From the NCBI RefSeq assembly GCF_000266945.1, contig NC_018025.1, positions 4,964,001 through 5,028,000 of the forward strand: a stretch of 64,000 nt of DNA, read 5' to 3'. Of this stretch, positions 1 through 64,000 are shown piece by piece. Under the pieces are notes generated by a model. It did no database searches and had not been told where the DNA came from. It saw only the letters and a list, made by a program, of their open reading frames with translations. The position numbers and the translations under genes are program-made. This stretch comes from Desulfomonile tiedjei DSM 6799. GTDB taxonomy: Bacteria; Desulfobacterota; Desulfomonilia; Desulfomonilales; Desulfomonilaceae. How positions within the stretch are numbered: position 1 is the first letter of the stretch; each line of letters starts with the position of its first letter.

Positions 1-3
1 AAA

Positions 4-1938
4 TTATTTGATTATCTCGCCGGACAGGCTGGTCTTATCGGTGAACCACACGGTAACGAAGAGGTTAGCTTTGGGATCTGACAGCATGCCGTTATCTGCT
101 GCATACAAGTACAAGGTTTTTCTGCCTGCAAGCTCCAGGTTGAGACTCCCCGGTTTCTTATTAATGCACTCACGGAACTTCGGGTAAATAGCGACCCCGA
201 GATACATGACAGGAGGTTTCGGATCGCTCGACCAACGTACTACTTTGTCCGGACCACTGATATCAACTTTGGCTATTTTCTGTTCGTCAGCCTGTATCTT
301 GAGGATGAACAATCCATCCAGATATCCGTCTTTTCCCGGTTTGGCAGATGCGCTCACGAGATCGTACAGGAATCCTCTGAATTCGCAGTTAATAGCACCC
401 TTCACTCTGTATGGGTCCTCAGTTCCGGGAACAACGGACGGCGTCGTTCCAATGGGTCGTCGAATCAGTTGCTGATAGGAGGAACCGTCTTCCAGGTGAA
501 CGATCATGAGAAGCTGCTGGTTGGACGTTGCTAAATCGCCCGGATCGGCCGCGTACACAAAAAATTGCGCCCTTCGCTCCAGAGGGATGCGGATGCCTCC
601 ATCGGGTTTGTTCAGGAGCGTCGACTGGGCGGACTGATAGGCTACTCCCATGCCCCAGGCACCTGGAACGGGATATGTGCTCCATCGCCTGGTCGGACCG
701 TCCACCGACTGGATTTCAATTCCGATGATTTCACTCTTGGGAGTTGTTTCGATATCAAGCCCAAATACCGCGTCCGCCACTCCGTCGGGCTTAATCCCGG
801 GGTACTGACCCACAGCATCGGTAGTGACAAAACCCAACAATGTAGCCATAAAATTCACATTCTTGGATGGCACCGCTTCAGGAGCGGGTTTAGGTTCTTC
901 CTGACCCGCAGCACTTTTTTGCACGGGACACCACGACAGCCCCCCGTCTGCAAATGTCACAGACACCCGGTAATTTGTCTTTCCTGCCGCTATACTGCCG
1001 TTATCGGCCACGTACAAATTGAGTTCAAGCGGCTGCTTCTGCACAGGAATGGATACTGTGCCATCACGATTGTTCAGCAGCTTCACCGGTTCAGAAGTGA
1101 TAGCCACTCCAATCGCGCCGTTCCGAGTACCGGGAATTGTGTCCCAGACGGAAGGCGTTCCGTCCACATTGCGAATCTCGATTCCGGTTATAGTCTTGTC
1201 AGTCGCTTCGACTCTCAAAACAAATAGTCCGTCTGCCTTGTCATCACTTGCGATATTCTTCTCAGGACTCACAGCATCATAGTTCGATATGCCTTTCAAG
1301 ACTGCGGTCATTCGAACAGGATACGCATCTTGCGGTGCGGGAGCATCTTCCGCGGAGGTGATTTGAATTTTCACCGGGAGAGTGATAGCAGTCCCGTCAG
1401 AGTGGATTATTCTCATTTGGTAGCGGCGACTTTTGTTCTGAAACTGTCCATCATCCGTCAAGAAGAGCAGCAAAGAAGAATCTTCGACCGGATCGATTTT
1501 CAGTGCTTCACGACGAGGGTTCAGCAGCTCTGAAGGATTCTTTGCCCTGGCAATTCCGAGATACCCCACCTCAGTGCCCGGTCGTCCGGAACTCCACAAC
1601 CCGGAAGGGCCCGCAAGCGTTCGTATTTCTATTTCCGCAATATTCGGTTCTCCCCGAGTAGGCTTGAGGTTCAAGGTGAATACTGCGTCCGGAGTTCCAT
1701 CCGGTTGGGCATCGTGGCGTCCCACACGATCGGTCTTTTTGATGCCAATGAAGACGGCTTCACTCCTAGGCTGAGTTTGGGCATAGGTCAGGCTCGCCAG
1801 GGACAGCAACATCCCTGAAAGGAAGACTGTACACAACATTTTCCCAATGAAAGATATTTTAGCCAGAAGTAGCCTCACCCATACTGGAGAACTCTGACCC
1901 AAGTCTCCGTCAGTAATTGGCAATCTAGTTGACAACAT
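4..1938 (-). CDS. Exported protein built of four ~130-residue repeats, unknown function
   Basis: No known family is recognised. The protein (644 aa as read) contains four tandem copies of one module. Each has a D-G-x-x-D-A/G-x-F-x-L block, then an I-x-x-I/V-x-I-x-x-x-x-G stretch, a W-S/D-T block, G-V-A, a L-L-N-x-x-D/P-G motif, an L-Y-A-A-D-N/P-G motif and a final V-x-F-x-D-G/K strand. This alternation of short hydrophobic strands suggests beta-sandwich units (inference). A hydrophobic signal sequence ending in L-T-Y-A-Q begins at the internal ATG at 1839, which is a better start than 1938 because the first 33 residues would precede the signal peptide. The stop lies at 4-6, so the gene is complete. 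Probably periplasmic or surface-exposed. Confidence 0.8.
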   Translation of the reverse strand: MLSTRLPITDGDLGQSSPVWVRLLLAKISFIGKMLCTVFLSGMLLSLASLTYAQTQPRSEAVFIGIKKTDRVGRHDAQPDGTPDAVFTLNLKPTRGEPNIAEIEIRTLAGPSGLWSSGRPGTEVGYLGIARAKNPSELLNPRREALKIDPVEDSSLLLFLTDDGQFQNKSRRYQMRIIHSDGTAITLPVKIQITSAEDAPAPQDAYPVRMTAVLKGISNYDAVSPEKNIASDDKADGLFVLRVEATDKTITGIEIRNVDGTPSVWDTIPGTRNGAIGVAITSEPVKLLNNRDGTVSIPVQKQPLELNLYVADNGSIAAGKTNYRVSVTFADGGLSWCPVQKSAAGQEEPKPAPEAVPSKNVNFMATLLGFVTTDAVGQYPGIKPDGVADAVFGLDIETTPKSEIIGIEIQSVDGPTRRWSTYPVPGAWGMGVAYQSAQSTLLNKPDGGIRIPLERRAQFFVYAADPGDLATSNQQLLMIVHLEDGSSYQQLIRRPIGTTPSVVPGTEDPYRVKGAINCEFRGFLYDLVSASAKPGKDGYLDGLFILKIQADEQKIAKVDISGPDKVVRWSSDPKPPVMYLGVAIYPKFRECINKKPGSLNLELAGRKTLYLYAADNGMLSDPKANLFVTVWFTDKTSLSGEIIK

Positions 1939-2101
1939 TAGGGAATGTCAACACAAAAGTCCTCGTCTAACGGCTTATCTGCGGTTATCTATCAAAGTAC
2001 GCCTGTACTTCAAAAGTTTCCTCAAAGAGCTTTGTCTTTGACACGGCTGTTGATCCCGCTTTACAATCATTTGTCATCATTCGGTCACCAAGGAGGTGCA
2101 C

Positions 2102-2887
2102 GTGATCAGAATCGGTATGATCGGAGGATCGGGATTTGACGACCCTGATTTTCTCTCTGATGTCAAACTGCTGAAGAAAGGGACCCCCTTCGGTTCCGTT
2201 TCCCACGATCTCATAGTCGGCAAAGTCAGCGACACGGAAGTAGTCATCCTGCTCAGGCATGGGCGCGGACATCGTATCATGCCGTCTGCCGTGAATTATA
2301 GGGCAAATATATGGGCATTGAAAGAATTCGGCGTTACTCATGTCATCGCTACCACTGCCTGCGGGTCGCTCCGTGAAGAGATCGAACCCGGGCATCTGGT
2401 ATTTCCCGATCAGTTCATCGATCGCACCACATCACGGAAGAGCACCTTTTTCGAGGGAGACCAGGTTGCTCATATCTCCATGGCCGAACCCTTCTGCGAA
2501 AAACTGAGGGAAATTCTCATACAAACGGCTCAGGAGGAAGGTGTTCGTCATCATCCTCAGGGCACGGTCGTTACGATAGAAGGCCCAAGGTTCTCAACCC
2601 GGGCGGAAAGTAAAATGTTTCGCCTGTGGGGTGGCGACATTATCAATATGTCTACCGTGCCTGAAGCAGTTCTCGCACGAGAAGCAGGCATCTGTTACGC
2701 CGTCGCCGCCATGAGCACGGATTACGATTGCTGGCACCACAGTGAAGAACCGGTTACGTGGGAGATGATTGCCGAGACCATGAGCAAGAATGTGGAAAAC
2801 GTGAAGAAACTCTTCTTCAAAGCCATCCACCGCATAGATTTCGAAACCTGTGGGTGTCGAAATGCCATAGACACGGCTCTCGTATAA
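2102..2887 (+). CDS. mtnP: 5'-methylthioadenosine phosphorylase
   Basis: Phosphorolysis of methylthioadenosine (by-product of polyamine or other SAM chemistry) to adenine and methylthioribose-1-phosphate in the cytoplasm. Family signatures are visible: G-G-S-G near the N-terminus, R-H-G-R-G-H, N-Y-R-A-N, the phosphate/sugar loop G-P-R-F-S-T-R-A-E-S, N-M-S-T-V-P-E-A and T-D-Y-D-C-W. The last places acidic residues where adenine-specific members have them, arguing against an inosine/guanosine enzyme. The GTG at 2102 is taken as start: AGGAGG at 2091-2096 sits 5 nt upstream, whereas the earlier in-frame GTG at 2096 overlaps that site. At 261 aa it is slightly short for the family. The next gene, 30 bp downstream, is adenine deaminase, which would consume the adenine released. 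Confidence 0.9.
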   Translation: MIRIGMIGGSGFDDPDFLSDVKLLKKGTPFGSVSHDLIVGKVSDTEVVILLRHGRGHRIMPSAVNYRANIWALKEFGVTHVIATTACGSLREEIEPGHLVFPDQFIDRTTSRKSTFFEGDQVAHISMAEPFCEKLREILIQTAQEEGVRHHPQGTVVTIEGPRFSTRAESKMFRLWGGDIINMSTVPEAVLAREAGICYAVAAMSTDYDCWHHSEEPVTWEMIAETMSKNVENVKKLFFKAIHRIDFETCGCRNAIDTALV

Positions 2888-2917
2888 GACTGCCATGCCG
2901 AACACAAGGAGCACCTT

Positions 2918-4630
2918 ATGAATACCGCCGATAGGATTGCCGCTGCATTGGGAAATGAGCCGGCAGACCTTCTCTTGAAAAACGGTAAGCTCGTGAATGT
3001 CTTTTCCGGTGAAATTCATCCAGCGTCCGTCGCGATAAAAGACGGGCTCGTGGTGGGTTTTGGAGACTATACTGCCAAAGAGACAGTGGATCTTGACGGC
3101 AAATATATTTGTCCGGGATTCATTGACGGTCATCTTCACCTTGAATCCAGTATGCTCGCGATTCCCGAATTTGCCCGAAACGTGCTGCCTTGGGGGACTA
3201 CCACCGTGGTTGCCGATCCCCATGAAATCGCGAACGTCCTCGGAGTTGCAGGAATCAGGTACATTTTGGATTCCAGCGAAGGACTGCCTTTAAGGGTCTT
3301 TGTGATGTTTCCGTCCTGTGTGCCGGCAACTCCTTTTGAAACCTCCGGAGCTGAATTGCTCCATTCGGATATGGAACCTTTCAGAGATCATCCGAGAATT
3401 CTCGGTTTGGCTGAAATGATGAACTTCCCGGGATTGATTGCGGCCGATCCTGAAATCTTGAAGAAAATTGAGGTATTTCGTGACAAAGTCCTGGACGGAC
3501 ATGCTCCGGGACTTTCCGGAAAAGGGCTAGCCGCGTATGTCGCTGCAGGAATCGGTTCCGATCATGAATGCACCACTGTGGAAGAAGCCCGGGAAAAACT
3601 GCGCATGGGCATACACATTATGATCAGAGAGGGATCCGCGGCAAAGAATTTGGATTCCTTGCTTCCGCTGGTGAATAATCTAAATTCACGAAACTGTTTC
3701 TTTGTCACAGACGATCTCGATCCGGAAGACATCATGGAAAAGGGACATCTCAATAATCTTGTCCGAACTGCTGTTGGAAAAGGCCTGGACCCTGTGCGGG
3801 CAATCCAAATGGCGAGTTTGAATCCTGCCTCATACTTCCGTTTGAAAGGACTCGGCGCGGTCGCCCCCGGTTACACGGCCGATCTGCTGATTCTGAAAGA
3901 CTTGACCGATTTCAAAGTTCTTCAGGTGTATCATTCCGGAAAGTTGGTTGCGCAAGATGGCGGAATCATAGAATCTCCCATGGCTCTGGAACGGGTCCAA
4001 CTCGCTCCGACAGTGAAAGTTGACTGGAACAGCGTGCAAGACTTCTCCATCGAAGCTCGAGGCAGCTCGGTGAACATTATTGAAGTAGTGCCCGATCAAA
4101 TTGTGACTCGCCGTGTTGTGGAACCCGCGCCAATCATGAACGGGAAAGTGGTCGCAGATACATCGAGGGACATCCTCAAGGTTGCCGTGATTGAACGTCA
4201 CAAAGGCACAGGAGCGTTCTCTGTAGGCTTGATCCGCGGATTCGGGCTGGAATGCGGAGCCATCTCGAGCACGGTCGCGCACGATTCCCACAATATTATA
4301 GTCGTGGGGGCTTCGGATGAGGATATGATGCTTGCCGCACGCGAAGCAGTGGCAATGGGCGGGGGAATGACTACCGTGAAGAATGGCAACATCGTAGCGC
4401 GCTTGCCGCTCCCTATTGCAGGTTTGATGTCCGACGAGGACATCGATACTGTTCGCTCCGAATTGGAATCTCTCGTCCATTCGGTCAAAGGATTGGGGTG
4501 TACTCTCCACAATCCTTTCGCAACCTTATCGTTCATGGCGCTCACACCAATCCCTGAGATAAAGATTACGGATCAGGGACTCTTCGATTCAGTGAACTTC
4601 CGGTTTATCTCGCTTTTCGCGGATTCATGA
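2918..4630 (+). CDS. ade: Adenine deaminase (Ade/AdeC type)
   Basis: Converts adenine to hypoxanthine and ammonia. This is the long amidohydrolase-type enzyme (570 aa), not the short adenosine-deaminase-like form. Visible features are the metal site P-G-F-I-D-G-H-L-H-L-E-S-S near residues 66-78, D-P-H-E-I-A-N-V-L-G, D-G-H-A-P-G-L-S-G, the S-D-H-E-C-T block, T-D-D-L-D-P-E-D, and the C-terminal G-G-G-M-T-T region typical of the second adenine-deaminase domain. The ATG at 2918 is preceded by AAGGAGC. It follows methylthioadenosine phosphorylase on the same strand, so the pair forms a salvage route from methylthioadenosine to hypoxanthine. Family assignment is firm; operon membership is inferred from spacing. 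Confidence 0.95.
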   Translation: MNTADRIAAALGNEPADLLLKNGKLVNVFSGEIHPASVAIKDGLVVGFGDYTAKETVDLDGKYICPGFIDGHLHLESSMLAIPEFARNVLPWGTTTVVADPHEIANVLGVAGIRYILDSSEGLPLRVFVMFPSCVPATPFETSGAELLHSDMEPFRDHPRILGLAEMMNFPGLIAADPEILKKIEVFRDKVLDGHAPGLSGKGLAAYVAAGIGSDHECTTVEEAREKLRMGIHIMIREGSAAKNLDSLLPLVNNLNSRNCFFVTDDLDPEDIMEKGHLNNLVRTAVGKGLDPVRAIQMASLNPASYFRLKGLGAVAPGYTADLLILKDLTDFKVLQVYHSGKLVAQDGGIIESPMALERVQLAPTVKVDWNSVQDFSIEARGSSVNIIEVVPDQIVTRRVVEPAPIMNGKVVADTSRDILKVAVIERHKGTGAFSVGLIRGFGLECGAISSTVAHDSHNIIVVGASDEDMMLAAREAVAMGGGMTTVKNGNIVARLPLPIAGLMSDEDIDTVRSELESLVHSVKGLGCTLHNPFATLSFMALTPIPEIKITDQGLFDSVNFRFISLFADS

Positions 4631-4640
4631 TGTGAGATTG

Positions 4641-4730
4641 ATACGGACCTGAGATCGAGATAGTTCTCATTAAGGCGACAGCACAGACCTGCAGGGCAGG
4701 TCCGTGGCACCCAAAACCGCACTCATTTGA
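4641..4730. repeat. Dispersed hairpin repeat, copy 1
   Basis: About 85-90 bp shared with 22967-23047. Both begin ATACGGACCTG and end GGCACCCAAAACCGC. The core at 4682-4706 is an 11-bp inverted repeat (CACAGACCTGC / GCAGGTCCGTG, one mismatch) around AGG. The mobile or terminator role is unknown; similarity to the second copy is direct from sequence. Confidence 0.75.
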
Positions 4731-4900
4731 AGAAAAGCGTGCCATATGTTTACGGGGGGGAACGGCATTCTCTCGTTCGACTCTAGGAATTGCCGAAATT
4801 AATGTCCGATTGAAGATTAAGAATGTTGGTGGGTGCCGTGCCTCCGTGCCGGCACGTCTTCCATATAATCAGTGATATCAATGGAATGGACCGTCAGAAA

Positions 4901-5084
4901 GAAACTGTCTCAAAATTCTGGAATGTACCAAAATCGTGCCACGACACCCCATCCGCGCAGGAGCAGACCTATGTGTCTGCCCTCATTTGGGCGGACACGC
5001 AGGTCCGCCCCTACAACCACGCCGGGAAAATGATGAGAAATACGTGCCACGATTTGGGATAGATTTCGATTTCGAGACAGCCTC
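4901..5084. repeat. Inverted-repeat element (MITE-like), family C copy 1
   Basis: The ends are imperfect inverted repeats of about 45 bp. The left end begins GAAACTGTCTC and contains AAATCGTGCCACG; the right end, read on the other strand, begins GAGGCTGTCTC and contains AAATCGTGGCACG. A related element lies at 57609-57773 with the same internal TTTGGGCGGACACG and CGCCCCTACAAC stretches. No coding capacity is seen. The size and end structure fit a non-autonomous miniature element (inference). Confidence 0.7.
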
Positions 5085-5241
5085 TGACGCCCGTGGCTAC
5101 TATCGGGCCGCCCTTCCAGGTCGTGCCCGCTCATTACTGAATAGTTGCGCGGGATGTAGGAAATTTGCCTGAATGAAGCCCTGTCCAGAAGCTGCGCATC
5201 GCAAACTCACAATTCCTTGATGATTGTCTCGTACAAAGTTC

Positions 5242-5271
5242 TTGACAAGGAACAAAGAAGGGGGGTATATC
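5242..5271 (+). promoter_or_regulatory. Sigma-70-type promoter of the PerR-like gene
   Basis: TTGACA at 5242-5247, an 18-nt spacer, then TATATC at 5266-5271. It lies directly upstream of a 13-bp palindrome and 44 bp before the GTG start of the regulator. Confidence 0.55.
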
Positions 5272-5278
5272 TTAATGA

Positions 5279-5293
5279 GAATAGTTACTATTA
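5279..5293. promoter_or_regulatory. Candidate PerR/Fur operator
   Basis: GAATAGTTACTATTA contains the perfect inverted repeat AATAGT-T-ACTATT (5280-5292), arranged 7-1-7 like PerR and Fur boxes. It lies just downstream of the -10 element and before the start of the PerR-like gene, a position suited to autorepression. Direct in sequence; protein binding is inference. Confidence 0.5.
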
Positions 5294-5314
5294 CCAAACA
5301 GGAGCTTCGATACG

Positions 5315-5755
5315 GTGACCTCTGTTCTCCGAATGACTGAACAGCGCAGAATCATCCTGGAGGAACTCAGAAAACTCCGTACGCATCCAACAGCGAACGA
5401 GGTTTACGAAATAGTTCGCAGGCGATTGCCGCGGATCAGTTTGGGAACTGTCTATCGGAATTTAGAAATCTTGTCTGAAACCGGTATGATCCTGAAGCTT
5501 GAAATGGCCGGCACACAAAAGCGTTTCGATGGAAAAACAGAAAACCACTATCATGTGCGATGCCTCGGGTGTGGCCGGGTTGACGATGTTGCAATCGAAC
5601 CCATCTCTTTAATAGACAGCGCGCTCGACGGCGTGAGCGATTATCGAATTGTGTGGCACAGGCTTGAATTCATGGGGTTCTGTCCAAAATGCCAGTTTAA
5701 TATGAACGGTGTCCTAAAGAATAACAGCAAAGATTATTTGGGCAACAATCACTAG
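5315..5755 (+). CDS. perR: Fur-family transcriptional regulator, PerR-like
   Basis: Metal-dependent DNA-binding repressor of peroxide or iron response genes. The 146-aa protein has an N-terminal winged helix (T-A-N-E-V-Y ... S-L-G-T-V-Y-R-N-L-E) and a dimerisation/metal domain. Candidate regulatory ligands are H in T-H-P-T, D in K-R-F-D-G and the H-Y-H motif. The structural Zn site is C-L-G-C plus C-P-K-C. The K-R-F-D and H-x-H pattern matches PerR more closely than Fur. GTG at 5315 is preceded by GGAGC. It precedes rubrerythrin and desulfoferrodoxin, the usual PerR regulon in anaerobic deltaproteobacteria. A peroxide-sensing role is inferred. Confidence 0.88.
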   Translation: MTSVLRMTEQRRIILEELRKLRTHPTANEVYEIVRRRLPRISLGTVYRNLEILSETGMILKLEMAGTQKRFDGKTENHYHVRCLGCGRVDDVAIEPISLIDSALDGVSDYRIVWHRLEFMGFCPKCQFNMNGVLKNNSKDYLGNNH

Positions 5756-5845
5756 CATTCAATAAACTATATGCCACAATGAAGGCATACTGTAGTTGGC
5801 CAGGTTTACGTACGAATTTATGAAAATTCTATGAAAGGAGAATTT

Positions 5846-6421
5846 ATGCCGAACATGAAGGGATCGGAAACGGAGAAGAATCTTCTGGCAGCGTTCGCCG
5901 GAGAATCTCAAGCACGCAACAGGTACACATATTTTTCCTCCAAGGCGCGAAAAGAGGAGCTGATTCAAATTTCACAGATTTTTGAAGAAACCGCGAATCA
6001 GGAAAAAGAGCACGCAAAGCGTTTTTTTAAGTATTTGGAGGGTGGCGAGCTGATGGTACAATCAGCCTTTCCTGCAGGAATAATAGCTTCAACTCAGGAG
6101 AATTTGCAGGCTGCCGCTGCCGGTGAAAATTATGAATGGAGTGACTTGTACCCCGGCTTTGCCAAAATCGCATACAAAGAAGGCTTTGATGAAATAGCCA
6201 AAGTTTTCGAAGCAGTGGCGATCTCAGAAAAACAGCACGAGAAGCGCTATTTGGATCTGCTTCGTAATCTGAAAAACGGCAAGGTCTTCAAAAAGGATTC
6301 GCCCGTGGTCTGGCGCTGCATAAACTGCGGGTACCTTCATGAGGGTCTTGAGGCTCCAGATCCATGCCCTGCTTGTAACCATCCGCGGGGTTATTATGAG
6401 ATCCTTGCAGAAAACTGGTGA
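5846..6421 (+). CDS. rbr: Rubrerythrin
   Basis: Cytoplasmic peroxide reductase with a diiron ferritin-like domain and a C-terminal rubredoxin centre. Glutamate/histidine ligands are visible in [20 protein letters not shown] and the [14 protein letters not shown] block. The rubredoxin site is C-I-N-C-G-Y and C-P-A-C. The ATG at 5846 is chosen over 5831 because AGGAG at 5836-5840 is 5 nt upstream of it and lies inside the longer reading frame. Length (191 aa) is normal. It sits 91 bp after the PerR-like gene and 16 bp before desulfoferrodoxin, which it complements: superoxide to peroxide to water. Confidence 0.96.
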
Positions 6422-6437
6422 ATTGAGGAGGTATTTG

Positions 6438-6809
6438 ATGACTGAGTTGCTCCAGATCTACAAATGTGACGTTTGTGGAAACATTGTCGAAATGGTGCAT
6501 ACCGGCGCAGGTGAGCTGGTCTGTTGCGGACAACCTATGAAACTGTTTGTCGAAAATACGGTGGATGCCGCAAAAGAGAAACACGTACCTGTGAAGGAAG
6601 CTGTGGCCGGCGGACTCCAGGTCAAAGTAGGCAGTGTTGCGCATCCGATGGAAGAAAAACATTATATAGAGTGGATCGAGATCGTTGCAGACGGCCAAAC
6701 GTATCGCAAGTTCTTGAAGCCCGGAGAAGCTCCGGAAGCCGTCTTCCCCGTCCAGGGAGAATGGACTGCTCGAGAGTACTGTAATCTTCACGGGTTGTGG
6801 AAAGCGTAA
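6438..6809 (+). CDS. dfx: Desulfoferrodoxin (2Fe superoxide reductase)
   Basis: Reduces superoxide to hydrogen peroxide without producing oxygen. The 123-aa protein has an N-terminal desulforedoxin centre (C-D-V-C-G ... C-C-G). The C-terminal neelaredoxin centre has [12 protein letters not shown] and the final C-N-L-H-G-L-W, giving the four-His/one-Cys iron site. Both centres are intact, so this is the two-iron class. The ATG at 6438 is supported by GAGGAG about 7 nt upstream; an upstream in-frame ATG overlaps rubrerythrin and lacks such a site. It likely shares a transcript with rubrerythrin, with the following rubredoxin as electron donor (inference). Confidence 0.96.
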
Positions 6810-6822
6810 CAATCAAAGAAAA

Positions 6823-6849
6823 CGATTGTCGGGATTTTCCCGGCAGTCG
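6823..6849 (+). terminator. Hairpin after desulfoferrodoxin
   Basis: Arms CGATTGTCGGG and CCCGGCAGTCG pair over 11 positions (two G-U) around a 5-nt loop. No T-run follows, so it may be an attenuator or processing site rather than a full terminator between desulfoferrodoxin and rubredoxin. Confidence 0.45.
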
Positions 6850-6880
6850 TTAGCGAAACAATTTGTTTGGGGAAAAGACT

Positions 6881-7057
6881 GTGTATCAATGTCAAACACC
6901 TAACTGTGGCTATATCTACAATCCGGAAAAAGGCGATCGTAAGGGCAAAATAGCCAAAGGCACCGCTTTCGAGGATCTTCCCGATGATTGGAAGTGTCCC
7001 ATTTGTGGAGCATCGAAAAAAGCATTTAAGGCTCTCAGCTTTCCGGGACAAGCTTGA
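6881..7057 (+). CDS. rub: Rubredoxin with CX4C first iron site
   Basis: Small one-iron electron carrier (58 aa). The second site is the usual C-P-I-C-G-A. The first is C-Q-T-P-N-C-G-Y with four residues between the cysteines instead of two, a variant known from a second rubredoxin type in Desulfovibrio. D-L-P-D-D-W and P-E-K-G-D match the rubredoxin fold. GTG at 6881 is preferred: GGGGA lies about 7 nt upstream and Y-x-C then falls at residues 2-4 as usual. TTG at 6863 in frame is possible. Its position after desulfoferrodoxin suggests it feeds electrons to superoxide reductase or rubrerythrin. Confidence 0.9.
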
Positions 7058-7073
7058 TCCGAAGGTTGTTCAC

Positions 7074-7634
7074 ATGAAATCCGTTTTGGCTCTTTTTTTA
7101 CTGATGTTGCTCCTTCCCTTCGAAGGACATGCGGCTCGTACGTCTTTAGATTCCAAAGCGCTTGGCGGAATGGAATTCACGGTCCCCTCGGACCCGGAGT
7201 GTCAGAACTATCTCGGCACTTCCCGGTCGGGCACGTTCAAGCTGACGGAAATTCCTGCCCAAGTGCTTCTCGTGGAAATCTTCAGCATGTACTGCCCGTA
7301 TTGCCAAGCGGATGCCCCCACGGTGAACGAGATTTATAAGATCCTTCAGCAAGACCCTGTTTTGAGCAAGAAGGTAAGACTCATCGGCATTGGAACAGGA
7401 AATACCCCTTTCGAGGTTGACGTTTTCAGGAAGAAGTACGATATCAAATTTCCTCTGTTCCCGGACGAAGATTCTGCTCTACAAAAAATGGTCTCCGAAC
7501 CAATCAGGACCCCGACCTTTATCGCACTGAAAAAAACCGATAAACGTTTGGAAGTGCATAAAGTCCATGTAGGTGAGAGTAAGAACGCCGAATCTTTTCT
7601 CAAGGAAATCCTGGAAGGGTTGAATCTCAAATAG
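7074..7634 (+). CDS. Exported thioredoxin-fold (TlpA-like) protein
   Basis: A 186-aa protein with a clear signal peptide (K near the N-terminus, L-rich core, cleavage near G-H-A-A) followed by a TlpA/AhpC-type thioredoxin domain. The active site is Y-C-P-Y-C, and P-T-F-I-A-L carries the cis-proline turn near the C-terminus. It should act in the periplasm as a thiol-disulfide reductase. The ATG at 7074 is chosen because it opens the signal peptide; an upstream extension would overlap rubredoxin. It lies 16 bp after rubredoxin and 11 bp before an exported peroxiredoxin, which it may reduce (inference). Confidence 0.87.
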   Translation: MKSVLALFLLMLLLPFEGHAARTSLDSKALGGMEFTVPSDPECQNYLGTSRSGTFKLTEIPAQVLLVEIFSMYCPYCQADAPTVNEIYKILQQDPVLSKKVRLIGIGTGNTPFEVDVFRKKYDIKFPLFPDEDSALQKMVSEPIRTPTFIALKKTDKRLEVHKVHVGESKNAESFLKEILEGLNLK

Positions 7635-7645
7635 GTGCAGGTTTG

Positions 7646-8239
7646 ATGCGGGTCACAGGAAAAACGACAGTCGGGATTCTATTCCTCATGCTTCTTTATT
7701 GCGGACACACGTGGGCTGAAGTCTCTGGTGCCTTACTGTATCGTCCAGGTGAGTTGAAGCCGCGAGACAGTGACCTGACCCTCAAGGTAGGGGATCGTGC
7801 ACCGGATTTCACCCTGCCGAGCCTTAGTGGGGACAAAGTTTCACTGAATCAGTTTTTGGGAAAGAACAATGTGGTGCTGTCCTTCGTTCCCGCAGCCTGG
7901 ACACCGGTTTGCTCCCAGCAATGGCCCGGGTACAATCTTGCCAAGGATTTTTTTCTGGAGGCAAATGCTGTCTTGTTGGGAATTTCCGTGGACAACATTC
8001 CGACGCTTAGCGCCTGGTGCGGTCAAATGGGCAACCTGTGGTTCCCTGTCCTTTCGGATTTTTGGCCTCACGGCGCTGTTGCTAAGAGCTACGGGATTCT
8101 GAGGTCGGACGGGACATCGGAACGAGCGCTTTTCGTCATAGATAAGACCGGGATAATTCGTTACATCGATGTTCACGATATCAATAAGATGCCACGACTG
8201 GAAGATCTTGTCCGTGAACTGTCGAAGCTGCCGAAATGA
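7646..8239 (+). CDS. Exported peroxiredoxin (AhpC/TSA family)
   Basis: A 197-aa thioredoxin-fold peroxidase with a signal peptide ending near T-W-A-E. The peroxidatic cysteine is in W-T-P-V-C-S-Q-Q-W; a second cysteine (A-W-C-G-Q) is a candidate resolving residue. V-G-D-R-A-P-D-F-T-L-P-S and the C-terminal F-V-I-D-K-T-G-I-I-R-Y are typical of the AhpC/TSA core. ATG 7646 is preferred to the adjacent TTG at 7643. It is flanked by an exported thioredoxin-like protein and an octaheme cytochrome, so electrons for peroxide removal could come from either. This periplasmic location is unusual for the family. Confidence 0.88.
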   Translation: MRVTGKTTVGILFLMLLYCGHTWAEVSGALLYRPGELKPRDSDLTLKVGDRAPDFTLPSLSGDKVSLNQFLGKNNVVLSFVPAAWTPVCSQQWPGYNLAKDFFLEANAVLLGISVDNIPTLSAWCGQMGNLWFPVLSDFWPHGAVAKSYGILRSDGTSERALFVIDKTGIIRYIDVHDINKMPRLEDLVRELSKLPK

Positions 8240-8289
8240 GGCAAGCTTATGGACGCACACGAATTCGGTGCATGTGAGGAGTATGTACG

Positions 8290-9846
8290 ATGCCGATAAA
8301 CCGGTTAGACACGAATCGTATCTTTGCTCCGCAATCTGCGACAGCTGTCTTCGCTTTGATCCTAATTGCCTTTTCGTGCCCCATTTCGGCGAGCGAAGCG
8401 CCTGTGAGCGAGGCCACCCAGGAGTGCATTGATTGCCACGCGACGTTTGCACCGGCAATGATAGCGGATTGGAAAAAGAGCCTGCACGCAAAGACCACCC
8501 CAGCCGCGGCGAGAAAAAAACCTGAACTGGAAAGACGCGTTTCTTCGCCGAACATCCCTGAACAGCTTGCAGGAGTAGCAGTGGGCTGTGCGGAATGTCA
8601 CAGCTTGAACCCTGCCGCTCACAAGGACACATTCGATCATAACGATAAGAAAGTGCACTTGACGGTCACGCCCAATGACTGCGCTGTGTGTCATGCTGAG
8701 GAGTCGCAACAATTCGATCAGAATCTCATGTCTCACGCATGGGGAAATCTCACGAAAAACTCTGTTTTTTCCAGTTTGATGAATGCAGTCAACGGATTGC
8801 AGTCAGTTCACGGCCTTAAATCGACGTTGATCGCTCCGGATCAAAAATCTCAGGACGATTCCTGTTTGCAGTGTCACGGAACAGAAGTTCAAGTGAAAGG
8901 ATTGCAGACCCGCGAGACCGACCAGGGTACGTTTGATTTCCCCGTGCTCACAGGCTGGCCCAATCAGGGCGTTGGAAGAATTAACCCTGACGGATCCAAA
9001 GGTTCCTGTTCCGCATGCCACAACCGCCATCAGTTCGCAATTGAGATTGCAAGAAGTCCCGGTACGTGCGCTCAATGCCATAAGGGTCCGGATGTCCCTG
9101 CATACAAAGTGTATTCGGTGAGCAAGCATGGCGCGCTCTATTCAGCTCTTGCAAAGGAATGGAATTTCAAGAGCGTGCCGTGGCGAGTGGGGGAAGATTT
9201 CACTGCGCCAACGTGTGCGACCTGTCACGCGAGTCTTTTGACATCGCCGGATGGCGACGTGATAGCGAAAAGAACTCACCGCATGAATGACCGTATTCCC
9301 TGGAGGTTATTCGGATTGATCTACTCTCATGCTCATCCGAAATCTCCGGACACTTCAATTATTAAGAACAAAAACGGACTTCCTCTTCCCACGACGCTCA
9401 CGGGAGAGTCGGCGAAGGAATATCTCATCAATGACGAGGAAATTGCCGCCCGGCAGAAGACGATGCAGGAGGTCTGCAAATCTTGTCACACAACGGATTG
9501 GGTGGACGGCCACTGGGATCTATTCCAGAATTCCCGCAAGACTTCTGATGCAATGGTCCTCTCGGCCACCGAAATCATGAGAACGGCCTGGGATAAAAAG
9601 CTTGCAGACAACAGCAATCTGTTCGATGAAGCGATTGAAAAAAAGTGGATCGAGCAATGGTTATTTCATGCCAATTCAGTGCGACTGTCATCTGCAATGC
9701 TTGGCGCGGATTACGGTGTCTTCGACGGCGGTCGGTGGAGCTTATCCAAAAACATTCAAGATATGCTGGATTACATGAAGTTTCTCATGAAACCGGGTGC
9801 CACCGAAGGGGCTGAACAGCCTCGACAAAAACCTAAACAGAGGTGA
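8290..9846 (+). CDS. Octaheme c-type cytochrome, hydroxylamine-oxidoreductase-like
   Basis: An exported 518-aa protein with eight C-x-x-C-H sites near residues 46, 100, 131, 192, 240, 260, 309 and 396, after a signal peptide ending near P-I-S-A-S. Heme number and order, P-T-C-A-T-C-H followed by a T-H-R-M-N-D-R-I-P-W block, and S-A-M-L-G-A-D-Y (about 468-475) fit the HAO/octaheme reductase family. Members oxidise hydroxylamine or reduce nitrite/hydroxylamine; the direction cannot be told from sequence, and I cannot confirm the cross-linking tyrosine of true HAO. Its place behind exported thioredoxin and peroxiredoxin genes, and 3 bp before a rubredoxin-like gene, suggests a role against reactive oxygen or nitrogen species. 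Confidence 0.88.
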   Translation: MPINRLDTNRIFAPQSATAVFALILIAFSCPISASEAPVSEATQECIDCHATFAPAMIADWKKSLHAKTTPAAARKKPELERRVSSPNIPEQLAGVAVGCAECHSLNPAAHKDTFDHNDKKVHLTVTPNDCAVCHAEESQQFDQNLMSHAWGNLTKNSVFSSLMNAVNGLQSVHGLKSTLIAPDQKSQDDSCLQCHGTEVQVKGLQTRETDQGTFDFPVLTGWPNQGVGRINPDGSKGSCSACHNRHQFAIEIARSPGTCAQCHKGPDVPAYKVYSVSKHGALYSALAKEWNFKSVPWRVGEDFTAPTCATCHASLLTSPDGDVIAKRTHRMNDRIPWRLFGLIYSHAHPKSPDTSIIKNKNGLPLPTTLTGESAKEYLINDEEIAARQKTMQEVCKSCHTTDWVDGHWDLFQNSRKTSDAMVLSATEIMRTAWDKKLADNSNLFDEAIEKKWIEQWLFHANSVRLSSAMLGADYGVFDGGRWSLSKNIQDMLDYMKFLMKPGATEGAEQPRQKPKQR

Positions 9847-9849
9847 ATC

Positions 9850-10026
9850 ATGGACAAGAATACCTGGAAATGTTCGAATTGCGGCTACACCTTCGACACC
9901 GATGCAACCGCAAATCCTCCGGAAACGTGCCCTTCGTGCCGCACTAAATGCGAATTCCTTAACGTGACCTGTTATATCCCGGAATGCGGAATGAGCGGCC
10001 AGGATCCACGACTCGGATCGAAATAG
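9850..10026 (+). CDS. Small rubredoxin-like zinc/iron protein (58 aa)
   Basis: The short gene starts 3 bp after the octaheme cytochrome stop. It encodes W-K-C-S-N-C-G-Y near the N-terminus and C-P-S-C, giving the two CX2C knuckles of a rubredoxin, followed by a tail with three more cysteines ([12 protein letters not shown]) and D-P-R-L-G. The tail is not part of classical rubredoxin. Whether it binds Fe, Zn or an extra cluster is unknown. No signal peptide is present, so it should stay in the cytoplasm although its neighbour is exported. Tight coupling to the cytochrome gene supports it being real. Confidence 0.8.
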
Positions 10027-10056
10027 TGTTTTGGCAGGACGTAAACGCGAAAACGT

Positions 10057-10247
10057 TATAAAACAAGTATATAAACAGTGTCCAATTGCGAAAAGCATTT
10101 CTCGGCAATTGGCAGGTGCCGTGCCTCCGTGCCGACACATTTTTCAAATGCAAATCAACCGGTTCGGGCCTGCAGGGACGCCGGGCCCCTACCGATCATT
10201 GAAAACACTGTGTGTTCAAAAGGTCAGAAATTATGTCACCTGCTATA
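10057..10247. repeat. MITE-like element, family A copy 1
   Basis: A 191-bp non-coding repeat, left end TATAAAACAAG..., right end TGTCACCTGCTATA. It shares with 11943-12130 and 38794-38980 the blocks ATTGCGAAAAGC, GTGCCTCCGTGCC and CAAAAGGTCAGAAATT. Its left end is the most diverged of the three copies. It lies between the rubredoxin-like and DsrE-like genes. Confidence 0.75.
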
Positions 10248-10311
10248 AGACTCATGCCGCGGGAAGGCCGGAGTCATCTTCTCTCGGTTCGTAATGATAA
10301 AGGAGATTTCT

Positions 10312-10659
10312 GTGAACAAGATCGCGCTGTTTGCTTTTAGAGGCGACCCCGTCTGTTTTGTGCATGTTCTCCTGAATGCTTTAGACATGCACGCGAAGGA
10401 ATATGATGTGAAGATCGTCCTGGAAGGTGAAGCGACAAAGCTGGTCCCTGAGCTGGCTCAGCAAGGCAACCCTCTCTTCAATCTTTATTCCAAAGTAAAA
10501 GAACTTGGCCTTGTCGATGCCGTGTGCAGGGCTTGTTCATCCAAAATGGGGGTGCTCAAGGATGTTGAGGCTCAGGGGCTTCCGATTTCCGATGAAATGT
10601 CCGGTCATCCGAGTATGGCTCGGTACAAGAGTGCAGGGCACGAGATACTGACATTCTGA
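10312..10659 (+). CDS. DsrE/DsrF-like family protein
   Basis: A 115-aa cytoplasmic protein of the DsrE-like alpha/beta fold. Strand I-A-L-F-A-F-R-G-D, helix H-V-L-L-N-A-L-D-M, strand V-K-I-V-L-E-G-E-A, then C-R-A-C-S-S-K-M-G and the G-H-P-S-M end are the recognisable parts. Relatives bind persulfide or other small thiol groups; the C-R-A-C pair could serve that role (inference). GTG at 10312 is chosen over ATG 10294 because AGGAG at 10301-10305 is 6 nt upstream of it and inside the longer frame. It stands between redox genes of the defence island, with no dsr genes visible. Confidence 0.8.
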   Translation: MNKIALFAFRGDPVCFVHVLLNALDMHAKEYDVKIVLEGEATKLVPELAQQGNPLFNLYSKVKELGLVDAVCRACSSKMGVLKDVEAQGLPISDEMSGHPSMARYKSAGHEILTF

Positions 10660-10734
10660 ATAGCAGCTTTTCGCATTGTTTAATCTTGGCAAGTTCCATG
10701 GCGACTTGCTTCAGTCTCCATCGAGTAACAGGAA

Positions 10735-11331
10735 ATGAAAGTTCTCGGAATTTACGGTAGCCCGCGTAAATGTGGTAATAGCGATATTCTGCTGGATGAA
10801 GCTCTCAAAGGAGCCGAATCTGCCGGAGCGGACGTATCCACTGTCTATTGCAGCGACGTGACTGTATCGGGGTGCCTTGAATGCGGCGGATGTGACGAGA
10901 CCGGTGAATGCGTGGTGGATGACGATATGCAATCGATCTACCCCAAGCTGGTGGAAGCGGATGTGATTTTTCTCAGCACGCCGATCTTCTTTTATGGGCC
11001 CACTGCCCAGGCGAAAGCTGTCATCGACCGGTCCCAGGCTCTCTGGTGCAGGCGGATGCTCGAGAAAAAACCCGAAGACCACAAGAAATATGCAAGTGGT
11101 AGAGGATATCTCATTGCCGTCGGTGCGACCAAAGGAGCAAACCTCTTTGAGGGCATCCAGCTTGTGGCCAAATACTTCTACGACGCTCTTGACATGAGTT
11201 ATGAAGGAGGCCTGTTTGTCAGATCTGTTGAAAAAAAAGGTGATATCAACAATTTTCCTGAGTATCTCAAACAGGCATTCGACTTGGGAGTGACAGCAGT
11301 CAGTTCCGGTAGACGAGCAGATCGAGATTAG
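10735..11331 (+). CDS. Iron-sulfur flavoprotein (NADPH-dependent FMN reductase family)
   Basis: A 198-aa flavodoxin-like protein. The FMN phosphate loop is G-S-P-R-K-C-G-N-S. C-L-E-C-G-G-C-D-E-T-G-E-C provides the compact CX2CX2CX5C motif that binds a 4Fe-4S cluster in Isf proteins of methanogens and anaerobes; P-I-F-F-Y-G-P-T is the second FMN loop. Isf proteins carry electrons from ferredoxin and have been linked to oxygen and peroxide reduction, which fits the neighbourhood. ATG 10735 follows AACAGGAA. It is followed by a palindrome-rich spacer rather than directly by the next gene. Confidence 0.9.
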   Translation: MKVLGIYGSPRKCGNSDILLDEALKGAESAGADVSTVYCSDVTVSGCLECGGCDETGECVVDDDMQSIYPKLVEADVIFLSTPIFFYGPTAQAKAVIDRSQALWCRRMLEKKPEDHKKYASGRGYLIAVGATKGANLFEGIQLVAKYFYDALDMSYEGGLFVRSVEKKGDINNFPEYLKQAFDLGVTAVSSGRRADRD

Positions 11332-11339
11332 ATCGATTC

Positions 11340-11551
11340 AATTGCCTGAGATAAGGCAATTTCAGAGGGGATTCATCCTCATAGGTTCTAACTTTTCTGC
11401 AATTCTTTGTCCCGCAGGGACTAAAGAAAATAGCCCGGTAATTCATTGCCGGGAATTTGTGTATCAGCCGTCCCTCCGGGACTTGAAAATCATTAGGTTT
11501 TTCTTAACCGGCGATGAATCGCCGGCCTATTGTCAGTTGTTCCTCCGGAAC
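11340..11551. repeat. Array of short palindromes
   Basis: At least six hairpins lie within ~210 bp: AATTGCC/GGCAATT (11340-11361), GTCCC-GCA-GGGAC (11409-11421), a 9-bp stem CCCGGTAAT/ATTGCCGGG (11434-11453), GTCCC-TCC-GGGAC (11470-11482), CCGGCGAT-GA-ATCGCCGG (11508-11525) and GTTCC-TCC-GGAAC (11539-11551). Tri-loop and 2-nt-loop types alternate. No open frame is supported. It could be a structured RNA or a REP-like element; the sequence alone does not decide. Confidence 0.7.
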
Positions 11552-11627
11552 AAACGACCAAAAACACGCTAAGTCAGCGCTTATGGGACTCTCCCTGATT
11601 TGAATTCATATGAGAAAGGCAGGAAAC

Positions 11628-11783
11628 ATGAAGTACGTATGTCAAGTATGTGGTTATGTGTACGATCCAGCAGAAGGAGATCCGGATAATGGAGTAGCTG
11701 CCGGTACTGAATTTGCCGATCTCCCCGCTGAATGGGTTTGCCCTGTGTGCGGAGCCGACAAAGACAGTTTTTCACCGGAATAG
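11628..11783 (+). CDS. rub: Rubredoxin
   Basis: A classical 51-aa rubredoxin: [17 protein letters not shown] at the start and [11 protein letters not shown] near the end, with CX2C spacing at both sites. ATG 11628 is preceded by AGGAAAC; the in-frame ATG at 11610 would add a non-conserved six residues. It precedes the A-type flavoprotein gene on the same strand, as in the rub-roo pair of Desulfovibrio where rubredoxin donates electrons to the oxygen reductase. Here a 188-bp repeat element separates the two genes. Confidence 0.94.
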
Positions 11784-11942
11784 TCTTGAAAGCACAGTAA
11801 AGCTGCCGGGGTTCCCGGCAGGCCTCTCCTCTACGGGTATCTATCCGGAACTGCTGGAGGATGCAACAGATTTCTTTGTTCTGTGTCTCGGTAAAAAAAG
11901 ATGAAAACGGCGAATGCGTACCGACAACTGAAGACGGGATTA

Positions 11943-12130
11943 TATAGCAAATGTCAGAATTTTTGTCCGATTGCGAAAAGCGCTTCTCGAAAATTGGTGG
12001 GTGCCGGCCTCCGTGCCGGCACATTTTCCAGGACAAATCGACCAGTTCGGCTCGGCAGGGATGCCGGACCCTATCGTTTCTTATAAAGGGTAAGGTGTTC
12101 AAAAGGTCAGAAATTTTGTCAACTGCTATA
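11943..12130. repeat. MITE-like element, family A copy 2
   Basis: A 188-bp repeat with terminal inverted repeats of about 26 bp: left TATAGCAAATGTCAGAATTT, right end (other strand) TATAGCAGTTGACAAAATTT. The centre is the palindrome GTGCCGGCCTCCGTGCCGGCAC. If the outer TA pairs are target duplications this resembles IS630/Tc1-type insertions (inference). It sits between rubredoxin and its likely partner flavoprotein. Confidence 0.8.
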
Positions 12131-12176
12131 ACCGTCCAACCTATTTGATCTTGTATAACACGACGGAGGATTGGAA

Positions 12177-13382
12177 TTGCGAATCAACATCGAAATCAAA
12201 CCCGGAATTCATTGGGTTGGTGCCGTCGATTGGAATGTCCGCGATTTTCATGGATATTCAACCAAGAAAGGCACGACATACAATGCCTATCTTGCCATCG
12301 ACGACAAAGTAACGCTGTTCGACACGGTTAAAGGTTCTTTCAAGAACGATTTGCTGCATTGCATTTACAAAGTAATCGACCCGAGCAAAATCGATTATCT
12401 CGTGATCAATCATGTGGAACCCGACCATTCGGGTTCTGTTGTGGAAATGGTCGACCTTATCAAACCGGAGAAGATCTTCTGTTCAGCGAGAGGCAAGAAA
12501 GCACTCCTGGACCATTATCATAAAGAAGACTGGCCGTATGAAGTAGTGTCAACCGGCCAGGAAATCAGTCTGGGCAAACGGACGGTGCAGTTCATCGAAA
12601 CACGCATGCTTCACTGGCCGGATAGCATGTTTTCCTACCTGAAAGAAGATGCTCTGCTCATCAGCAGCGATGCCTTCGGTCAGCATTGGGCTACAAGCGA
12701 GCGATTCAACGATGAAGTCGATACAGGCGAGCTCATGGCTCATGCCACAAAGTATTATGCAAATATTTTGCTGCCGTACAGCGGGCTCATTCAGAAGCTC
12801 ATCGCCGATGTGGGGAAATTGGGACTGAAACTGGACATGATTGCTCCGGATCATGGCCTGATCTGGCGGAAAGACCCGCTCCAGATAGTGCAGGCATATG
12901 ATGTGTGGAGCAAACAGATCCCAAAACGCAAGGCGCTTGTCATATATGACAGTATGTGGAACAGCACCCAGACCATGGCCAAAGCGATTACCGACGGTCT
13001 GGTGGAGAGTGGCATACATACCCAGCTTCTGGATCTACGCTGCAATCATCGCAGTGACGTGATGACCGAAGTCTTGGACGCAAAAGCGGTTATTCTGGGA
13101 TCGTCTACACTCAACAACGGCATGCTGCCAAAGATGGCTGATATGGTCTGTTATATGAAGGGGTTGAGACCCGCCAGCAAGATAGGAGCCGCCTTCGGCT
13201 CTTACGGCTGGAGCGGGGAATCGGTGAAACTGCTGAATGCGGCCTTGGAAGACATGAAGATGAAGATCGCTCATCCGGGCGTGAGTCTGCAGTTTGTCCC
13301 ACGGCACGAAGATCTGAAGAAATGTGTCGACCTCGGTAGACAGATCGCAGTTGCCATAAACGAGGAAGTGAAAGCGGGCTGA
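12177..13382 (+). CDS. fprA: A-type flavoprotein / rubredoxin:oxygen oxidoreductase
   Basis: A ~401-aa enzyme with an N-terminal metallo-beta-lactamase-like diiron domain (H-V-E-P-D-H-S-G-S, later D-H-G-L-I-W) and a C-terminal flavodoxin domain (Y-D-S-M-W-N-S-T-Q-T-M from about residue 260). It reduces O2 to water, or NO to N2O, in the cytoplasm using rubredoxin. No extra rubredoxin or NADH-oxidase module is attached, so it is the two-domain class and needs a separate donor; the rubredoxin at 11628 is the obvious one. TTG 12177 has GGAGG at 12165-12169, 7 nt upstream; the adjacent TTG 12171 is too close to that site. Confidence 0.94.
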   Translation: MRINIEIKPGIHWVGAVDWNVRDFHGYSTKKGTTYNAYLAIDDKVTLFDTVKGSFKNDLLHCIYKVIDPSKIDYLVINHVEPDHSGSVVEMVDLIKPEKIFCSARGKKALLDHYHKEDWPYEVVSTGQEISLGKRTVQFIETRMLHWPDSMFSYLKEDALLISSDAFGQHWATSERFNDEVDTGELMAHATKYYANILLPYSGLIQKLIADVGKLGLKLDMIAPDHGLIWRKDPLQIVQAYDVWSKQIPKRKALVIYDSMWNSTQTMAKAITDGLVESGIHTQLLDLRCNHRSDVMTEVLDAKAVILGSSTLNNGMLPKMADMVCYMKGLRPASKIGAAFGSYGWSGESVKLLNAALEDMKMKIAHPGVSLQFVPRHEDLKKCVDLGRQIAVAINEEVKAG

Positions 13383-13503
13383 TTCGTCCCCCCATGACGA
13401 GCTATCCTCTGATTGCTTTGATTGGCTCATCACAGCTCTTGGCAGGACGAATCGAACAACAAGTGCTTTTGTCCAACCGAACGAATACAGAGGAAGGGAA
13501 ATC

Positions 13504-14205
13504 GTGGAAGACAGTGCACCCGGTCTCAGAAGACTGAAGAAAATTGTCCTGGAAAAGCTTCAGGCTGACGATTTTGTCGCGAGCTTGGGCGAACTCTTGC
13601 AGCTTCAACTCAAGCAGGTCACCAATTCCCTTTTTGCTTTCCTCATGCATTCGGACGAAAGAGTGAGATGGCGGGCAATAACCGCAATGGGTGCGGTCAT
13701 TGCACAATTGGCAGAAACCGACAGGGAATTCTGCAGGGTGATAATGCGCCGACTCATGTGGAGTCTCAATGACGAATCCGGCGGGATCGGGTGGGGAGCG
13801 CCGGAAACAATGGCAGAGATTATGGCCCAACATGACGGTCTCGCGGGCGAGTACAACCGAGTTTTTGTATCTTATCTGAATCCGAGCGGAAATTTCCTCG
13901 AGTACGAAGCCCTACAAAGGGGGTTGCTCTGGGGAACGGTGAGACTCTCCCTCGTCAGACCGGACACCATCCTCGAAGCGGGAAATCATCTCTGCTTGTA
14001 CATGGAATCGAACGATCCTATAATCAAAGGCTGTGCTGCGTGGGCTGCCGGTTTGCTTCGGGCGAGAGAGTGTGTGCACGCTCTTCGTTTATTGGCGGAA
14101 GACCCTTCGGAATTCCGGGTGTATCTGGATGACCGTTTTTTCACGCATTCCGTGGGGGAGCGGGCAAGACGTAGTTTGTCGCTGTTGTCAACTTCACAAA
14201 CCTGA
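13504..14205 (+). CDS. HEAT-repeat protein, DVU0298-like
   Basis: A 233-aa soluble helical protein. Repeated amphipathic helices (V-R-W-R-A-I-T-A-M-G, G-C-A-A-W-A-A-G-L-L-R, V-H-A-L-R-L-L-A-E-D) show HEAT repeats, and G-G-I-G-W-G-A-P-E-T-M-A-E-I is the block I associate with the DVU0298-type family of sulfate reducers. Molecular function is unknown. GTG 13504 follows GGAAGGG. It lies between the flavoprotein and cytochrome bd genes, so it may belong to the oxygen response, but no catalytic residues are seen. Confidence 0.8.
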   Translation: MEDSAPGLRRLKKIVLEKLQADDFVASLGELLQLQLKQVTNSLFAFLMHSDERVRWRAITAMGAVIAQLAETDREFCRVIMRRLMWSLNDESGGIGWGAPETMAEIMAQHDGLAGEYNRVFVSYLNPSGNFLEYEALQRGLLWGTVRLSLVRPDTILEAGNHLCLYMESNDPIIKGCAAWAAGLLRARECVHALRLLAEDPSEFRVYLDDRFFTHSVGERARRSLSLLSTSQT

Positions 14206-14292
14206 ATTTCTGACAGTTTTTCGAATTCACAGAGGGATCGTAGTATTGTTTGGCTGAGAACACATTAACAGCAGACAACAGGAGAATTGGGC

Positions 14293-15606
14293 ATGGATGT
14301 TCTTATGTTATCGCGTTTGCAGTTCGCTGCTGCCACAATGTTCCACTTCATCTTCGTTCCGCTGAGTCTTGGTTTGGCCCTGCTGATTGCAGTCATGGAA
14401 ACCATCTATGTGCGGACCGGTGATGAAGAATACAAAAACATGGCGAAATTCTGGGGGAAGATATTTCTTGTTAATTTTGGCGTGGGCGTAGTGACGGGAA
14501 TAACCCTGGAATTTCAGTTCGGGACCAACTGGTCCGGGTATTCCAAATACGTGGGAGACATTTTCGGGTCGCTCCTCGCCATAGAAGCGACTACCTCTTT
14601 CTTCCTTGAATCCACATTCATAGCAATATGGCTTTTCGGTTGGAAAAAATTGAGCCCGAAAGTTCATGCATTGTGCATTTGGCTTGTAGCGATTGCTTCT
14701 TCTGCATCTGCCTACTGGATTCTTGCAGCCAATGCATGGATGCAGCACCCTGTGGGATACGTTATTCAAGGGGGACGTGCCGAACTGACCGACTTCTGGG
14801 CGGTTATGAGCCAGCCCTTCGCGATTTTCACGTTTCTCCATACTGTTATGGCGGGGTACCTTGTTGGAGCATTTTTCGTGATGGGGGTCAGTGCATATCA
14901 TTTGCTGAGGAATAGTCACACGTCCTTCTTCACCAAATCCTTCAAATTGGCCATGTTGTTCGGCCTGATATTTTCCCTGGGCGTAGTCGCTATCGGAGAT
15001 CTTCATGGAAAAGAAGTAGCCGCAAAGCAGCCGATCAAAGTCGCTGCTATGGAAGCACAATGGGAAACGCAACGTGCAGTGCCTTTTTCCATGATGGTGA
15101 TACCTGATGAGAAAAACGAGCGCAACTATGTCGAAGCGATACAGATACCGAAGTTTATGAGCTGGCTGGTTTTCGGTGATTGGAATGCAGAGTTCAAGGG
15201 TCTTAAGGAATGGCCGAAGGAGGAGAGACCTCCTGTGACGCTTGTGTTTGTTTCCTTCAGGCTCATGGTCGGGCTCGGCTTTCTCTTCATTGCCCTTTCT
15301 CTTATTGGTTGGGTGCTACGGGATAGACTGCAATCCAGTCCGCTGTATTTGCTGATAATGATGTGGTCGGTTCCCTTACCGTTCATTGCGTCGCAGCTTG
15401 GCTGGATGGTGACGGAAGTCGGCCGCCAACCCTGGATTGTGTATGGTGTGATGAAGACGAGTAATGCCGTATCTACTCTGGCTACCAGTCAGGTTGCAAT
15501 ATCTCTTGCTGCGTTTGTTGTCTTGTACTCGCTCCTGGGATTGGCAGCGTTCGTTATCATGATCAAGATCGCCAAGAAAGGCCCTGAAGCGCCCGGGCTT
15601 GCATGA
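14293..15606 (+). CDS. cydA: Cytochrome bd oxidase subunit I
   Basis: Quinol-oxidising, oxygen-reducing membrane subunit (437 aa, about nine membrane helices). Visible are F-H-F-I-F-V-P-L-S-L-G at the N-terminus (heme-ligand histidine), V-T-G-I-T-L-E-F-Q-F-G-T-N-W and the C-terminal G-R-Q-P-W-I-V-Y-G. The region between helices VI and VII is short, placing it with the short-Q-loop (CIO-like) group rather than E. coli CydA. ATG 14293 is preceded by AGGAG at 14280-14284, better spaced than TTG 14287. It is followed after ~20 bp by cydB. In an anaerobe the enzyme mainly removes oxygen. Confidence 0.97.
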   Translation: MDVLMLSRLQFAAATMFHFIFVPLSLGLALLIAVMETIYVRTGDEEYKNMAKFWGKIFLVNFGVGVVTGITLEFQFGTNWSGYSKYVGDIFGSLLAIEATTSFFLESTFIAIWLFGWKKLSPKVHALCIWLVAIASSASAYWILAANAWMQHPVGYVIQGGRAELTDFWAVMSQPFAIFTFLHTVMAGYLVGAFFVMGVSAYHLLRNSHTSFFTKSFKLAMLFGLIFSLGVVAIGDLHGKEVAAKQPIKVAAMEAQWETQRAVPFSMMVIPDEKNERNYVEAIQIPKFMSWLVFGDWNAEFKGLKEWPKEERPPVTLVFVSFRLMVGLGFLFIALSLIGWVLRDRLQSSPLYLLIMMWSVPLPFIASQLGWMVTEVGRQPWIVYGVMKTSNAVSTLATSQVAISLAAFVVLYSLLGLAAFVIMIKIAKKGPEAPGLA

Positions 15607-15626
15607 TGCAAATTGGAGGTTGAGCC

Positions 15627-16655
15627 ATGTTGGAAACTATATGGTTTTTTCTGTGGGGATTGCTCTGGGCCATTTATTTCATGACGGACGGGTACGATCT
15701 GGGATTGGCCACTCTCAGGCCTTTTATTGCCCGTACCGACATTGAAAACCGCATTGTCTATAACGCAATGGGTCCCTTTTGGGACGGCAATGAAGTTTGG
15801 CTCATTACTGCGGGCGGTGTTACATTTGCTGCATTTCCCACGACATATGCAGTGATGTTCAGCACTTTGTACAGTCCGCTCTTACTTCTCCTGTTCGGGT
15901 TGATCATCCGGGCAGTCTCATTTGAATTCCGCGGGAAGTTCGAAGGCAATTCGTGGCGCAAGTTGTGGGATACCTGCCAGTTCATCGGCAGCTTTGTGCC
16001 TGCTCTTTTGCTGGGTGTGGCATTTGCCAATATTTTTCAGGGAATTCCTTTCGATCAAGATGGTGTATATCACGGAAACCTGCTGATGTTGCTCAACCCG
16101 TACGGACTTGTGGGCGGAGCGCTCTTTGTGATTATGTTTTGCGTACATGGAGCTATCTGGCTGGCGATCAAGTCTGAAGGAGTAATGCTGGAGCGGGCGG
16201 CTTCTTCCGCAGCCAAACTATGGGTAGCCTGGCTGGTGGTGGCAGTCATCTTTCTTGTGTACACCTGGTTTGCCACCCCGTTGTACAATAATTACCTGGC
16301 GAATCCCGTGCTCTTCGTGATCCCGCTGGGTGCGGTCGTTGCCCTGCTTGCGACCAGACTCTACATAGCACATGCAACATGGTGGACTGCCTGGGCGGCT
16401 TCCGCTGCTACCATAGTGCTTTCCACACTATTCTGCATCGTGGGATTGTATCCCAATCTGTATCCTTCCAGCATGAATCCTGAGTACAGCTTGAACGCGT
16501 TCAACTCTTCGTCGAGCCCCTTGACGCTCAAGATCATGCTGGTTGTAGCGTTGATATTCGTTCCTATAGTCATTGCCTACCAGGCATGGGGATACTACAT
16601 TTTCAAAGATAAACTGACTGAAGCATCCATTCTCGAAGACGAGGATGCATACTGA
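15627..16655 (+). CDS. cydB: Cytochrome bd oxidase subunit II
   Basis: A 342-aa membrane subunit. Typical blocks are W-F-F-L-W-G-L-L-W-A-I-Y-F-M-T-D-G-Y-D-L-G near the N-terminus, N-A-M-G-P-F-W-D-G-N-E-V-W-L-I-T and F-P-T-T-Y-A-V-M-F-S. It pairs with CydA in the cytoplasmic membrane. The ATG at 15627 has GGAGG upstream. No CydX-like small ORF and no CydDC exporter genes follow; the operon appears to end here, before a long hairpin. Confidence 0.97.
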   Translation: MLETIWFFLWGLLWAIYFMTDGYDLGLATLRPFIARTDIENRIVYNAMGPFWDGNEVWLITAGGVTFAAFPTTYAVMFSTLYSPLLLLLFGLIIRAVSFEFRGKFEGNSWRKLWDTCQFIGSFVPALLLGVAFANIFQGIPFDQDGVYHGNLLMLLNPYGLVGGALFVIMFCVHGAIWLAIKSEGVMLERAASSAAKLWVAWLVVAVIFLVYTWFATPLYNNYLANPVLFVIPLGAVVALLATRLYIAHATWWTAWAASAATIVLSTLFCIVGLYPNLYPSSMNPEYSLNAFNSSSSPLTLKIMLVVALIFVPIVIAYQAWGYYIFKDKLTEASILEDEDAY

Positions 16656-16681
16656 TGGCGATTTGCTTTCAAAGTTGGACG

Positions 16682-16729
16682 AAAATCCCGTCTAACCCCC
16701 CTTTATAAAGGGGGGAATGGGGGGATTTT
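16682..16729. terminator. Long G/C-run hairpin after cydB
   Basis: A perfect 20-bp palindrome of six C, TTTATAAA and six G at 16696-16715 is nested in outer arms AAAATCCC and GGGGATTTT. It could terminate cydAB transcription. It also resembles widely dispersed intergenic palindromes, so a repeat identity is possible. Confidence 0.5.
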
Positions 16730-16795
16730 GAATGCAAATTGGTATGATTTCCGGATTGACGCTATCGAACAAAGTAAAGGAAAGGATTTCTATAC

Positions 16796-17311
16796 ATGAA
16801 CGAGCGAAGCGGCATTGTGACCATGAGGGGGAACCCTGTCACTTTACTGGGAGATGAAATCAAGGTTGGATATCAGGCTCCGAATTTCACCGTCACAGGA
16901 ACGGATTTGAAGCCGGTAGATTTCTCATCCTTCAAGGGTAAGACATGTATCATTTCCGCTGTGCCCTCTCTTGACACACCGGTTTGCGACATGTCCACCA
17001 GGAGGTTCAATCAAGAAGCTGCCACTCTCGGCGATAATGTTGAGATTCTCACCATAAGCATGGACCTTCCGTTTGCACAGGCAAGATGGTGCGGTGCTGC
17101 CGGAGTGGATCGTGTAATAACTCTCTCAGACCACAAGAATGCCTCTTTCGGGACGGCATACGGAGTGCTCATCAAAGAGTTCAGACTTCTCTCCCGAGCT
17201 GTATTTGTGGTCGATAGTCAAGGAATCGTTCGATATTGCGAAATTGTGAAAGAAATAGCAGATTCGCCGAACTTCGACGCTGCTTTGGCATGCGTCAAGG
17301 AGTGCAGTTAG
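16796..17311 (+). CDS. tpx: Thiol peroxidase (Tpx-type peroxiredoxin)
   Basis: A 171-aa atypical 2-Cys peroxiredoxin reducing H2O2 and lipid hydroperoxides with thioredoxin. The signature S-L-D-T-P-V-C-D-M-S-T-R-R-F-N holds the peroxidatic cysteine; the resolving cysteine is in A-R-W-C-G-A-A-G. V-T-L-L-G and G-Y-Q-A-P-N-F-T-V at the start are typical. No signal peptide, so cytoplasmic, in contrast to the peroxiredoxin at 7646. It is the last gene of the oxygen-defence island and ends at a strong hairpin. Confidence 0.96.
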   Translation: MNERSGIVTMRGNPVTLLGDEIKVGYQAPNFTVTGTDLKPVDFSSFKGKTCIISAVPSLDTPVCDMSTRRFNQEAATLGDNVEILTISMDLPFAQARWCGAAGVDRVITLSDHKNASFGTAYGVLIKEFRLLSRAVFVVDSQGIVRYCEIVKEIADSPNFDAALACVKECS

Positions 17312-17652
17312 TACGATGCTCACCTTGAAATCAGGGGGAAACTTTTTGCCAAGATTCCCCCTGATCACTGAATAGCAAATACCGTATCAGGTCGACATGT
17401 GGTGATATGAATCCTTGTAGGCTAAGATGTGAGTCTGGGCCGATCTTATGCCGATTCACTTTTATGAATTTAATCTGGCCGGCACGGAGGCCGGCCGCTA
17501 CCGGCTCACGGTGTAGGATGGAGTGAGAAAAGCGAATACCATCGTTCGAGAAAAGCCAAATTCGGGTAGACACGCAGGTCTCCCCCTACACAGACCTTGT
17601 CGGTCATGTCAGCGACGAACGCAGGTTCGGTTCATGTATCAGCCACGATCTA
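17312..17652. other. Spacer with terminator and repeat fragments
   Basis: After the tpx hairpin the spacer holds a palindrome GGCCGG/CCGGCC at 17477-17496 that matches the core of the family A element, and at about 17563-17592 a fragment (GACACGCAGGTC, CCCCTACA) matching the core of family C. These look like decayed copies. No gene is supported. Confidence 0.55.
17330..17365 (+). terminator. Terminator-like hairpin after tpx
   Basis: Perfect 11-bp arms ATCAGGGGGAA and TTCCCCCTGAT around a 14-nt loop, 19 bp after the tpx stop. No long T-run follows. Confidence 0.6.
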
Positions 17653-18750
17653 TCAAACCACATTTGCTTCCGTGTCATCAACGAGAAGATCCTGTAACCA
17701 TTGCCGCGTATCGGCTATGTACACCAGCCTGTCGTTTTCGGTAAGCTCCAGGGTATCGGGAGGGTTGACCATGGATTTACCGTCCCTCAGGATACCGACT
17801 GGAATTACCCGCAAGTCGTCGCCTTGCTGCAGACGTTTGCGAACAGCGCCGTATAATTTCGGAGCGTGCTTTGGAATCGCACCAACATAGAAATGATGTT
17901 CCTTCAGCTTTGATGAGAGTTGGGAGATCACCTCAGGAATGCCGGGGTCCAAGATGGATTGCACGATAATTGGCGGGACAAGATTCTCCAGGCAAACCAC
18001 ATCATCGACACCTGCAGTTCGGAGCGGTTCGACGGAATCCCTGTTCACCGCTTCCGCCGCAATGTACAACTTCTTACCGATGCTTCGATGCATGTTTTCC
18101 AGCGCCAGAGCCACCTGAGTCGTCAAACCATCGGAATGACCGTCTTTGGGGTCACGTGCGAGAATCACCACCTGTGAGGCTTCTCTGGCGTTTGCCCTGT
18201 CCAGTATTCGACGAAGTAAAGGATTTCCCTTCACGAAAAAGAAGTTTTTACGCCGAAAAAGCTGGTCCGGGCATTCGGGAAAATCATCCGAAATCAATAC
18301 AATGGGCACTTCGTACGATCGATTGTCCACGCGCAGTTCGTCAATTATTGCATGCACTTTTTCTTCGTTAGGACAGTTGATGATCAGAATATGTCCTGTA
18401 CAATCGAGATCTACCAGTCCGCTCATAGTCTTGAACTCTCTTTCGATCACTCGGGTGGCTATCAGGGAAACCAGGTACGCCATAACACCTATGCCGCAAA
18501 TCATGGTCACCAGGGTCATGAATATTCGGCCGCCGTGAGTCCTGGGAGCAATATCCCCGTACCCCACAGTCGTCATGGTAACTACGCTTAACCAGAAGCT
18601 GTCGAATAGGGATAAACTCTGTTCTTGCTCCAGGTAGTAAATCCCGGCCATAGAACAGAGCAGAATCAAGAACAGGCAGCCTAGCGTGAGAAGCACCCGC
18701 CTTGTTTTGCGGTTAACCAGGAATTTGCGTATTAGAACATAAAAGGTCAT
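17653..18750 (-). CDS. Two-TM potassium channel with RCK/TrkA domains
   Basis: A 365-aa inner-membrane channel. Helix one spans about residues 18-38. The pore has T-V-G-Y-G-D at 61-66, the K+ selectivity filter, followed by helix two (M-I-C-G-I-G-V-M-A-Y-L-V). The cytoplasmic part begins G-H-I-L-I-I-N-C-P-N-E-E and should be the TrkA-N/RCK domain. It lacks the usual G-x-G-x-x-G dinucleotide loop, so NAD-type binding is doubtful. A TrkA-C-like region closes the protein (R-V-I-P-V-G-I-L-R-D-G-K ... L-T-E-N-D-R-L-V-Y-I). It is transcribed alone, towards tpx. Confidence 0.92.
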   Translation of the reverse strand: MTFYVLIRKFLVNRKTRRVLLTLGCLFLILLCSMAGIYYLEQEQSLSLFDSFWLSVVTMTTVGYGDIAPRTHGGRIFMTLVTMICGIGVMAYLVSLIATRVIEREFKTMSGLVDLDCTGHILIINCPNEEKVHAIIDELRVDNRSYEVPIVLISDDFPECPDQLFRRKNFFFVKGNPLLRRILDRANAREASQVVILARDPKDGHSDGLTTQVALALENMHRSIGKKLYIAAEAVNRDSVEPLRTAGVDDVVCLENLVPPIIVQSILDPGIPEVISQLSSKLKEHHFYVGAIPKHAPKLYGAVRKRLQQGDDLRVIPVGILRDGKSMVNPPDTLELTENDRLVYIADTRQWLQDLLVDDTEANVV

Positions 18751-19036
18751 GGAATCTAACCCGTAGACTGCCGAAGACTACCGATCAGTGTTCGCCAGAA
18801 TCCCTCTATTGAGGAGAAAAGAGAGATTCGAAAAAGACCCCCAAGTTCCATTCTCTTGAAGCAAGTTTAGCACACGATCAAAAGTCTTGAAGGTATTTTT
18901 TGATTATGTCCGCGTTGCGGCTCAAACGAGAACGGAAAACGGATAAGACACTGTTGTCACCACACTCTTCTCCTGACAAAAGCCTGTAATTGGTTGCCCG
19001 AATGCGTCAAGCCTTACGACCACCGTAGTTTCCCCG
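18751..19036. other. Divergent intergenic region, no gene seen
   Basis: Lies between the channel gene (minus) and rlpA (plus). Apart from the rlpA promoter downstream, no open frame with a ribosome binding site and no strong repeat was found. Confidence 0.5.
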
Positions 19037-19066
19037 TTGACGCGCGCTACCTTCGTATGCTATAAC
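19037..19066 (+). promoter_or_regulatory. Sigma-70-type promoter of rlpA
   Basis: TTGACG at 19037-19042, an 18-nt spacer and TATAAC at 19061-19066, preceded by TGC as an extended -10. The start codon is 47 bp downstream. Confidence 0.5.
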
Positions 19067-19113
19067 TCTATGCAATTAAGGTATGTTGAGATTTCTTTCC
19101 AAAGTTATATAGC

Positions 19114-19674
19114 ATGAAAATATGCCAATATACCATTTTTATACTTGTTTTAATGCTCAGTGTCTCCGGGTGTGCCGGTAAGCAGGCCCTGGTCAAAAAA
19201 AATCCCAATTCCAAGGGATCTTACACCGTCATGGGGAAGACGTATTATCCTCTCAAGGAAGTCCGTCCGGGTTACAAACAGGATGGCATCGCGTCCTGGT
19301 ACGGCCCGGGATTTCACGGCAAGAAGACTTCTTCAGGCGAAGTCTACGATATGTACGAAATGACGGCAGCTCACAATGTGCTGCCTCTGCATACGCTCGT
19401 TAAGGTCAAGAATCTGAGCAATAATAAAGAGATTGTGGTCCGAGTGAACGATCGCGGCCCATTCGTGGACGACAGGGTGATCGATCTCTCTTTGGCCGCA
19501 GCAAAGGGTCTGGACATGGTCCGATGCGGAACCTCTCCGGTGAGAATCTCCGTGATTGGGCCTGCAGAAGCTGTGGCATCGAAATTACCTGCTCCGGTTG
19601 TGAAAGCTGCTCCTCCCAGATGTCCGAATCCGTTCTTCTCCGCCAGTCCGAAGGGCGCGCTTGCAAAGCTTTGA
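19114..19674 (+). CDS. rlpA: RlpA-like lipoprotein (septal lytic transglycosylase family)
   Basis: A 186-aa lipoprotein: the signal sequence ends with lipobox L-S-V-S-G-C, so it is probably anchored to the outer membrane. The double-psi beta-barrel domain is clear (A-S-W-Y-G-P-G-F-H-G-K-K-T-S-S-G-E, T-A-A-H, L-P-L-H-T-L-V-K-V, V-N-D-R-G-P-F, I-D-L-S-L-A-A-A). RlpA cleaves glycan strands lacking stem peptides. The usual C-terminal SPOR domain is absent; instead a proline-rich tail of about 40 residues follows. ATG 19114 has no obvious strong Shine-Dalgarno. It is monocistronic by position. Confidence 0.9.
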   Translation: MKICQYTIFILVLMLSVSGCAGKQALVKKNPNSKGSYTVMGKTYYPLKEVRPGYKQDGIASWYGPGFHGKKTSSGEVYDMYEMTAAHNVLPLHTLVKVKNLSNNKEIVVRVNDRGPFVDDRVIDLSLAAAKGLDMVRCGTSPVRISVIGPAEAVASKLPAPVVKAAPPRCPNPFFSASPKGALAKL

Positions 19675-19706
19675 GAACATCCCTCTTCATCAACACACCT
19701 CTGTGA

Positions 19707-19730
19707 AATTCTTCGGTTTGGAGAAGAATT
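19707..19730 (+). terminator. Hairpin after rlpA
   Basis: Perfect 8-bp arms AATTCTTC and GAAGAATT with an 8-nt loop, 33 bp after the rlpA stop. Confidence 0.45.
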
Positions 19731-19968
19731 CCCGCATCTTAAATGCATGCATAGAGATCGTGGTTCCCAGATTTATCTTGGGATTCATCGTATGCCGTAT
19801 TGAAATTTTCGTATCACTGCATTAAACTTTGTTGGAAGAATCTTAATCGGCGTAGCGATATTTGTGTGATTTGTTAAACGGATTTAGAGAACATGGTGAG
19901 TACATAGCTGCGCAAACATTCTTCAGGTGCTCTTGCGCTCTGCAGTGTCATGGACGGAGGAGACGGTC

Positions 19969-20229
19969 ATGGTCAATTTTGAATATCGCATTACCGTACA
20001 TCCCACAGATTCTCTATCTCGCATGGCGTATTTTTGCTCTCAAGAGGGCGCTTGTTCCATAGAAGAGATTCCCTTGGGCGAACCAACTAAGCTTGAAGGC
20101 ATACTGAATGAGTATGGCGTTCAAGGCTGGGAACTGGTGCAGATGATCTTTGGCAAAGACGGGTTGCTCGCCTGCTGGAAACGCAAAACTTCAACCCTGG
20201 ACCGAAACACCGACGCGGAGGTAATATGA
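19969..20229 (+). CDS. Small DUF4177-like protein
   Basis: An 86-aa cytoplasmic protein. The Y-R-I-T-V-H start, L-E-G-I-L-N-E-Y-G-V-Q-G-W-E-L-V-Q-M core and L-L-A-C-W-K-R-K end match the DUF4177 pattern (E-L-L-N-x-x-G-x-x-G-W-E-L-V). Its function is not known. ATG 19969 is used because GGAGGAG lies about 6 nt upstream; the longer frame from 19927 has no such site. Its stop overlaps the start of the copper chaperone gene (ATGA), so it belongs to the copper operon. Three cysteines (F-C-S-Q-E-G-A-C and A-C-W) could matter for metal handling, but this is speculation. Confidence 0.82.
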   Translation: MVNFEYRITVHPTDSLSRMAYFCSQEGACSIEEIPLGEPTKLEGILNEYGVQGWELVQMIFGKDGLLACWKRKTSTLDRNTDAEVI

Positions 20230-20429
20230 CGTCGACAACGTTAAAGATTCAAGGAATGTCGTGCAATCATTGTGTCATGGCTGTAACAAAAGCACTCAAT
20301 GGTATCGGTGGTGTAAAAGACGTGAATGTGAACCTGGAAAAAGGTGAGGCTACGTTTAACCGCGACGATTCCGTCGATCTCGACCAGGTAAAAAAACAGA
20401 TAGAATTGGAAGGTTTTACGGTTGGCTAA
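20226..20429 (+). CDS. copZ: Copper chaperone, HMA domain (CopZ-like)
   Basis: A 67-aa ferredoxin-like heavy-metal-associated domain with [11 protein letters not shown] near residues 10-20, the CXXC site that binds Cu(I) and passes it to the ATPase. It overlaps the upstream gene by 4 nt and the copA frame by 8 nt, so the three genes are translationally coupled. Metal identity is inferred from family and neighbour. Confidence 0.92.
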
Positions 20430-22890
20430 ATACACGATCAGAATTCTGGGCATGAGCTGCGCTGCATGCGTGAGGCGCGTTGAGCTCGGTTTGACCAATC
20501 TGCAGGGTGTCACGGAGGCTTCCGTCAACTTGGCTGCTCAGAAGGCCACGGTGGAATACGATCCCCAGATCGTCAAACCTGCAAATCTGGAAGCAAAAAT
20601 CCGCGATCTCGGGTACGAACCGGTCAGTTCTCCGCAACCTGAAGACAAGCCCGAACGGACCACTATCAACATTGGTGGAATGCATTGTGCCGCGTGCGTA
20701 CGGCGTGTGGAAAACACGTTGAAACGTATTCCCGGTGTTTTGGAGGCCAATGTGAATCTGGCCTCGTCGAGAGCGGTCGTTACGCACGAACCCGGTAAAG
20801 CGGACGTATTCGAACTGAGAAAAGTCCTTGATGACTCGGGGTACCAGTTCCTTGGAGTCGTGGGCGAGCAATCTGAAGATCCGCTGGAGGCCGCTCGGAA
20901 GCAGGAGCTCCGGGATTTGAAGATCAAGCTTGCAGTTGGCGCAGTGCTCAGTATTCTGATCCACATTGCGGCATTTCCGCATCTGATTCCTTCCCTCCAT
21001 TCATTGATTCCGAGCAACTGGTTGCTTATCGCCGGTTTCATCATGACAACGCCCGTGGTCTTTTGGGTTGGGAGCCGTTTCATCATAGGAGCCTACAAAG
21101 CGGCTTTGCAGAAGACCTCGGACATGAATACCCTGGTTTCCGTAGGTGCATTATCTGCATATCTCTATTCTTCGGTGGTGACGTTTTTTCCTCGATTTTT
21201 CGAGACAGCAGGCATTCCTGCACCGGTGTATTTTGACGGTGCCGCTATGATCGTCACCTTGATTCTTCTGGGCCGCTATCTCGAAGCCCGGGCGAAGGGC
21301 AAGACGTCTGAGGCCATTCAAAGGCTCATGGGTCTGAAACCCAAAACTGCGAGGGTTATCAGAGACGATACCGAAATAGACCTCCCGGTCGAACTGGTCC
21401 AGGTGGGGGATGTAATTGTTGTCCGTCCCGGTGAACGCATCCCCACTGATGGAATCGTGCTTTCCGGTTCTTCAAGCGTGGACGAATCCATGCTCACGGG
21501 TGAAAGCATTCCGGTCTTGAAAGAGCAAGACGCGGAGGTCTTCGGAGCCACCATCAACAAGACCGGCAGCTTCACGTTTCGAGCGACCAAGGTGGGAGCG
21601 GAAACTGCCCTGGCTCAGATCATCCGCCTCGTGGAAGAGGCTCAGGGGTCCAAGCCCCCAATTCAGAGATTTGCCGATAAAGTTGCGTCGATTTTTGTTC
21701 CCGTGGTCTTCAGCATAGCCATTGTGACGTTTATCGTATGGTATTTTCTTGTTCCGGACTCGGTATTCAGCCGAGCGATGTTGAATTTCGTCTCAGTGCT
21801 GATTATCGCATGCCCCTGTGCAATGGGACTGGCAACGCCCACGGCTATCATGGTGGGGACGGGTCTGGGAGCGGAAAAGGGAATACTCATAAAAAGCGGT
21901 GAAAGTCTGGAAAAAGCATACAAGCTCACCACCGTGGTGTTCGATAAAACCGGCACTCTGACTCGTGGAGAACCTGTGGTCACGGATATTATCCCTGCAG
22001 AGGACGTTGGACAGGACGAAGTCATGCGCATAGCCTTGTCCATCGAGGCGGTATCGGAACACCCTCTGGCTCAGGCCATCATGGATCGGGGTAAGTCCGA
22101 AGGAATGCAGGCTTTGCCTTTGCAGGATTTTCAGGCGGAAACCGGCCTGGGGGTGCGCGGATCACTTGAGAATCGGCCTGTGCTGCTTGGCAATAGGCGA
22201 TTCATGGAAATGCAGTCCATCTCCATGAACGGCCTGGAGAACTCGGTACAAACGATTGGCGATCAGGGCAAGACTACCGTGCTGGTTGCCCAGGAGGACA
22301 AAGTAATAGGCCTGCTCGGATTGCAGGATGTTCCCAGAGATGGTGCTCGGGAAGCAGTGGAATCCCTGAAACACATGGGACTGACGGTCGCGATGATCAC
22401 CGGAGACAACAGGAAAACAGCGGAAGCCATTGGATCTTCCGTGGGAATCGACACAGTCCTGGCGGAAGTGTTACCGGGAGAAAAGGCTCAGGAGATACGC
22501 CGCATTCAGGGTACCGGACAAGTGGTGGCAATGGTTGGAGACGGCATCAACGATGCTCCTGCATTAACCGCTGCAGATATAGGAATCGCAATTGGCGCCG
22601 GCACTGACGTAGCCATCGAAGCAGGAGATGTTACTCTGATCAAGAGCGATCTCCAGTTGGTTCCAAGTGCTATCAGGCTGTCGTTGCAGACCATGAAGGT
22701 GATCAAACAGAATCTCTTCTGGGCATTTTTCTACAATTCACTGGGAATTCCCATTGCAGCCGGTGTGCTCTATCCGTTTTTCGGCATACTCCTGAATCCG
22801 GTGTATGCGGCTGCAGCAATGGCGCTGAGTTCCGTATCGGTTGTGAGCAATTCGCTCCGCCTGCGCTGGTCACTAGGCAAGAAGCTTTAA
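20422..22890 (+). CDS. copA: Copper-exporting P1B-type ATPase
   Basis: An 822-aa membrane pump. Two N-terminal HMA domains carry G-M-S-C-A-A-C and G-M-H-C-A-A-C. The transmembrane metal site is C-P-C near residue 464, the phosphorylated aspartate is in D-K-T-G-T-L-T near 509, the histidine of P1B ATPases is in S-E-H-P-L-A, and the hinge is G-D-G-I-N-D-A-P. The final helices contain Y-N-S-L-G-I-P and [12 protein letters not shown], characteristic of Cu(I) pumps. TTG 20422 overlaps copZ by 8 nt. It exports Cu(I) from the cytoplasm. No CueR- or CopY-type regulator is adjacent. Confidence 0.97.
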
Positions 22891-22966
22891 AGCGGGAACT
22901 CGGGGAGGAACTTCTTGTAATCCCGCTTATAGCAGGACTCCCCGAACCCCACCTCAAGAACTTCTA

Positions 22967-23047
22967 ATACGGACCTGCAATCAAGATAGCTCTTACTGAG
23001 GCGGAAGCACGGACCTGCAGGGCAGGTCCGTGGCACCCAAAACCGCC
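22967..23047. repeat. Dispersed hairpin repeat, copy 2
   Basis: Same sequence family as 4641-4730. The core at 23008-23032 is a perfect 11-bp stem CACGGACCTGC / GCAGGTCCGTG around AGG. A further related inverted repeat (CTGACCTGC...CAGGTCAG) follows at about 23071-23096. It may also act as a terminator for copA or the convergent methyltransferase gene. Confidence 0.7.
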
Positions 23048-23167
23048 GTCGTTCTCGGTACGGGGGTGCCACTGACCTGCGGAGCCAGGTCAGTGTAGTT
23101 CGCATCCTGAATGCAAAATAGTATAACATTCTATAAAAAAGCCATTCTTAAGAAGAAAACCTTCATC

Positions 23168-24577
23168 TTACTCCATACGGTCTATCTGCTGAAGCAATGC
23201 CTTGGTTATCGGTCGTTTCGATCCTTTCCATACGAGCGACTCGAGAAACCGAAGATTTTCGGGAGAGTTAAGCGCTTCGGCCAGGTGTTCGGCCTGCTCC
23301 TGAGATTCGCACGCGATGTAATAGCATGTATCGTCCAACATTACCGGACGACCGTTGACCGGGCCGACAACTCTGAATCTCGGGATTGGGTAAAATCCGG
23401 CTATAGCGACTTTGTAGAGTGCAAATGCATACGGTCCTATGCCGAAAATCGAATAATCGGGTCTTCCTTTGAATACCGACGACTTGCGCTTCCGGAACGT
23501 TTCCCTATGTTTCTTCAAATATGCCCATAACTTAGGAGCTACAGAACGTATTCGTACAGTATCCTCCCCTACTCTCTTTTGAGGAACTATCACAGATCTT
23601 TCACTTGTTCGACCGTGGAAAAGATCCGAACTCTTCATCAAGGGGTATAGGAATTGCTTCTCCACGTCCACGATGTCACCAGATTTGTTGCGAAGCCTAT
23701 TTTCAAAATCGGGCGACAATTCCATGACCGAGGCCGCATTGTGCTTGATACCCTGGCGCCACACAAGTCCAGGCCTCATCGAGGATTCAACGCCTGATAT
23801 CTTCTCTGAAACCGGTGATATGCCATTGGAAACAGCATCCGCAATGAGCTGCTCGGGTTGCTTGGAAGAAAGCTCCGAATACAGTGCTGCCTGCGACAAA
23901 CGACTTCCTTCACCTACCTGGAGTATCAGTAAGCAAGCGTCAACTGCAGCACGAAACCATTTTTGTGCGTCTATACGGCGAATTTCCGCTCTTGTGATCG
24001 GTATTCCTTGTTTCAAAGCGAAAAGCCAGGCGTTCCTCGCCACTACGGTCTTGCACAGCAAGGCTATTGTGGGTCGTTGCTGCTCCAGTTCCATTAAGAG
24101 TTTTGTCACAAGCGACTCGGCCAGGTCGAAATTGGAAGCTCCCGTCAAAGCCGCAATTCCGGGAAGTTTGCGGAAATTGTGCTTTACAGGTAGATTTGTG
24201 CTTCCCATGCTTCCGAGTTCTGCATTTGTCACCCATGGCGGATTACCCAGAACGAGCAGCGGACCGGAGCACTTCCAGGAAACATCTCTGAAACTCATTC
24301 TAAAGACGTCGCTTTCACAAATCCGGACAGATACCTTGCAGTTATGCCCAACTCTTGCTGAAGCTTCATAGACATGAGAGGGGTTAATCTCGTAACCCCT
24401 GATTTCGCGCGGAGGATGGGAATGGCCGATCAAACCTGAGATGAAGTTGCCGATCCCGCAGGTAGGTTCGAGCACTCTCGGCCATCTTTGTCCAATGGGT
24501 CCCAATATCTGTAGTATACACTCCACTAATTCCGGTGGAGTCTGAAAATCTCCAAACGCTCTACTCACGTGCACCAC
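23168..24577 (-). CDS. DNA N6-adenine methyltransferase (orphan)
   Basis: A 469-aa class I SAM-dependent enzyme. Motif I is L-E-P-T-C-G-I-G-N-F-I near residues 35-46 and the catalytic motif IV is G-N-P-P-W-V-T-N near 111-118, the N-P-P-W form of adenine-N6 methylases. The N-terminal F-G-D-F-Q-T-P-P-E-L-V is usual for type I/IIG-like methylases. The C-terminal ~200 residues probably form the target recognition part. No restriction endonuclease or specificity gene is adjacent, so it may be a solitary epigenetic methylase or a remnant of a defence system. GTG 24577 is the first start; Shine-Dalgarno support is weak. Confidence 0.85.
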   Translation of the reverse strand: MVHVSRAFGDFQTPPELVECILQILGPIGQRWPRVLEPTCGIGNFISGLIGHSHPPREIRGYEINPSHVYEASARVGHNCKVSVRICESDVFRMSFRDVSWKCSGPLLVLGNPPWVTNAELGSMGSTNLPVKHNFRKLPGIAALTGASNFDLAESLVTKLLMELEQQRPTIALLCKTVVARNAWLFALKQGIPITRAEIRRIDAQKWFRAAVDACLLILQVGEGSRLSQAALYSELSSKQPEQLIADAVSNGISPVSEKISGVESSMRPGLVWRQGIKHNAASVMELSPDFENRLRNKSGDIVDVEKQFLYPLMKSSDLFHGRTSERSVIVPQKRVGEDTVRIRSVAPKLWAYLKKHRETFRKRKSSVFKGRPDYSIFGIGPYAFALYKVAIAGFYPIPRFRVVGPVNGRPVMLDDTCYYIACESQEQAEHLAEALNSPENLRFLESLVWKGSKRPITKALLQQIDRME

Positions 24578-25368
24578 TCTTCAGGCGTAAGACATTGCTC
24601 TTGTCATACTCGACAGAGCGCCGGATGTAAATGGCTGGGATAAAAAGCAGACGCAAGCGCAAAAGACATTGACATGACTCTATCTGCCTTTTATTTTCTG
24701 TTTATGGATTGAGAGAGAAAGTGTCAAGTTACTTTTCGGAATGCAAAAACAGTGTATGATTTGTCTCCTTCTACAACACTCCAGTATCTGTAATTACACT
24801 GGAATCGCACCGGAAAGCATTGTTCCTTTGGTTCAAGAAAGAATTAGATGCCGTTTGGAATACACCACATCTCTTTCAATTTCAATAAGATACAATCATA
24901 GTAATCCGAAACCGATTATCGGTTTAACTGTCAGCGCGTACCCGGAGTCTTTTCTACACGGATTCATGTCATTTGAGCAAAAATTACACTGGTTGTCGAT
25001 GACAAATGGTTAATTTTCGCCAAATCAGCTCGGTTTTTGCCATTCATCAAACCACCTTATCTAACGTGCCATTAGCAAAAATATTTGTAGAATGGTCTTT
25101 ACAACATTTTGGCACGGCGGATGCACAGTTTTTTAGAATCAATTGCGATACGAACAATCAAGGGGAAAATGGGGATTACTATTAGAGGTATAGTAAATTA
25201 AATATTGTCATTGGGGGCTTCAATTATTTTTTTTGAACAGATGCATTTTCACGCATGAAAAAACTCAATCACCCTTGTCTTTCAAAAACTAGCGTAATTT
25301 CAAAGTGATGCAGCGTTCGTCATGAAGCGAAGCTATGCCACCTGTCTGTTACCTGGAGGAATCAATTG
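24578..25368. other. Long AT-rich spacer before the exopolysaccharide locus
   Basis: About 790 bp. It contains a sigma-54-type promoter at 25109-25125 and an unsupported 90-codon frame at 24741-25013 with no recognisable product and no good ribosome binding site. No repeat family of this window occurs here. Confidence 0.55.
25109..25125 (+). promoter_or_regulatory. Sigma-54 (-24/-12) promoter
   Basis: TTGGCACGGCGGATGCA matches the consensus YTGGCACGRNNNTTGCW at all but one defined position, with the invariant GG (25111-25112) and GC (25123-25124) separated by exactly 10 nt. It would start transcription near 25137, about 230 nt before the first polysaccharide gene. Activation would need a sigma-54 activator bound upstream; one such gene lies at 53783, but a link is not shown. 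Confidence 0.65.
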
Positions 25369-27090
25369 ATGCCAAGCAAAACTCTCCCTTTCAAAAGCCA
25401 AATTGATTATGACAACTACCTGAAAAGATTGCCGACCGGCGACCACTATTCAATCAGCCCTGAAGGCGAACGGTTCCGTCTCCCTTCCAAGGAGGACTAT
25501 GAACGCGAATTCCTGAGATTGCAGAATCTCGTGGAGAAGAATCGCGCCGAAGGAAAGGAAATAGTGGTAGTTCTGGGAATCGGCTTTGTCGGCGCGGTTA
25601 TGGCCGGGGTTGTTGCCGATTCCACCGATAAGGACGGAATACCGCGCAAGTTCGTTATCGGCGTACAGCGGCCCAGCACCAGAAGCTTCTGGAAAATACC
25701 GTACTTGCAGCAGGGGATTGCGCCGGTAAAATCGGAAGATGCGCAGGTTCCCGAAATGCTCCGTCGATGTGTCTTGGAGAAACAGACTCTCACTGCTTCC
25801 TTTACCTATGATGCGCTTACTCTCGCGGACGTGGTAGTCGTCGATGTGCAATGCGATTACGTGAAAGAGGATCTCGCGCAGGTAGCTTCGGGTTACGTGC
25901 AGATGGCTGATTTGGAAAGGGCGCTTGAAATTATAGGGGAATTGGTCAGCCCTGAAGCTCTGGTTCTCATCGAAACCACAGTCCCGCCGGGAACTACCGA
26001 GCAAATCGCTTATCCCCTGATGAAGAAAGCCTTCAAACAGAGAGGAATAACGTCCGAACCCTTCATTGCTCACAGCTATGAAAGAGTAATGCCTGGAGCT
26101 AATTACGTTGCTTCCATAAGAAATTTCTGGAGAGTGTGCAGCGGCATCAATGAAGAATCCAAGAGAAGAATTGTCAAATTTCTTACCGAGATAATCGATA
26201 CTGAGAATTTTCCTTTGACCGTTTTGGATCGCCCCATGGAATCGGAAACCGCGAAGATCGTGGAAAACAGCTATCGAGCGGTAATTTTGGGCTTTCTCAA
26301 TGAATGGAGCCTCTTCGCGGAACGCAACGGCATAGATTTGATTAAGGTCATCGAAGCAATCAAGGTGCGCCCCACCCACTCGAACATTATCTTCCCGGGA
26401 CCTGGAATAGGCGGATATTGCCTCCCCAAGGATGGTGGATTGGGCGTATGGGCTTATAAGCATATTATGGGTTTTGAAGACGACCTCTTCAAGATTACTC
26501 CTATGGCAATAGATATCAACGACCGAAGAGCGCTTCATGTGCCTGAACTCGCACGAGATGCACTGAGGAACATGGGACGCTATATTGCCGCTTCAACAGT
26601 TACGATCCTTGGAGCATCCTACAAGGAGGAAGTCGGTGATACCCGGTACAGCGGTTCTGAGCTCATAATCCGTCGTCTGGCCGAAATGGGAGCCAACGTA
26701 TGTGTGTGTGACCCGTACGTGGACCACTGGTGGGAATTCGAGGCCCAGGATTCATATCCCGCGCCCGGTCAGAGTCGTGCTCGTTTCTTCAGGGGCCAGG
26801 AAACCTTGAAGTCTTTACGCATAGAAAAGGATGTGAAGACCGCAGTCGCCGATGCTGACGTGGTAATTTTCGCAGTTCGTCATAAACAATTTCTCGACTT
26901 GCAACCCCAGGAGCTTGTGGAGGCGGCTGGAGGTCCAATCGCCGTCATAGATTGTATGGGAATGCTCAATGACGACAAAATACGCTCCTATTTCGAGCTT
27001 CAATGCGAAGTGAAAGGCTTGGGAAGGGGACATATCGAAAGACTCAAACGCCTGTACAAGAGTCGGCCGGCTATTCCGTCTCCAGGATGA
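25369..27090 (+). CDS. Nucleotide-sugar 6-dehydrogenase (UDP-sugar/GDP-mannose family)
   Basis: NAD-dependent oxidation of a nucleotide sugar to its uronate. Family features are the Rossmann loop G-I-G-F-V-G at about residues 70-75, E-T-T-V-P-P-G-T-T, S-Y-E-R-V-M-P-G, K-I-V-E-N-S-Y-R-A and the catalytic cysteine in G-G-Y-C-L-P-K-D near 351, with a C-terminal A-D-V-V-I-F-A-V domain. At 573 aa it is about 130 residues longer than usual, with ~60 extra residues before the Rossmann fold. ATG 25369 has GGAGGA 8 nt upstream. The fusion enzyme downstream resembles WbpB/D/E, so a WbpA-like role on UDP-GlcNAc is a reasonable guess. Confidence 0.9.
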   Translation: MPSKTLPFKSQIDYDNYLKRLPTGDHYSISPEGERFRLPSKEDYEREFLRLQNLVEKNRAEGKEIVVVLGIGFVGAVMAGVVADSTDKDGIPRKFVIGVQRPSTRSFWKIPYLQQGIAPVKSEDAQVPEMLRRCVLEKQTLTASFTYDALTLADVVVVDVQCDYVKEDLAQVASGYVQMADLERALEIIGELVSPEALVLIETTVPPGTTEQIAYPLMKKAFKQRGITSEPFIAHSYERVMPGANYVASIRNFWRVCSGINEESKRRIVKFLTEIIDTENFPLTVLDRPMESETAKIVENSYRAVILGFLNEWSLFAERNGIDLIKVIEAIKVRPTHSNIIFPGPGIGGYCLPKDGGLGVWAYKHIMGFEDDLFKITPMAIDINDRRALHVPELARDALRNMGRYIAASTVTILGASYKEEVGDTRYSGSELIIRRLAEMGANVCVCDPYVDHWWEFEAQDSYPAPGQSRARFFRGQETLKSLRIEKDVKTAVADADVVIFAVRHKQFLDLQPQELVEAAGGPIAVIDCMGMLNDDKIRSYFELQCEVKGLGRGHIERLKRLYKSRPAIPSPG

Positions 27091-27179
27091 CAATCTCAGC
27101 CTTGGTTATTGGAGGCTTTCTTCATACAGGAAATTCGGTCACGATTACCGCGTGATCGTCCAAATACAGGATAAGTGCC

Positions 27180-29444
27180 ATGGACCGGAATTATTATTCC
27201 AGCGGTCGCGACGAGATAGTCAGCAATGCAGTGATTCCGACTATCAGATCACCTCGTCACTTGACGCACAATTGCGGCTATTACGAGACCCGACAGGTAA
27301 ACCAGAATGCGCCTATATCCCTCGATGATATCAAGCATTATATTGCCGTTCTCCTGAAGAAGAAATGGCAGATACTCTTGACAGCCCTGGTGGGAATTGT
27401 CCTGAGCGGGATCTATGCGTTGCTCTGCACTCCCGTATACCGGTCCTATGCAACCCTCGTTATAGAGGAGGAGAACAAAAGGGCTCTTCACATAGCACCT
27501 GCCCAACCTACCCTGGAGAAAGACTATTTTACGACACAAATTTCTATCCTCAGGAATATGGTGATTGCACAGAAGCTTGTGGAAAAAATGAACCTTGAAA
27601 CGCATCCGGAATTTGCACCAAACAACAGATTTCCGTGGTCTGTGGTTAACGACCTCACTGCGTACATCGCGAAATTCCGAAGCGCTGACACCAACCCGGA
27701 ACTAATGGATCCGGAAATGGTGGAAAATGAAAAGAAGACCAAGCTGATCGAGGAAGTGATCAAGAGACTTTCTGTGGATAGCCAGGGGAAGAGTAGGTTA
27801 GTCAGCGTAGCCATGGAAGCTCAAGATCCCAAGACGGCAGCAGAGCTGCTCAAGAACTACTTGTCTATCTATCTCGAATATAACCTTAGCCGCAGGCGCG
27901 CAGAAAGCCTTGAGAGTAGTGCCTGGCTCCAGGGTGAACTCAAGCAGGTCAGTCAGGAGTTGATGAAATCCAGGTCTGCTCTGATAGAGTTCATTAACAA
28001 GCATGGAATGGTATCGCTGGAGAAAAATAACCATGTTATTACCGCATTCAATACTGCAGCCGAGGGATTACTCAAGTCGAAAGAAAGCCGCGTGAGACTC
28101 CAGGCCTTTGAACGCCAGGGTAGCATCGGGGAGACCCAAACCGTTCCGGGCGGAGTCGACGTGCAGCATTTGGTAAAGCTCAAAGAATCCTTGGCCTTAC
28201 TGGAATCCGAGTATGCACATCTCCGTACGGTGTACTCTCCAAATTATCCCAAGACGTACGCTATGGGCCGGAGAATTGAAGAGATGAGAAAAAAGATAGC
28301 GGAAATAGAGAGTTCCACTATCTCCGTTGCAGTAGAAGCTGCCATTCAGGAAGAAACTCTTCTTCAGGACAACTTTGAAAAAGCCAAACGTGCAGCTATG
28401 GCCTTGAATTCGCTCGACGTGCAATACGCAATCCTCCAGAAAGAAGTCGATACCAACGAGCGCGTCTATCTCATGTTTCTCCAGAAGGCAAAAGAAATGC
28501 AGGTGAACGCAGGAGTTACCGGCAACAACGTATCGGTGATTCTTGCACCTGTAACTCCTGTGATTCCCGTAAAGCCACAGAAGGCGAAATTCCTGTTACT
28601 GGGGGCTTTGGCTGGAATGATGATCGGGATTCTGAGAGTTGTAATCAAAGAGTACAAAGATCAATCCATCAGGAATTTCGAGGATCTCAGAAATAACACC
28701 ACTGTCCCCGGTTTGGGTATCGTTCCCGATGTTAAGAAATTGGACGACTACGGTTCGATGAAGGCTCTTGAATTTGCTGCTCATATGTGGCCCAGGTCGG
28801 CATTGCATGATGCTTTCAGGAATATATTCACTTCTATAGAGCTTACTTCCATGGCCAGGGAACGAGTGAAGACAATCGCATTCACGAGTGCCGGGCCCGA
28901 AGAAGGCAAGACATTCGTTGCCGTGTCCATCGCCACTATAGTCTCCCACGATCGGGAAAGGGTTCTCATCGTAGACTGCGATCTGCGCCGACCAAAGATT
29001 CACAAAGTCTTCGGCGTTAACCAGAACAACAGAGGCTTGACCAATCTCCTGAGCGGCAGGGTGAATGACATCGATTATGTGGTAACTCCCACTTTCCTGC
29101 CGAATCTCAATATGATCACAAGCGGTCCTATCCCGGAAAATCCCGTCGGATTGCTTCAGTCGGAACGACTGGCGGAAGTCCTCCTCCAGATTCGTGAAAA
29201 ATACGATACCATTATCCTGGACTGCCCGCCAATACTGGGTTTTGCCGATTCCCGGCTGTTGACCATGAATGCCGATGGAGTGGTGCTCGTTGTCAAAGAA
29301 GCTCAAGTATCCAGACACGTTCTCAATGAAGCGGTGCACTCACTTTCCCGCGCACATATTATCGGAGCAATATTAAACATGGCCAACCCAAAATCTGCTC
29401 AACACAGCAGTTACTTTCAGATGAGATATTACGTGCCGAGTTAA
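27180..29444 (+). CDS. Polysaccharide copolymerase with tyrosine autokinase domain (Wzc-like)
   Basis: A 754-aa inner-membrane protein. It has a Wzz-type periplasmic domain bounded by membrane segments near residues 63-82 and 475-490, then a cytoplasmic BY-kinase domain with Walker A G-P-E-E-G-K-T (about 572), Walker A' V-D-C-D-L-R-R-P (about 598) and Walker B I-I-L-D-C-P-P (about 678). A short C-terminal tyrosine tail is present (Y-F-Q-M-R-Y-Y). It controls chain length and export in Wzx/Wzy pathways; the polymerase and flippase genes lie downstream. No Wza outer-membrane porin or initiating phosphoglycosyltransferase is in the window. Confidence 0.93.
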   Translation: MDRNYYSSGRDEIVSNAVIPTIRSPRHLTHNCGYYETRQVNQNAPISLDDIKHYIAVLLKKKWQILLTALVGIVLSGIYALLCTPVYRSYATLVIEEENKRALHIAPAQPTLEKDYFTTQISILRNMVIAQKLVEKMNLETHPEFAPNNRFPWSVVNDLTAYIAKFRSADTNPELMDPEMVENEKKTKLIEEVIKRLSVDSQGKSRLVSVAMEAQDPKTAAELLKNYLSIYLEYNLSRRRAESLESSAWLQGELKQVSQELMKSRSALIEFINKHGMVSLEKNNHVITAFNTAAEGLLKSKESRVRLQAFERQGSIGETQTVPGGVDVQHLVKLKESLALLESEYAHLRTVYSPNYPKTYAMGRRIEEMRKKIAEIESSTISVAVEAAIQEETLLQDNFEKAKRAAMALNSLDVQYAILQKEVDTNERVYLMFLQKAKEMQVNAGVTGNNVSVILAPVTPVIPVKPQKAKFLLLGALAGMMIGILRVVIKEYKDQSIRNFEDLRNNTTVPGLGIVPDVKKLDDYGSMKALEFAAHMWPRSALHDAFRNIFTSIELTSMARERVKTIAFTSAGPEEGKTFVAVSIATIVSHDRERVLIVDCDLRRPKIHKVFGVNQNNRGLTNLLSGRVNDIDYVVTPTFLPNLNMITSGPIPENPVGLLQSERLAEVLLQIREKYDTIILDCPPILGFADSRLLTMNADGVVLVVKEAQVSRHVLNEAVHSLSRAHIIGAILNMANPKSAQHSSYFQMRYYVPS

Positions 29445-29497
29445 TCCATTGCAGTTGCAGTTTATCTACTAATAATTGGTACCAGAGAGGAATTCAC

Positions 29498-32263
29498 ATG
29501 ATTGAAAAAGAGGGTGTTTACACGAATTACGGAGTAGCAGTTGTCGGCGCCGGTTACTGGGGCAAGAACCACGTTCGCAACTTCTTTCGATTGGGTGCTC
29601 TGGCACAAATTTGCGATCTCGAGGAAGAAACCAGAACTCGCATGGCCTCACAGTATCCGGGGGTGTCTTGCACTGATTCGTATGAAAGCGTGCTTGCGAA
29701 CAGCGATGTGCGAGGAGTGGTCCTGGCGACCCCTGCCGTAACGCATTATCGCCTTGCCAAAGCCGCTTTGGAGGCTGGTAAAGATGTTCTGGTAGAGAAG
29801 CCGCTTGCCTTGAATGTAAAGGATGCACAACACCTCATGACCCTCGCTACTGAGAGAAGAGCAATTCTCATGGTCGGCCATATACTCCTTTATCACCCGG
29901 CTGTGATCAAGCTGAAGGAGCTGGTCGACAGTGGCTACTTGGGCAAAATCCAGTACATACAGTCAAATCGCTTGAGTATGGGTATCGTGAGATCCGAAGA
30001 AAACATCCTCTGGAGTTTCGCTCCTCATGACGTGTCCGTCCTTCTCCATTTGCTGGGAGAAATGCCCACCAAAGTCAATGCATACGGAGTGTGCCAGCTT
30101 CAGGACGGCGTCGAAGACGTCACCATCAGTGTCATGGAGTTTGCCAGCGGAGTCGGTGCTCATGTGTATGTCTCCTGGATGAATCCCTTCAAGGAGCAGA
30201 AACTCGTAGTAGTCGGCGACAAGCGGATGGCCGTATTTGAAGATTCAAAGCCTGAAAACAAGTTGCAGGTGTACAACAACAGTTTCTCATGGGTTCAGAG
30301 GCATCCTGTACCAGTAAAAGGAGACGTAGAGAATATACCTATCGAGGTCGCCGAACCTCTTTACAGCGAATGCCTCCATTTTCTCGAATGCATGAAAACC
30401 AGACAGCGACCGAAGTCTGATGGAGAAGAAGGACATCGCACGCTATCTGTGCTGATGAAGTGCTACGAATCTTTGAAACAAATCTGTGCTGAACCGGAGG
30501 CAGTGGAAACAGTCCAACACAGAGACTATTTTGCGCACCCGACTGCGGAAATCGAGCAACCTTGCTCAATCGGTTCGGGAACGAAAATTTGGCATTTCTC
30601 TCACGTGCTGCCTCACGCCACTATAGGCAAGAACTGCAATATAGGCCAAAATGTCGTTGTAGGCAAAAACGTTATCATTGGAAACCAGTGTAAGATCCAA
30701 AATAACGTGTGCATTTATGAAGGAGTGACACTCGAAGATTACGTATTCTGCGGCCCGTCTATGGTCTTCACGAACGTGTACAATCCCCGTTCCGAGATCC
30801 CTCGCATGACTGAAATCAGACCGACTCTCGTGCGCCAGGGTGCCACTATAGGAGCCAATGCAACAATCGTATGCGGCACGACTATCGGACGTTATGCCTT
30901 TATTGGAGCAGGAGCCGTGGTCAAGAAGGACGTGGACGATTATGCGCTGGTAGTAGGAAACCCAGCACGGAAAATCGGATACATGTGCAAGTGCGGCCAT
31001 AAACTGCACGAACATGCAGGTTCCAACGGTCTTTTCAAATGCTCGTCCTGTGGGATGCTGTACAAGTTCGGACCGAATGCAAAGCTGGAAGAGTATCAAG
31101 CCGAGGAAACGGTGACGAAAGTGGCCCTCCTCGATCTGAAGAGTCAGTATCTCTCGATAAAGGACGAAGTAGATAGTGCGATTAAGAAAACGCTTGAAAG
31201 TCAACGATTCATCCTGGGGCCGGACGTGGAAGCATTAGAACGTGAAATCGCGCAGTATTGCGGATGCAGTCAGGCAATTGGTGTATCTTCCGGGACCGAT
31301 GCCCTTCTGATCGTGCTCATGGCACTCGAAGTGGGACCTGGAGATGAGGTGATCACGACTCCATTTACTTTCTTTGCAACTGTTGGCTCGATAGCAAGGG
31401 TCGGAGCTGTTCCGGTTTTTGCCGATATAGACCCGCATACGTTCAATATCGATGCCAACCAGGTCGAGAAACTCATCACTCCGCGAACAAAGGCAATCCT
31501 GCCGGTTCATCTTTTCGGTCAATGCGCCGAAATGGGCGTATTGCTCGAGATCTCGCAAAAATATGGCATTCCCATTGTGGAAGACGCTGCTCAGGCTATT
31601 GGAAGCGAATATCACGGAAGAAGAGCCGGCAGTATGGGGGCATTCGGTTGTTTTTCATTTTTTCCTTCCAAGAATTTAGGAGCTTTCGGTGACGGTGGAA
31701 TGGTGACCACTAATGACGACGAACTTGCAGACAGGGTCCGCATGCTAAGAAATCACGGAGCCAAACCGAAATACTTCCACAAGATCGTTGGAGGAAACTT
31801 CCGACTCGACGGTATTCAGGCAGGCATATTGCGGGTGAAACTGAATCACCTCGACAAATGGACTGAAAGACGAATCGAAAATGCTGCCTACTATACCAGG
31901 AGACTCGATGAATTAGGGCTCTCGGGCAGTGTCACTCCTCCGTACATTGCTGAAAGCCGTCACATATTTAATCAATATGTTGTTATCGCTGAGAATCGTG
32001 ACGAACTTAAGCAGTATCTCAAAGATCATGGAGTGGAAACGGAAATTTACTATCCAAGACCGATGCATCTTCAGGAATGTTTCGCTGACGGTCGTTACAC
32101 TGAAGGGAGTTTCCCGGTAAGTGAACAGGCCAGTAAGCAGGTTCTTGCTTTGCCTATTTTCCCCGAGCTGAGCGCAGCCCAGAAGGAATATGTGGTGACC
32201 AAAATCAGGGACTTTTACCAACCTGCTTCTCGAGTCGAGCGACCGTGTTTTATGTACGCCTGA
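29498..32263 (+). CDS. Trifunctional fusion: sugar oxidoreductase + hexapeptide acetyltransferase + DegT aminotransferase
   Basis: One uninterrupted 921-aa frame joins three enzymes. Residues ~11-335 are a Gfo/Idh/MocA NAD-dependent dehydrogenase (V-V-G-A-G-Y-W-G, E-K-P-L-A, G-H-I-L-L-Y-H-P), closest in pattern to WbpB/WlbA. Residues ~346-492 are a left-handed beta-helix acetyltransferase like WbpD (G-T-K-I-W-H-F-S-H-V and hexapeptide repeats). Residues 497-518 hold four cysteines (CXC and CX2C), a zinc-ribbon-like linker. Residues ~542-910 are a DegT/DnrJ PLP aminotransferase like WbpE (Lys in F-P-S-K-N-L-G-A near 725). These are the three steps after UDP-GlcNAc 6-dehydrogenase in UDP-diacetamido-uronate synthesis. 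AGAGAGGAATTCAC precedes the ATG. Confidence 0.93.
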   Translation: MIEKEGVYTNYGVAVVGAGYWGKNHVRNFFRLGALAQICDLEEETRTRMASQYPGVSCTDSYESVLANSDVRGVVLATPAVTHYRLAKAALEAGKDVLVEKPLALNVKDAQHLMTLATERRAILMVGHILLYHPAVIKLKELVDSGYLGKIQYIQSNRLSMGIVRSEENILWSFAPHDVSVLLHLLGEMPTKVNAYGVCQLQDGVEDVTISVMEFASGVGAHVYVSWMNPFKEQKLVVVGDKRMAVFEDSKPENKLQVYNNSFSWVQRHPVPVKGDVENIPIEVAEPLYSECLHFLECMKTRQRPKSDGEEGHRTLSVLMKCYESLKQICAEPEAVETVQHRDYFAHPTAEIEQPCSIGSGTKIWHFSHVLPHATIGKNCNIGQNVVVGKNVIIGNQCKIQNNVCIYEGVTLEDYVFCGPSMVFTNVYNPRSEIPRMTEIRPTLVRQGATIGANATIVCGTTIGRYAFIGAGAVVKKDVDDYALVVGNPARKIGYMCKCGHKLHEHAGSNGLFKCSSCGMLYKFGPNAKLEEYQAEETVTKVALLDLKSQYLSIKDEVDSAIKKTLESQRFILGPDVEALEREIAQYCGCSQAIGVSSGTDALLIVLMALEVGPGDEVITTPFTFFATVGSIARVGAVPVFADIDPHTFNIDANQVEKLITPRTKAILPVHLFGQCAEMGVLLEISQKYGIPIVEDAAQAIGSEYHGRRAGSMGAFGCFSFFPSKNLGAFGDGGMVTTNDDELADRVRMLRNHGAKPKYFHKIVGGNFRLDGIQAGILRVKLNHLDKWTERRIENAAYYTRRLDELGLSGSVTPPYIAESRHIFNQYVVIAENRDELKQYLKDHGVETEIYYPRPMHLQECFADGRYTEGSFPVSEQASKQVLALPIFPELSAAQKEYVVTKIRDFYQPASRVERPCFMYA

Positions 32264-32306
32264 TTTGGTCGTTTTTTCCCCGAGTCTTTCATTATTCGAG
32301 GTCAAA

Positions 32307-33308
32307 GTGTTCATCGATGCCCATTTGCATGTCGATCTTCATGGTATGTCGATCGATAAACTGATCGCATACCTGGATCGCAATCGAATCGATCAGTGCT
32401 GGTTATTGACCTGGGAGGAGAAGAATCCCGCCCATCCGTGCTATCACCACCTGACAATCGAGAAGGTGTTCGAGGCATATCAGAAATATCCATCACGAGT
32501 CGTCCCGATGTATGCCCCGGACCCAAAGACAGAGTCCTGGGAAACCACGATGAAGTTCTGGTTTCTCCGTGGTATCAGAGGAATCGGTGAGCTGAAAGCC
32601 ACTTCCGGGTGGTCTTCGAGTGAGATGACAAAACTACTGGATTTTGCTGACAAGCTGAAATTACCAGTGATATTCCACATGGAAGAAGCGAGTTCAGCGT
32701 TTATGCCCACAACCGACTTCACGACAGACAAAATAGGGTGCAAATTTCTTAACAGGATAAAATCATTTGACTTGGGACGAACTTCTCTCGACTATCTCCG
32801 GAGAAACTATCCGCCGGCCGGTTCGTTTCTCGATTCCCGACAGCGTTTCCATCCGGGGTATTTCTCGGACTTCTCCGGATTGGAAGAACGCCTGCGTGAG
32901 TATCCGCAGGTGACGTTTATCGGTCATGGTCCTCTGTTTTGGAAGGGAATTTCGCAGGATCCCGGACCCGACTTGTACCCCAAAGGACCTATCGAATCAG
33001 GAGGAATCATACTGAGACTCTTTCGAGAATACCCGAATTTGCACGCGGATATTTCCGGTATGAGCGGCTACAACGCACTTCGCCGCGATGCAAGGTTCTC
33101 TCAAGAATTCCTCGAAGAATTCAGTTCAAGAATCCTCTTTGGCACCGACAACGTGTCCCTTGGTCAGAAGGAGCTTTTGAGAACTCTGAAAGTAAGCTCT
33201 ACCGGCTTGAACAGAATTTGCGCTGATAATGCTCTGAGAATCATGAAGATTGCAGGAACCGCGCAATTCAGATCATTTACTCCCGCCGCGAACAATGCGA
33301 CTAACTGA
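32307..33308 (+). CDS. Amidohydrolase-2 family metal-dependent hydrolase
   Basis: A 333-aa TIM-barrel protein of the PF04909-like group. Metal-site residues appear in order: F-I-D-A-H-L-H at the N-terminus, V-I-F-H-M-E, F-I-G-H-G-P and F-G-T-D-N near the C-terminus. Substrate is unknown; relatives hydrolyse or decarboxylate small carboxylates and lactones. GTG 32307 is preferred because the barrel begins right there and GAGGT lies just upstream; TTG 32265 would add residues without similarity. It follows the trifunctional enzyme by 43 bp and is probably co-transcribed. Confidence 0.85.
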   Translation: MFIDAHLHVDLHGMSIDKLIAYLDRNRIDQCWLLTWEEKNPAHPCYHHLTIEKVFEAYQKYPSRVVPMYAPDPKTESWETTMKFWFLRGIRGIGELKATSGWSSSEMTKLLDFADKLKLPVIFHMEEASSAFMPTTDFTTDKIGCKFLNRIKSFDLGRTSLDYLRRNYPPAGSFLDSRQRFHPGYFSDFSGLEERLREYPQVTFIGHGPLFWKGISQDPGPDLYPKGPIESGGIILRLFREYPNLHADISGMSGYNALRRDARFSQEFLEEFSSRILFGTDNVSLGQKELLRTLKVSSTGLNRICADNALRIMKIAGTAQFRSFTPAANNATN

Positions 33309-33352
33309 TTCCGGATTCACCGGATGGGAAGAATTGTTTACGGAGAATTATT

Positions 33353-34177
33353 ATGGCAATACTCGATCTATGTTCACGGACTCTGGAAGTCATAAGAGCA
33401 CCGAGAATTGGAATATGTATGTTTGGAGATGGTAATGCTAAGAAGACTTATGAAATGTACATACAGCGCCACCCACGCTTTTTCTTTATAAAAAGCAAGA
33501 CGATAGGAGTGGCACTTCTGCAATTGCCTCATACCTTCGATGCTTACCTGAAAGACAAACCATCCGTGCAGCGAGCCAGAAACAAAGCTCTCAAACGGGG
33601 TTATACATTTCATACTATTCGAGCAATCGATCACGTTGACGAAATACTCGCGATAAACACTTCTGTTCCCATTCGGCAAGGTTCGCCTATGCGCCGGGAA
33701 TATGTCGATCGGAAGCTGGTGGAAAATTTCTGTAGTTCAGCCGGGGATATTTTCGGTGTTTTCGGACCTGACGGGAAACTTGCAGCATACGACCACAACT
33801 TCATCTGCGGTGACGTTTTTACCGGCACCAGGATGTTGGCCCATAACGATCACTTGCGTAACGGAGCAATGTATTTTCTCGTGACTGAAGCAATCAGAGA
33901 TCGAATCGAAATGCGCAACCGATTGGGTTACCCTAATTGGGGTATGTATGATACGATTTGGGGCTGCTCTCCGGGCTTGCTTTTCTTCAAGAAAAGATTA
34001 GGCTTTGCGCCTTACCGGGTCAAATGGATTTGGAACGATTCTCGAACTCGCTGTGCTGAGACATTCTCCGCGCGACTCGAAGAACTCAAGAAGAGGTACA
34101 CAAGCGGTCTGGTTGGGGTGTGGAGCGATTTCGACGGCTTTTCCGAAATCGTCCTGAACGCTGCTGAATTTCTATGA
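33353..34177 (+). CDS. GNAT/FemAB-like protein, polysaccharide-locus paralogue 1
   Basis: A 274-aa protein of unrecognised exact family. It shares a common plan with the products at 44548 and 45346: an N-terminal R-A-P-R-I-G-I-C-M-F-G-D block, H-P-R-F, G-V-A-L-L-Q-L-P-x-T-F-x-x-Y-L, a basic R-N-K-A-L-K-R-G-Y segment, D-E-I-L-A-I-N-x-S-x-x-x-R-Q-G, A-A-Y-D/H-H and a final Y-D-T-I/F-W-G-C/A-S-x-G-L-x-x-F-K-x-R-L-G-x-x-P/S-Y pattern. The last part resembles the acceptor end of GNAT/FemAB acyltransferases. I infer transfer of an acyl or aminoacyl group to a sugar or lipid-linked glycan, without direct proof. This copy has a ~40-residue C-terminal extension. Confidence 0.75.
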   Translation: MAILDLCSRTLEVIRAPRIGICMFGDGNAKKTYEMYIQRHPRFFFIKSKTIGVALLQLPHTFDAYLKDKPSVQRARNKALKRGYTFHTIRAIDHVDEILAINTSVPIRQGSPMRREYVDRKLVENFCSSAGDIFGVFGPDGKLAAYDHNFICGDVFTGTRMLAHNDHLRNGAMYFLVTEAIRDRIEMRNRLGYPNWGMYDTIWGCSPGLLFFKKRLGFAPYRVKWIWNDSRTRCAETFSARLEELKKRYTSGLVGVWSDFDGFSEIVLNAAEFL

Positions 34178-34522
34178 ATCGAGATTTTGGTAGCAGTTCA
34201 CACTCGCTTTCAAGTAAGCTTTGCGAAAGTTTTTCAATATTGTCTCAGTTTAAGTAAGTTTGAAGAAAATAGAGAGGCATAATTCGTTGCACCGGGACAA
34301 ATTCTTCCATGATTTGCTGCGCATGAACGAGAATCCATAGATGTATTGGATGCCTGCTCGTTAAATTAGTCGTTTCTCGGATTCAAGTTCACATGATTGT
34401 TACGGTGACGAACAAGAAGGTTAATCCTACCGTTTCTCAGATAATACTTCGCATAACCTTGTTCTACCCTGAAGAAACAGCGGTTCTAAAATCGGTTCTG
34501 TCAGCCGACCTCAAGGATATCT
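34178..34522. other. Spacer inside the polysaccharide locus, nothing recognised
   Basis: 345 bp between the first GNAT-like gene and the flippase. No hairpin of note, repeat copy or supported frame was seen; a 94-codon frame starting at 34393 runs into the flippase in another frame. Confidence 0.5.
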
Positions 34523-35872
34523 ATGTCATATGCATCATTGGCTCTGGCAAAGCTCAAAAACGCTCTTGCATCGACGGGTTTCATCAGAAACGCCGCTCTA
34601 TTGGCCGGTTCTGCTGCTGTGACCCAGGTTATTTTCTTAAGTTTGTCCCCTATTTTGACACGAGTATATTCCCCTGAAGATTTCGGGATACTGGGAGTTT
34701 TTGTTTCTGTGGTATCGATGGCTTTGCCGCTGGCTTCTTGGCGCTACGAATATGCTATTACTTTGCCGCAGGATGACGATATCGCCGTGAACGTTCTTGT
34801 CCTCGCGATAATCATTCTCCTGGGCATGACGCTTTTGAGCGGGACAGGTTTATTGATATTTGGCGACTACATTATGAAGGCGCTACGGGTGTCGACCGGA
34901 TGGTATTTTTCCTGTCTGCTGGTTGGCGGACTATTTGCCAGCGGCCTATTTCAAGCACTTAATTTCTGGGCTCTGCGTAAGAAGGCTTTTTCTCGGATCG
35001 CCCGGACGAAACTCGCACAAGGATCTATAACCGCAATCGGGCAGGTCGCTCTGGGACTGTTGCACATCGGCCCTGCAGGACTATTATTGGGAGATGTGGT
35101 CGGTCGTACTGCAGGAATCAGAGTTTTGGCAGGATTGCTCTGGACCGAAAGATCCAATCTGGTAGGCAGTGTATCTACCGGTCAATTGCTTAAGGTGGCT
35201 CGTCGTTACAAGCGTTTTCCCTATCTTTCCTGCGGTTCCGGAGTATTGAACGCTGTGGGTCTGTCTATTCCCGTAGTCCTGATGGCCTCGCTGTATGGGG
35301 TGCAAGCGGCCGGTTTCTTTTCGTTGGCTCTTCGCTTGATCGGTCTCCCAATCAACCTCCTGGGTCAGGCGGCAGGGCAAGTATTTTGGGGAGAAGCAAG
35401 CCGCATGTATGAGGATCCTGAAAGATTATCCAGACTATTCTACCGCGTTCTGCTTATTATGTTCTTGGTGAGCATAGCAATGATGGTTCCGTTGGTTGTG
35501 GTGGCTCCTTCTGCACTGGCACTTGTCTTCGGTGAGCAATGGCGGGAAGCAGGCTATTACGTCCAAGCACTCTCGCTTGGTTTTGTCGTTGATTTTATGG
35601 CGACTCCATTGTCTTCCACGCTTTTTGCCCTGGAACGCCAGAGCTGGCAGCTTGGTTGGGATGCAGGCCGGCTGGCTCTCATGCTCCTCGTATTCATAGG
35701 AGTGCATTCGTTGGGATTTAGCCCGCTCATTGCAGCTCTGTGTTATGGATTGGCACAGGTATTGGCATACGGAATCCACCTCACCCTCTCGGCCATTGCG
35801 ATTCGCATTGCCAAGAACAAGATTTCCCAAGATCTTGACAACGGAGATCTTCGAGTCGGTTTTAGTGGATAA
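34523..35872 (+). CDS. Polysaccharide flippase (Wzx/MOP family)
   Basis: A 449-aa protein with about twelve hydrophobic segments. The N-terminal L-A-G-S-A-A-V-T-Q-V-I-F-L-S-L-S-P-I-L-T-R-V-Y-S-P-E-D-F-G-I-L-G pattern is the classic Wzx/RfbX start, and the charged loop R-Y-E-Y-A-I-T-L-P follows. It would move undecaprenyl-linked repeat units across the inner membrane to the Wzy polymerase encoded at 38974. ATG 34523 has AAGGAT upstream. Confidence 0.92.
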   Translation: MSYASLALAKLKNALASTGFIRNAALLAGSAAVTQVIFLSLSPILTRVYSPEDFGILGVFVSVVSMALPLASWRYEYAITLPQDDDIAVNVLVLAIIILLGMTLLSGTGLLIFGDYIMKALRVSTGWYFSCLLVGGLFASGLFQALNFWALRKKAFSRIARTKLAQGSITAIGQVALGLLHIGPAGLLLGDVVGRTAGIRVLAGLLWTERSNLVGSVSTGQLLKVARRYKRFPYLSCGSGVLNAVGLSIPVVLMASLYGVQAAGFFSLALRLIGLPINLLGQAAGQVFWGEASRMYEDPERLSRLFYRVLLIMFLVSIAMMVPLVVVAPSALALVFGEQWREAGYYVQALSLGFVVDFMATPLSSTLFALERQSWQLGWDAGRLALMLLVFIGVHSLGFSPLIAALCYGLAQVLAYGIHLTLSAIAIRIAKNKISQDLDNGDLRVGFSG

Positions 35873-36014
35873 TTCTTTTTCCACAGACCTCCGGAAGATT
35901 CGGTCATGCTAACCGCAATATCCATTTCTCGCAAAACGGTGATACGTGATACGGTCACAATAAAAAATGTGCACCTTCCCATGTTGTGCATACATCGACG
36001 TAAACGGAAAACTC

Positions 36015-38711
36015 ATGATGAGATCGATCAAAGTCCGGTATCTCACGGCTAAGCTATCATGCATACTTCTTGTTGCTCTCGGACTCTCACTGGGCCATGC
36101 AGTCATGCTGCATGCTGAACCCCAGACCAAGAAGGTTCCCATGGATCTTGGTTTCAAGACGAACAAAGGGGCCGACGAATTTTTGCAGTATATCTTGTCC
36201 TTGTCCGAGAACGAGATGATTGCCATAATTCCCGAGCAATCCGGAATTTTCTACACCAGATGTCCGAACTGCCGAGCCGGAACACAGGATCGCGGAGACT
36301 GGGAATGGACACCTCAACTTCCTCGAAGCATACGATGCAAGCAGTGCAAAGAAGTGTATCCAAATAATACGCGATATCCGGATTCCAATCATATTACCAC
36401 TGTATCGCTTCACAAAAGGCACTCCTATCCTTATTACGAGACACCCGACGGTTATCGGATCTTTCTGGCGGCACATGCGGATTATCTTGCTCGCCAGTTC
36501 ATGGAAAAGACCTGCCGAAGACTGGCTTCGCTTTATCGTGAAACCGGAAATGATATGTATGCTCGTCGAGCTGCGTTGATACTACTCAGATTTGCCGAGG
36601 TTTTTCCCGGGTACGCTTACAAGTTCGATTATCCCTTCAAGCAAAAACAGTTCTTTTCCTATCGCCAGAGCACGATGGCGGGATTCGATCCCTTCCGGGT
36701 GAGTAAATGGACCTGGTGGGGCTACATGGATGTTTCCCGGGAGTTGCTTCAGGCCTATCATGACATCAAACCTTGGCCAGGGCTGAAGGAAATGGGCAAT
36801 GGAAACGCTGTTCGTCTCATTGAAGCAGATCTTTTCGGCCAAATGGTCCGCGGAGTCTTAGAGAAGCCGGAAACCTACGGAAATATGTCGCCGGGAATGT
36901 GGTTTGATTTTGTCCTTGCAGGTTACGTTCTGAATCGATTCGATTGGGTACGTGAAGTCACCGATCGGCTCAAGAAATTCTATGAGACAAATTTTCTACA
37001 TGACGGGTACTGGATGGAGACTTCCCCATCGTATTGTTCACAAGTGACAGGCAATCTGACAAGATTACATTTTGCGATTCAGGAAAGCATGCAATCCTCG
37101 GACAGGCAGGATAAGACCAAAGTTGAAGTTGCTGAAAGAATGCAGGAATTGTCTGTAGTTTTCGACACCATCCGGACCGTGCAAAAAGCTGTTAAGCTGC
37201 CAAACGGAAGAGATCTCCCCATAAACGACACATGGGCCGACACCGGCTCCAACGGGCTGAACGAGTCCAAATCTCTCTTGATGCCCGGTCTCGGACTCGC
37301 TGTCCTGAATACGGGAAAGGGTAACAACCAGTTAACTGCATGGCTGAACTTTACATCGGGCCGTATGCATAAACATAAGGATGCCTTGAGCATAGGGTTA
37401 TTTGCACACGGGAAGGAGTTGCTCAGCGACATAGGTTACACACACACGAAATGGCGCTGCTGGAGCCAGTCCACTCTGTCGCATAATACGGTTGTTGTAA
37501 ACGGATTGGATAGCGCCCTGGATCCCAAACATGTAAATAACCGATTGCGATTCTTTGTCACTGATGGAAAAGGATTTCATGTAGTCGAGTCCGAAAATGA
37601 TTCAGCGTATCCCGGTGTTACAACGGCGTATAGGCGTGCTTGCGCACTGATCGGGTCGGGCAGCAACGATGCTTATTTATTAGACATATTCCAGGTAACA
37701 GGCGGTAAACAGCACGATTTTCTGCTTCACGGGTCTCCTGCCGAAAACTCACGAGCACGCGTGGGGGGAGTCGAGCTGAAGCCGTATGACGGCACCTTGA
37801 TGAACGCACATGCTGAATTCCGAGAACCCAAAGGTGAATATGACACCATCCCAGAGGGAGCAGGCTACGGTTTTGTGCGTGATATTTCTCAAAGTAAAAT
37901 AGGTAATGAGATTACAATCGATTTCCGATTTGAATCCGACCCGCGAGTGGGAATCACGACCCACCTGCTTGTCCCGCGAGAAGCTCTTCTTTTCGTCGGG
38001 AAGGCTCCCAGAATCCGCGATGCAAAAAACCAGGATAATTTACTCGACAAATTCTGGGCTCCATTCGTCTGCGCAAGAGTGGAAGGGAAAGATCTTTCCA
38101 GTCGTTTCATCGCGGTTCACGAGCCGGTAAACTCCGAGGCCAAGGTAAAAAGTGTCCATTTTGTCCCGTACGGATCCGGAGGGCTTGTAACGGTCGATAG
38201 GGGGAATTACGGACGAGACTATTTTATGGTCTCAAATGAGGAGAATCTCGCTTTTAGTTCGGAGACTCCCGATGGGGTTCTCAAGTTTGACGGTCAATGG
38301 GGATTTGCTCGAGTTCAAGACCATCGATGCGTTGAAGCTCATTTAGTAGGAGGCCGATTCCTTAACCTTGGGACAACGGCAATTTCGGGGCAAGGACGGT
38401 GGTCGGGTCAGGTCAATCAAGTTCACCGAATTGTGACCAAAGAGTATCGCGGATATTTCGAGATCGGTGAAGATGTGGGATCTCTTGCCGGGTCGATTCT
38501 GTCGATAGAGTTTCCCGATCGGACAATTAGGGCTTACAATATTTCCAAGATAGAACGACTAGATCGCGGAAGCCGAATATATGTGGTTGAAGACCCGGGA
38601 TTTACACTTCATGATAGCTATGTTCAATTGACTACATTTCCTCAGCGTTCCATCCGAGGGGCTGTAGTCAAATATCACATTGCGAGCGTTGCAAATTGGC
38701 GGGACCAATAG
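36015..38711 (+). CDS. Exported heparinase II/III-like polysaccharide lyase
   Basis: About 898 aa from the ATG at 36015, which opens a signal peptide ending near M-L-H-A-E; an upstream frame adds 16 unlikely residues. The first part holds an alpha-helical toroid typical of uronate lyases and a zinc-ribbon-like four-cysteine segment (R-C-P-N-C and R-C-K-Q-C). The heparinase II/III domain is marked by G-R-M-H-K-H-K-D-A-L-S-I and L-L-S-D-I-G-Y, then S-H-N-T-V-V-V-N-G. Such enzymes cut uronic-acid polymers by beta-elimination. Inside an exopolysaccharide locus with a uronate-forming dehydrogenase it probably trims or degrades the product in the periplasm. Confidence 0.87.
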   Translation: MMRSIKVRYLTAKLSCILLVALGLSLGHAVMLHAEPQTKKVPMDLGFKTNKGADEFLQYILSLSENEMIAIIPEQSGIFYTRCPNCRAGTQDRGDWEWTPQLPRSIRCKQCKEVYPNNTRYPDSNHITTVSLHKRHSYPYYETPDGYRIFLAAHADYLARQFMEKTCRRLASLYRETGNDMYARRAALILLRFAEVFPGYAYKFDYPFKQKQFFSYRQSTMAGFDPFRVSKWTWWGYMDVSRELLQAYHDIKPWPGLKEMGNGNAVRLIEADLFGQMVRGVLEKPETYGNMSPGMWFDFVLAGYVLNRFDWVREVTDRLKKFYETNFLHDGYWMETSPSYCSQVTGNLTRLHFAIQESMQSSDRQDKTKVEVAERMQELSVVFDTIRTVQKAVKLPNGRDLPINDTWADTGSNGLNESKSLLMPGLGLAVLNTGKGNNQLTAWLNFTSGRMHKHKDALSIGLFAHGKELLSDIGYTHTKWRCWSQSTLSHNTVVVNGLDSALDPKHVNNRLRFFVTDGKGFHVVESENDSAYPGVTTAYRRACALIGSGSNDAYLLDIFQVTGGKQHDFLLHGSPAENSRARVGGVELKPYDGTLMNAHAEFREPKGEYDTIPEGAGYGFVRDISQSKIGNEITIDFRFESDPRVGITTHLLVPREALLFVGKAPRIRDAKNQDNLLDKFWAPFVCARVEGKDLSSRFIAVHEPVNSEAKVKSVHFVPYGSGGLVTVDRGNYGRDYFMVSNEENLAFSSETPDGVLKFDGQWGFARVQDHRCVEAHLVGGRFLNLGTTAISGQGRWSGQVNQVHRIVTKEYRGYFEIGEDVGSLAGSILSIEFPDRTIRAYNISKIERLDRGSRIYVVEDPGFTLHDSYVQLTTFPQRSIRGAVVKYHIASVANWRDQ

Positions 38712-38793
38712 GGTTTGATGCTACGAATTGTTAATCGCATTGCTGCAATTTTGACCAAAAGCTTTCTGCCAGAAACAATGAAATGAAACAAAG

Positions 38794-38980
38794 TATAGAG
38801 AACTTGTTCTTTTCTGACCTTTTGGACACCCTCTTTTTTATGGGGAACGGTAGGTCTCTGCGTCTCTGCCGAGCCGAACTGATCGATTTATTTTGAAAAA
38901 TGTGCCGGCACGGAGGCCGGCACCCACCAATTCTTGAGAAGCGCTTTTCGCAATCGGACAAAAATTCTGACATTTGCGTA
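38794..38980. repeat. MITE-like element, family A copy 3 (reverse orientation)
   Basis: A 187-bp copy in the opposite orientation to 11943-12130. It runs from TATAGAGAACTTG (degenerate right TIR) through CAAAAGGTCAG (other strand), the GTGCCGGCAC palindrome and GCGAAAAGCGCTTCTC to GACATTTGC, the left TIR. Its end overlaps the TTG start of the polymerase gene. A 81-codon frame inside is repeat-derived, not a gene. Confidence 0.8.
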
Positions 38981-40374
38981 AATTGCTGTTTGGGTACGAC
39001 CTCTGGAGGCGCATTTTGCTTCTGTTTGCAGCAATAGCTGTGGGAGCTGCTCTGATAACGTTAGTTAATCCAATGGCCGGTATAGTCCTGGCGTTGAAAG
39101 CTGACGTGGCTACGTCGATAGTTTTGGCGCCAATTCTGGGAGCCAGCTACGGCGAGGGTGAAAACCAGCACCATACATTGCTGATCACTCTTCCTGTACT
39201 TGCAGTTTTGCTTGTCAGGATGATTCTACAGATTCTTTCCCGCAGAAAAAGCATGGCGATTCCAGCATTCAACAGCGTTGATCTGGGGCTATTTGGGTTA
39301 ATCGTGGTGGTGACGTTCGGCAGCTTTCGTAGCGAAAGCTTCATTTTCGGAAGTGAAATAGTGGGTCGACTTCTGGTACTGGGCGTCTCGTACTATATTT
39401 TCTCCCGTACTGCTGTAGTTTGCAAGAATGATGTCAAGCGTTCGGTTCTGAGTTTCATGATTTTAGTTTGGTTATTGTCTGTTGGTTCCGGACTCTACGT
39501 CCTCTTCTCTACAGGGGAAATTGGCAGCAACGTCATATCCGCTGCAGGGGAAATCGTTGGCAAAGTAAGTCTGACAAAAGTGAATCCGATATCTTTCAGT
39601 ATGTTGATGGGAGAAGCCATACTGGTTGCACTTTTTTGGCTTCTCTCGAATAGAGATTCATCGAGACTGCTGACGTTTTCCATACTTTGTTCGTTGCCAC
39701 TTCTGTTTGGTTTGATGCTGACGACGGCTGAAAGAGGACCCTTCTTGAGCCTGGTCATGGCAGCCGCTTTCCTTACCGTAGCACTTATACTCATTGGTAA
39801 CGACGCCCGCTATCTTGTGTATTCTGCGATCTTTTTTTCTGCGGTTCTCGCGGGAGGGGTTGCTCTCTACCTCAGTCAACCCGCACTCAGCGAAGGACTC
39901 GCAGGCCGTATATCCGATCTCGGTTCAGGAGAGAGTACCGTCGGTATACGCATCAGGCTGTATTCTCAAGCGTTGGATTTGTTTGGAGAATCGCCTCTTC
40001 TCGGCAACGGTACCGGCGCACTCGAAAATATCAACGGCAGAGGTCTTTATGCTCACAATTTGATTTTGGAAATCCTTGCGGAACAGGGGTTGCTCGGATT
40101 TGCAATGCTTTCCATCTTTCTTGCGGGGTTGGTCAATCGGATAAAAACATCAATTCTACTCTATCACGACCCGATATGCGCTTATTTCGCGGCCCTTGTA
40201 TTATTCCACTTGGCAGAATCCATGGTCAGCGGCACTCTTTGGGGATTGAAGAGTCTCTATTTTGCCGCAGGTATGTTGGTCGTGCTCGAGTATCTCGCCA
40301 GAGAAGATTTCGCAAATTACTGGGAGTCTCCATGTCATGCTTGTCAGTACGGCTGCGTCGAGGGCTGCGAATAA
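38974..40374 (+). CDS. O-antigen/exopolysaccharide polymerase or ligase (Wzy/WaaL-like)
   Basis: A 466-aa integral membrane protein with about ten to twelve hydrophobic segments. The signature region near the C-terminus is G-I-R-I-R-L-Y-S-Q-A, L-L-G-N-G-T-G-A, then A-H-N-L-I-L-E-I-L-A-E-Q-G-L-L-G-F, the Wzy_C/O-antigen-ligase pattern. A periplasmic loop before it should carry the active site. The likely role is polymerising flipped repeat units under Wzc control. The TTG at 38974 lies inside the terminal repeat of a MITE-like element with no clear ribosome binding site, so the true start may be slightly downstream. Confidence 0.87.
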   Translation: MRKLLFGYDLWRRILLLFAAIAVGAALITLVNPMAGIVLALKADVATSIVLAPILGASYGEGENQHHTLLITLPVLAVLLVRMILQILSRRKSMAIPAFNSVDLGLFGLIVVVTFGSFRSESFIFGSEIVGRLLVLGVSYYIFSRTAVVCKNDVKRSVLSFMILVWLLSVGSGLYVLFSTGEIGSNVISAAGEIVGKVSLTKVNPISFSMLMGEAILVALFWLLSNRDSSRLLTFSILCSLPLLFGLMLTTAERGPFLSLVMAAAFLTVALILIGNDARYLVYSAIFFSAVLAGGVALYLSQPALSEGLAGRISDLGSGESTVGIRIRLYSQALDLFGESPLLGNGTGALENINGRGLYAHNLILEILAEQGLLGFAMLSIFLAGLVNRIKTSILLYHDPICAYFAALVLFHLAESMVSGTLWGLKSLYFAAGMLVVLEYLAREDFANYWESPCHACQYGCVEGCE

Positions 40375-40505
40375 GCGAAACATGCGCATTGCAAGCATTT
40401 GGAACCGGCCGTTTCGGTTCAATACTTTGAAATCACTGAGGCTTGCGATTGTTTATTAAATTGGCCTGAGTGCACGATTTTCCTGATGTATGAGGCAAAC
40501 TTATA

Positions 40506-41618
40506 GTGGCGACCAAGGTGATCCATTTGACTTCCGTGCATCGTTGTGACGATCCGCGGATCTACGAGAGGCAGTGCAGGACTCTTGCGAGAGCGGGCTA
40601 TGAAGTCATTCTGATCGCGCCGGATTGTCATGACAGAGTAAAAGAAGGGGTTTGCCTGAGGGGAGTACCAAAGGCAAATGGCAGACTCAGACGCATGTTA
40701 GGAACAGTATACCAGGTATACAGGTCAGGAGTCAGGGAAAATGGTGAATTATATCATCTTCACGATCCTGAATTGCTGGGTCCTGCAATCCTGCTACGAA
40801 TGCAAGGCAAGAAGATAATCTTCGATTTTCATGAAAGTTTGGCCGCACAGGTCTCGACCAAACCCTGGGTGATGTCAAGACTACGCCTCGCAGCGGCCAC
40901 TTTCGCAACTTTCGTGGAAAAACTGGCTATCATTGTATCCAATCGAGTTATTGCCGCTACACCCGTGATAGCGAGATCTTTCCCACGAAACAAGACCTCT
41001 GTAGTTATGAATTATCCGATCCTGAAAGAATTCAATCCCACAAGTTGTCTCCCCTATTCTCGGAGGCCTCCCTGGATCGGATATGTAGGTGCTCTGACTG
41101 AAATCCGTGGAGTCAAAGAAATGGTAACGGCAATGGACCTGCTGCCATCCCATCTGAAAGCCAAGCTCTTCCTTGTCGGGACGTTCAAACCGTTCGACTT
41201 TGAGAATGAGGTTACACAAATACCCGGATGGAATTATGTAGATTATGCAGGATATCAACCCCGGAAATCAGTAGTGGATATACTTGGCCAATGCCGTGTC
41301 GGGCTTGTGATGCTTCATCCGACGCCGAACTATCTGGAGTCGTATCCTATCAAATTGTACGAATATATGGCTGCAGGGTTGCCTATCATTGCATCTGATT
41401 TTCCTTTCTGGCGCAAGATAATTGAAGACGTCGGATGCGGGTTGCTGGCCGATCCTCTCGATCCTGGGAGTATAGCCGATCGAATCCAGTGGATACTTGC
41501 TCACCCCAAAGAGGCTGAAAAAATGGGAAAGCGAGGTCTGGCTGCGGTTCAAACCAGATTCAACTGGAATTTGGAAATACCCAATTTACTGCGAGTGTAC
41601 GAGGAAGTGCTTCAGTAG
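40506..41618 (+). CDS. Glycosyltransferase family 4
   Basis: A 370-aa GT-B fold enzyme. The N-terminal domain has T-S-V-H-R-C-D-D-P-R-I-Y-E-R-Q-C and Y-H-L-H-D-P-E-L-L; the C-terminal domain has G-Y-V-G-A-L-T-E-I-R-G and the donor site Y-P-I-K-L-Y-E-Y-M-A-A-G-L-P-I-I-A-S-D. This is the retaining GT4 (Glycos_transf_1) pattern. It adds one sugar of the repeat unit at the cytoplasmic face of the membrane; donor and acceptor are unknown. GTG 40506 starts the beta-strand V-I-H-L-T. Confidence 0.92.
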   Translation: MATKVIHLTSVHRCDDPRIYERQCRTLARAGYEVILIAPDCHDRVKEGVCLRGVPKANGRLRRMLGTVYQVYRSGVRENGELYHLHDPELLGPAILLRMQGKKIIFDFHESLAAQVSTKPWVMSRLRLAAATFATFVEKLAIIVSNRVIAATPVIARSFPRNKTSVVMNYPILKEFNPTSCLPYSRRPPWIGYVGALTEIRGVKEMVTAMDLLPSHLKAKLFLVGTFKPFDFENEVTQIPGWNYVDYAGYQPRKSVVDILGQCRVGLVMLHPTPNYLESYPIKLYEYMAAGLPIIASDFPFWRKIIEDVGCGLLADPLDPGSIADRIQWILAHPKEAEKMGKRGLAAVQTRFNWNLEIPNLLRVYEEVLQ

Positions 41619-41628
41619 TTTGACGCCG

Positions 41629-41644
41629 TTCACTCAAGAGTGAA
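41629..41644 (+). terminator. Short hairpin after the GT4 gene
   Basis: Perfect inverted repeat TTCACTC-AA-GAGTGAA followed by TAGTATTTC. The loop is very small and the T-run weak, so termination here is uncertain. Confidence 0.3.
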
Positions 41645-41806
41645 TAGTATTTCGCATGAACATTCAATTTGTAGATACAACGTTGTGGAATGTTAGTTCT
41701 CTTGCTTTGAATCGACTCAGTCGTGTCACGGGTTACTACTTCTTACTTCATATTGTTACGTGAGATCTCAACGGCTAACCACCATTAATATGTGCGAGGA
41801 AGAACG

Positions 41807-43054
41807 ATGAAAAAATTTGTACAAAACGAATTTGAATCGGCATTTGCGGAATGGCTTGGAGTCACTCGCGCGTTTGCTTTTTGGAAAGGACGAGTAGCGC
41901 TGTACGCTGTTCTGAAAGCAATGGGCATCTCTGAAGGAGACGAAGTAGCAGTTCCCGGTTATACTTGTGTCGCTAATATTACCCCAATTCATTATCTTGG
42001 TGCCATTCCAAAATACGTCGATATATTGCCGGACACATATAATATGAATCCGCGTGCCCTGGAAGAAGCGATAACTTCGCGAACGAAAGCAATTATCGCT
42101 CAGCATACGTACGGAATTCCAGCCGATTTGGATGAGATAATTCGAATCTCCAAGAAACACGGGGTTCCGGTTTTGGAAGATTGTTGCTTGGCTCTAGGAA
42201 CCAGATTAAACGGGAAGCGAGTTGGGTCCTTTACTGCTGCATCCTATTTTTCTTTTCAGTGGAGTAAGACGATACGTATCGGTCTGGGAGGCATGCTTGC
42301 GATAAACGATAGAAGTCTTGTTGACAAAATAGAAGCTTTGAGAAATCAGAGCATGTTTAGTCCAGGCATGTTGGAGAGCACTCTTTTATCGGCCCAGATG
42401 TTAGCTTATGGCTTATTATATAGGCCTTCAACCGCGATGTTTCTCGAGGACTTCTTTCGTTTTCTCACCAATCATGGGCTGGTAGTGGGCTCATACAGCC
42501 TTAAGGAGTACGACGGATCTGCGCCACCGCATTTTCTCAAAGGCATGAACCGGGTGCAGGGACTCATAGGTAGGTTAAGGTTCCGTGAAATTGACACAGT
42601 CATTTCTCATCGCAGGATGCTACAAACAATTTACGAAGAGTATCTACAAAAACTGAACTGGCCTGTGTTGGATGATTCAGTGGATTCACAGACTGTCCTC
42701 GTGCGTTACCCGATTCGTGTGAAAAGAAAATTTCAAACACTGGATGATGCTTATCGCGATCATATAGAGCTTGGTAGCTGGTTTGACTCACCTCTTCATC
42801 CACGAGGGACACCGTTGGAACGCTATGGCTATGTCAATGGAACCTGTCCTGAAGCCGAACAAGCGGCAAGAGAAGTGGTGAATCTACCCTTGCATATGCG
42901 CATTACGCCCAAGCACGCAGAAACGATTGTGAAGTGGTTAGTGGAAAATGCAGTCCCGGCCAATAGCGCCATATCGATGGCTGGACAATCTCATCAATTG
43001 AGAACATATAAGCTCTCTCAGGAGTGGATGCATGAAATCGAAGATCAGGTGTAA
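41807..43054 (+). CDS. DegT/DnrJ/EryC1/StrS-type aminotransferase
   Basis: A 415-aa fold-type I PLP enzyme. Features: G-D-E-V-A-V-P-G-Y-T-C-V-A-N, T-K-A-I-I-A-Q-H-T-Y-G-I-P-A-D, V-L-E-D-C-C-L-A-L-G and the PLP lysine in F-Q-W-S-K-T-I-R-I-G-L-G-G-M. Members aminate keto-sugar nucleotides for glycan synthesis. It is distinct from the aminotransferase domain of the fusion at 29498, implying a second amino sugar. ATG 41807 is chosen because GAGGAAG lies 5-10 nt upstream, inside the longer GTG frame from 41792. Confidence 0.9.
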   Translation: MKKFVQNEFESAFAEWLGVTRAFAFWKGRVALYAVLKAMGISEGDEVAVPGYTCVANITPIHYLGAIPKYVDILPDTYNMNPRALEEAITSRTKAIIAQHTYGIPADLDEIIRISKKHGVPVLEDCCLALGTRLNGKRVGSFTAASYFSFQWSKTIRIGLGGMLAINDRSLVDKIEALRNQSMFSPGMLESTLLSAQMLAYGLLYRPSTAMFLEDFFRFLTNHGLVVGSYSLKEYDGSAPPHFLKGMNRVQGLIGRLRFREIDTVISHRRMLQTIYEEYLQKLNWPVLDDSVDSQTVLVRYPIRVKRKFQTLDDAYRDHIELGSWFDSPLHPRGTPLERYGYVNGTCPEAEQAAREVVNLPLHMRITPKHAETIVKWLVENAVPANSAISMAGQSHQLRTYKLSQEWMHEIEDQV

Positions 43055-43096
43055 TTGGGTATTCTTAGAATTGGTCTCAAATGAGGACATAGCCAT

Positions 43097-44359
43097 ATGA
43101 AGACCACTGCTGCAGGAAATGCTATGCGAATTCTTCTGATCAACCAGTATGCCGGTTCTCCCAATCATGGCATGGAGTATCGCCCGTACTGTCTTGCGAG
43201 ACAATGGACCAGTTCGGGCCATGACGTCAACGTGCTCGCTGCCTCATTTTCGCATCTCCGGACAAGAAACCCCAAGGTCACGGGGATAGCGTTCCAGGAA
43301 GAAGTCTCTGGAATACACTATGGATGGGTGAGGTCACCGAGCTACGACGGTAATGGCTTACTCCGAGCTATCAACATGCTTTCCTTCCCGTTGTTATTAT
43401 CGACCTACGGGTGGGGTCTCTGTCGGAACACGAAACCGGATATGGTCATCGTCTCATCCCCAAATCCATTCACAATTCTGCCCGGCTATCTTCTGGCAAA
43501 GCAGACAGGGGCAAAACTTATATTCGAGGTTAGAGATCTTTGGCCGCTGACTCTTATGGAGTTGGCCGGCATGTCACGCCGGCACCCTTTCATTTCTGCC
43601 CTGCAATGGGTGGAAGATTTTGCCTACCGGAAAGCGAATTGCGTGGTTTCCTTGCTGCCAAAGGCAGAGGATTACATGGTATCGAGAGGTATGGACAGGC
43701 GAAAATTTGTTTACATACCCAATGGGTGCGATTTGGAGGAATGGGATAGTACTGCATCTGACATGCCTTCGGAACACGCGGACACATTTCAACGTCTGCG
43801 GGATCAAGGACGATTCATTGTCGTGTACGCTGGCAACCACGGTCTGGCCAATGCGCTTGACACACTGATTGATGCCGCAACTGACCTGATCGATACATCG
43901 GTCACGTTTGTGTTAGTAGGTAAGGGACCGGAAAAGGAAAGGCTTTCCAGGCGTGTCGCTCGGCAGAATCTTTCGAATGTGGTCTTTTTACCGCCGGTAT
44001 TGCACTCATCATTGCCGAAACTATTGGCAGCAGCAGATGCATGCTACATAGGGCTCGTCTACAGTCCAATATTTCAGTACGGTATCAGTCCAAATAAACT
44101 GCTCGACTACATGATGGCCGGTAAGCCGATCATCCATGCGATTGAGGCTGGAAACGATCTTGTTGCGGAGAGCATGTGCGGTATCTCAGTCTCTCCTGAC
44201 GAGCCATCAAATATTTCTGAAGCAGTCGTCACGCTTATGCGCATGGATTCCGGCAAGCGAGAGGCGATGGGGCGCCGCGGACGGGAATACGTGGAGAAGA
44301 ATCATTCATATGAGGTTCTTTCCAATCGTTTCTTAGAGCTGGTGACGACTACGAGTTGA
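43097..44359 (+). CDS. Glycosyltransferase family 4, WbuB-like
   Basis: A ~420-aa GT-B enzyme. The start L-L-I-N-Q-Y-A-G-S-P-N-H-G-M-E-Y-R-P, I-F-E-V-R-D-L-W-P-L-T-L and the donor loop I-S-P-N-K-L-L-D-Y-M-M-A-G-K-P-I-I-H match the WbuB-type (amino-sugar) branch of GT4. ATG 43097 or the internal ATG at 43124 could be used. Together with the GT4 at 40506 it gives only two glycosyltransferases in the locus, so others must lie elsewhere if the repeat unit is larger. Confidence 0.9.
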   Translation: MKTTAAGNAMRILLINQYAGSPNHGMEYRPYCLARQWTSSGHDVNVLAASFSHLRTRNPKVTGIAFQEEVSGIHYGWVRSPSYDGNGLLRAINMLSFPLLLSTYGWGLCRNTKPDMVIVSSPNPFTILPGYLLAKQTGAKLIFEVRDLWPLTLMELAGMSRRHPFISALQWVEDFAYRKANCVVSLLPKAEDYMVSRGMDRRKFVYIPNGCDLEEWDSTASDMPSEHADTFQRLRDQGRFIVVYAGNHGLANALDTLIDAATDLIDTSVTFVLVGKGPEKERLSRRVARQNLSNVVFLPPVLHSSLPKLLAAADACYIGLVYSPIFQYGISPNKLLDYMMAGKPIIHAIEAGNDLVAESMCGISVSPDEPSNISEAVVTLMRMDSGKREAMGRRGREYVEKNHSYEVLSNRFLELVTTTS

Positions 44360-44547
44360 CGCTTAACCACTGAGGTCATTGAACCGGATTCAGGTACGAA
44401 TAGCGGTCAAAGGAAGCACGAAAAACTTTTTCTGTAGTTTTGAGGCTGTTTAACTTAACGGTCGACATCAATGAAATGCAAACCATCATGCTGCATGGAT
44501 TGGTGACCATGGAGTAATGCTTAGAAGATGGGGGGAGGCTACCCGAA

Positions 44548-45327
44548 ATGTTGCCATCGGTTCATTTCTTTAGAAAAACACTAAATGTCCTGAGATCACC
44601 GTGTGTGGAAATTGCCTTATTTGGCGATTCTTCGGCGAGATGCAAATTTGAACACTTCATCCAGCGGCATCCCCGATTTCCTTTAATGCGATGTAAGAAA
44701 TGGGGAGTCGCTCTCCTTGAACTGCCAAAGACTTTTGAAGACTACTTGAAAGAGCACAAAGATGCTAGAAAACGTCGGAATAAGTGCATCAAATTAGGGT
44801 ACAAATTCGGGTCAATGGAACCGGCGGACTATCTCGAAGATATTCTGGCAATCAACGGCTCTTCACCGAAGAGGCAAGGCACTACTGTACGCAAAGAATA
44901 TTTGGAACCCGATCTCGTCCGTTCATACTTCGATCAGGTCTGTGGCACCATGGTTGGAATATTTCGACAAGACGACGTGCTGGTCGCATACCATCATTTC
45001 ACTATGTGCGGAGACGCATGCGTGTCAAATAGGATTTTTGGACATGCAGATCAACTGAAATCCGGGATAATGTACTACCTTATGACTGAGTCGGTTCGGA
45101 CTCTAATTGATTTCAGGGAAGAATATGGATACCCTCACTGGACCATGTACGACACTATAGCGGGGGCGTCTGAAGGGATGCTTCGATTCAAGACAAGATT
45201 GGGATACGAATCGTACAATGTGAATTGGATCTGGGAAGAGAGTTTAAGTCATAAAGAAGCTTGCCTAACGGGACAAGCTGTCGAGCAGCCGGTCATCCCT
45301 CATTTCACAAAACCACACACTATTTAG
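44548..45327 (+). CDS. GNAT/FemAB-like protein, polysaccharide-locus paralogue 2
   Basis: A 259-aa homologue of the products at 33353 and 45346. It shows the same blocks: E-I-A-L-F-G-D, H-P-R-F-P-L-M, G-V-A-L-L-E-L-P-K-T-F-E-D-Y-L, R-R-N-K-C-I-K-L-G-Y, E-D-I-L-A-I-N-G-S-S-P-K-R-Q-G and M-Y-D-T-I-A-G-A-S-E-G-M-L-R-F-K-T-R-L-G. It has a proline/histidine tail of ~25 residues. No signal peptide or membrane segment, so it should act in the cytoplasm, presumably before export of the repeat unit. It lies 18 bp before paralogue 3. Confidence 0.75.
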   Translation: MLPSVHFFRKTLNVLRSPCVEIALFGDSSARCKFEHFIQRHPRFPLMRCKKWGVALLELPKTFEDYLKEHKDARKRRNKCIKLGYKFGSMEPADYLEDILAINGSSPKRQGTTVRKEYLEPDLVRSYFDQVCGTMVGIFRQDDVLVAYHHFTMCGDACVSNRIFGHADQLKSGIMYYLMTESVRTLIDFREEYGYPHWTMYDTIAGASEGMLRFKTRLGYESYNVNWIWEESLSHKEACLTGQAVEQPVIPHFTKPHTI

Positions 45328-45345
45328 TCTCGTCGGAGGAGAGTC

Positions 45346-46068
45346 ATGCTGTCGCTGGACGTTTGCAAGAAAACGTACGCTATATTGAAAGCGCCCCGGG
45401 TGGAAATTGCTATGTTCGGGAATTCCCACGCACGGGAAATGTTTGAAACCTTTACAGGGCCTCACCCGCGATTCCCGTTCATCAAGTATAAAGTGTACGG
45501 AGTAGCGTTACTCCGTCTGCCCGCAACATTTCAAGAATATTTGTCGACTCACAAGGGTGTTCGAAAATCACGAAAACAAAGTCAGAACGCGGGATATACA
45601 TTTCATTCACTGAACGCGCTAGACTATTACGAAGACATACTCGCCATCAACAAATCCTCTCAGAAGAGACAGGGTGAACTGATGTTCAAGGACTATACCG
45701 ATCCGGATCTTGTCCGAGAAGATTGCGAACGTGTGCCGCAAATGCATGGGATACTCCGTCAAGACGGCACGCTTGCAGCATATCACCAGACTATCTTACT
45801 GGGAGACATGTATTACGGCCATAGAGCGCTCGGCCACGCCGAGGATCAAAGGAAAGGCGTCATGTTCCATCTCTGGAGTGAGATCATACGAGTCTTCATC
45901 GAACTCAGGGACAAAAATGGATACCCCGTCTGGTCCGGATATGACACTTTTTGGGGCGCATCTGAAGGCCTGGTCTCTTTCAAGACAAAGCTCGGTTACG
46001 CTCCTCACAACGTAAAATGGGTCTGGACAGATAAACCGGCTGACCTCAATTTTTGGTCCATCTCATAA
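45346..46068 (+). CDS. GNAT/FemAB-like protein, polysaccharide-locus paralogue 3
   Basis: A 240-aa homologue, closest in layout to paralogue 2 (E-I-A-M-F-G-N, H-P-R-F-P-F-I, G-V-A-L-L-R-L-P-A-T-F-Q-E-Y-L, E-D-I-L-A-I-N-K-S-S-Q-K-R-Q-G, Y-D-T-F-W-G-A-S-E-G-L-V-S-F-K-T-K-L-G). ATG 45346 follows GGAGGAG at about 5-8 nt. The adjacent placement of copies 2 and 3 indicates a tandem duplication followed by divergence. The specific reaction is unknown. Confidence 0.75.
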   Translation: MLSLDVCKKTYAILKAPRVEIAMFGNSHAREMFETFTGPHPRFPFIKYKVYGVALLRLPATFQEYLSTHKGVRKSRKQSQNAGYTFHSLNALDYYEDILAINKSSQKRQGELMFKDYTDPDLVREDCERVPQMHGILRQDGTLAAYHQTILLGDMYYGHRALGHAEDQRKGVMFHLWSEIIRVFIELRDKNGYPVWSGYDTFWGASEGLVSFKTKLGYAPHNVKWVWTDKPADLNFWSIS

Positions 46069-46080
46069 AGTATGCCATAA

Positions 46081-46965
46081 ATGACGAGACTCGGATGCGT
46101 AAGGAGAATTCAAGTGTTCCGTAACCTGGGAAAGCGATTGTACGAAGATTTCTTCATGCCGTCCAGATTGTCAGAATACGCAGAAATGCTGAGAGTCGCT
46201 CTGCACAATGGATATAGTGTGCTTTCCATCGAACACTACTTGAAGATTATCAGAGCGGATCGAATCGGATCCGAAAGGTTTCTCGTGCTACGACACGATG
46301 TGGATTCGGATGTAGAAACAGCGAAGATCATGCTGGACATCGAGTGCTCTTTTGGAGTCCCTGCGTCCTATTATTTTAGACTTTGCACAATCGACACCGA
46401 CTTCATGCATCGCATTGCTCGTAGCGGTGGAGAAGTCGGATATCACTACGAGGAAATCGCTACCTTTAGCAAAAAACGAGGATTCAAGACTCGAGCTGAA
46501 GTCGAAAAATGTTTGCCGGAAATTCGCGATGCATTCAGGCGGAACTTGCTGTCTTTGAGATCGCGAACCGGTTTGCCGATGAAGATTGTTGCCTCACATG
46601 GTGACTGGATGAACCGGAGGTTAAGAATCTTCAATCATGAACTCTTTAATGACGAATTGCGAAGAGAAATGTCAATTGAAGCCGAAGCTTACGACCCATA
46701 CCTTTCCTACGGCATCACTTCCCGAATTTCCGACAACAACTACCCCACCTTCTGGAATCCGGTAGATCCGAGAGTGCCGCTCAGTGAAGGCAGTCCGGTC
46801 GTGTACGTACTCACCCATCCTCGGCATTGGGCTTCCAATGTAACTGAAAACTTCCAACTAGAACTGAGCCGCATATCGGAAGCTGTCAAGTACCATTTGG
46901 TCTCCCTGTTGCCGAAAAACTTCTTTTCTAATGGGAACTCCCATAGCAGCTACTTATCATCTTGA
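46081..46965 (+). CDS. Polysaccharide-deacetylase-like (NodB-fold) protein
   Basis: A 294-aa protein with motifs reminiscent of the CE4/NodB barrel: L-R-H-D-V-D-S-D at about residues 83-90 (aspartate of motif 1), G-G-E-V-G-Y-H-Y-E (motif 2-like), A-S-H-G-D-W and L-T-H-P-R-H-W at the C-terminus. The order fits deacetylases, but sequence is diverged, so the substrate is uncertain; N-deacetylation of an amino sugar is the simplest reading. No signal peptide. Its TGA overlaps the first codon of the next deacetylase frame by 4 nt, indicating co-translation. Confidence 0.75.
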   Translation: MTRLGCVRRIQVFRNLGKRLYEDFFMPSRLSEYAEMLRVALHNGYSVLSIEHYLKIIRADRIGSERFLVLRHDVDSDVETAKIMLDIECSFGVPASYYFRLCTIDTDFMHRIARSGGEVGYHYEEIATFSKKRGFKTRAEVEKCLPEIRDAFRRNLLSLRSRTGLPMKIVASHGDWMNRRLRIFNHELFNDELRREMSIEAEAYDPYLSYGITSRISDNNYPTFWNPVDPRVPLSEGSPVVYVLTHPRHWASNVTENFQLELSRISEAVKYHLVSLLPKNFFSNGNSHSSYLSS

Positions 46966-48146
46966 AGAACTGGAATACTATGAACCCGAAAACAAAGATC
47001 GTTTGTCTGATAACTTTTGATTATGAGCTTTTTCTGGGAAGAAACTTCGGGCCACCCGACACGATTCTTTTCGAACCTACACGCAAAATATTGGATATCT
47101 GTGACCAAGTTAATGTGCCGACGACGTTTTTTGCTGATGTGTGCTCTGTTTGGGCTCATCGTAACAATGGTTGCGATTCGTACGCAGATGCATTTGAAAA
47201 GCAATTGCAGGAAATCGTCTCCACAGGTCATGATGTCGGGCTTCATATCCATCCGCACTGGCTCTTTACGACGTTTGTAGGGGGACAGTGGCAGATATCC
47301 ACTGAGCGCATGTATCTTCACGAGTTGGGATTCGGCACGCATGATCATTCCGCTGAAGAGACAGTCCGGAAGGGTGTCAACTACTTGAACGAGTTGCTCG
47401 GCAAGCAAGATACTCAATATCGGTGCACGGCATTCAGAGCCGCCGGACTCGCATTGCAGCCACAAGAGAAGGAGATCGTCAGAGTCCTCCTGGACTGCGG
47501 TATCCGTGTGGATTCGAGCGTTGCAAAGAATCTCCGGCTCAATATGGACACAGTTACCATTGATTACAGCCGTACACCGAAGAACGCAAACTGGTTTCTA
47601 TCCCCTGAAACCGGAATAGAGAATGGGAATCGGTCCGGCATTTTTGAAGTACCCGTTGCCACCTTTCAGATGGGATTCTTGGAAAGAACCGGCTTCATGG
47701 CCCGTCGAATCCGGTCTGCCGGGAAGCTTCGCGGCTCGGTAATCTCCCGTTCTCCCAAACAGAGTCGCTTGACTAGTCTGTACTCTCTTTTACTACTGAA
47801 TTTGAGATATTTGTTCTGGAATCCCTACTATCTTCTGTCGTGCGACACCAAAGGGATGACATTGGATTTGCTGCTCAAGGGTTTTGATTCTTACCTTCAG
47901 CTTCACGATGATGAAGTGATGTATGTCTCCATGATAAATCATCCGAAGTTGATGTTTGATGAACAGGTCCAGCTATTGGGAGACTTTGTACGAGAAACGA
48001 GACAAAGATACGGCTCTGAAGTGTCCTTTCAAACCTTCAGACAAGTGGCTGCAGATTGTGATTGCACTCAGGATTTATTGAAGTCGTCTGAAATTTCCAC
48101 GAATGCTACACGAAATAATTTGGAAGTTTACGAGGGGGCGCTGTAA
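46962..48146 (+). CDS. Polysaccharide deacetylase family protein (CE4-like)
   Basis: A ~394-aa protein. I-T-F-D-Y-E-L-F at the N-terminus carries the catalytic/metal aspartate region, G-L-H-I-H-P-H-W gives the H-x-x-x-H-type metal ligands, and R-A-A-G-L-A is the third motif. The fold matches the deacetylases of capsule and exopolysaccharide loci. TTG 46962 overlaps the previous gene; the ATG at 46980 (start of N-P-K-T-K-I-V) is an equally plausible start. No export signal is seen, so it may act on lipid-linked intermediates in the cytoplasm. Confidence 0.82.
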   Translation: MKNWNTMNPKTKIVCLITFDYELFLGRNFGPPDTILFEPTRKILDICDQVNVPTTFFADVCSVWAHRNNGCDSYADAFEKQLQEIVSTGHDVGLHIHPHWLFTTFVGGQWQISTERMYLHELGFGTHDHSAEETVRKGVNYLNELLGKQDTQYRCTAFRAAGLALQPQEKEIVRVLLDCGIRVDSSVAKNLRLNMDTVTIDYSRTPKNANWFLSPETGIENGNRSGIFEVPVATFQMGFLERTGFMARRIRSAGKLRGSVISRSPKQSRLTSLYSLLLLNLRYLFWNPYYLLSCDTKGMTLDLLLKGFDSYLQLHDDEVMYVSMINHPKLMFDEQVQLLGDFVRETRQRYGSEVSFQTFRQVAADCDCTQDLLKSSEISTNATRNNLEVYEGAL

Positions 48147-48164
48147 TCAAGAAAGGTATAAGTG

Positions 48165-49328
48165 ATGCGATTGGCAGCTAATAAAGTCGAAAAAGGCATG
48201 CAACCCATTGCAGACAGGCTCCTCAATAATCAGCCTGAAGAGAAAGAAAACCGTATCGGGGGTCTGAGAATTTTTGGGGCTACAGAAGAAATGGCCGATC
48301 AGTTGGTGTCGTTTCACAACAGCTATTTTGGTGACAATCGTAAATCCGAGCACTGGATATGGGAATATAGGGGATGCCACCCCGATTTATCGTTTTTCAC
48401 GGTGGTTGTCGATGAAGGCAGATTAGTAGGCACTATGGGATCTATTCCTATTTACCTCAGAGTTGCAGGTGAGAAAATATTGTCGAACAAACTGGAGAAT
48501 GCTTTGCTCGTTCCCGAGTACAGGGGCAAAGAGACTGCAACTGACGCGAGAATTTTCCATGAATGCAAAGCTCGTGAAAAAGGGTCCCAATGTCTGTGGG
48601 CATACACACCGGTATCCAAGAGTGCTATTCGAGAGGGCTATACGGTTTTCAACGGCGTCATATGCGGCGTCGTAGCGGCAATGAATCTCTCGGTTATTGC
48701 GTCGGATACGCTCAAGTCAACGAAGCACCCTTTCAAGAAGAAGATTCTTAGGCTCGCTTCGCAATTTCTGCTCTGGATTTACGGTTCGATCCTCAGGGCC
48801 ACGGTGCTTCTGCCCAAATCCAACTATGACATCGTTTCAGAGCCTCTAAGAGAGACTGACTTGGACGACTTTTACAGGAGATTGCGCATCGCATACCCGA
48901 ACATGATCCATATCGACTTGAACGCGCGATATCTCAAATGGCGAATTCACGATAATCCAATACTACAATACAGGTCTTACTATGTTTACGACGGAAAAGA
49001 TCTAAAGGCATATGCGTTTGTTCATGCCGGTGATGTTCGGGCTTTTCTAACGGATTTTAACTTCGAGCACATTGACGCAGGCAGATTCCTTCTATCACGC
49101 ATTGTGAATGATCTGAAGGACCAAAAAGCCGGTTTCATAGTCTTTGCCGGCAATTTGGAGAATCCTTCGCTGAAGCGAGTATTCCGATTACTTCGACGCT
49201 GGGGTTTTGTACACTTCAACAAAACGAATCTGATCGTAAAGAATCTACAATTCAGGAACGGAAGAGCACTGACCAACGCGGAGAACTGGTGCATGACCGG
49301 AATCGGAACGGAAGGATACACGCTTTAA
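48165..49328 (+). CDS. GNAT-family N-acetyltransferase-like protein
   Basis: A ~387-aa protein with a GNAT-like first half: F-F-T-V-V-V-D-E-G-R-L-V-G-T-M-G-S-I-P (beta strands), then L-V-P-E-Y-R-G-K-E-T-A-T-D-A, the acetyl-CoA pyrophosphate loop pattern (R-G-x-x-x-A/T). A second GNAT-like domain may follow (K-D-L-K-A-Y-A-F-V ... G-F-I-V-F-A-G). It is not evidently related to the three short paralogues upstream. It closes the plus-strand polysaccharide locus, 18 bp after the deacetylase. Probable role: acyl decoration of the polymer. Confidence 0.82.
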   Translation: MRLAANKVEKGMQPIADRLLNNQPEEKENRIGGLRIFGATEEMADQLVSFHNSYFGDNRKSEHWIWEYRGCHPDLSFFTVVVDEGRLVGTMGSIPIYLRVAGEKILSNKLENALLVPEYRGKETATDARIFHECKAREKGSQCLWAYTPVSKSAIREGYTVFNGVICGVVAAMNLSVIASDTLKSTKHPFKKKILRLASQFLLWIYGSILRATVLLPKSNYDIVSEPLRETDLDDFYRRLRIAYPNMIHIDLNARYLKWRIHDNPILQYRSYYVYDGKDLKAYAFVHAGDVRAFLTDFNFEHIDAGRFLLSRIVNDLKDQKAGFIVFAGNLENPSLKRVFRLLRRWGFVHFNKTNLIVKNLQFRNGRALTNAENWCMTGIGTEGYTL

Positions 49329-49393
49329 GACGTTCAGAATGGAGCGTCTGTGCCCACTTGAAATCGTACGGGCAAGTGAGCCAAAAGCAACAA

Positions 49394-50908
49394 TCAGCGT
49401 AAAACCCTTCCCTTAATTGCATCTGCAACAGAGTGACTCAAGGTTATAGTCTTCCCGTCCTCAAGAAGCACCGACCACATAACCCCGTCCTCCAGCCTGG
49501 GGCCGATAGTGACTTTCTGTCCGGGGTATAATCCAGAGTTTTGTGCCTCAGCACCGACGGATTCAATAGAGACGGTCCGGCCCTCTCGCAAAATGCTCAG
49601 CGAGCAAACGTTCCCTGCTGCACACGAGACATAATTCTCCGGAATCTGAGCACCGTGAGGATCACGAATGGGATGCCCGAGCAGATCGTCTAGATACTCG
49701 ACCGAATCTCGGTCGTGCACGTGTTCCAGTTCGTGGGCTTTCTGGTGCACTTCGCCAGCAGGAATTCCTACTCGATGTAGATACGTTTCCCATAGTCGGT
49801 GCGCTCTCAAAATGCGGCGAGCTTCCCTCTCTCCATCCTGGCTGAGTGACAATCCTTCTGGAGTCTGCACGATAAGTCCCTCACGTATCATGAATTTGAG
49901 TGCCCGGGAAATCCTTTCCTGATCGGCCCCGATGACTTCCGTGAGCAGACTTCCGGTGGCCGCGGTTCCTCCCTGGCGAGTCAAGGTAACAAGGACGTCT
50001 TCAACCAGCTGCTCCGGAACCATTCTCCGAAGACGCATCCACCGTGCCAAAAGTCCATATTGAGGAGCAACTGTGAGGACGACAAGAAACTGAAGCGTGC
50101 AGAAGATCATAATTGCCCCACCGCCTGAAGAATCCAACCAGATACTCAGATACAATCCCCCCAGAACGCTGGTCACTCCGAAAACGGCAGACAACATCAT
50201 CATCCGATCCAGTCGGTCGCAGAGAAGGTATGCGGTTGCGGCTGGAGTGATCAGAAGTCCCACCACGAGAATTACCCCTACCATGGAGACCGCGCTTACC
50301 ACTACGAGTGAGACGCATGTAGTAAGTGCGTAATCGATGAGGACCACGGGCATACCGATGCTTGCAGCCATTACCGGATCGAAACTGGATAGTTGAAACT
50401 GTCGAAAGAAGAGTATGACTGTCGTTAATACAATAGATGCCGCTATGGCTGCAACCCACAAATCGTGATCTGCGACGCCGAGCACATCCCCCATGATGAA
50501 GTGTACAAGGTCAATGTGAATATAGTTGCGAAAGATGGATACCATTACCACGCCGGCCGCAAAAACTCCCGTGTACATGATCCCTATGGCAGCATCGTCC
50601 TTCACCCTGGAGACCCTTGAGACAAACCCTATGGAACCCACAGTCACCACTGCGGCTATGAGCGATCCCACAAGCATGGCAGGCGCGTACGCCTCGGTTT
50701 GAAAAGCGAGCTTCATAAAAAGATATCCACCCGCTACACCAGCTATCATGGCATGAGACAACGCATCTCCCAGGAAAGCCATACGACGTAGGATCACGAG
50801 GCAACCCACGACGCTGCATACGATTGCCGCAACTGAGCCTCCAATCAGCGCTTTCTGGAAAAAGCTCTGTTGAAGGGGATAAACCAGCGCTTTGTACACG
50901 AACTCCAT
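49394..50908 (-). CDS. Metal ABC transporter permease fused to a DtxR/MntR-type repressor
   Basis: A 504-aa fusion. Residues 1-~290 are an ABC-3 family permease with about eight membrane helices (R-R-M-A-F-L-G-D-A-L-S-H-A, D-A-A-I-G-I, P-A-A-T-A-Y-L-L). Residues ~296-368 form a winged helix. Residues ~368-425 are the DtxR/MntR dimerisation and metal region (R-A-H-R-L-W-E-T-Y-L, H-Q-K-A-H-E-L-E-H, D-P-H-G-A-Q-I-P), and ~435-504 an SH3/FeoA-like domain. The arrangement parallels Chlamydia YtgCR, where the repressor half is released from the permease. Its start overlaps the stop of the ATPase gene by one base. The transported metal (Mn, Fe or Zn) is undecided. Confidence 0.93.
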   Translation of the reverse strand: MEFVYKALVYPLQQSFFQKALIGGSVAAIVCSVVGCLVILRRMAFLGDALSHAMIAGVAGGYLFMKLAFQTEAYAPAMLVGSLIAAVVTVGSIGFVSRVSRVKDDAAIGIMYTGVFAAGVVMVSIFRNYIHIDLVHFIMGDVLGVADHDLWVAAIAASIVLTTVILFFRQFQLSSFDPVMAASIGMPVVLIDYALTTCVSLVVVSAVSMVGVILVVGLLITPAATAYLLCDRLDRMMMLSAVFGVTSVLGGLYLSIWLDSSGGGAIMIFCTLQFLVVLTVAPQYGLLARWMRLRRMVPEQLVEDVLVTLTRQGGTAATGSLLTEVIGADQERISRALKFMIREGLIVQTPEGLSLSQDGEREARRILRAHRLWETYLHRVGIPAGEVHQKAHELEHVHDRDSVEYLDDLLGHPIRDPHGAQIPENYVSCAAGNVCSLSILREGRTVSIESVGAEAQNSGLYPGQKVTIGPRLEDGVMWSVLLEDGKTITLSHSVADAIKGRVLR

Positions 50909-51675
50909 TAGCCGGATTCCTCTTGCGCTTTCAGGCCGGAAAAAACCCTGAGCTTCCCTTCGTACACTTCGCTGAGGAGGCCCGGGTTGAGTACGGTCTC
51001 AGGGCTGCCGTATGCATATAGTCTCTGTTTTATCAGCATGAGCAGATCAAAGTATTCCCCGGCGGTAGTCAAATCGTGATGCACCACGAGCAAAGTCCTG
51101 CCTGACTTCTTGGCGCGATCGAGAACATCGAGAATAGCTCTTTCAGTAGCAGCATCGACGCCGGCAAAGGGTTCGTCGAGCAGGAGTATATCAGCTCCCT
51201 GAGTGAGGGCTCGCGCCATGAAGACCCTCTGCTGTTGCCCCCCTGACAACTGGCCGATCTGGCGATCGCGAAATTCCTCCATACGGACCATTTCCAGGGC
51301 TTCCTGTACTATTTGCCAGTCGGATCGACTCGGATCTTTCCACCAGGGGATGTGCCCGTATCGGCCCATCATTGCCACTTCCGCAACAGTGATCGGATAG
51401 TCCCAATCAACGGCTCCCCGTTGCGGGACATAGGCCACCAGTCCCTTCGCCTGGGTTGCGGGAAATCCCAGGATCTTAACCGTACCGAAATCCGGTTTGA
51501 CAAATCCGAGTACTGCTTTTATGAACGTCGATTTTCCCGCACCGTTGGGTCCAATGATGCCTACTGAGACGCCCTGCTCGATACGCACGGATATATCGAG
51601 AAGAGCCGGTCTGGGACCGAAGCTTACGGTGAGATTCTTGACCTCGATTGCCGGGATGTCGTGATTAGTGGCCAT
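50908..51675 (-). CDS. Metal ABC transporter ATP-binding protein
   Basis: A 255-aa ABC ATPase: Walker A G-P-N-G-A-G-K-S-T, Q-loop region Y-V-P-Q-R, signature L-S-G-G-Q-Q-Q-R and Walker B L-L-L-D-E-P-F-A-G-V-D, then the switch histidine in V-V-H-H-D-L-T. The Y-V-P-Q-R-x-x-V-D-W-D-Y-P block is typical of Mn/Zn/Fe (TroB/ZnuC/MntB) importers. It overlaps the upstream 169-aa protein gene by 11 nt and touches the permease gene, so it is in a tight minus-strand operon with both. Confidence 0.95.
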   Translation of the reverse strand: MATNHDIPAIEVKNLTVSFGPRPALLDISVRIEQGVSVGIIGPNGAGKSTFIKAVLGFVKPDFGTVKILGFPATQAKGLVAYVPQRGAVDWDYPITVAEVAMMGRYGHIPWWKDPSRSDWQIVQEALEMVRMEEFRDRQIGQLSGGQQQRVFMARALTQGADILLLDEPFAGVDAATERAILDVLDRAKKSGRTLLVVHHDLTTAGEYFDLLMLIKQRLYAYGSPETVLNPGLLSEVYEGKLRVFSGLKAQEESG

Positions 51676-52174
51676 GATCAGTTTTCGCCTCGTGATCGGC
51701 CGGCGGAATGTTCAAAGAGAGTGAAGTCGCCAGGCGAAGCCCTGGTTCGGACCACAAAGTTTCCTCTGCAATTGTTTCGCCGTCGCGTTTGATGGTGACC
51801 CGATAGGCATGGGCACGACCAGCGGATTCCAGCGGCGGATTCGCCTCCACGTACAATTCGTTTTGACCTTCCGTCAGCCCTTGCACGTCTTCGAGTCGTA
51901 GTGGAGTTCCCTGTGCTTGATTGTCATCCTTGGCGAGCACCTGCTCACCGTTGATCTTCACTATTAACGACATAGGTTTGTCATCCGGATGTGCAAGAAG
52001 CGCAAAAGGGTCAGGTTCCAGTTTGGTAGTGGCAACAATCTCGAGAGTAAAATGCCCTGCAGCCGCAGTGGGACGGAATTCCGCGACAGCACGCTTGTCT
52101 TCGCGGGTGTGCAGATACCCGGCCACACCCCCCAGAATCAGGATCCACACCAAAATAGCTAGAATAGGCCGCAC
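51665..52174 (-). CDS. Membrane-anchored exported protein of metal-uptake operon, unknown function
   Basis: A 169-aa protein with an N-terminal hydrophobic anchor (I-L-A-I-L-V-W-I-L-I-L-G-G-V-A-G-Y-L) and a beta-rich periplasmic region (F-T-L-E-I-V-A-T, L-I-V-K-I-N-G, A-Y-R-V-T-I-K-R-D-G-E-T). The C-terminus has three histidines in H-E-A-K-T-D-H-G-H, which could bind metal. I do not recognise a named family. It sits between the substrate-binding protein (8 bp) and the ATPase (overlapping), so it is likely an accessory to metal import. Confidence 0.8.
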   Translation of the reverse strand: MRPILAILVWILILGGVAGYLHTREDKRAVAEFRPTAAAGHFTLEIVATTKLEPDPFALLAHPDDKPMSLIVKINGEQVLAKDDNQAQGTPLRLEDVQGLTEGQNELYVEANPPLESAGRAHAYRVTIKRDGETIAEETLWSEPGLRLATSLSLNIPPADHEAKTDHGH

Positions 52175-52182
52175 ACTTCACC

Positions 52183-53193
52183 TCAATGAAGAGCTGTTAC
52201 TATTGTGAGAACATTCTCTCTCATCATACCGATATATGTCTCTCCAGCCGTTCCGGCTTCACCCATAGAATCGGAATACAATTGTCCACCTATTTTCGTA
52301 CCCGTTTCTGAAGCGATCTCTCGCATTAATTTCGGGTTAACACTCGATTCTACGAAGAGTGCTTTCACACCTCGACTTTTAATGGATTGCATTACCTGCC
52401 TGAGTTTATCCGGGGTCATGCCCGCACCGAGTTCCGCTCCCGTGGACCAGCCTATTGGCGCTTCGTTCTTGAATCCATATTCCTTCGCGAAATAATTGAA
52501 TGCATCGTGACTGGTTACCAGTATTCGTTGTTGCGGATGTACCTGGTTGAACTGCTCGCGTATCCATGCATCCAGAACTCGTAATTCCTGCAAGTAGAGC
52601 TTGGCTCTGGCGCTGTATTCGACGGCTCCGTCGGGGTCCATCCGGGAGACTGCGCGGAGTATGTTGTTTACATAGATTGCTGCATTCCTCGGGCTAAACC
52701 AGGCATGTGGATCGTTTATCTGCTCGCCACCCTGCTCGAGCACAATGGGCTTCAGCCCTTCTGTTGCGGTGATGAGCGGCTTACCAGCATCCTTCGCCAG
52801 AGTTGCCATCCAGTTCTTGCCCTCCAGATGCAGACCGTTCTCGATGGTCAGATCTGCGCTTGCGGCAATCTGGGCATCTTTCGGGGTAGGCATATAGGTA
52901 TGAGGATCCGCCCCGGGAGCCAGAATGCTGACAACGTGCCATCGATCTCCCACAATCTGTCGAGCGAAATCAGCTATTTGGGTTGTTGAAGCCACAATGA
53001 CCGGTTTATGGGAACCCACTGGTTTTTCCGCCTGTTGAGCGTGCACATGTGAGACTCGGCCCCACAACATGAGAACACAAACCAGAAGGAACGATGTTAC
53101 AATTGTGGTATAAAACGTGCCTGAAATCGTATTACCTGCGGTTCGCTTCATCCAAAAAATTGTTTCACTATCATATCTGACTTCACGAGACAT
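52183..53193 (-). CDS. Metal ABC transporter substrate-binding protein (ZnuA/TroA-like)
   Basis: Periplasmic cluster A-I metal-binding protein. Likely ligands are H in D-P-H-T-Y-M-P, H in N-D-P-H-A-W-F-S-P, H in T-S-H-D-A-F-N-Y-F and D in Y-S-D-S-M-G. The third ligand is His as in TroA/ZnuA, rather than the Glu of PsaA/MntC. No long His-rich loop is present. The reading frame extends to 53376, but a signal sequence ending at V-H-A-Q-Q shows the start is at 53193 (upstream GGGGATT) or 53151. First gene of the four-gene minus-strand metal operon. Confidence 0.92.
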   Translation of the reverse strand: MSREVRYDSETIFWMKRTAGNTISGTFYTTIVTSFLLVCVLMLWGRVSHVHAQQAEKPVGSHKPVIVASTTQIADFARQIVGDRWHVVSILAPGADPHTYMPTPKDAQIAASADLTIENGLHLEGKNWMATLAKDAGKPLITATEGLKPIVLEQGGEQINDPHAWFSPRNAAIYVNNILRAVSRMDPDGAVEYSARAKLYLQELRVLDAWIREQFNQVHPQQRILVTSHDAFNYFAKEYGFKNEAPIGWSTGAELGAGMTPDKLRQVMQSIKSRGVKALFVESSVNPKLMREIASETGTKIGGQLYSDSMGEAGTAGETYIGMMRENVLTIVTALH

Positions 53194-53366
53194 TTCCAAT
53201 CCCCACACCTGTGGCGCCGAAGCGACAATAAACATCTCTGCTGCCTGGATTCCACAATACATTGTTTTGCACGAGTCGTCAAAGATGTGGTTTATTCGTA
53301 CAAAGGAATGAAGCGGAACGGATATTGAAAAATACCTTATTGTTCTGTTCTGAACGCAGATGACAT

Positions 53367-53378
53367 TAATGTACATTA
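53367..53378. promoter_or_regulatory. Palindrome, candidate metal-regulator operator
   Basis: TAATGTACATTA is a perfect 12-bp inverted repeat in the divergent region between the metal-uptake operon and the small gene at 53501. It could be the site for the DtxR-like domain fused to the permease. Position is suggestive only. Confidence 0.35.
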
Positions 53379-53500
53379 CAAAAACAATGCGTAGAGAATT
53401 AAATGTGCTATTATGGCATCATGTTGTTGGCGGCAGATCTTGCGTACTGTCGATCATTTTCAGAATATTCTCAGCCAACTGAGATTGCAGGAGGTTACAC

Positions 53501-53731
53501 GTGTCAACGTCTTATAAAATCGTGTTGACCGGGATTCAATTCAGGCAGGATAGACGACAGGTCAGGGATGCATTGGCAAGCCTTTTCAAATGCGAACCGG
53601 ATCGTATCGAACGTTTGCTGGGGACTGCCCCGGTCACGATAAAATCGGGAATTACCATGGAAGCTGCGATGAAATATCAAAAGGCAATTCAGGAACGAGG
53701 AGCGGAAGCCATGGTGCAGCGCGATGAATGA
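53501..53731 (+). CDS. Small uncharacterised protein (76 aa)
   Basis: I do not recognise a named family. The alternation Y-K-I-V-L-T-G / helix R-D-A-L-A-S-L-F / R-I-E-R-L-L / P-V-T-I-K-S-G / helix A-M-K-Y-Q-K-A-I-Q-E-R-G-A / A-M-V suggests a compact beta-alpha fold similar in outline to the ribosomal L7/L12 C-terminal domain. GTG 53501 has AGGAGG six nt upstream, so expression is likely. It is divergent from the metal operon and convergent with the sigma-54 activator. Confidence 0.72.
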   Translation: MSTSYKIVLTGIQFRQDRRQVRDALASLFKCEPDRIERLLGTAPVTIKSGITMEAAMKYQKAIQERGAEAMVQRDE

Positions 53732-53782
53732 GAATGCTTCTCGGTAAAGGTCGGTAGTTTCACCCCGTTATATTCACAATAT

Positions 53783-56029
53783 TTACATTTCATAATCGTC
53801 ATGGACGCCATAGAAACCGAGATCCAGGGTTTTGAGATAATGCTTGAGCGAGTACCGTGAAATCCCGAGCAACTTTGCTGCACCTTTCTTACTTCCCCCC
53901 GACCTGCGCAGCGCTTCACTCACAAGCCTACTTTTCATGTTTCTTGTTATGTCGTTTATAGATTCGGATTTCGGGAATTGAATGGTATGGGACCAGTCAC
54001 TCAACACTTCCGACCTGCCTCCCAGATCGATAATTTGAACAGCCGGTGAATTGGAAAGCATTACGGAACGCTCCAGAACGTTGCGGAGTTCACGCACATT
54101 CCCCGGCCAATCATAATCGATCAAAATTTCCATGGAGGTGCCGTCCAGTTGGGGTTCGTAGGGAAGTTGCAGTTCGAATCGTAATTGAGCCAGAATACGC
54201 TTCACGAGCAAAGGAATGTCTGCTTTCCGTTCTCTCAGCGGCGGAATGGTTATCGTCATGACATTCAACCGATAGAACAGGTCCATTCTGAACCGTCCCG
54301 CATCTACTTCGGTCTTCAAGTCTTTGTTGGTTGCCGCAATAAGCCGTGCACTTACGGAAACCGGCTTTTCTCCGCCAACCCGGGTGAATTCTCTCGTATC
54401 GAGAAAGGTGAGCAGTTTTGCCTGCAGCGTGAGGGAAAGTTCGCCGACCTCGTTAAGCAGGAGCGTTCCACCTTCGGCTAATTCAAGTTGTCCGCGTTTC
54501 CTTCCCTGAGCACCGGTGAATGCTCCGCGCTCGTGTCCGAAAAGTTCTGATTCGGCCAATTCAGGAGCCACGGCAGCGCAGTTTACGGCAAAGAACGGGC
54601 CGCTCGATCGTGGGGAGCGCTGATGAATGAACTTGGCGAAGTAATCTTTTCCACTGCCGCTTTCACCCAACAGAAGGATTGTTGCGTCCCTTTTCGATGC
54701 CAGTCTCAGATAGGTGATTGTCTCTTGCATTGCCTCCGAAGGATACTCGTTCTGTGAGTGCGTGACCTCTTTCTGTTCCTTCCTTTCAGTTACGTTTCGT
54801 GCAATCCCGCAGATGCCGATGATATTTCCTTCACTGTCCTTGAGAGGCACTCGGATTTCGTGGAGAGTTGTAGGAACGCCATGTATTCTTCTCGTATGTT
54901 CGTCTTCTATATAAGCTCCCCTGAGCACGCGAGAATCCACATCGTTAAAATAGCCGCTTTCACTCGGCTCCAGCAAATCTGCATCCGTTTTACCAATAAT
55001 GTCCGCGGCGGGAAGCTGGAACAGTTGTTCCATTGCCGGGTTCACCTCTTTGTACCGTAAAAGATGATCTTTTATGTAGATACAGTCCTGAGCTCCTTCG
55101 AATATCGCGCGGAAAACCTCTTCAGTACGGCGCCGTTGATCCTCGATTTCCCTTTTCGCGGTGATGTCTGTCAGCGCACCTGCAGCTCTCAAAGGATTGC
55201 CGTCTGCGTCCCGCTCGATCACTTTCCCGCGACTCCAGATCCATCTCCATTCGCCGGAGGGCATTTTTGCGCGGTACTCGCAGTCATAGACCGGTTTATG
55301 TCCCTGCACATGATCGTCGAATGCTTTCTGAACCCGGGCTCTGTCTTCAGGATGAAGCCGGGCCATAAAGTCTTGCCATACGCCTCCAGTCTGGTCCGGA
55401 CTGTATCCGAACAATTCTGCTTTGCTTCGTTGAATCCTGTCTTTTATCAGATCCCATTCATAAAATCCGTCTGAACTCGCCTCCAGAATGCGCGCGAGCC
55501 TTTCATTTGCGGCCTGCAACTCCTCTTCCACTTTTTTGCGATCCGAAATATCCATAATCACCGCACAGCTCGTTTCGATGCCGTCCTGCCGGTAAGTGTT
55601 CGAAGAAACCAGCGCATGGAGTTTGCTGCCATCCGATCTAACGAAAGTGAATTCTCTCCTGCTCCTCTCCGTTTTGCTTTCACCGATCAGATTCATGAAA
55701 GAATCTCTCTCTTCAGGAACGAGATACAGCTTCAGTGGAGTTGCGATAATTTGTTCCAGAGACGAACCAAGCAATTCAGCGAGCCGCGTGTTACAGTAGA
55801 GGATGGTTCCGTCTGCACTCAGTGAGGCGGCTCCTTCATGCATTGTCTCTACCATCATGCGGTACGCTCGATCTTGCCCTTCAAGCGTGTAGATTCGCTC
55901 TGTATCGGATCCTGAGATAACAATTGCGTCGACCTCGCCTGCTCTGATTGCTCGGAGAGTGTCTTCCGCTTCTTCCAAACGTTCGCGAATCAATGCTATT
56001 TCCGCCAGTAGTTCTTCATTCGTCTTCAT
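53783..56029 (-). CDS. PAS-domain sigma-54-dependent transcriptional activator
   Basis: A 748-aa enhancer-binding protein. An N-terminal coiled coil (E-E-L-L-A-E-I-A-L-I-R-E-R-L-E-E-A-E-D) is followed by three PAS domains (about residues 55-170, 175-300, 305-425). The AAA+ domain has Walker A G-E-S-G-S-G-K-D, the sigma-54 loop G-A-F-T-G-A, R-F-R-M-D-L-F-Y-R-L and L-I-A-A-T-N. The end is a Fis-type helix-turn-helix (K-G-A-A-K-L-L-G-I-S-R-Y-S-L). The Walker B segment reads L-L-L-N-E-V-G, with Asn for the usual Asp. ATG 56029 follows the KaiB stop by 10 bp; a GTG at 56089 overlaps kaiB. No response-regulator domain. Confidence 0.92.
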   Translation of the reverse strand: MKTNEELLAEIALIRERLEEAEDTLRAIRAGEVDAIVISGSDTERIYTLEGQDRAYRMMVETMHEGAASLSADGTILYCNTRLAELLGSSLEQIIATPLKLYLVPEERDSFMNLIGESKTERSRREFTFVRSDGSKLHALVSSNTYRQDGIETSCAVIMDISDRKKVEEELQAANERLARILEASSDGFYEWDLIKDRIQRSKAELFGYSPDQTGGVWQDFMARLHPEDRARVQKAFDDHVQGHKPVYDCEYRAKMPSGEWRWIWSRGKVIERDADGNPLRAAGALTDITAKREIEDQRRRTEEVFRAIFEGAQDCIYIKDHLLRYKEVNPAMEQLFQLPAADIIGKTDADLLEPSESGYFNDVDSRVLRGAYIEDEHTRRIHGVPTTLHEIRVPLKDSEGNIIGICGIARNVTERKEQKEVTHSQNEYPSEAMQETITYLRLASKRDATILLLGESGSGKDYFAKFIHQRSPRSSGPFFAVNCAAVAPELAESELFGHERGAFTGAQGRKRGQLELAEGGTLLLNEVGELSLTLQAKLLTFLDTREFTRVGGEKPVSVSARLIAATNKDLKTEVDAGRFRMDLFYRLNVMTITIPPLRERKADIPLLVKRILAQLRFELQLPYEPQLDGTSMEILIDYDWPGNVRELRNVLERSVMLSNSPAVQIIDLGGRSEVLSDWSHTIQFPKSESINDITRNMKSRLVSEALRRSGGSKKGAAKLLGISRYSLKHYLKTLDLGFYGVHDDYEM

Positions 56030-56039
56030 TGTACGTCTA

Positions 56040-56402
56040 CTATTCTTTCGATGAATGTAGATCCAATCCTGCCAGAACTCTTGTTTCACTTGAAAGATCG
56101 CCTATCAGCCGCCTTAAAGGAGGGGGCAACGCCTTGATCAACATGGGCGCGGCAACGATCTGCCCTTCCTTGGCAAAAATCGGCTGCTGGTAAATGTCAA
56201 TTACTTCCAATTTGAAACGCCCTTCCAAATGCTCACTGCAAATCTTCTTCAAATTTTCGACAGCACTCCTAGACCGGGACGAATTTCCTGCAACGTAAAG
56301 GCGCAACACGAATTCTTCCTGTTCAGCGAGATTGGCAGCTTCTCTCAATGTATTGTGTGCTGTTTCTTTGATCTGTCGAGGTTTAACCTCTTTTTTCTTC
56401 AT
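56040..56402 (-). CDS. kaiB: KaiB-like protein
   Basis: A 120-aa KaiB-family thioredoxin-like protein. The domain begins L-R-L-Y-V-A-G-N-S near residue 33 and continues with N-L-K-K-I-C, L-E-V-I-D-I, A-A-P-M-L-I-K and L-P-P-P-L-R-R-L-I-G-D-L-S to V-L-A-G-L-D-L. A charged 30-residue N-terminal extension precedes it. In cyanobacteria KaiB works with KaiC in circadian timing; in other bacteria KaiB-KaiC pairs are linked to stress signalling. No KaiC is in the window. The start overlaps the stop of the KaiB fragment (TGATG), and the PAS activator follows by 10 bp. Confidence 0.92.
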   Translation of the reverse strand: MKKKEVKPRQIKETAHNTLREAANLAEQEEFVLRLYVAGNSSRSRSAVENLKKICSEHLEGRFKLEVIDIYQQPIFAKEGQIVAAPMLIKALPPPLRRLIGDLSSETRVLAGLDLHSSKE

Positions 56403-56587
56403 CAGGAATTCTCTTTTCTGCTCCGTTGCCGAAGATCGAGTCCCACCGGAACCCGCTCTGTATTAGACAAATCACCAATAATTTTCTCCACCGGTTTGAG
56501 TAATTTTCGCACCAGGGTGGGTACAGCGAGGATTTTGTCTCCTTTTGCCAAATGAGGATTCTTCAGCAGGTCTATTATTTCGATCAT
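56402..56587 (-). pseudogene. KaiB fragment lacking the N-terminal half
   Basis: A 61-aa frame equals only the second half of Kai[39 protein letters not shown]. The first beta-alpha-beta half with the L-Y-V-A-G motif is absent. Reading the same frame upstream gives about 18 unrelated codons (including a run of Q, N, H) back to a TAA, and no KaiB-like sequence was seen in the other frames. No good ribosome binding site precedes the ATG. It is a truncated duplicate, although its one-base overlap with kaiB could still couple translation. Confidence 0.65.
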
Positions 56588-56886
56588 TATATTATGATGA
56601 TTCTCATTGATCTCACGCTGCTGATTTTCTTGTAGAATTTCATATTCATGTTAGTCACGACAAAAATTGCTACTATCTTCTTGCTGCACTATTCAAAATT
56701 GTAGCCGTCTAAGTGGATCATAACACCTTAATCTATGCTGTCAACATGCGATCATAGCTTCAGCGTAATAAACATCTTTCGGCGAATGAGTAAAGAAGGG
56801 AGAAAATGAAATGTAAATCGATCCTCTTCTTCTAAACGAATGCGCAGTAGGTAAGCCGTGAATATCCATTTGCACTTGGGAGATGA
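56588..56886. other. AT-rich spacer, nothing recognised
   Basis: Upstream of the KaiB fragment and of the small-ORF cluster. No supported frame, hairpin or repeat copy was seen. Confidence 0.45.
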
Positions 56887-57027
56887 ATGATTATGCTAGA
56901 CCTAGTAGGCACGAAACCCGTGAGTGATAAGGACGTTGATGTTCGTGTGAAACTGAACATTACGCGCCCGGCGTCGGGGTGCACTCATAAGGAATTTCGT
57001 ATCCGAGAGTGGATTTGCCTCTTTTGA
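56887..57027 (+). CDS. Possible small protein, 46 aa
   Basis: A short frame starting ATG-ATT-ATG and encoding L-D-L-V-G-T-K-P-V-S-D-K-D-V-D-V-R-V. GGGAG lies roughly 10 nt upstream. It ends 15 bp before another small frame that in turn ends 10 bp before a well-supported small gene. Nothing is recognised in databases from memory; the call rests only on spacing and is weak. Confidence 0.3.
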   Translation: MIMLDLVGTKPVSDKDVDVRVKLNITRPASGCTHKEFRIREWICLF

Positions 57028-57042
57028 TGAAGAAGAAGAAGA

Positions 57043-57219
57043 ATGATTGAAACAGAAGAAGAATTGAGAAGAGACAAGAAAACCTCATTACAGGATCACA
57101 TCGGGCCTCCACCTATGTACGCCGCGCATGGGGGATGCACGCCTATTGGCTGCATAAGTGGAGAACGACTCGTCGCTTGCACAATTGGTCGTAAGCAGGA
57201 AAAAAATATCGCAAATTAA
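57043..57219 (+). CDS. Small cysteine-containing protein, 58 aa
   Basis: Starts E-T-E-E-E-L-R-R-D-K-K and includes G-P-P-P-M-Y-A-A-H-G-G-C and P-I-G-C, then V-A-C-T-I-G, giving three cysteines. Upstream sequence is a purine-rich GAAGAAGAAGAAG run that may serve as ribosome binding site. The stop is 10 bp before the next start, and the stop codon abuts AAGGAG of that gene, which suggests coupled genes. Family unknown. Confidence 0.45.
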   Translation: MIETEEELRRDKKTSLQDHIGPPPMYAAHGGCTPIGCISGERLVACTIGRKQEKNIAN

Positions 57220-57229
57220 GGAGCAAACA

Positions 57230-57484
57230 ATGAGCACGTTATTCTCAGGCGATATCCAAAAAGGTGATGTTCGAGAAGGTGCAATCCAAGCCGGCACAGA
57301 CAAATGTCCCAACGATCCGCACAACTGGATGGGATCCAATCCGCATGCAGAGTTCGAGCAAATGCATCCCGCAGTAAACAAAAAGGAACCCATTTCTTTC
57401 GCAAATCCGTGTGAGGCGGGTGCCAAAAAGGCGTCGGAAGACGTATATGGTAAGCCGATGCCTGTTGCGGGAGTCTATACATAA
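57230..57484 (+). CDS. Small uncharacterised protein, 84 aa
   Basis: ATG 57230 has AAGGAG six nt upstream, choosing this start over an extended frame at 57158. The product is polar, without membrane segments: S-G-D-I-Q-K-G-D-V-R-E-G-A near the start, C-P-N-D-P-H-N-W-M-G-S-N-P-H in the middle and G-K-P-M-P-V-A-G-V-Y-T at the end. Two cysteines and four histidines are present. I do not recognise the family. A strong hairpin follows 24 bp after the stop, consistent with the end of a transcript. Confidence 0.65.
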   Translation: MSTLFSGDIQKGDVREGAIQAGTDKCPNDPHNWMGSNPHAEFEQMHPAVNKKEPISFANPCEAGAKKASEDVYGKPMPVAGVYT

Positions 57485-57508
57485 TTCCGCTCTAACAACT
57501 AACATATT

Positions 57509-57538
57509 GCAGACGAGATGTTCTTCTTTCTCGTCTGC
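57509..57538 (+). terminator. Terminator-like hairpin after the small-ORF cluster
   Basis: Perfect 10-bp arms GCAGACGAGA and TCTCGTCTGC with a pyrimidine-rich 10-nt loop. No T-run follows on the plus strand. Confidence 0.5.
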
Positions 57539-57608
57539 AGTAAATCCCCGGCAGATACTTCTCAGATGCGATCAGGTCCGTGACTGCGTGCTGTCCCTTG
57601 ACAATACA

Positions 57609-57773
57609 GAGCCTGTCGCGGAATTATTTGGAGCATAAAATCGTGTAGGGGCAGACCAATGAGGCTGCCCACATTTGGGCGGACACGCTGGTTCGCCCCT
57701 ACAACAAGGCCGAAAAGCTGATGAGAACATCGTGGCACGATCTGGGATGAATTTCGACTTTTGAGACAGCTTC
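57609..57773. repeat. Inverted-repeat element (MITE-like), family C copy 2
   Basis: 165 bp related to 4901-5084. Left end GAGCCTGTCGC, right end on the other strand GAAGCTGTCTC, with shared internal ATTTGGGCGGACACG and TTCGCCCCTACAAC, then GTGGCACGATCTGGGATGA before the right end. No coding capacity. It lies between the small-ORF cluster and the minus-strand 59-aa gene. Confidence 0.7.
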
Positions 57774-57799
57774 TATACTCTATACTCATATACTCCCGG

Positions 57800-57979
57800 T
57801 TAATCATCAAGACCGAAAGCTGAACCCAGATCAACATTATCCAGTAATTCCCGGAGTTCGATATCCGACATTTCCAGGAGCGGATTTTGCGCACGGTAGC
57901 GACTGCAAATCTCTCTTTGAAAAGGTCTGGAGAAATCAGAGAGAAAGACAGTGGTATTTGGAGGTATAATACGTCTCAT
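57800..57979 (-). CDS. Small uncharacterised protein, 59 aa
   Basis: A short minus-strand gene: ATG at 57979, TAA at 57800-57802. AAGGA lies six nt before the start. The product begins M-R-R-I-I-P-P-N-T-T-V-F-L-S-D and ends with an acidic helix M-S-D-I-E-L-R-E-L-L-D-N-V-D. The clean ribosome binding site and sensible composition support it, but no family is recognised. Longer frames on either strand over the same bases look like shadows. Confidence 0.5.
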   Translation of the reverse strand: MRRIIPPNTTVFLSDFSRPFQREICSRYRAQNPLLEMSDIELRELLDNVDLGSAFGLDD

Positions 57980-58278
57980 TTCAATTCCTTAGCAACTAAT
58001 TTGAGTAAGCCGTCAATTGACCACGGCTCAGTTTCCGATGACTCGGCGGTCAATAAAGAAACAACTCATGCTTTGCACCTATTGCACAGCCACTTCACTT
58101 TTGCAAGCTGTTGTGACTTGAAACGATCATTTTTGGATTGCTGCCTGTAGTGGTGCATCGATGAACAGAATCAATTCTTTTATTTAGTGTACTCACTCAT
58201 TCTTTTGGGCCGAAATCAGAGAAACCAAGCGATAAGTGATTATAAATCGGATCAAATCACGCACACATCAAGATCAGC
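57980..58278. other. Intergenic region, no supported gene
   Basis: Holds the upstream region of the minus-strand 59-aa gene and ends at the RRM-gene promoter. The 87-codon frame at 57887-58150 overlaps the small gene on the other strand and lacks a ribosome binding site. Confidence 0.45.
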
Positions 58279-58307
58279 TTGACAAACAAATCTGGGTGTC
58301 CTATTCT
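58279..58307 (+). promoter_or_regulatory. Sigma-70 promoter of the RRM-protein gene
   Basis: TTGACA at 58279-58284, a 17-nt spacer and TATTCT at 58302-58307. It predicts a transcript with a leader of about 200 nt before the ATG at 58523. Confidence 0.6.
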
Positions 58308-58338
58308 TAAAGTTGAACCTTAACTTGTATTTCTCCGG

Positions 58339-58436
58339 TTGACCTCGCGTCAAGGACTACGGGCGTCATGCAAGGATTAAGATCCTGGGACATAGGCCCC
58401 GTGGCGAGGGATTCACGCCGTATAACTCATTTTTTT
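58339..58436 (+). ncRNA. Structured 5' leader (candidate cis-regulatory RNA)
   Basis: Nested pairings are visible: CCTCGC (58343-58348) with GCGAGG (58404-58409), ACGGG (58359-58363) with CCCGT (58398-58402), and AGGAT (58373-58377) with ATCCT (58382-58386). An alternative long-range pairing joins ACGGGCGT to ACGCCGT (58415-58421), and TTGAC/GTCAA (58339-58353) competes with the first helix. A run of seven T follows at 58430-58436. The mutually exclusive pairings and the T-run resemble an attenuator or temperature-sensitive leader. I could not match it to a known riboswitch. Confidence 0.45.
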
Positions 58437-58522
58437 CTCCCCGTTCACAAAGAGCCCTTGTTCGTAACTGTCAACGCACCCTATCAAAAGTGTGGTGTGC
58501 CCTTTTTCTCTAGGAGTAAAGA

Positions 58523-58810
58523 ATGAGCATCAAAATTTATGTTGGCAACTTGTCTTTCGATTCCAGCGAAGCAGATCTCAAAGGTCTTTTTTCCACATAT
58601 GGTGAAGTGGAATCAGCGAAAGTCATTGTGGATCAATTCACGAACCGGTCACGGGGATTCGGATTCATCGAAATGACCAATCGTGAAGAGGGTCTTAAGG
58701 CCATTCAAGCACTGGATTCCAAGGATCTCGCAGGGCGCCCGTTGAAAGTCAACGAAGCCAAACCCAAGACAGATAATCGCGATCGTCGAGACCGCAATTC
58801 TCGGTGGTAA
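58523..58810 (+). CDS. RNA-binding protein with one RRM domain
   Basis: A 95-aa protein. RNP-2 is I-Y-V-G-N-L at residues 4-9 and RNP-1 is R-G-F-G-F-I-E-M near 43-50; the tail is charged and rich in D, R and N (D-N-R-D-R-R-D-R-N). Bacterial single-RRM proteins of this type bind single-stranded RNA and are often induced by cold in cyanobacteria. AGGAG precedes ATG 58523. The long structured leader upstream may control its expression. A strong hairpin follows the gene. Confidence 0.95.
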   Translation: MSIKIYVGNLSFDSSEADLKGLFSTYGEVESAKVIVDQFTNRSRGFGFIEMTNREEGLKAIQALDSKDLAGRPLKVNEAKPKTDNRDRRDRNSRW

Positions 58811-58836
58811 CCCCCATCCTTAGCTGTTGAGCATCA

Positions 58837-58870
58837 AGAGGTGAGACTCGGATACCGAAGTCTCACCTCT
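58837..58870 (+). terminator. Hairpin after the RRM gene
   Basis: Perfect 12-bp arms AGAGGTGAGACT and AGTCTCACCTCT, with CGG/CCG extending the stem inside. No T-run follows. Confidence 0.55.
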
Positions 58871-58983
58871 GTGAAGACGCATAGGCTACAAGGGATGTTT
58901 CATTGTTGAGACGCCTGTGGACAAGGCAGATCTGCATCCGCAGCGTTCTAAAACTCCATTTCCGAATCCATGAGGGCCAATTT

Positions 58984-59193
58984 ATGCCAGGTGTTTTTGT
59001 CAGAGAAGACGAACCTTTTGAGAATGCCATAAGGCGTTTCAAGAAACAGCTTCAAAAGTCGGGGGTTCTCGGAGAGGTCAAGAGACGTCGTGCATATGAC
59101 AAGCCCAGCGTCAAAAAGAAAAAGAAATCCTTGTTGGCCCGCAAAAGGCTTCTCAGAAAAATGAGAAAAATGGCTCGTACATGGCGAAGATAG
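58984..59193 (+). CDS. rpsU: Ribosomal protein S21
   Basis: A 69-aa basic 30S protein: [19 protein letters not shown] at the start, [14 protein letters not shown] in the middle, then the lysine/arginine-rich tail. The ATG at 58984 is used because the S21 family starts there; the longer frame from 58903 adds unrelated residues. The usual dnaG-rpoD neighbours are absent, so this may be one of two S21 copies, paired here with an RNA-binding protein gene. Confidence 0.95.
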
Positions 59194-59300
59194 TCGCATC
59201 AGATATAAAGTTGTTCAATTCTGGAGAGGGGGATAAATCCATTTCAATGGAAGAAGCATGGGAGACCTCCAGTAGACTGATATAAGAGGTAAAATAAAAG

Positions 59301-60779
59301 ATGAAAATTGCCTTCATCATTCCCCGGCATGATTCTCACTCTCAAAGAAGTTTTTACGATTATAAGTTTGGCAAGACTTTTCTTCTTTCCAGAAAGCATA
59401 TTTCCTATCTATTGGCGATTCCCACTCTTGTATCGCTCACTCCTCCACAGCATGAAATCAGGATCTTTGACGAAAACATCGAGGAAATAGATTATACGTG
59501 GAAAGCGGATCTTGTCGCAATTACCGTCCGAACGATGTTTGCCAAAAGAGCTTATGAAATATCGAAAGTCTTCCAGACGCGAGGAGCCAAAACAGTGTTG
59601 GGGGGCATACATCCCTCAATGTGCCCTGAAGATGCGCTTCCCAATTGTGATAGTGTTGTGGTCGGTGAGGCTGAGGATCTTTGGCACATTGTCTTGCAGG
59701 ATGCAGAAAACGGACAGTTGAAGAGACTTTATAAGTACGATACTGCCGCCGATCTGACTACCGCTCCTATGCCTGATAGATCTTCACTGTCGAAAGATAA
59801 ATATCTTCTGGATATTGTTCAGACCAGTAAAGGCTGCCCGTTTCATTGCGAGTTCTGCGCAGTGCACGTATTCGATGGACGGAAGATCAGGCACAAAACC
59901 ATAGACCAGGTCATCAGAGAGATTGAAGTTATCAATAGTTGTGATGCCCAATATAAAAAGAAGAACGCAATATTCTTCGCGGATGACAATATTATCGCGG
60001 ATAAGACGTTCGCAAGAGAACTGTTTTTGCGACTTAAGCCATACAATATCAACTGGATGTGTCAAGCCTCCATTAATGTTGCACAAGATCCCGAGTTACT
60101 CGAGCTCATGAGAGAGAGTGGGTGCGGTGCAGTATTTATAGGCTTTGAATCGATATCGCAAGAGAATCTTGCGGCAATGGACAAAGGGATCAACCAACGT
60201 TGCGGATACCTGGAGGCAATCAGAACAATACAGTCCTACGGGATATTGGTTCACAGCTCCTTCATCCTGGGTTACGATTTCGATACCGAAGCAACTTTCG
60301 ATGAACTCATATCCTTTATTCGAGAGGCCAACCTCTTAATGCCCTTGATAAATATTCTCACTCCCCTGCCGGGAACCAGGTTGTTCAAACGTCTCGACGA
60401 AGAAGGTAGGATTCTGCATAAAGACTGGAGCAAGTATGATACTCAGCACGTAGTTTTTTCTCCTGCCGGAATGTCCCCGGAAGAATTGCTGCAGGGTTAT
60501 AGGAAAGTCTTAAGATCGGTTTATTCCTTTGACTCCATATTGACAAAACTGAACTACTATTGGATACGGGATTTCTGGAAGCGTTCCAATGAACTGGATC
60601 CGGTGAAATCTACGTATCGGCTTCTTTTCGCCGCCCGACTTGCAACCTTGCTCCTTTCCAATAACGTGGAACGCTCTAAGTTCATCATCAGAATACTGCC
60701 TCATGTGTTCGACAAACAGGTCAGGATTTCCACCATACTAGCCCTGATGAACTACAATAATTTCGCATATGCTCTTTAG
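59301..60779 (+). CDS. B12-binding-domain radical SAM enzyme (DUF4070-type C-terminus)
   Basis: A 492-aa enzyme. The N-terminal cobalamin-binding Rossmann-like part includes D-L-V-A-I-T-V-R-T and L-G-G-I-H-P-S. The radical SAM cluster motif is C-P-F-H-C-E-F-C near residues 180-187. Later blocks G-F-E-S-I, L-G-Y-D-F-D-T and L-T-P-L-P-G-T-R-L resemble the HpnP/HpnR-like group with a DUF4070 region. Related enzymes methylate unactivated carbons (for example hopanoids) or act on lipids. The substrate here is unknown. It stands alone on the plus strand, convergent with the TSUP gene. Confidence 0.9.
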   Translation: MKIAFIIPRHDSHSQRSFYDYKFGKTFLLSRKHISYLLAIPTLVSLTPPQHEIRIFDENIEEIDYTWKADLVAITVRTMFAKRAYEISKVFQTRGAKTVLGGIHPSMCPEDALPNCDSVVVGEAEDLWHIVLQDAENGQLKRLYKYDTAADLTTAPMPDRSSLSKDKYLLDIVQTSKGCPFHCEFCAVHVFDGRKIRHKTIDQVIREIEVINSCDAQYKKKNAIFFADDNIIADKTFARELFLRLKPYNINWMCQASINVAQDPELLELMRESGCGAVFIGFESISQENLAAMDKGINQRCGYLEAIRTIQSYGILVHSSFILGYDFDTEATFDELISFIREANLLMPLINILTPLPGTRLFKRLDEEGRILHKDWSKYDTQHVVFSPAGMSPEELLQGYRKVLRSVYSFDSILTKLNYYWIRDFWKRSNELDPVKSTYRLLFAARLATLLLSNNVERSKFIIRILPHVFDKQVRISTILALMNYNNFAYAL

Positions 60780-60812
60780 AATCTTCTCAACTCTTGATCC
60801 CGGGACGACCAC

Positions 60813-61565
60813 CTACCAGGCGTTGAACAGAATATGTATTCCCACGAGGGAAAGACCATAAATAAAGATCTCTTTCAGCGTCTGGTCGGGCACTTTGTGC
60901 GCTATGCGGGGGCCAATCTGGCCTCCTATCAGGGCTCCTGTCAATCCGAAAACGGCAACATGGGGAGAAAATACCCCTCCAGCAGAAACGTGCAAAATAA
61001 AAGCAAAAATAGCATTGAGGCTCATTACCACGAGACATGTTCCGATAGCTGCATCCATCCGCATCTGCAACCGATTCCGCAAAACCGGCACCAGAAAGTC
61101 GCCGACCCCGACGGAAAGCAGGCCTGTCACAACTGAAAAGGCCGGTGGTGCCCACAAGTGCGGAAACGCATCCCTTGGTGACACATGCTCGCGAGGTCTA
61201 AACCTGTAATCCTCCCTTGCAGCGACGAATACGAGTCCGATGACCAGGCAGGCAGTTCCGACGAGAAAAACAAGCGCTTGCGTGTCGATCATTTTTTGAA
61301 GCCACACTCCAAGAGCAACTCCCGGGAGCGCTGCGGCTGCCAGTATAAGAGCTAATTTCAGATTGGTCCTTTTCTGGCGAACAGCGGTGATTCCGCCTGA
61401 TGCCATGCCCCCGATCTGGATAGCAAGAGAAGTGAGTATAGCCTGCGGTGGATCAAGCCCCATTACGAAAACCAGGAAAGGCACCCAGAGCACACCCCCT
61501 CCCAGCCCCACCATGGTTGCCAGTGAGGCAATAAGAATACCGGCTGGAAAATTAAGCCATATCAT
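60813..61565 (-). CDS. TSUP (TauE/SafE) family membrane transporter
   Basis: A 250-aa protein with about eight hydrophobic helices. The N-terminal G-L-G-G-G-V-L-W-V-P-F-L motif and the second-half G-L-L-S-V-G-V-G-D-F-L-V-P-V-L repeat define the TSUP family, whose members export sulfite, sulfoacetate or related sulfur anions. The second half ends G-G-Q-I-G-P-R-I-A. Substrate is not known, though sulfite or another sulfur compound would suit a sulfur-metabolising anaerobe. Confidence 0.93.
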   Translation of the reverse strand: MIWLNFPAGILIASLATMVGLGGGVLWVPFLVFVMGLDPPQAILTSLAIQIGGMASGGITAVRQKRTNLKLALILAAAALPGVALGVWLQKMIDTQALVFLVGTACLVIGLVFVAAREDYRFRPREHVSPRDAFPHLWAPPAFSVVTGLLSVGVGDFLVPVLRNRLQMRMDAAIGTCLVVMSLNAIFAFILHVSAGGVFSPHVAVFGLTGALIGGQIGPRIAHKVPDQTLKEIFIYGLSLVGIHILFNAW

Positions 61566-61823
61566 GTTTCGAAGTCATTTCTGCAAAAATGATGTTCTTT
61601 TTCGGAAATCGTAAATCGGCACACCGGAAATTGCAATCTCCAAAGAAGCCCGAGACAATAAGGGTTGCTAACAACTTTTTTTTGCCTCTGTGAATCTCCG
61701 AATGCATTCAATCTCGTAAGCATGGTATATTTCCCGCCATATCGTCCGTAACGGCAGGAATAATCTATGGCTCATGCCTGAAGCGGCAGAAGACCTTTCA
61801 TTCGACGGCAGTAAGGAGCAATC
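61566..61823. other. Divergent upstream region of TSUP and cyclase genes
   Basis: 258 bp with a run of eight T at about 61676-61683. No supported frame or clear promoter was identified. Confidence 0.4.
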
Positions 61824-63989
61824 ATGACATTCTTGCGCCAAAGCATAACAATCAAGATCATGCTTCTCGTCCTGGGAAGTACGTGCATCGTACTCGCACT
61901 GGTGGTCGATCTTATGTACACCAGCTCCCGCATGTTAATTCGGGAGGAAGCTGAGATCAGCGCCAGGAACATGGTTACTGCTTTGGCGAATCAAGTAGAA
62001 CAGGAATTTCTCCTGATATCCAATACTGCGGACCAATTGGCTTCTGCACTGGAAATAGGAGCATGGAGCGAAGAAGCCTTGCTCGATCAACTGAAAACAA
62101 CGGTAAGCCGGAATGACAAAATGTACGGTTCCGCCGTCGCATTTCCTCCGTTCATGTTCAACTCGACACTGGAACGCTTTGCACCCTACTATTATCGGTC
62201 CGGGGACGAGATCGTTTTTGTACAGCTCGGCACGGAGTCTTACAACTATTTCCACAAGGATTGGTATCGCCTCCCCGCGAGGGAAAAGAAACCAGTCTGG
62301 ACCGAACCGTATTTCGATGCCGGCGGAGGCAACGTTTCCATGGCGACCTATGCCCGCCCGATTCTGCAAGATCCTACATCGCTCAAAGGTGCAGAGTTGA
62401 AGTACGTCGTTACTGCGGACATTTCTCTCGAGAATCTGAATCGACTGGTGAGCAGCAAGAAAGTCTATTCTACGGGTTTCTGCTTCGTGATCTCGAATAA
62501 CGGTACCTTCGTCACGCACCGTAATCCCGACCTGATGCTGAAAAAAACCATCTTCGATATAGCTAATCTTTACCCGGATTCTAATGCGCATAAGATAGCT
62601 CGTGCGATGATCGGGGAGCAAGAGGGATTCTACGATGTCGGGAACGGGTTGACGGGTGTGGATTCGTACATCGCGTTCAGCCGAATGGACCCTCCGGGGT
62701 GGACTCTGGCGACTATGATACCCAAGCATGAACTCTTTGCAAAAGTCGACGACATGAGGCGGGACACTTTGCTTCTGGGAGGACTGGGGGCCGTTCTTCT
62801 CATCATTGCGTCTCTTTTCGTGGCACGCTCGCTGAGCCGTCCTGTTCGTCAAATGGCTGGAGAAACTCTTAAAATAGCTGAAGGGAACCTCGACATTAAT
62901 CTATCGAACATACGTTCCCATGATGAAATAGGCCAGCTTGCTCGAGCCTTTACCCGCATGACTGAGGGTCTTAAGGAACGTGAGCGCATTAAGGACACCT
63001 TTGGGCGTTACCTGACACAGGAAGTGGTAAAGCGTCTCCTGGAATCCAAAGACGGACTCAAGCTTGGAGGGGAAATACGTGAAATCTCCATTCTCATGTC
63101 CGACCTCAGAGGTTTTACCGCACTCTCTTCGACCATGAGCCCGGAACAGATCATTCGATTCCTGAATCGCTATTTAGGGAAAATGGTGGAAATTATTCTG
63201 GATCATCGAGGGATTATCGATGAAATAATCGGTGACGGAATCCTGGCATTTTTCGGTGCACCGGAAACACTGGAAAATCATCCTGAATTGGCTGTTGCGT
63301 GTGCAATCAAAATGCAGTTGGCAATGGAAGAAATAAATGCTCAAAACGAAGCTGACGGACTTCCTCATCTTGAAATGGGCGTGGCCGTGAATACAGGCGA
63401 GGTAGTGGTCGGCAACATAGGATCCGAAAAAAGAGCCAAATATGGAGCAGTAGGAGCTCAGGTGAACTTTACCGGCAGAGTCGAATCCTTTACAGTAGGA
63501 GGCCAGGTACTGATAAGTAGCAGCACATATGAGAAGCTCTCTGACAATTTGGTTATTAGCAATGTAATAAGTGTTGCAATGAAAGGAGTCCCCGGACAGG
63601 TTCAAGTGTACGATGTCCTGGGGATAAAGGGAGCAGAAGAGGCATCTCTGCAGAAACGAAATGATTCGTTGTTATCGCTTGAGTCACCTTTGACTGCCCG
63701 AATTTTCAGTATGGATCAGAAGATTCTGGAAAGCAGCGGCAAAGAGGCCACGATCACCGACGTATCCCTCAAGTCGGTTCGCCTTGTTTCTCATGCTGAA
63801 ATCCTACAGTGGGACGATCTCAGAATCGTTCTCAAGAGCGAACCCAAGGACCTGGAGATGTACGGAAAAGCCATTTCCGTCCAACCGATAGATGGAGCCA
63901 CTGCAGCAACAATTCGTCTTACATCGGTGTCTCCCGACGGTTACAGGCTTCTTCGCCACATCTTGTCTTCCAAGTCCGAACCGGCATGA
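61824..63989 (+). CDS. Membrane nucleotide cyclase (Cache-HAMP-class III cyclase, PilZ-like tail)
   Basis: A 721-aa sensor enzyme. A membrane helix at about 10-32, a periplasmic dCache region (~35-310) and a second helix (V-L-L-I-I-A-S-L-F-V, ~318-333) lead to HAMP (R-P-V-R-Q-M ... S-H-D-E-I-G-Q-L), then a class III cyclase domain from about 420. Metal aspartates are in M-S-D-L-R-G-F-T and G-D-G. The residue usually Lys in adenylyl cyclases is Glu467 (D-E-I-I-G-D-G), and the usual Asp is Ala545 (G-A-Q-V-N). Glu is the guanylyl-cyclase choice, so ATP specificity is doubtful. A PilZ-like region (~610-715) ends the protein. The ligand sensed is unknown. Confidence 0.9.
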   Translation: MTFLRQSITIKIMLLVLGSTCIVLALVVDLMYTSSRMLIREEAEISARNMVTALANQVEQEFLLISNTADQLASALEIGAWSEEALLDQLKTTVSRNDKMYGSAVAFPPFMFNSTLERFAPYYYRSGDEIVFVQLGTESYNYFHKDWYRLPAREKKPVWTEPYFDAGGGNVSMATYARPILQDPTSLKGAELKYVVTADISLENLNRLVSSKKVYSTGFCFVISNNGTFVTHRNPDLMLKKTIFDIANLYPDSNAHKIARAMIGEQEGFYDVGNGLTGVDSYIAFSRMDPPGWTLATMIPKHELFAKVDDMRRDTLLLGGLGAVLLIIASLFVARSLSRPVRQMAGETLKIAEGNLDINLSNIRSHDEIGQLARAFTRMTEGLKERERIKDTFGRYLTQEVVKRLLESKDGLKLGGEIREISILMSDLRGFTALSSTMSPEQIIRFLNRYLGKMVEIILDHRGIIDEIIGDGILAFFGAPETLENHPELAVACAIKMQLAMEEINAQNEADGLPHLEMGVAVNTGEVVVGNIGSEKRAKYGAVGAQVNFTGRVESFTVGGQVLISSSTYEKLSDNLVISNVISVAMKGVPGQVQVYDVLGIKGAEEASLQKRNDSLLSLESPLTARIFSMDQKILESSGKEATITDVSLKSVRLVSHAEILQWDDLRIVLKSEPKDLEMYGKAISVQPIDGATAATIRLTSVSPDGYRLLRHILSSKSEPA

Positions 63990-64000
63990 GACGATCTTCC

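Follow-up and report, generated by a model that had tools for sequence, protein, structure and literature searches.

A metal-importer permease fused to a DtxR-like domain in Desulfomonile tiedjei: a conserved metal site, a decayed DNA-binding face and a possible role in transport control

The window analysed here is a stretch of 64,000 nucleotides from Desulfomonile tiedjei DSM 6799 (NC_018025.1, positions 4,964,001 to 5,028,000). On its minus strand, ORF 49394-50908 forms one open frame, running from an ATG at 50908 to a stop at 49394 and encoding a protein of 504 amino acids; a frameshift was looked for in this ORF and none was found. This ATG shares one base with the stop of the ABC ATPase gene (50908-51675). 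The N-terminal part of the protein gives a full-length match to the ABC-3 metal permease family in Pfam (PF00950, residues 14-280, 1.3e-60), and the C-terminal part matches Fe_dep_repr_C (PF02742, residues 357-424, 3.6e-23). The DtxR helix-turn-helix (HTH) family PF01325 (Fe_dep_repress) has no match in the 504-residue protein, even at an E-value of 1. The AlphaFold2 model has a mean pLDDT of 88.5, with no residue below 50, and consists of the permease helices, a short basic helix (286-295), a winged helix (helices 319-326 and 330-342, strands 346-355), dimerisation helices and a beta-rich, SH3-like tail. Alignment with VIA-align 2 places residues 5-289 on the permease of PsaBC (7kyp; Z 33.5, 271 residues aligned, rmsd 2.3) and residues 297-429 on the manganese repressor DR2539 in its DNA-bound form (8pw0; Z 15.1, 133 residues, rmsd 2.5). 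The initial annotation had described a permease that continues in frame into a winged helix, a DtxR metal/dimerisation region and an SH3-like domain; the open frame, Pfam, the model and the structural alignment all bear this out, and the permease-DtxR fusion is confirmed.

Table 1. Features of the fusion gene and its surroundings, in positions of the window.
Feature	Position	Strand	Basis and remarks
SH3/FeoA-like C-terminal domain, residues 425-504	49394..49636	-	Model; tail lengths; FeoA match in 13/77 relatives
Metal-binding/dimerisation domain, residues 356-424; presumed ligands H370, E374, H388, H392, E395, H396, plus D304	49637..49843	-	Pfam Fe_dep_repr_C; conservation
DtxR-like winged helix, residues 299-355; fold and Glu303-Asp304 kept, DNA face apparently lost	49844..50014	-	Alignment; model; no PF01325 match
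Short basic junction, residues 286-298	50015..50053	-	Alignment of 77; helix 286-295 in the model
ABC-3 metal permease domain, residues 1-285	50054..50908	-	Pfam ABC-3; 7kyp PsaBC
ABC ATPase of the importer	50908..51675	-	Pfam; 1-base overlap with permease start
Conserved 169-aa cassette protein; a single TM-like helix at the N-terminus, then a beta-sandwich and a His/acidic tail at the C-terminus	51665..52174	-	Model; alignment
Periplasmic metal-binding protein (SBP, ZnuA superfamily)	52183..53151	-	Pfam ZnuA 3.5e-82; His-His-Glu-Asp motif residues
Promoter-like site TTGACG-17-TATTGT, weak	53254..53282	-	4 such sites in the region vs 1.5 expected
Palindrome TTAATGTACATTA	53366..53378		Lies some 85 bp upstream of the promoter-like site; no conservation in relatives searched

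The motif residues of the SBP are invariant in all 44 aligned SBPs, and we take the motif to be of the Mn/Fe type, the same as in the Mn importers of the PsaBC and MntBC type. On inspection, the SBP more likely starts at the ATG at 53193 or 53151 than at the called position 53376, because the called frame is longer than the signal-peptide-like start suggests. Elsewhere among the relatives, an apparent SBP-DUF169 fusion (L106) was rejected, as its frame runs through an assembly gap (X residues). The 169-residue protein has no Pfam family above the cut-off, no NCBIfam match and no Foldseek match at an E-value of 0.001. Its beta-sandwich is predicted with a pLDDT of 94, and in an alignment of 48 relatives the last 12 residues hold at least one His in 44 and at least two in 31; the protein is probably a periplasmic accessory of the importer. 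The D. tiedjei genome also encodes a second, unfused ABC-3-like permease (G000:C1:4135493-4136290, 31% identical), perhaps of a zinc importer.

A scan with the C-terminal domain, using one genome per GTDB species, returned at least 595 pattern matches and at least 566 confirmed relatives, the best 80 of which were studied. Permease and DtxR-like domain lie in one frame in 79 of these 80; the sequence at L110 is cut before the permease part and shows the DtxR part only, and hence is not counted as a fusion. Complete proteins number 76, with L057 and L103 cut in the permease part and L088 at its 3' end. The genomes are labelled Thermodesulfobacteriota, Planctomycetota, Myxococcota, Acidobacteriota, Bdellovibrionota, SAR324, Eisenbacteria and Bacteroidota. 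SBP, ATPase and fusion are all found in 65 of the 80 loci, 56 of which also have the 169-residue protein, and the usual order is SBP, small anchored protein, ATPase and a single permease-DtxR fusion. Nine of the 15 loci that lack the full set have less than 1.2 kb upstream of the fusion. The other six (L050, L055, L100, L109, L111 and L112) have at least 3.9 kb upstream, and a search at 1e-3 still found neither SBP nor ATPase there; not every fusion therefore sits in such a cassette. One permease ORF is present in 79 of the 80 loci and a second of at least 50 bits in none; L059 has an extra permease piece of 75 residues (19 bits). The SH3-like tail is absent from 14 of the 76 complete fused proteins.

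When 297 genomes of the window's own phylum were searched with the full protein, 200 gave some match at 1e-20. Among the matches listed, those reaching past residue 400, besides the window's, are one in G088 (67% identity) and two adjacent ones in G161 (32-33%). In the latter genome (L005, 3-1466 and 1375-2769) two different permeases lie side by side and both are fused to a DtxR-like domain. Tandem permease pairs also occur in other Desulfobacterota, at L009 and L010 and, by the match table alone, in G099, G154 and G226; at L009 and L010 both permeases of the pair have a short wHTH-like C-terminal tail and no metal domain. In three related cassettes a second SBP-like gene lies directly 3' of the fusion (L035:6747-7640, L037:6676-7581 and L045:6721-7638). 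By these counts, such a fusion is not rare. Moreover, since the accessible part of a review (PMC5599777) attributes to Thompson et al. 2012 the finding of orthologous permease-repressor fusions in 11 phyla, the fusion architecture itself is already known and is not new.

For the residue-level comparison, the window protein and its 76 complete relatives were aligned (77 fused proteins). The junction is of fixed length: in all 77 rows the stretch from residue 275 to residue 313 is free of insertions and deletions. A Shine-Dalgarno sequence with a start codon falls within codons 281-303 in 11 of the 77, close to the background of 10.1% found over 1391 windows, and Met296 of the window protein is a Met in only 22 of the 77. 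An internal translation start that would give a free tail was thus rejected as a conserved feature. Judging from the alignment, the fused proteins conserve no flexible linker and no internal start; of the two routes to separate proteins that the initial annotation had named as counting against its reading, a frameshift was not found in the ORF and an internal start is not a conserved feature.

In line with the initial annotation of the DtxR-like region, the residues of its ancillary and primary metal sites are kept almost without exception. With the ligand roles of the DtxR/IdeR/MntR positions taken from the accessible parts of PMC2628430 and PMC10317159, His370 (H79), Glu374 (E83) and His396 (H106) are present in all 77 fused proteins, Glu395 (E105) in 76 and His388 (H98) in 75. 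Asp304, at the position of Met10 and of MntR Asp8, is found in 76 of the 77, and the position of Cys102/Glu99 is occupied by His in 65 and by Glu or Asp in 12. The metal/dimerisation part carries 2.98 bits per position as against 3.01 for the permease, while residues 313-355 carry 1.60. In Pfam, PF02742 matches all 77 proteins and PF01325 none of them at 0.01. Likewise, the mean pairwise identity is 0.57 in the metal/dimerisation part (355-405) versus 0.23 in the HTH (312-346).

Standalone regulators behave differently. In 30 canonical DtxR proteins of the Desulfobacterota the pattern is reversed (0.42 in the metal part, 0.51 in the HTH); this set was chosen by PF01325, so that a conserved HTH is partly built in, and L164, a duplicate of L002, was dropped from it. 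A second control set consists of standalone proteins picked by PF02742 from 38 genomes that hold a fusion; 38 of these 43 proteins were classed as HTH-bearing, and five (L185, L191, L194, L203 and L208) were omitted on the judgement that their N-terminus has no recognisable HTH. The nine nearest standalone relatives (L176-L184) show identities of 0.63 in the metal part and 0.52 in the HTH over residues 317-346, where the fused proteins reach 0.24. A first control set, selected by best PF02742 score (L113-L142, 28 of 30 read), was not used as a DNA-binding control, because it is made up largely of DtxR-FeoA proteins that themselves have an atypical HTH. In their own right, the standalone DtxR-FeoA-like proteins L114-L142 combine a strong metal domain (CPHGKPIP type) with a mostly atypical N-terminus that lacks the usual DtxR HTH, and from their sequences they are perhaps another case of DNA-binding loss.

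IdeR Thr40 and Ser42 are DNA contacts according to the accessible part of PMC8464063. Ser or Thr at position 332 (IdeR Thr40) occurs in 5 of the 77 fused proteins versus all nine nearest standalone and all 38 HTH-bearing standalone proteins, and at position 334 (IdeR Ser42) in 8 of 77 versus 8 of 9 and 35 of 38. Tyr or His at wing position 348 is found in a single fused protein, as compared with 9 of 9 and 34 of 38. The window protein itself has Arg332, where the contact is lost, and Ser334, where it is kept. The recognition helix remains basic in many fused members (Arg or Lys at position 335 in 63 of 77 and at 342 in 49 of 77), which could reflect a residual contact with DNA or with the membrane. 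In a tree of the domain, all 77 fused sequences fall on one side of a single branch with a support of 100/99, beside standalone proteins of the IdeR/MntR type, in an alignment of few columns whose bootstrap had not fully settled. From the residue counts, and from the placement of the fused clade relative to its nearest standalone relatives, we therefore conclude that the fused lineage has wholly or almost wholly lost its DNA face and that those relatives have not.

The sequences upstream of the cassettes were compared from the same standpoint. The initial annotation had envisaged the tail acting at the palindrome near 53367. In the D. tiedjei genome TTAATGTACATTA occurs as this sole exact copy; a search upstream of 60 other loci, the nearest kin L033 and L034 among them, did not turn it up, and an operator at this site was accordingly set aside. 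Two palindromes are over-represented ahead of the SBP gene in a set of 41 loci that are planctomycete with one exception: TTTTG-N6-CAAAA (11 loci) and GTAGC-N4-GCTAC (7 loci), against a best value of 3 in 60 shuffles; with a slightly longer region the numbers are 12 and 8. A further 20 upstream regions, among them the window's, have no palindrome in common. Candidate metal operators TTTTGA-N4-TCAAAA and GTAGC-N4-GCTAC thus lie upstream of planctomycete SBP genes at L040, L054, L058, L068, L070, L077, L089, L091, L092, L105 and others, and inspection of four planctomycete sequences (L041, L062, L083 and L088) places the first palindrome, or an imperfect copy of it, beside promoter-like hexamers.

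The presence of the first operator follows that of a separate regulator. An IdeR-type standalone regulator is encoded in the genome of 10 of the 14 planctomycete loci with TTTTGA-N4-TCAAAA versus 2 of the 28 without it (Fisher p 3.5e-5, a value that ignores shared descent and gaps in the MAGs), leaving four operator-bearing loci in genomes with no such regulator. For this count, nine loci with no SBP upstream sequence were dropped (L053, L055, L059, L071, L079, L096, L098, L100 and L110). L088 was scored as positive on a copy with one mismatch, its standalone regulator being a fragment of 42 residues at a contig end, and L041 and L062 were scored as negative despite their imperfect copies; the copy at L083 lies inside the longest SBP frame, before a later start. 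Twelve IdeR-type standalone regulators (six planctomycete rows among L176-L184, and the six of L254-L259) have the recognition helix PGTVTSM(L/M)K in common, with Arg for Lys in L179. In the fused proteins of the ten loci that share TTTTGA-N4-TCAAAA, by comparison, the recognition helices fall to 7% identity and the metal part never falls below 55%. The fused HTHs of the eight loci sharing GTAGC-N4-GCTAC are similar (0.55), but these loci are close kin.

A canonical standalone DtxR gene is found close to the cassette in 8 of the 80 loci: directly upstream in L035, L037, L045 and L060, at 1.4-1.5 kb upstream in L047, L080 and L097, and divergent in L090, with the second operator, GTAGC-N4-GCTAC, in between. 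In 17 of the 74 genomes searched behind the loci, mostly MAGs, no PF02742 domain was found other than the fused one; the scan covered all but the genomes of L057, L063, L064, L072, L099 and L103 (6 of the 80 loci). The D. tiedjei genome has one other PF02742 domain, in the standalone protein L002 (273 aa), whose neighbouring gene presumably represents the end of feoB. It also has three Fur-family matches, and one of these lies in the window, at 5327-5671 on the plus strand. In these sequence patterns, the planctomycete operators co-occur with a separate standalone regulator, and the D. tiedjei cassette, too, is presumably under a separate repressor.

Our best explanation for these observations, and one that we consider somewhat likelier to be right than wrong, is that the fused tail is a metal sensor put to a new use, the trans-inhibition of the importer to which it belongs. 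The gene would encode the permease of an ABC importer of the Mn(II)/Fe(II) type, working with the SBP, the anchored accessory protein and the ATPase, and its cytoplasmic tail would be a DtxR/MntR-type metal sensor that no longer reads DNA. Because there is one permease gene, the transporter would be a homodimer, with one sensor domain on each permease. High cytosolic metal would fill the conserved His/Glu sites and draw the two sensor domains together, as in the dimers of DtxR and IdeR; by way of the short, rigid junction, the permease and the underlying ATPases would then be kept at rest, and uptake would stop. Transcription of the cassette would be left to separate repressors. We infer each of these steps: the homodimer, the binding of metal, the dimer clamp, the inhibition of transport and the identity of the metal. 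At L005 both of the adjacent permeases carry the domain, as would be expected of a domain that needs to pair. A literature search, in listings mostly without subscription journals, returned no proposal of DNA-binding loss or of a gating role for such fusions. In a wider account, a DtxR/MntR-type repressor would have been taken over by a widespread clade of importers and deprived of its DNA binding, to serve as a metal-driven clamp that shuts the importer, while separate paralogues control transcription of the same operon; this account seems to us evenly poised between right and wrong.

Conservation of the metal site would also be expected if the tail simply received imported metal at the exit of the pore, and passed it on or stored it with no gating. 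The metal residues are nearly invariant and lie at a short, fixed distance from the pore, but a sink has no obvious need for a whole dimerisation domain and a wHTH fold, and we consider this alternative unlikely.

The Chlamydia protein YtgCR (CT069) suggests another possibility, namely that proteolysis frees the tail to act as a metal-dependent repressor of the cassette. YtgCR is likewise an ABC-3-type permease in frame with a C-terminal DtxR-like domain in an importer operon, and cleavage of YtgR and its binding to DNA, at the ytg and trpRBA operators, have been reported, including in the accessible part of the review PMC5599777. The order of the domains is the same here, the metal residues are kept and the model retains the wHTH fold. 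However, the residues of the DNA face are lost and PF01325 is unmatched throughout, the linker is fixed and the internal start is not enriched, the window palindrome stands alone, and the planctomycete operators accompany a separate regulator. A YtgCR-like repressor is thus quite improbable: the parallel stands for the arrangement of the domains and is not supported for the repressor function, as far as YtgCR can be compared by description. The two systems differ further in that the YtgCR permease is thought to be a YtgC-YtgD heterodimer, according to the accessible part of the same review, whereas there is one permease gene here.

Binding of an operator by the uncleaved, metal-loaded transporter appears very unlikely. 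Membrane-anchored LacI provides a precedent in the accessible part of PMC5599777, and the basic recognition helix could be read in its favour; the loss of the DNA-contact residues and the divergence of the fused recognition helices under a shared operator speak against it. Hence, of the releasable or membrane-tethered metal sensor coupled to transport that was first proposed, the coupling of a sensor to transport stands, as an inference from the kept metal residues, whereas the repressor is not supported, since nearly all of the 77 proteins lack the DNA-facing residues while the metal half is conserved. Finally, a functionless leftover, as the decaying HTH part and the SH3 tails missing from some members might suggest, is hardly credible for a metal part that is as conserved as the permease across several phyla.

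The preferred reading, a sensor that trans-inhibits its own importer, can be set beside known systems. The permease part resembles the PsaBC and MntBC-type Mn importers in fold and sequence (7kyp, 32-35% identity), but the solved permease chain of PsaBC (290 aa) has no such cytoplasmic domain. The tail shares with IdeR, MntR and DR2539 the wHTH and dimerisation fold and most of the metal residues; it differs from them in being linked to the membrane, in the frequent His at the Cys102/Glu99 position, and in the absence of the DNA contacts and of a PF01325 match. In MetNI and ModABC, according to the accessible part of PMC10710835, cycling stops once internal substrate has bound to a C-terminal domain at the dimer interface. 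By analogy, internal substrate on a cytoplasmic domain would stop transport here as well, and the fused protein does have a cytoplasmic domain with predicted metal-ligand residues (alignment and model). The sensors of MetNI and ModABC, in contrast, are carried by the ATPase and have other folds, while the one proposed here is on the permease and derives from a repressor.

If this reading is correct, metal uptake would be controlled twice by sister domains, with repressors acting on transcription and a fused ex-repressor acting on the transporter. It would also add another kind of trans-inhibited ABC importer; the accessible part of PMC10710835 names MetNI and ModABC as importers with trans-inhibition, and none for Mn or Fe. 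Caution would then be needed in annotating such fusions as repressors on the precedent of YtgCR, a caution that would extend to the 79 among the best 80 relatives and likely to more among the at least 566. The family would represent a transcription factor turned into the gate of a transporter.
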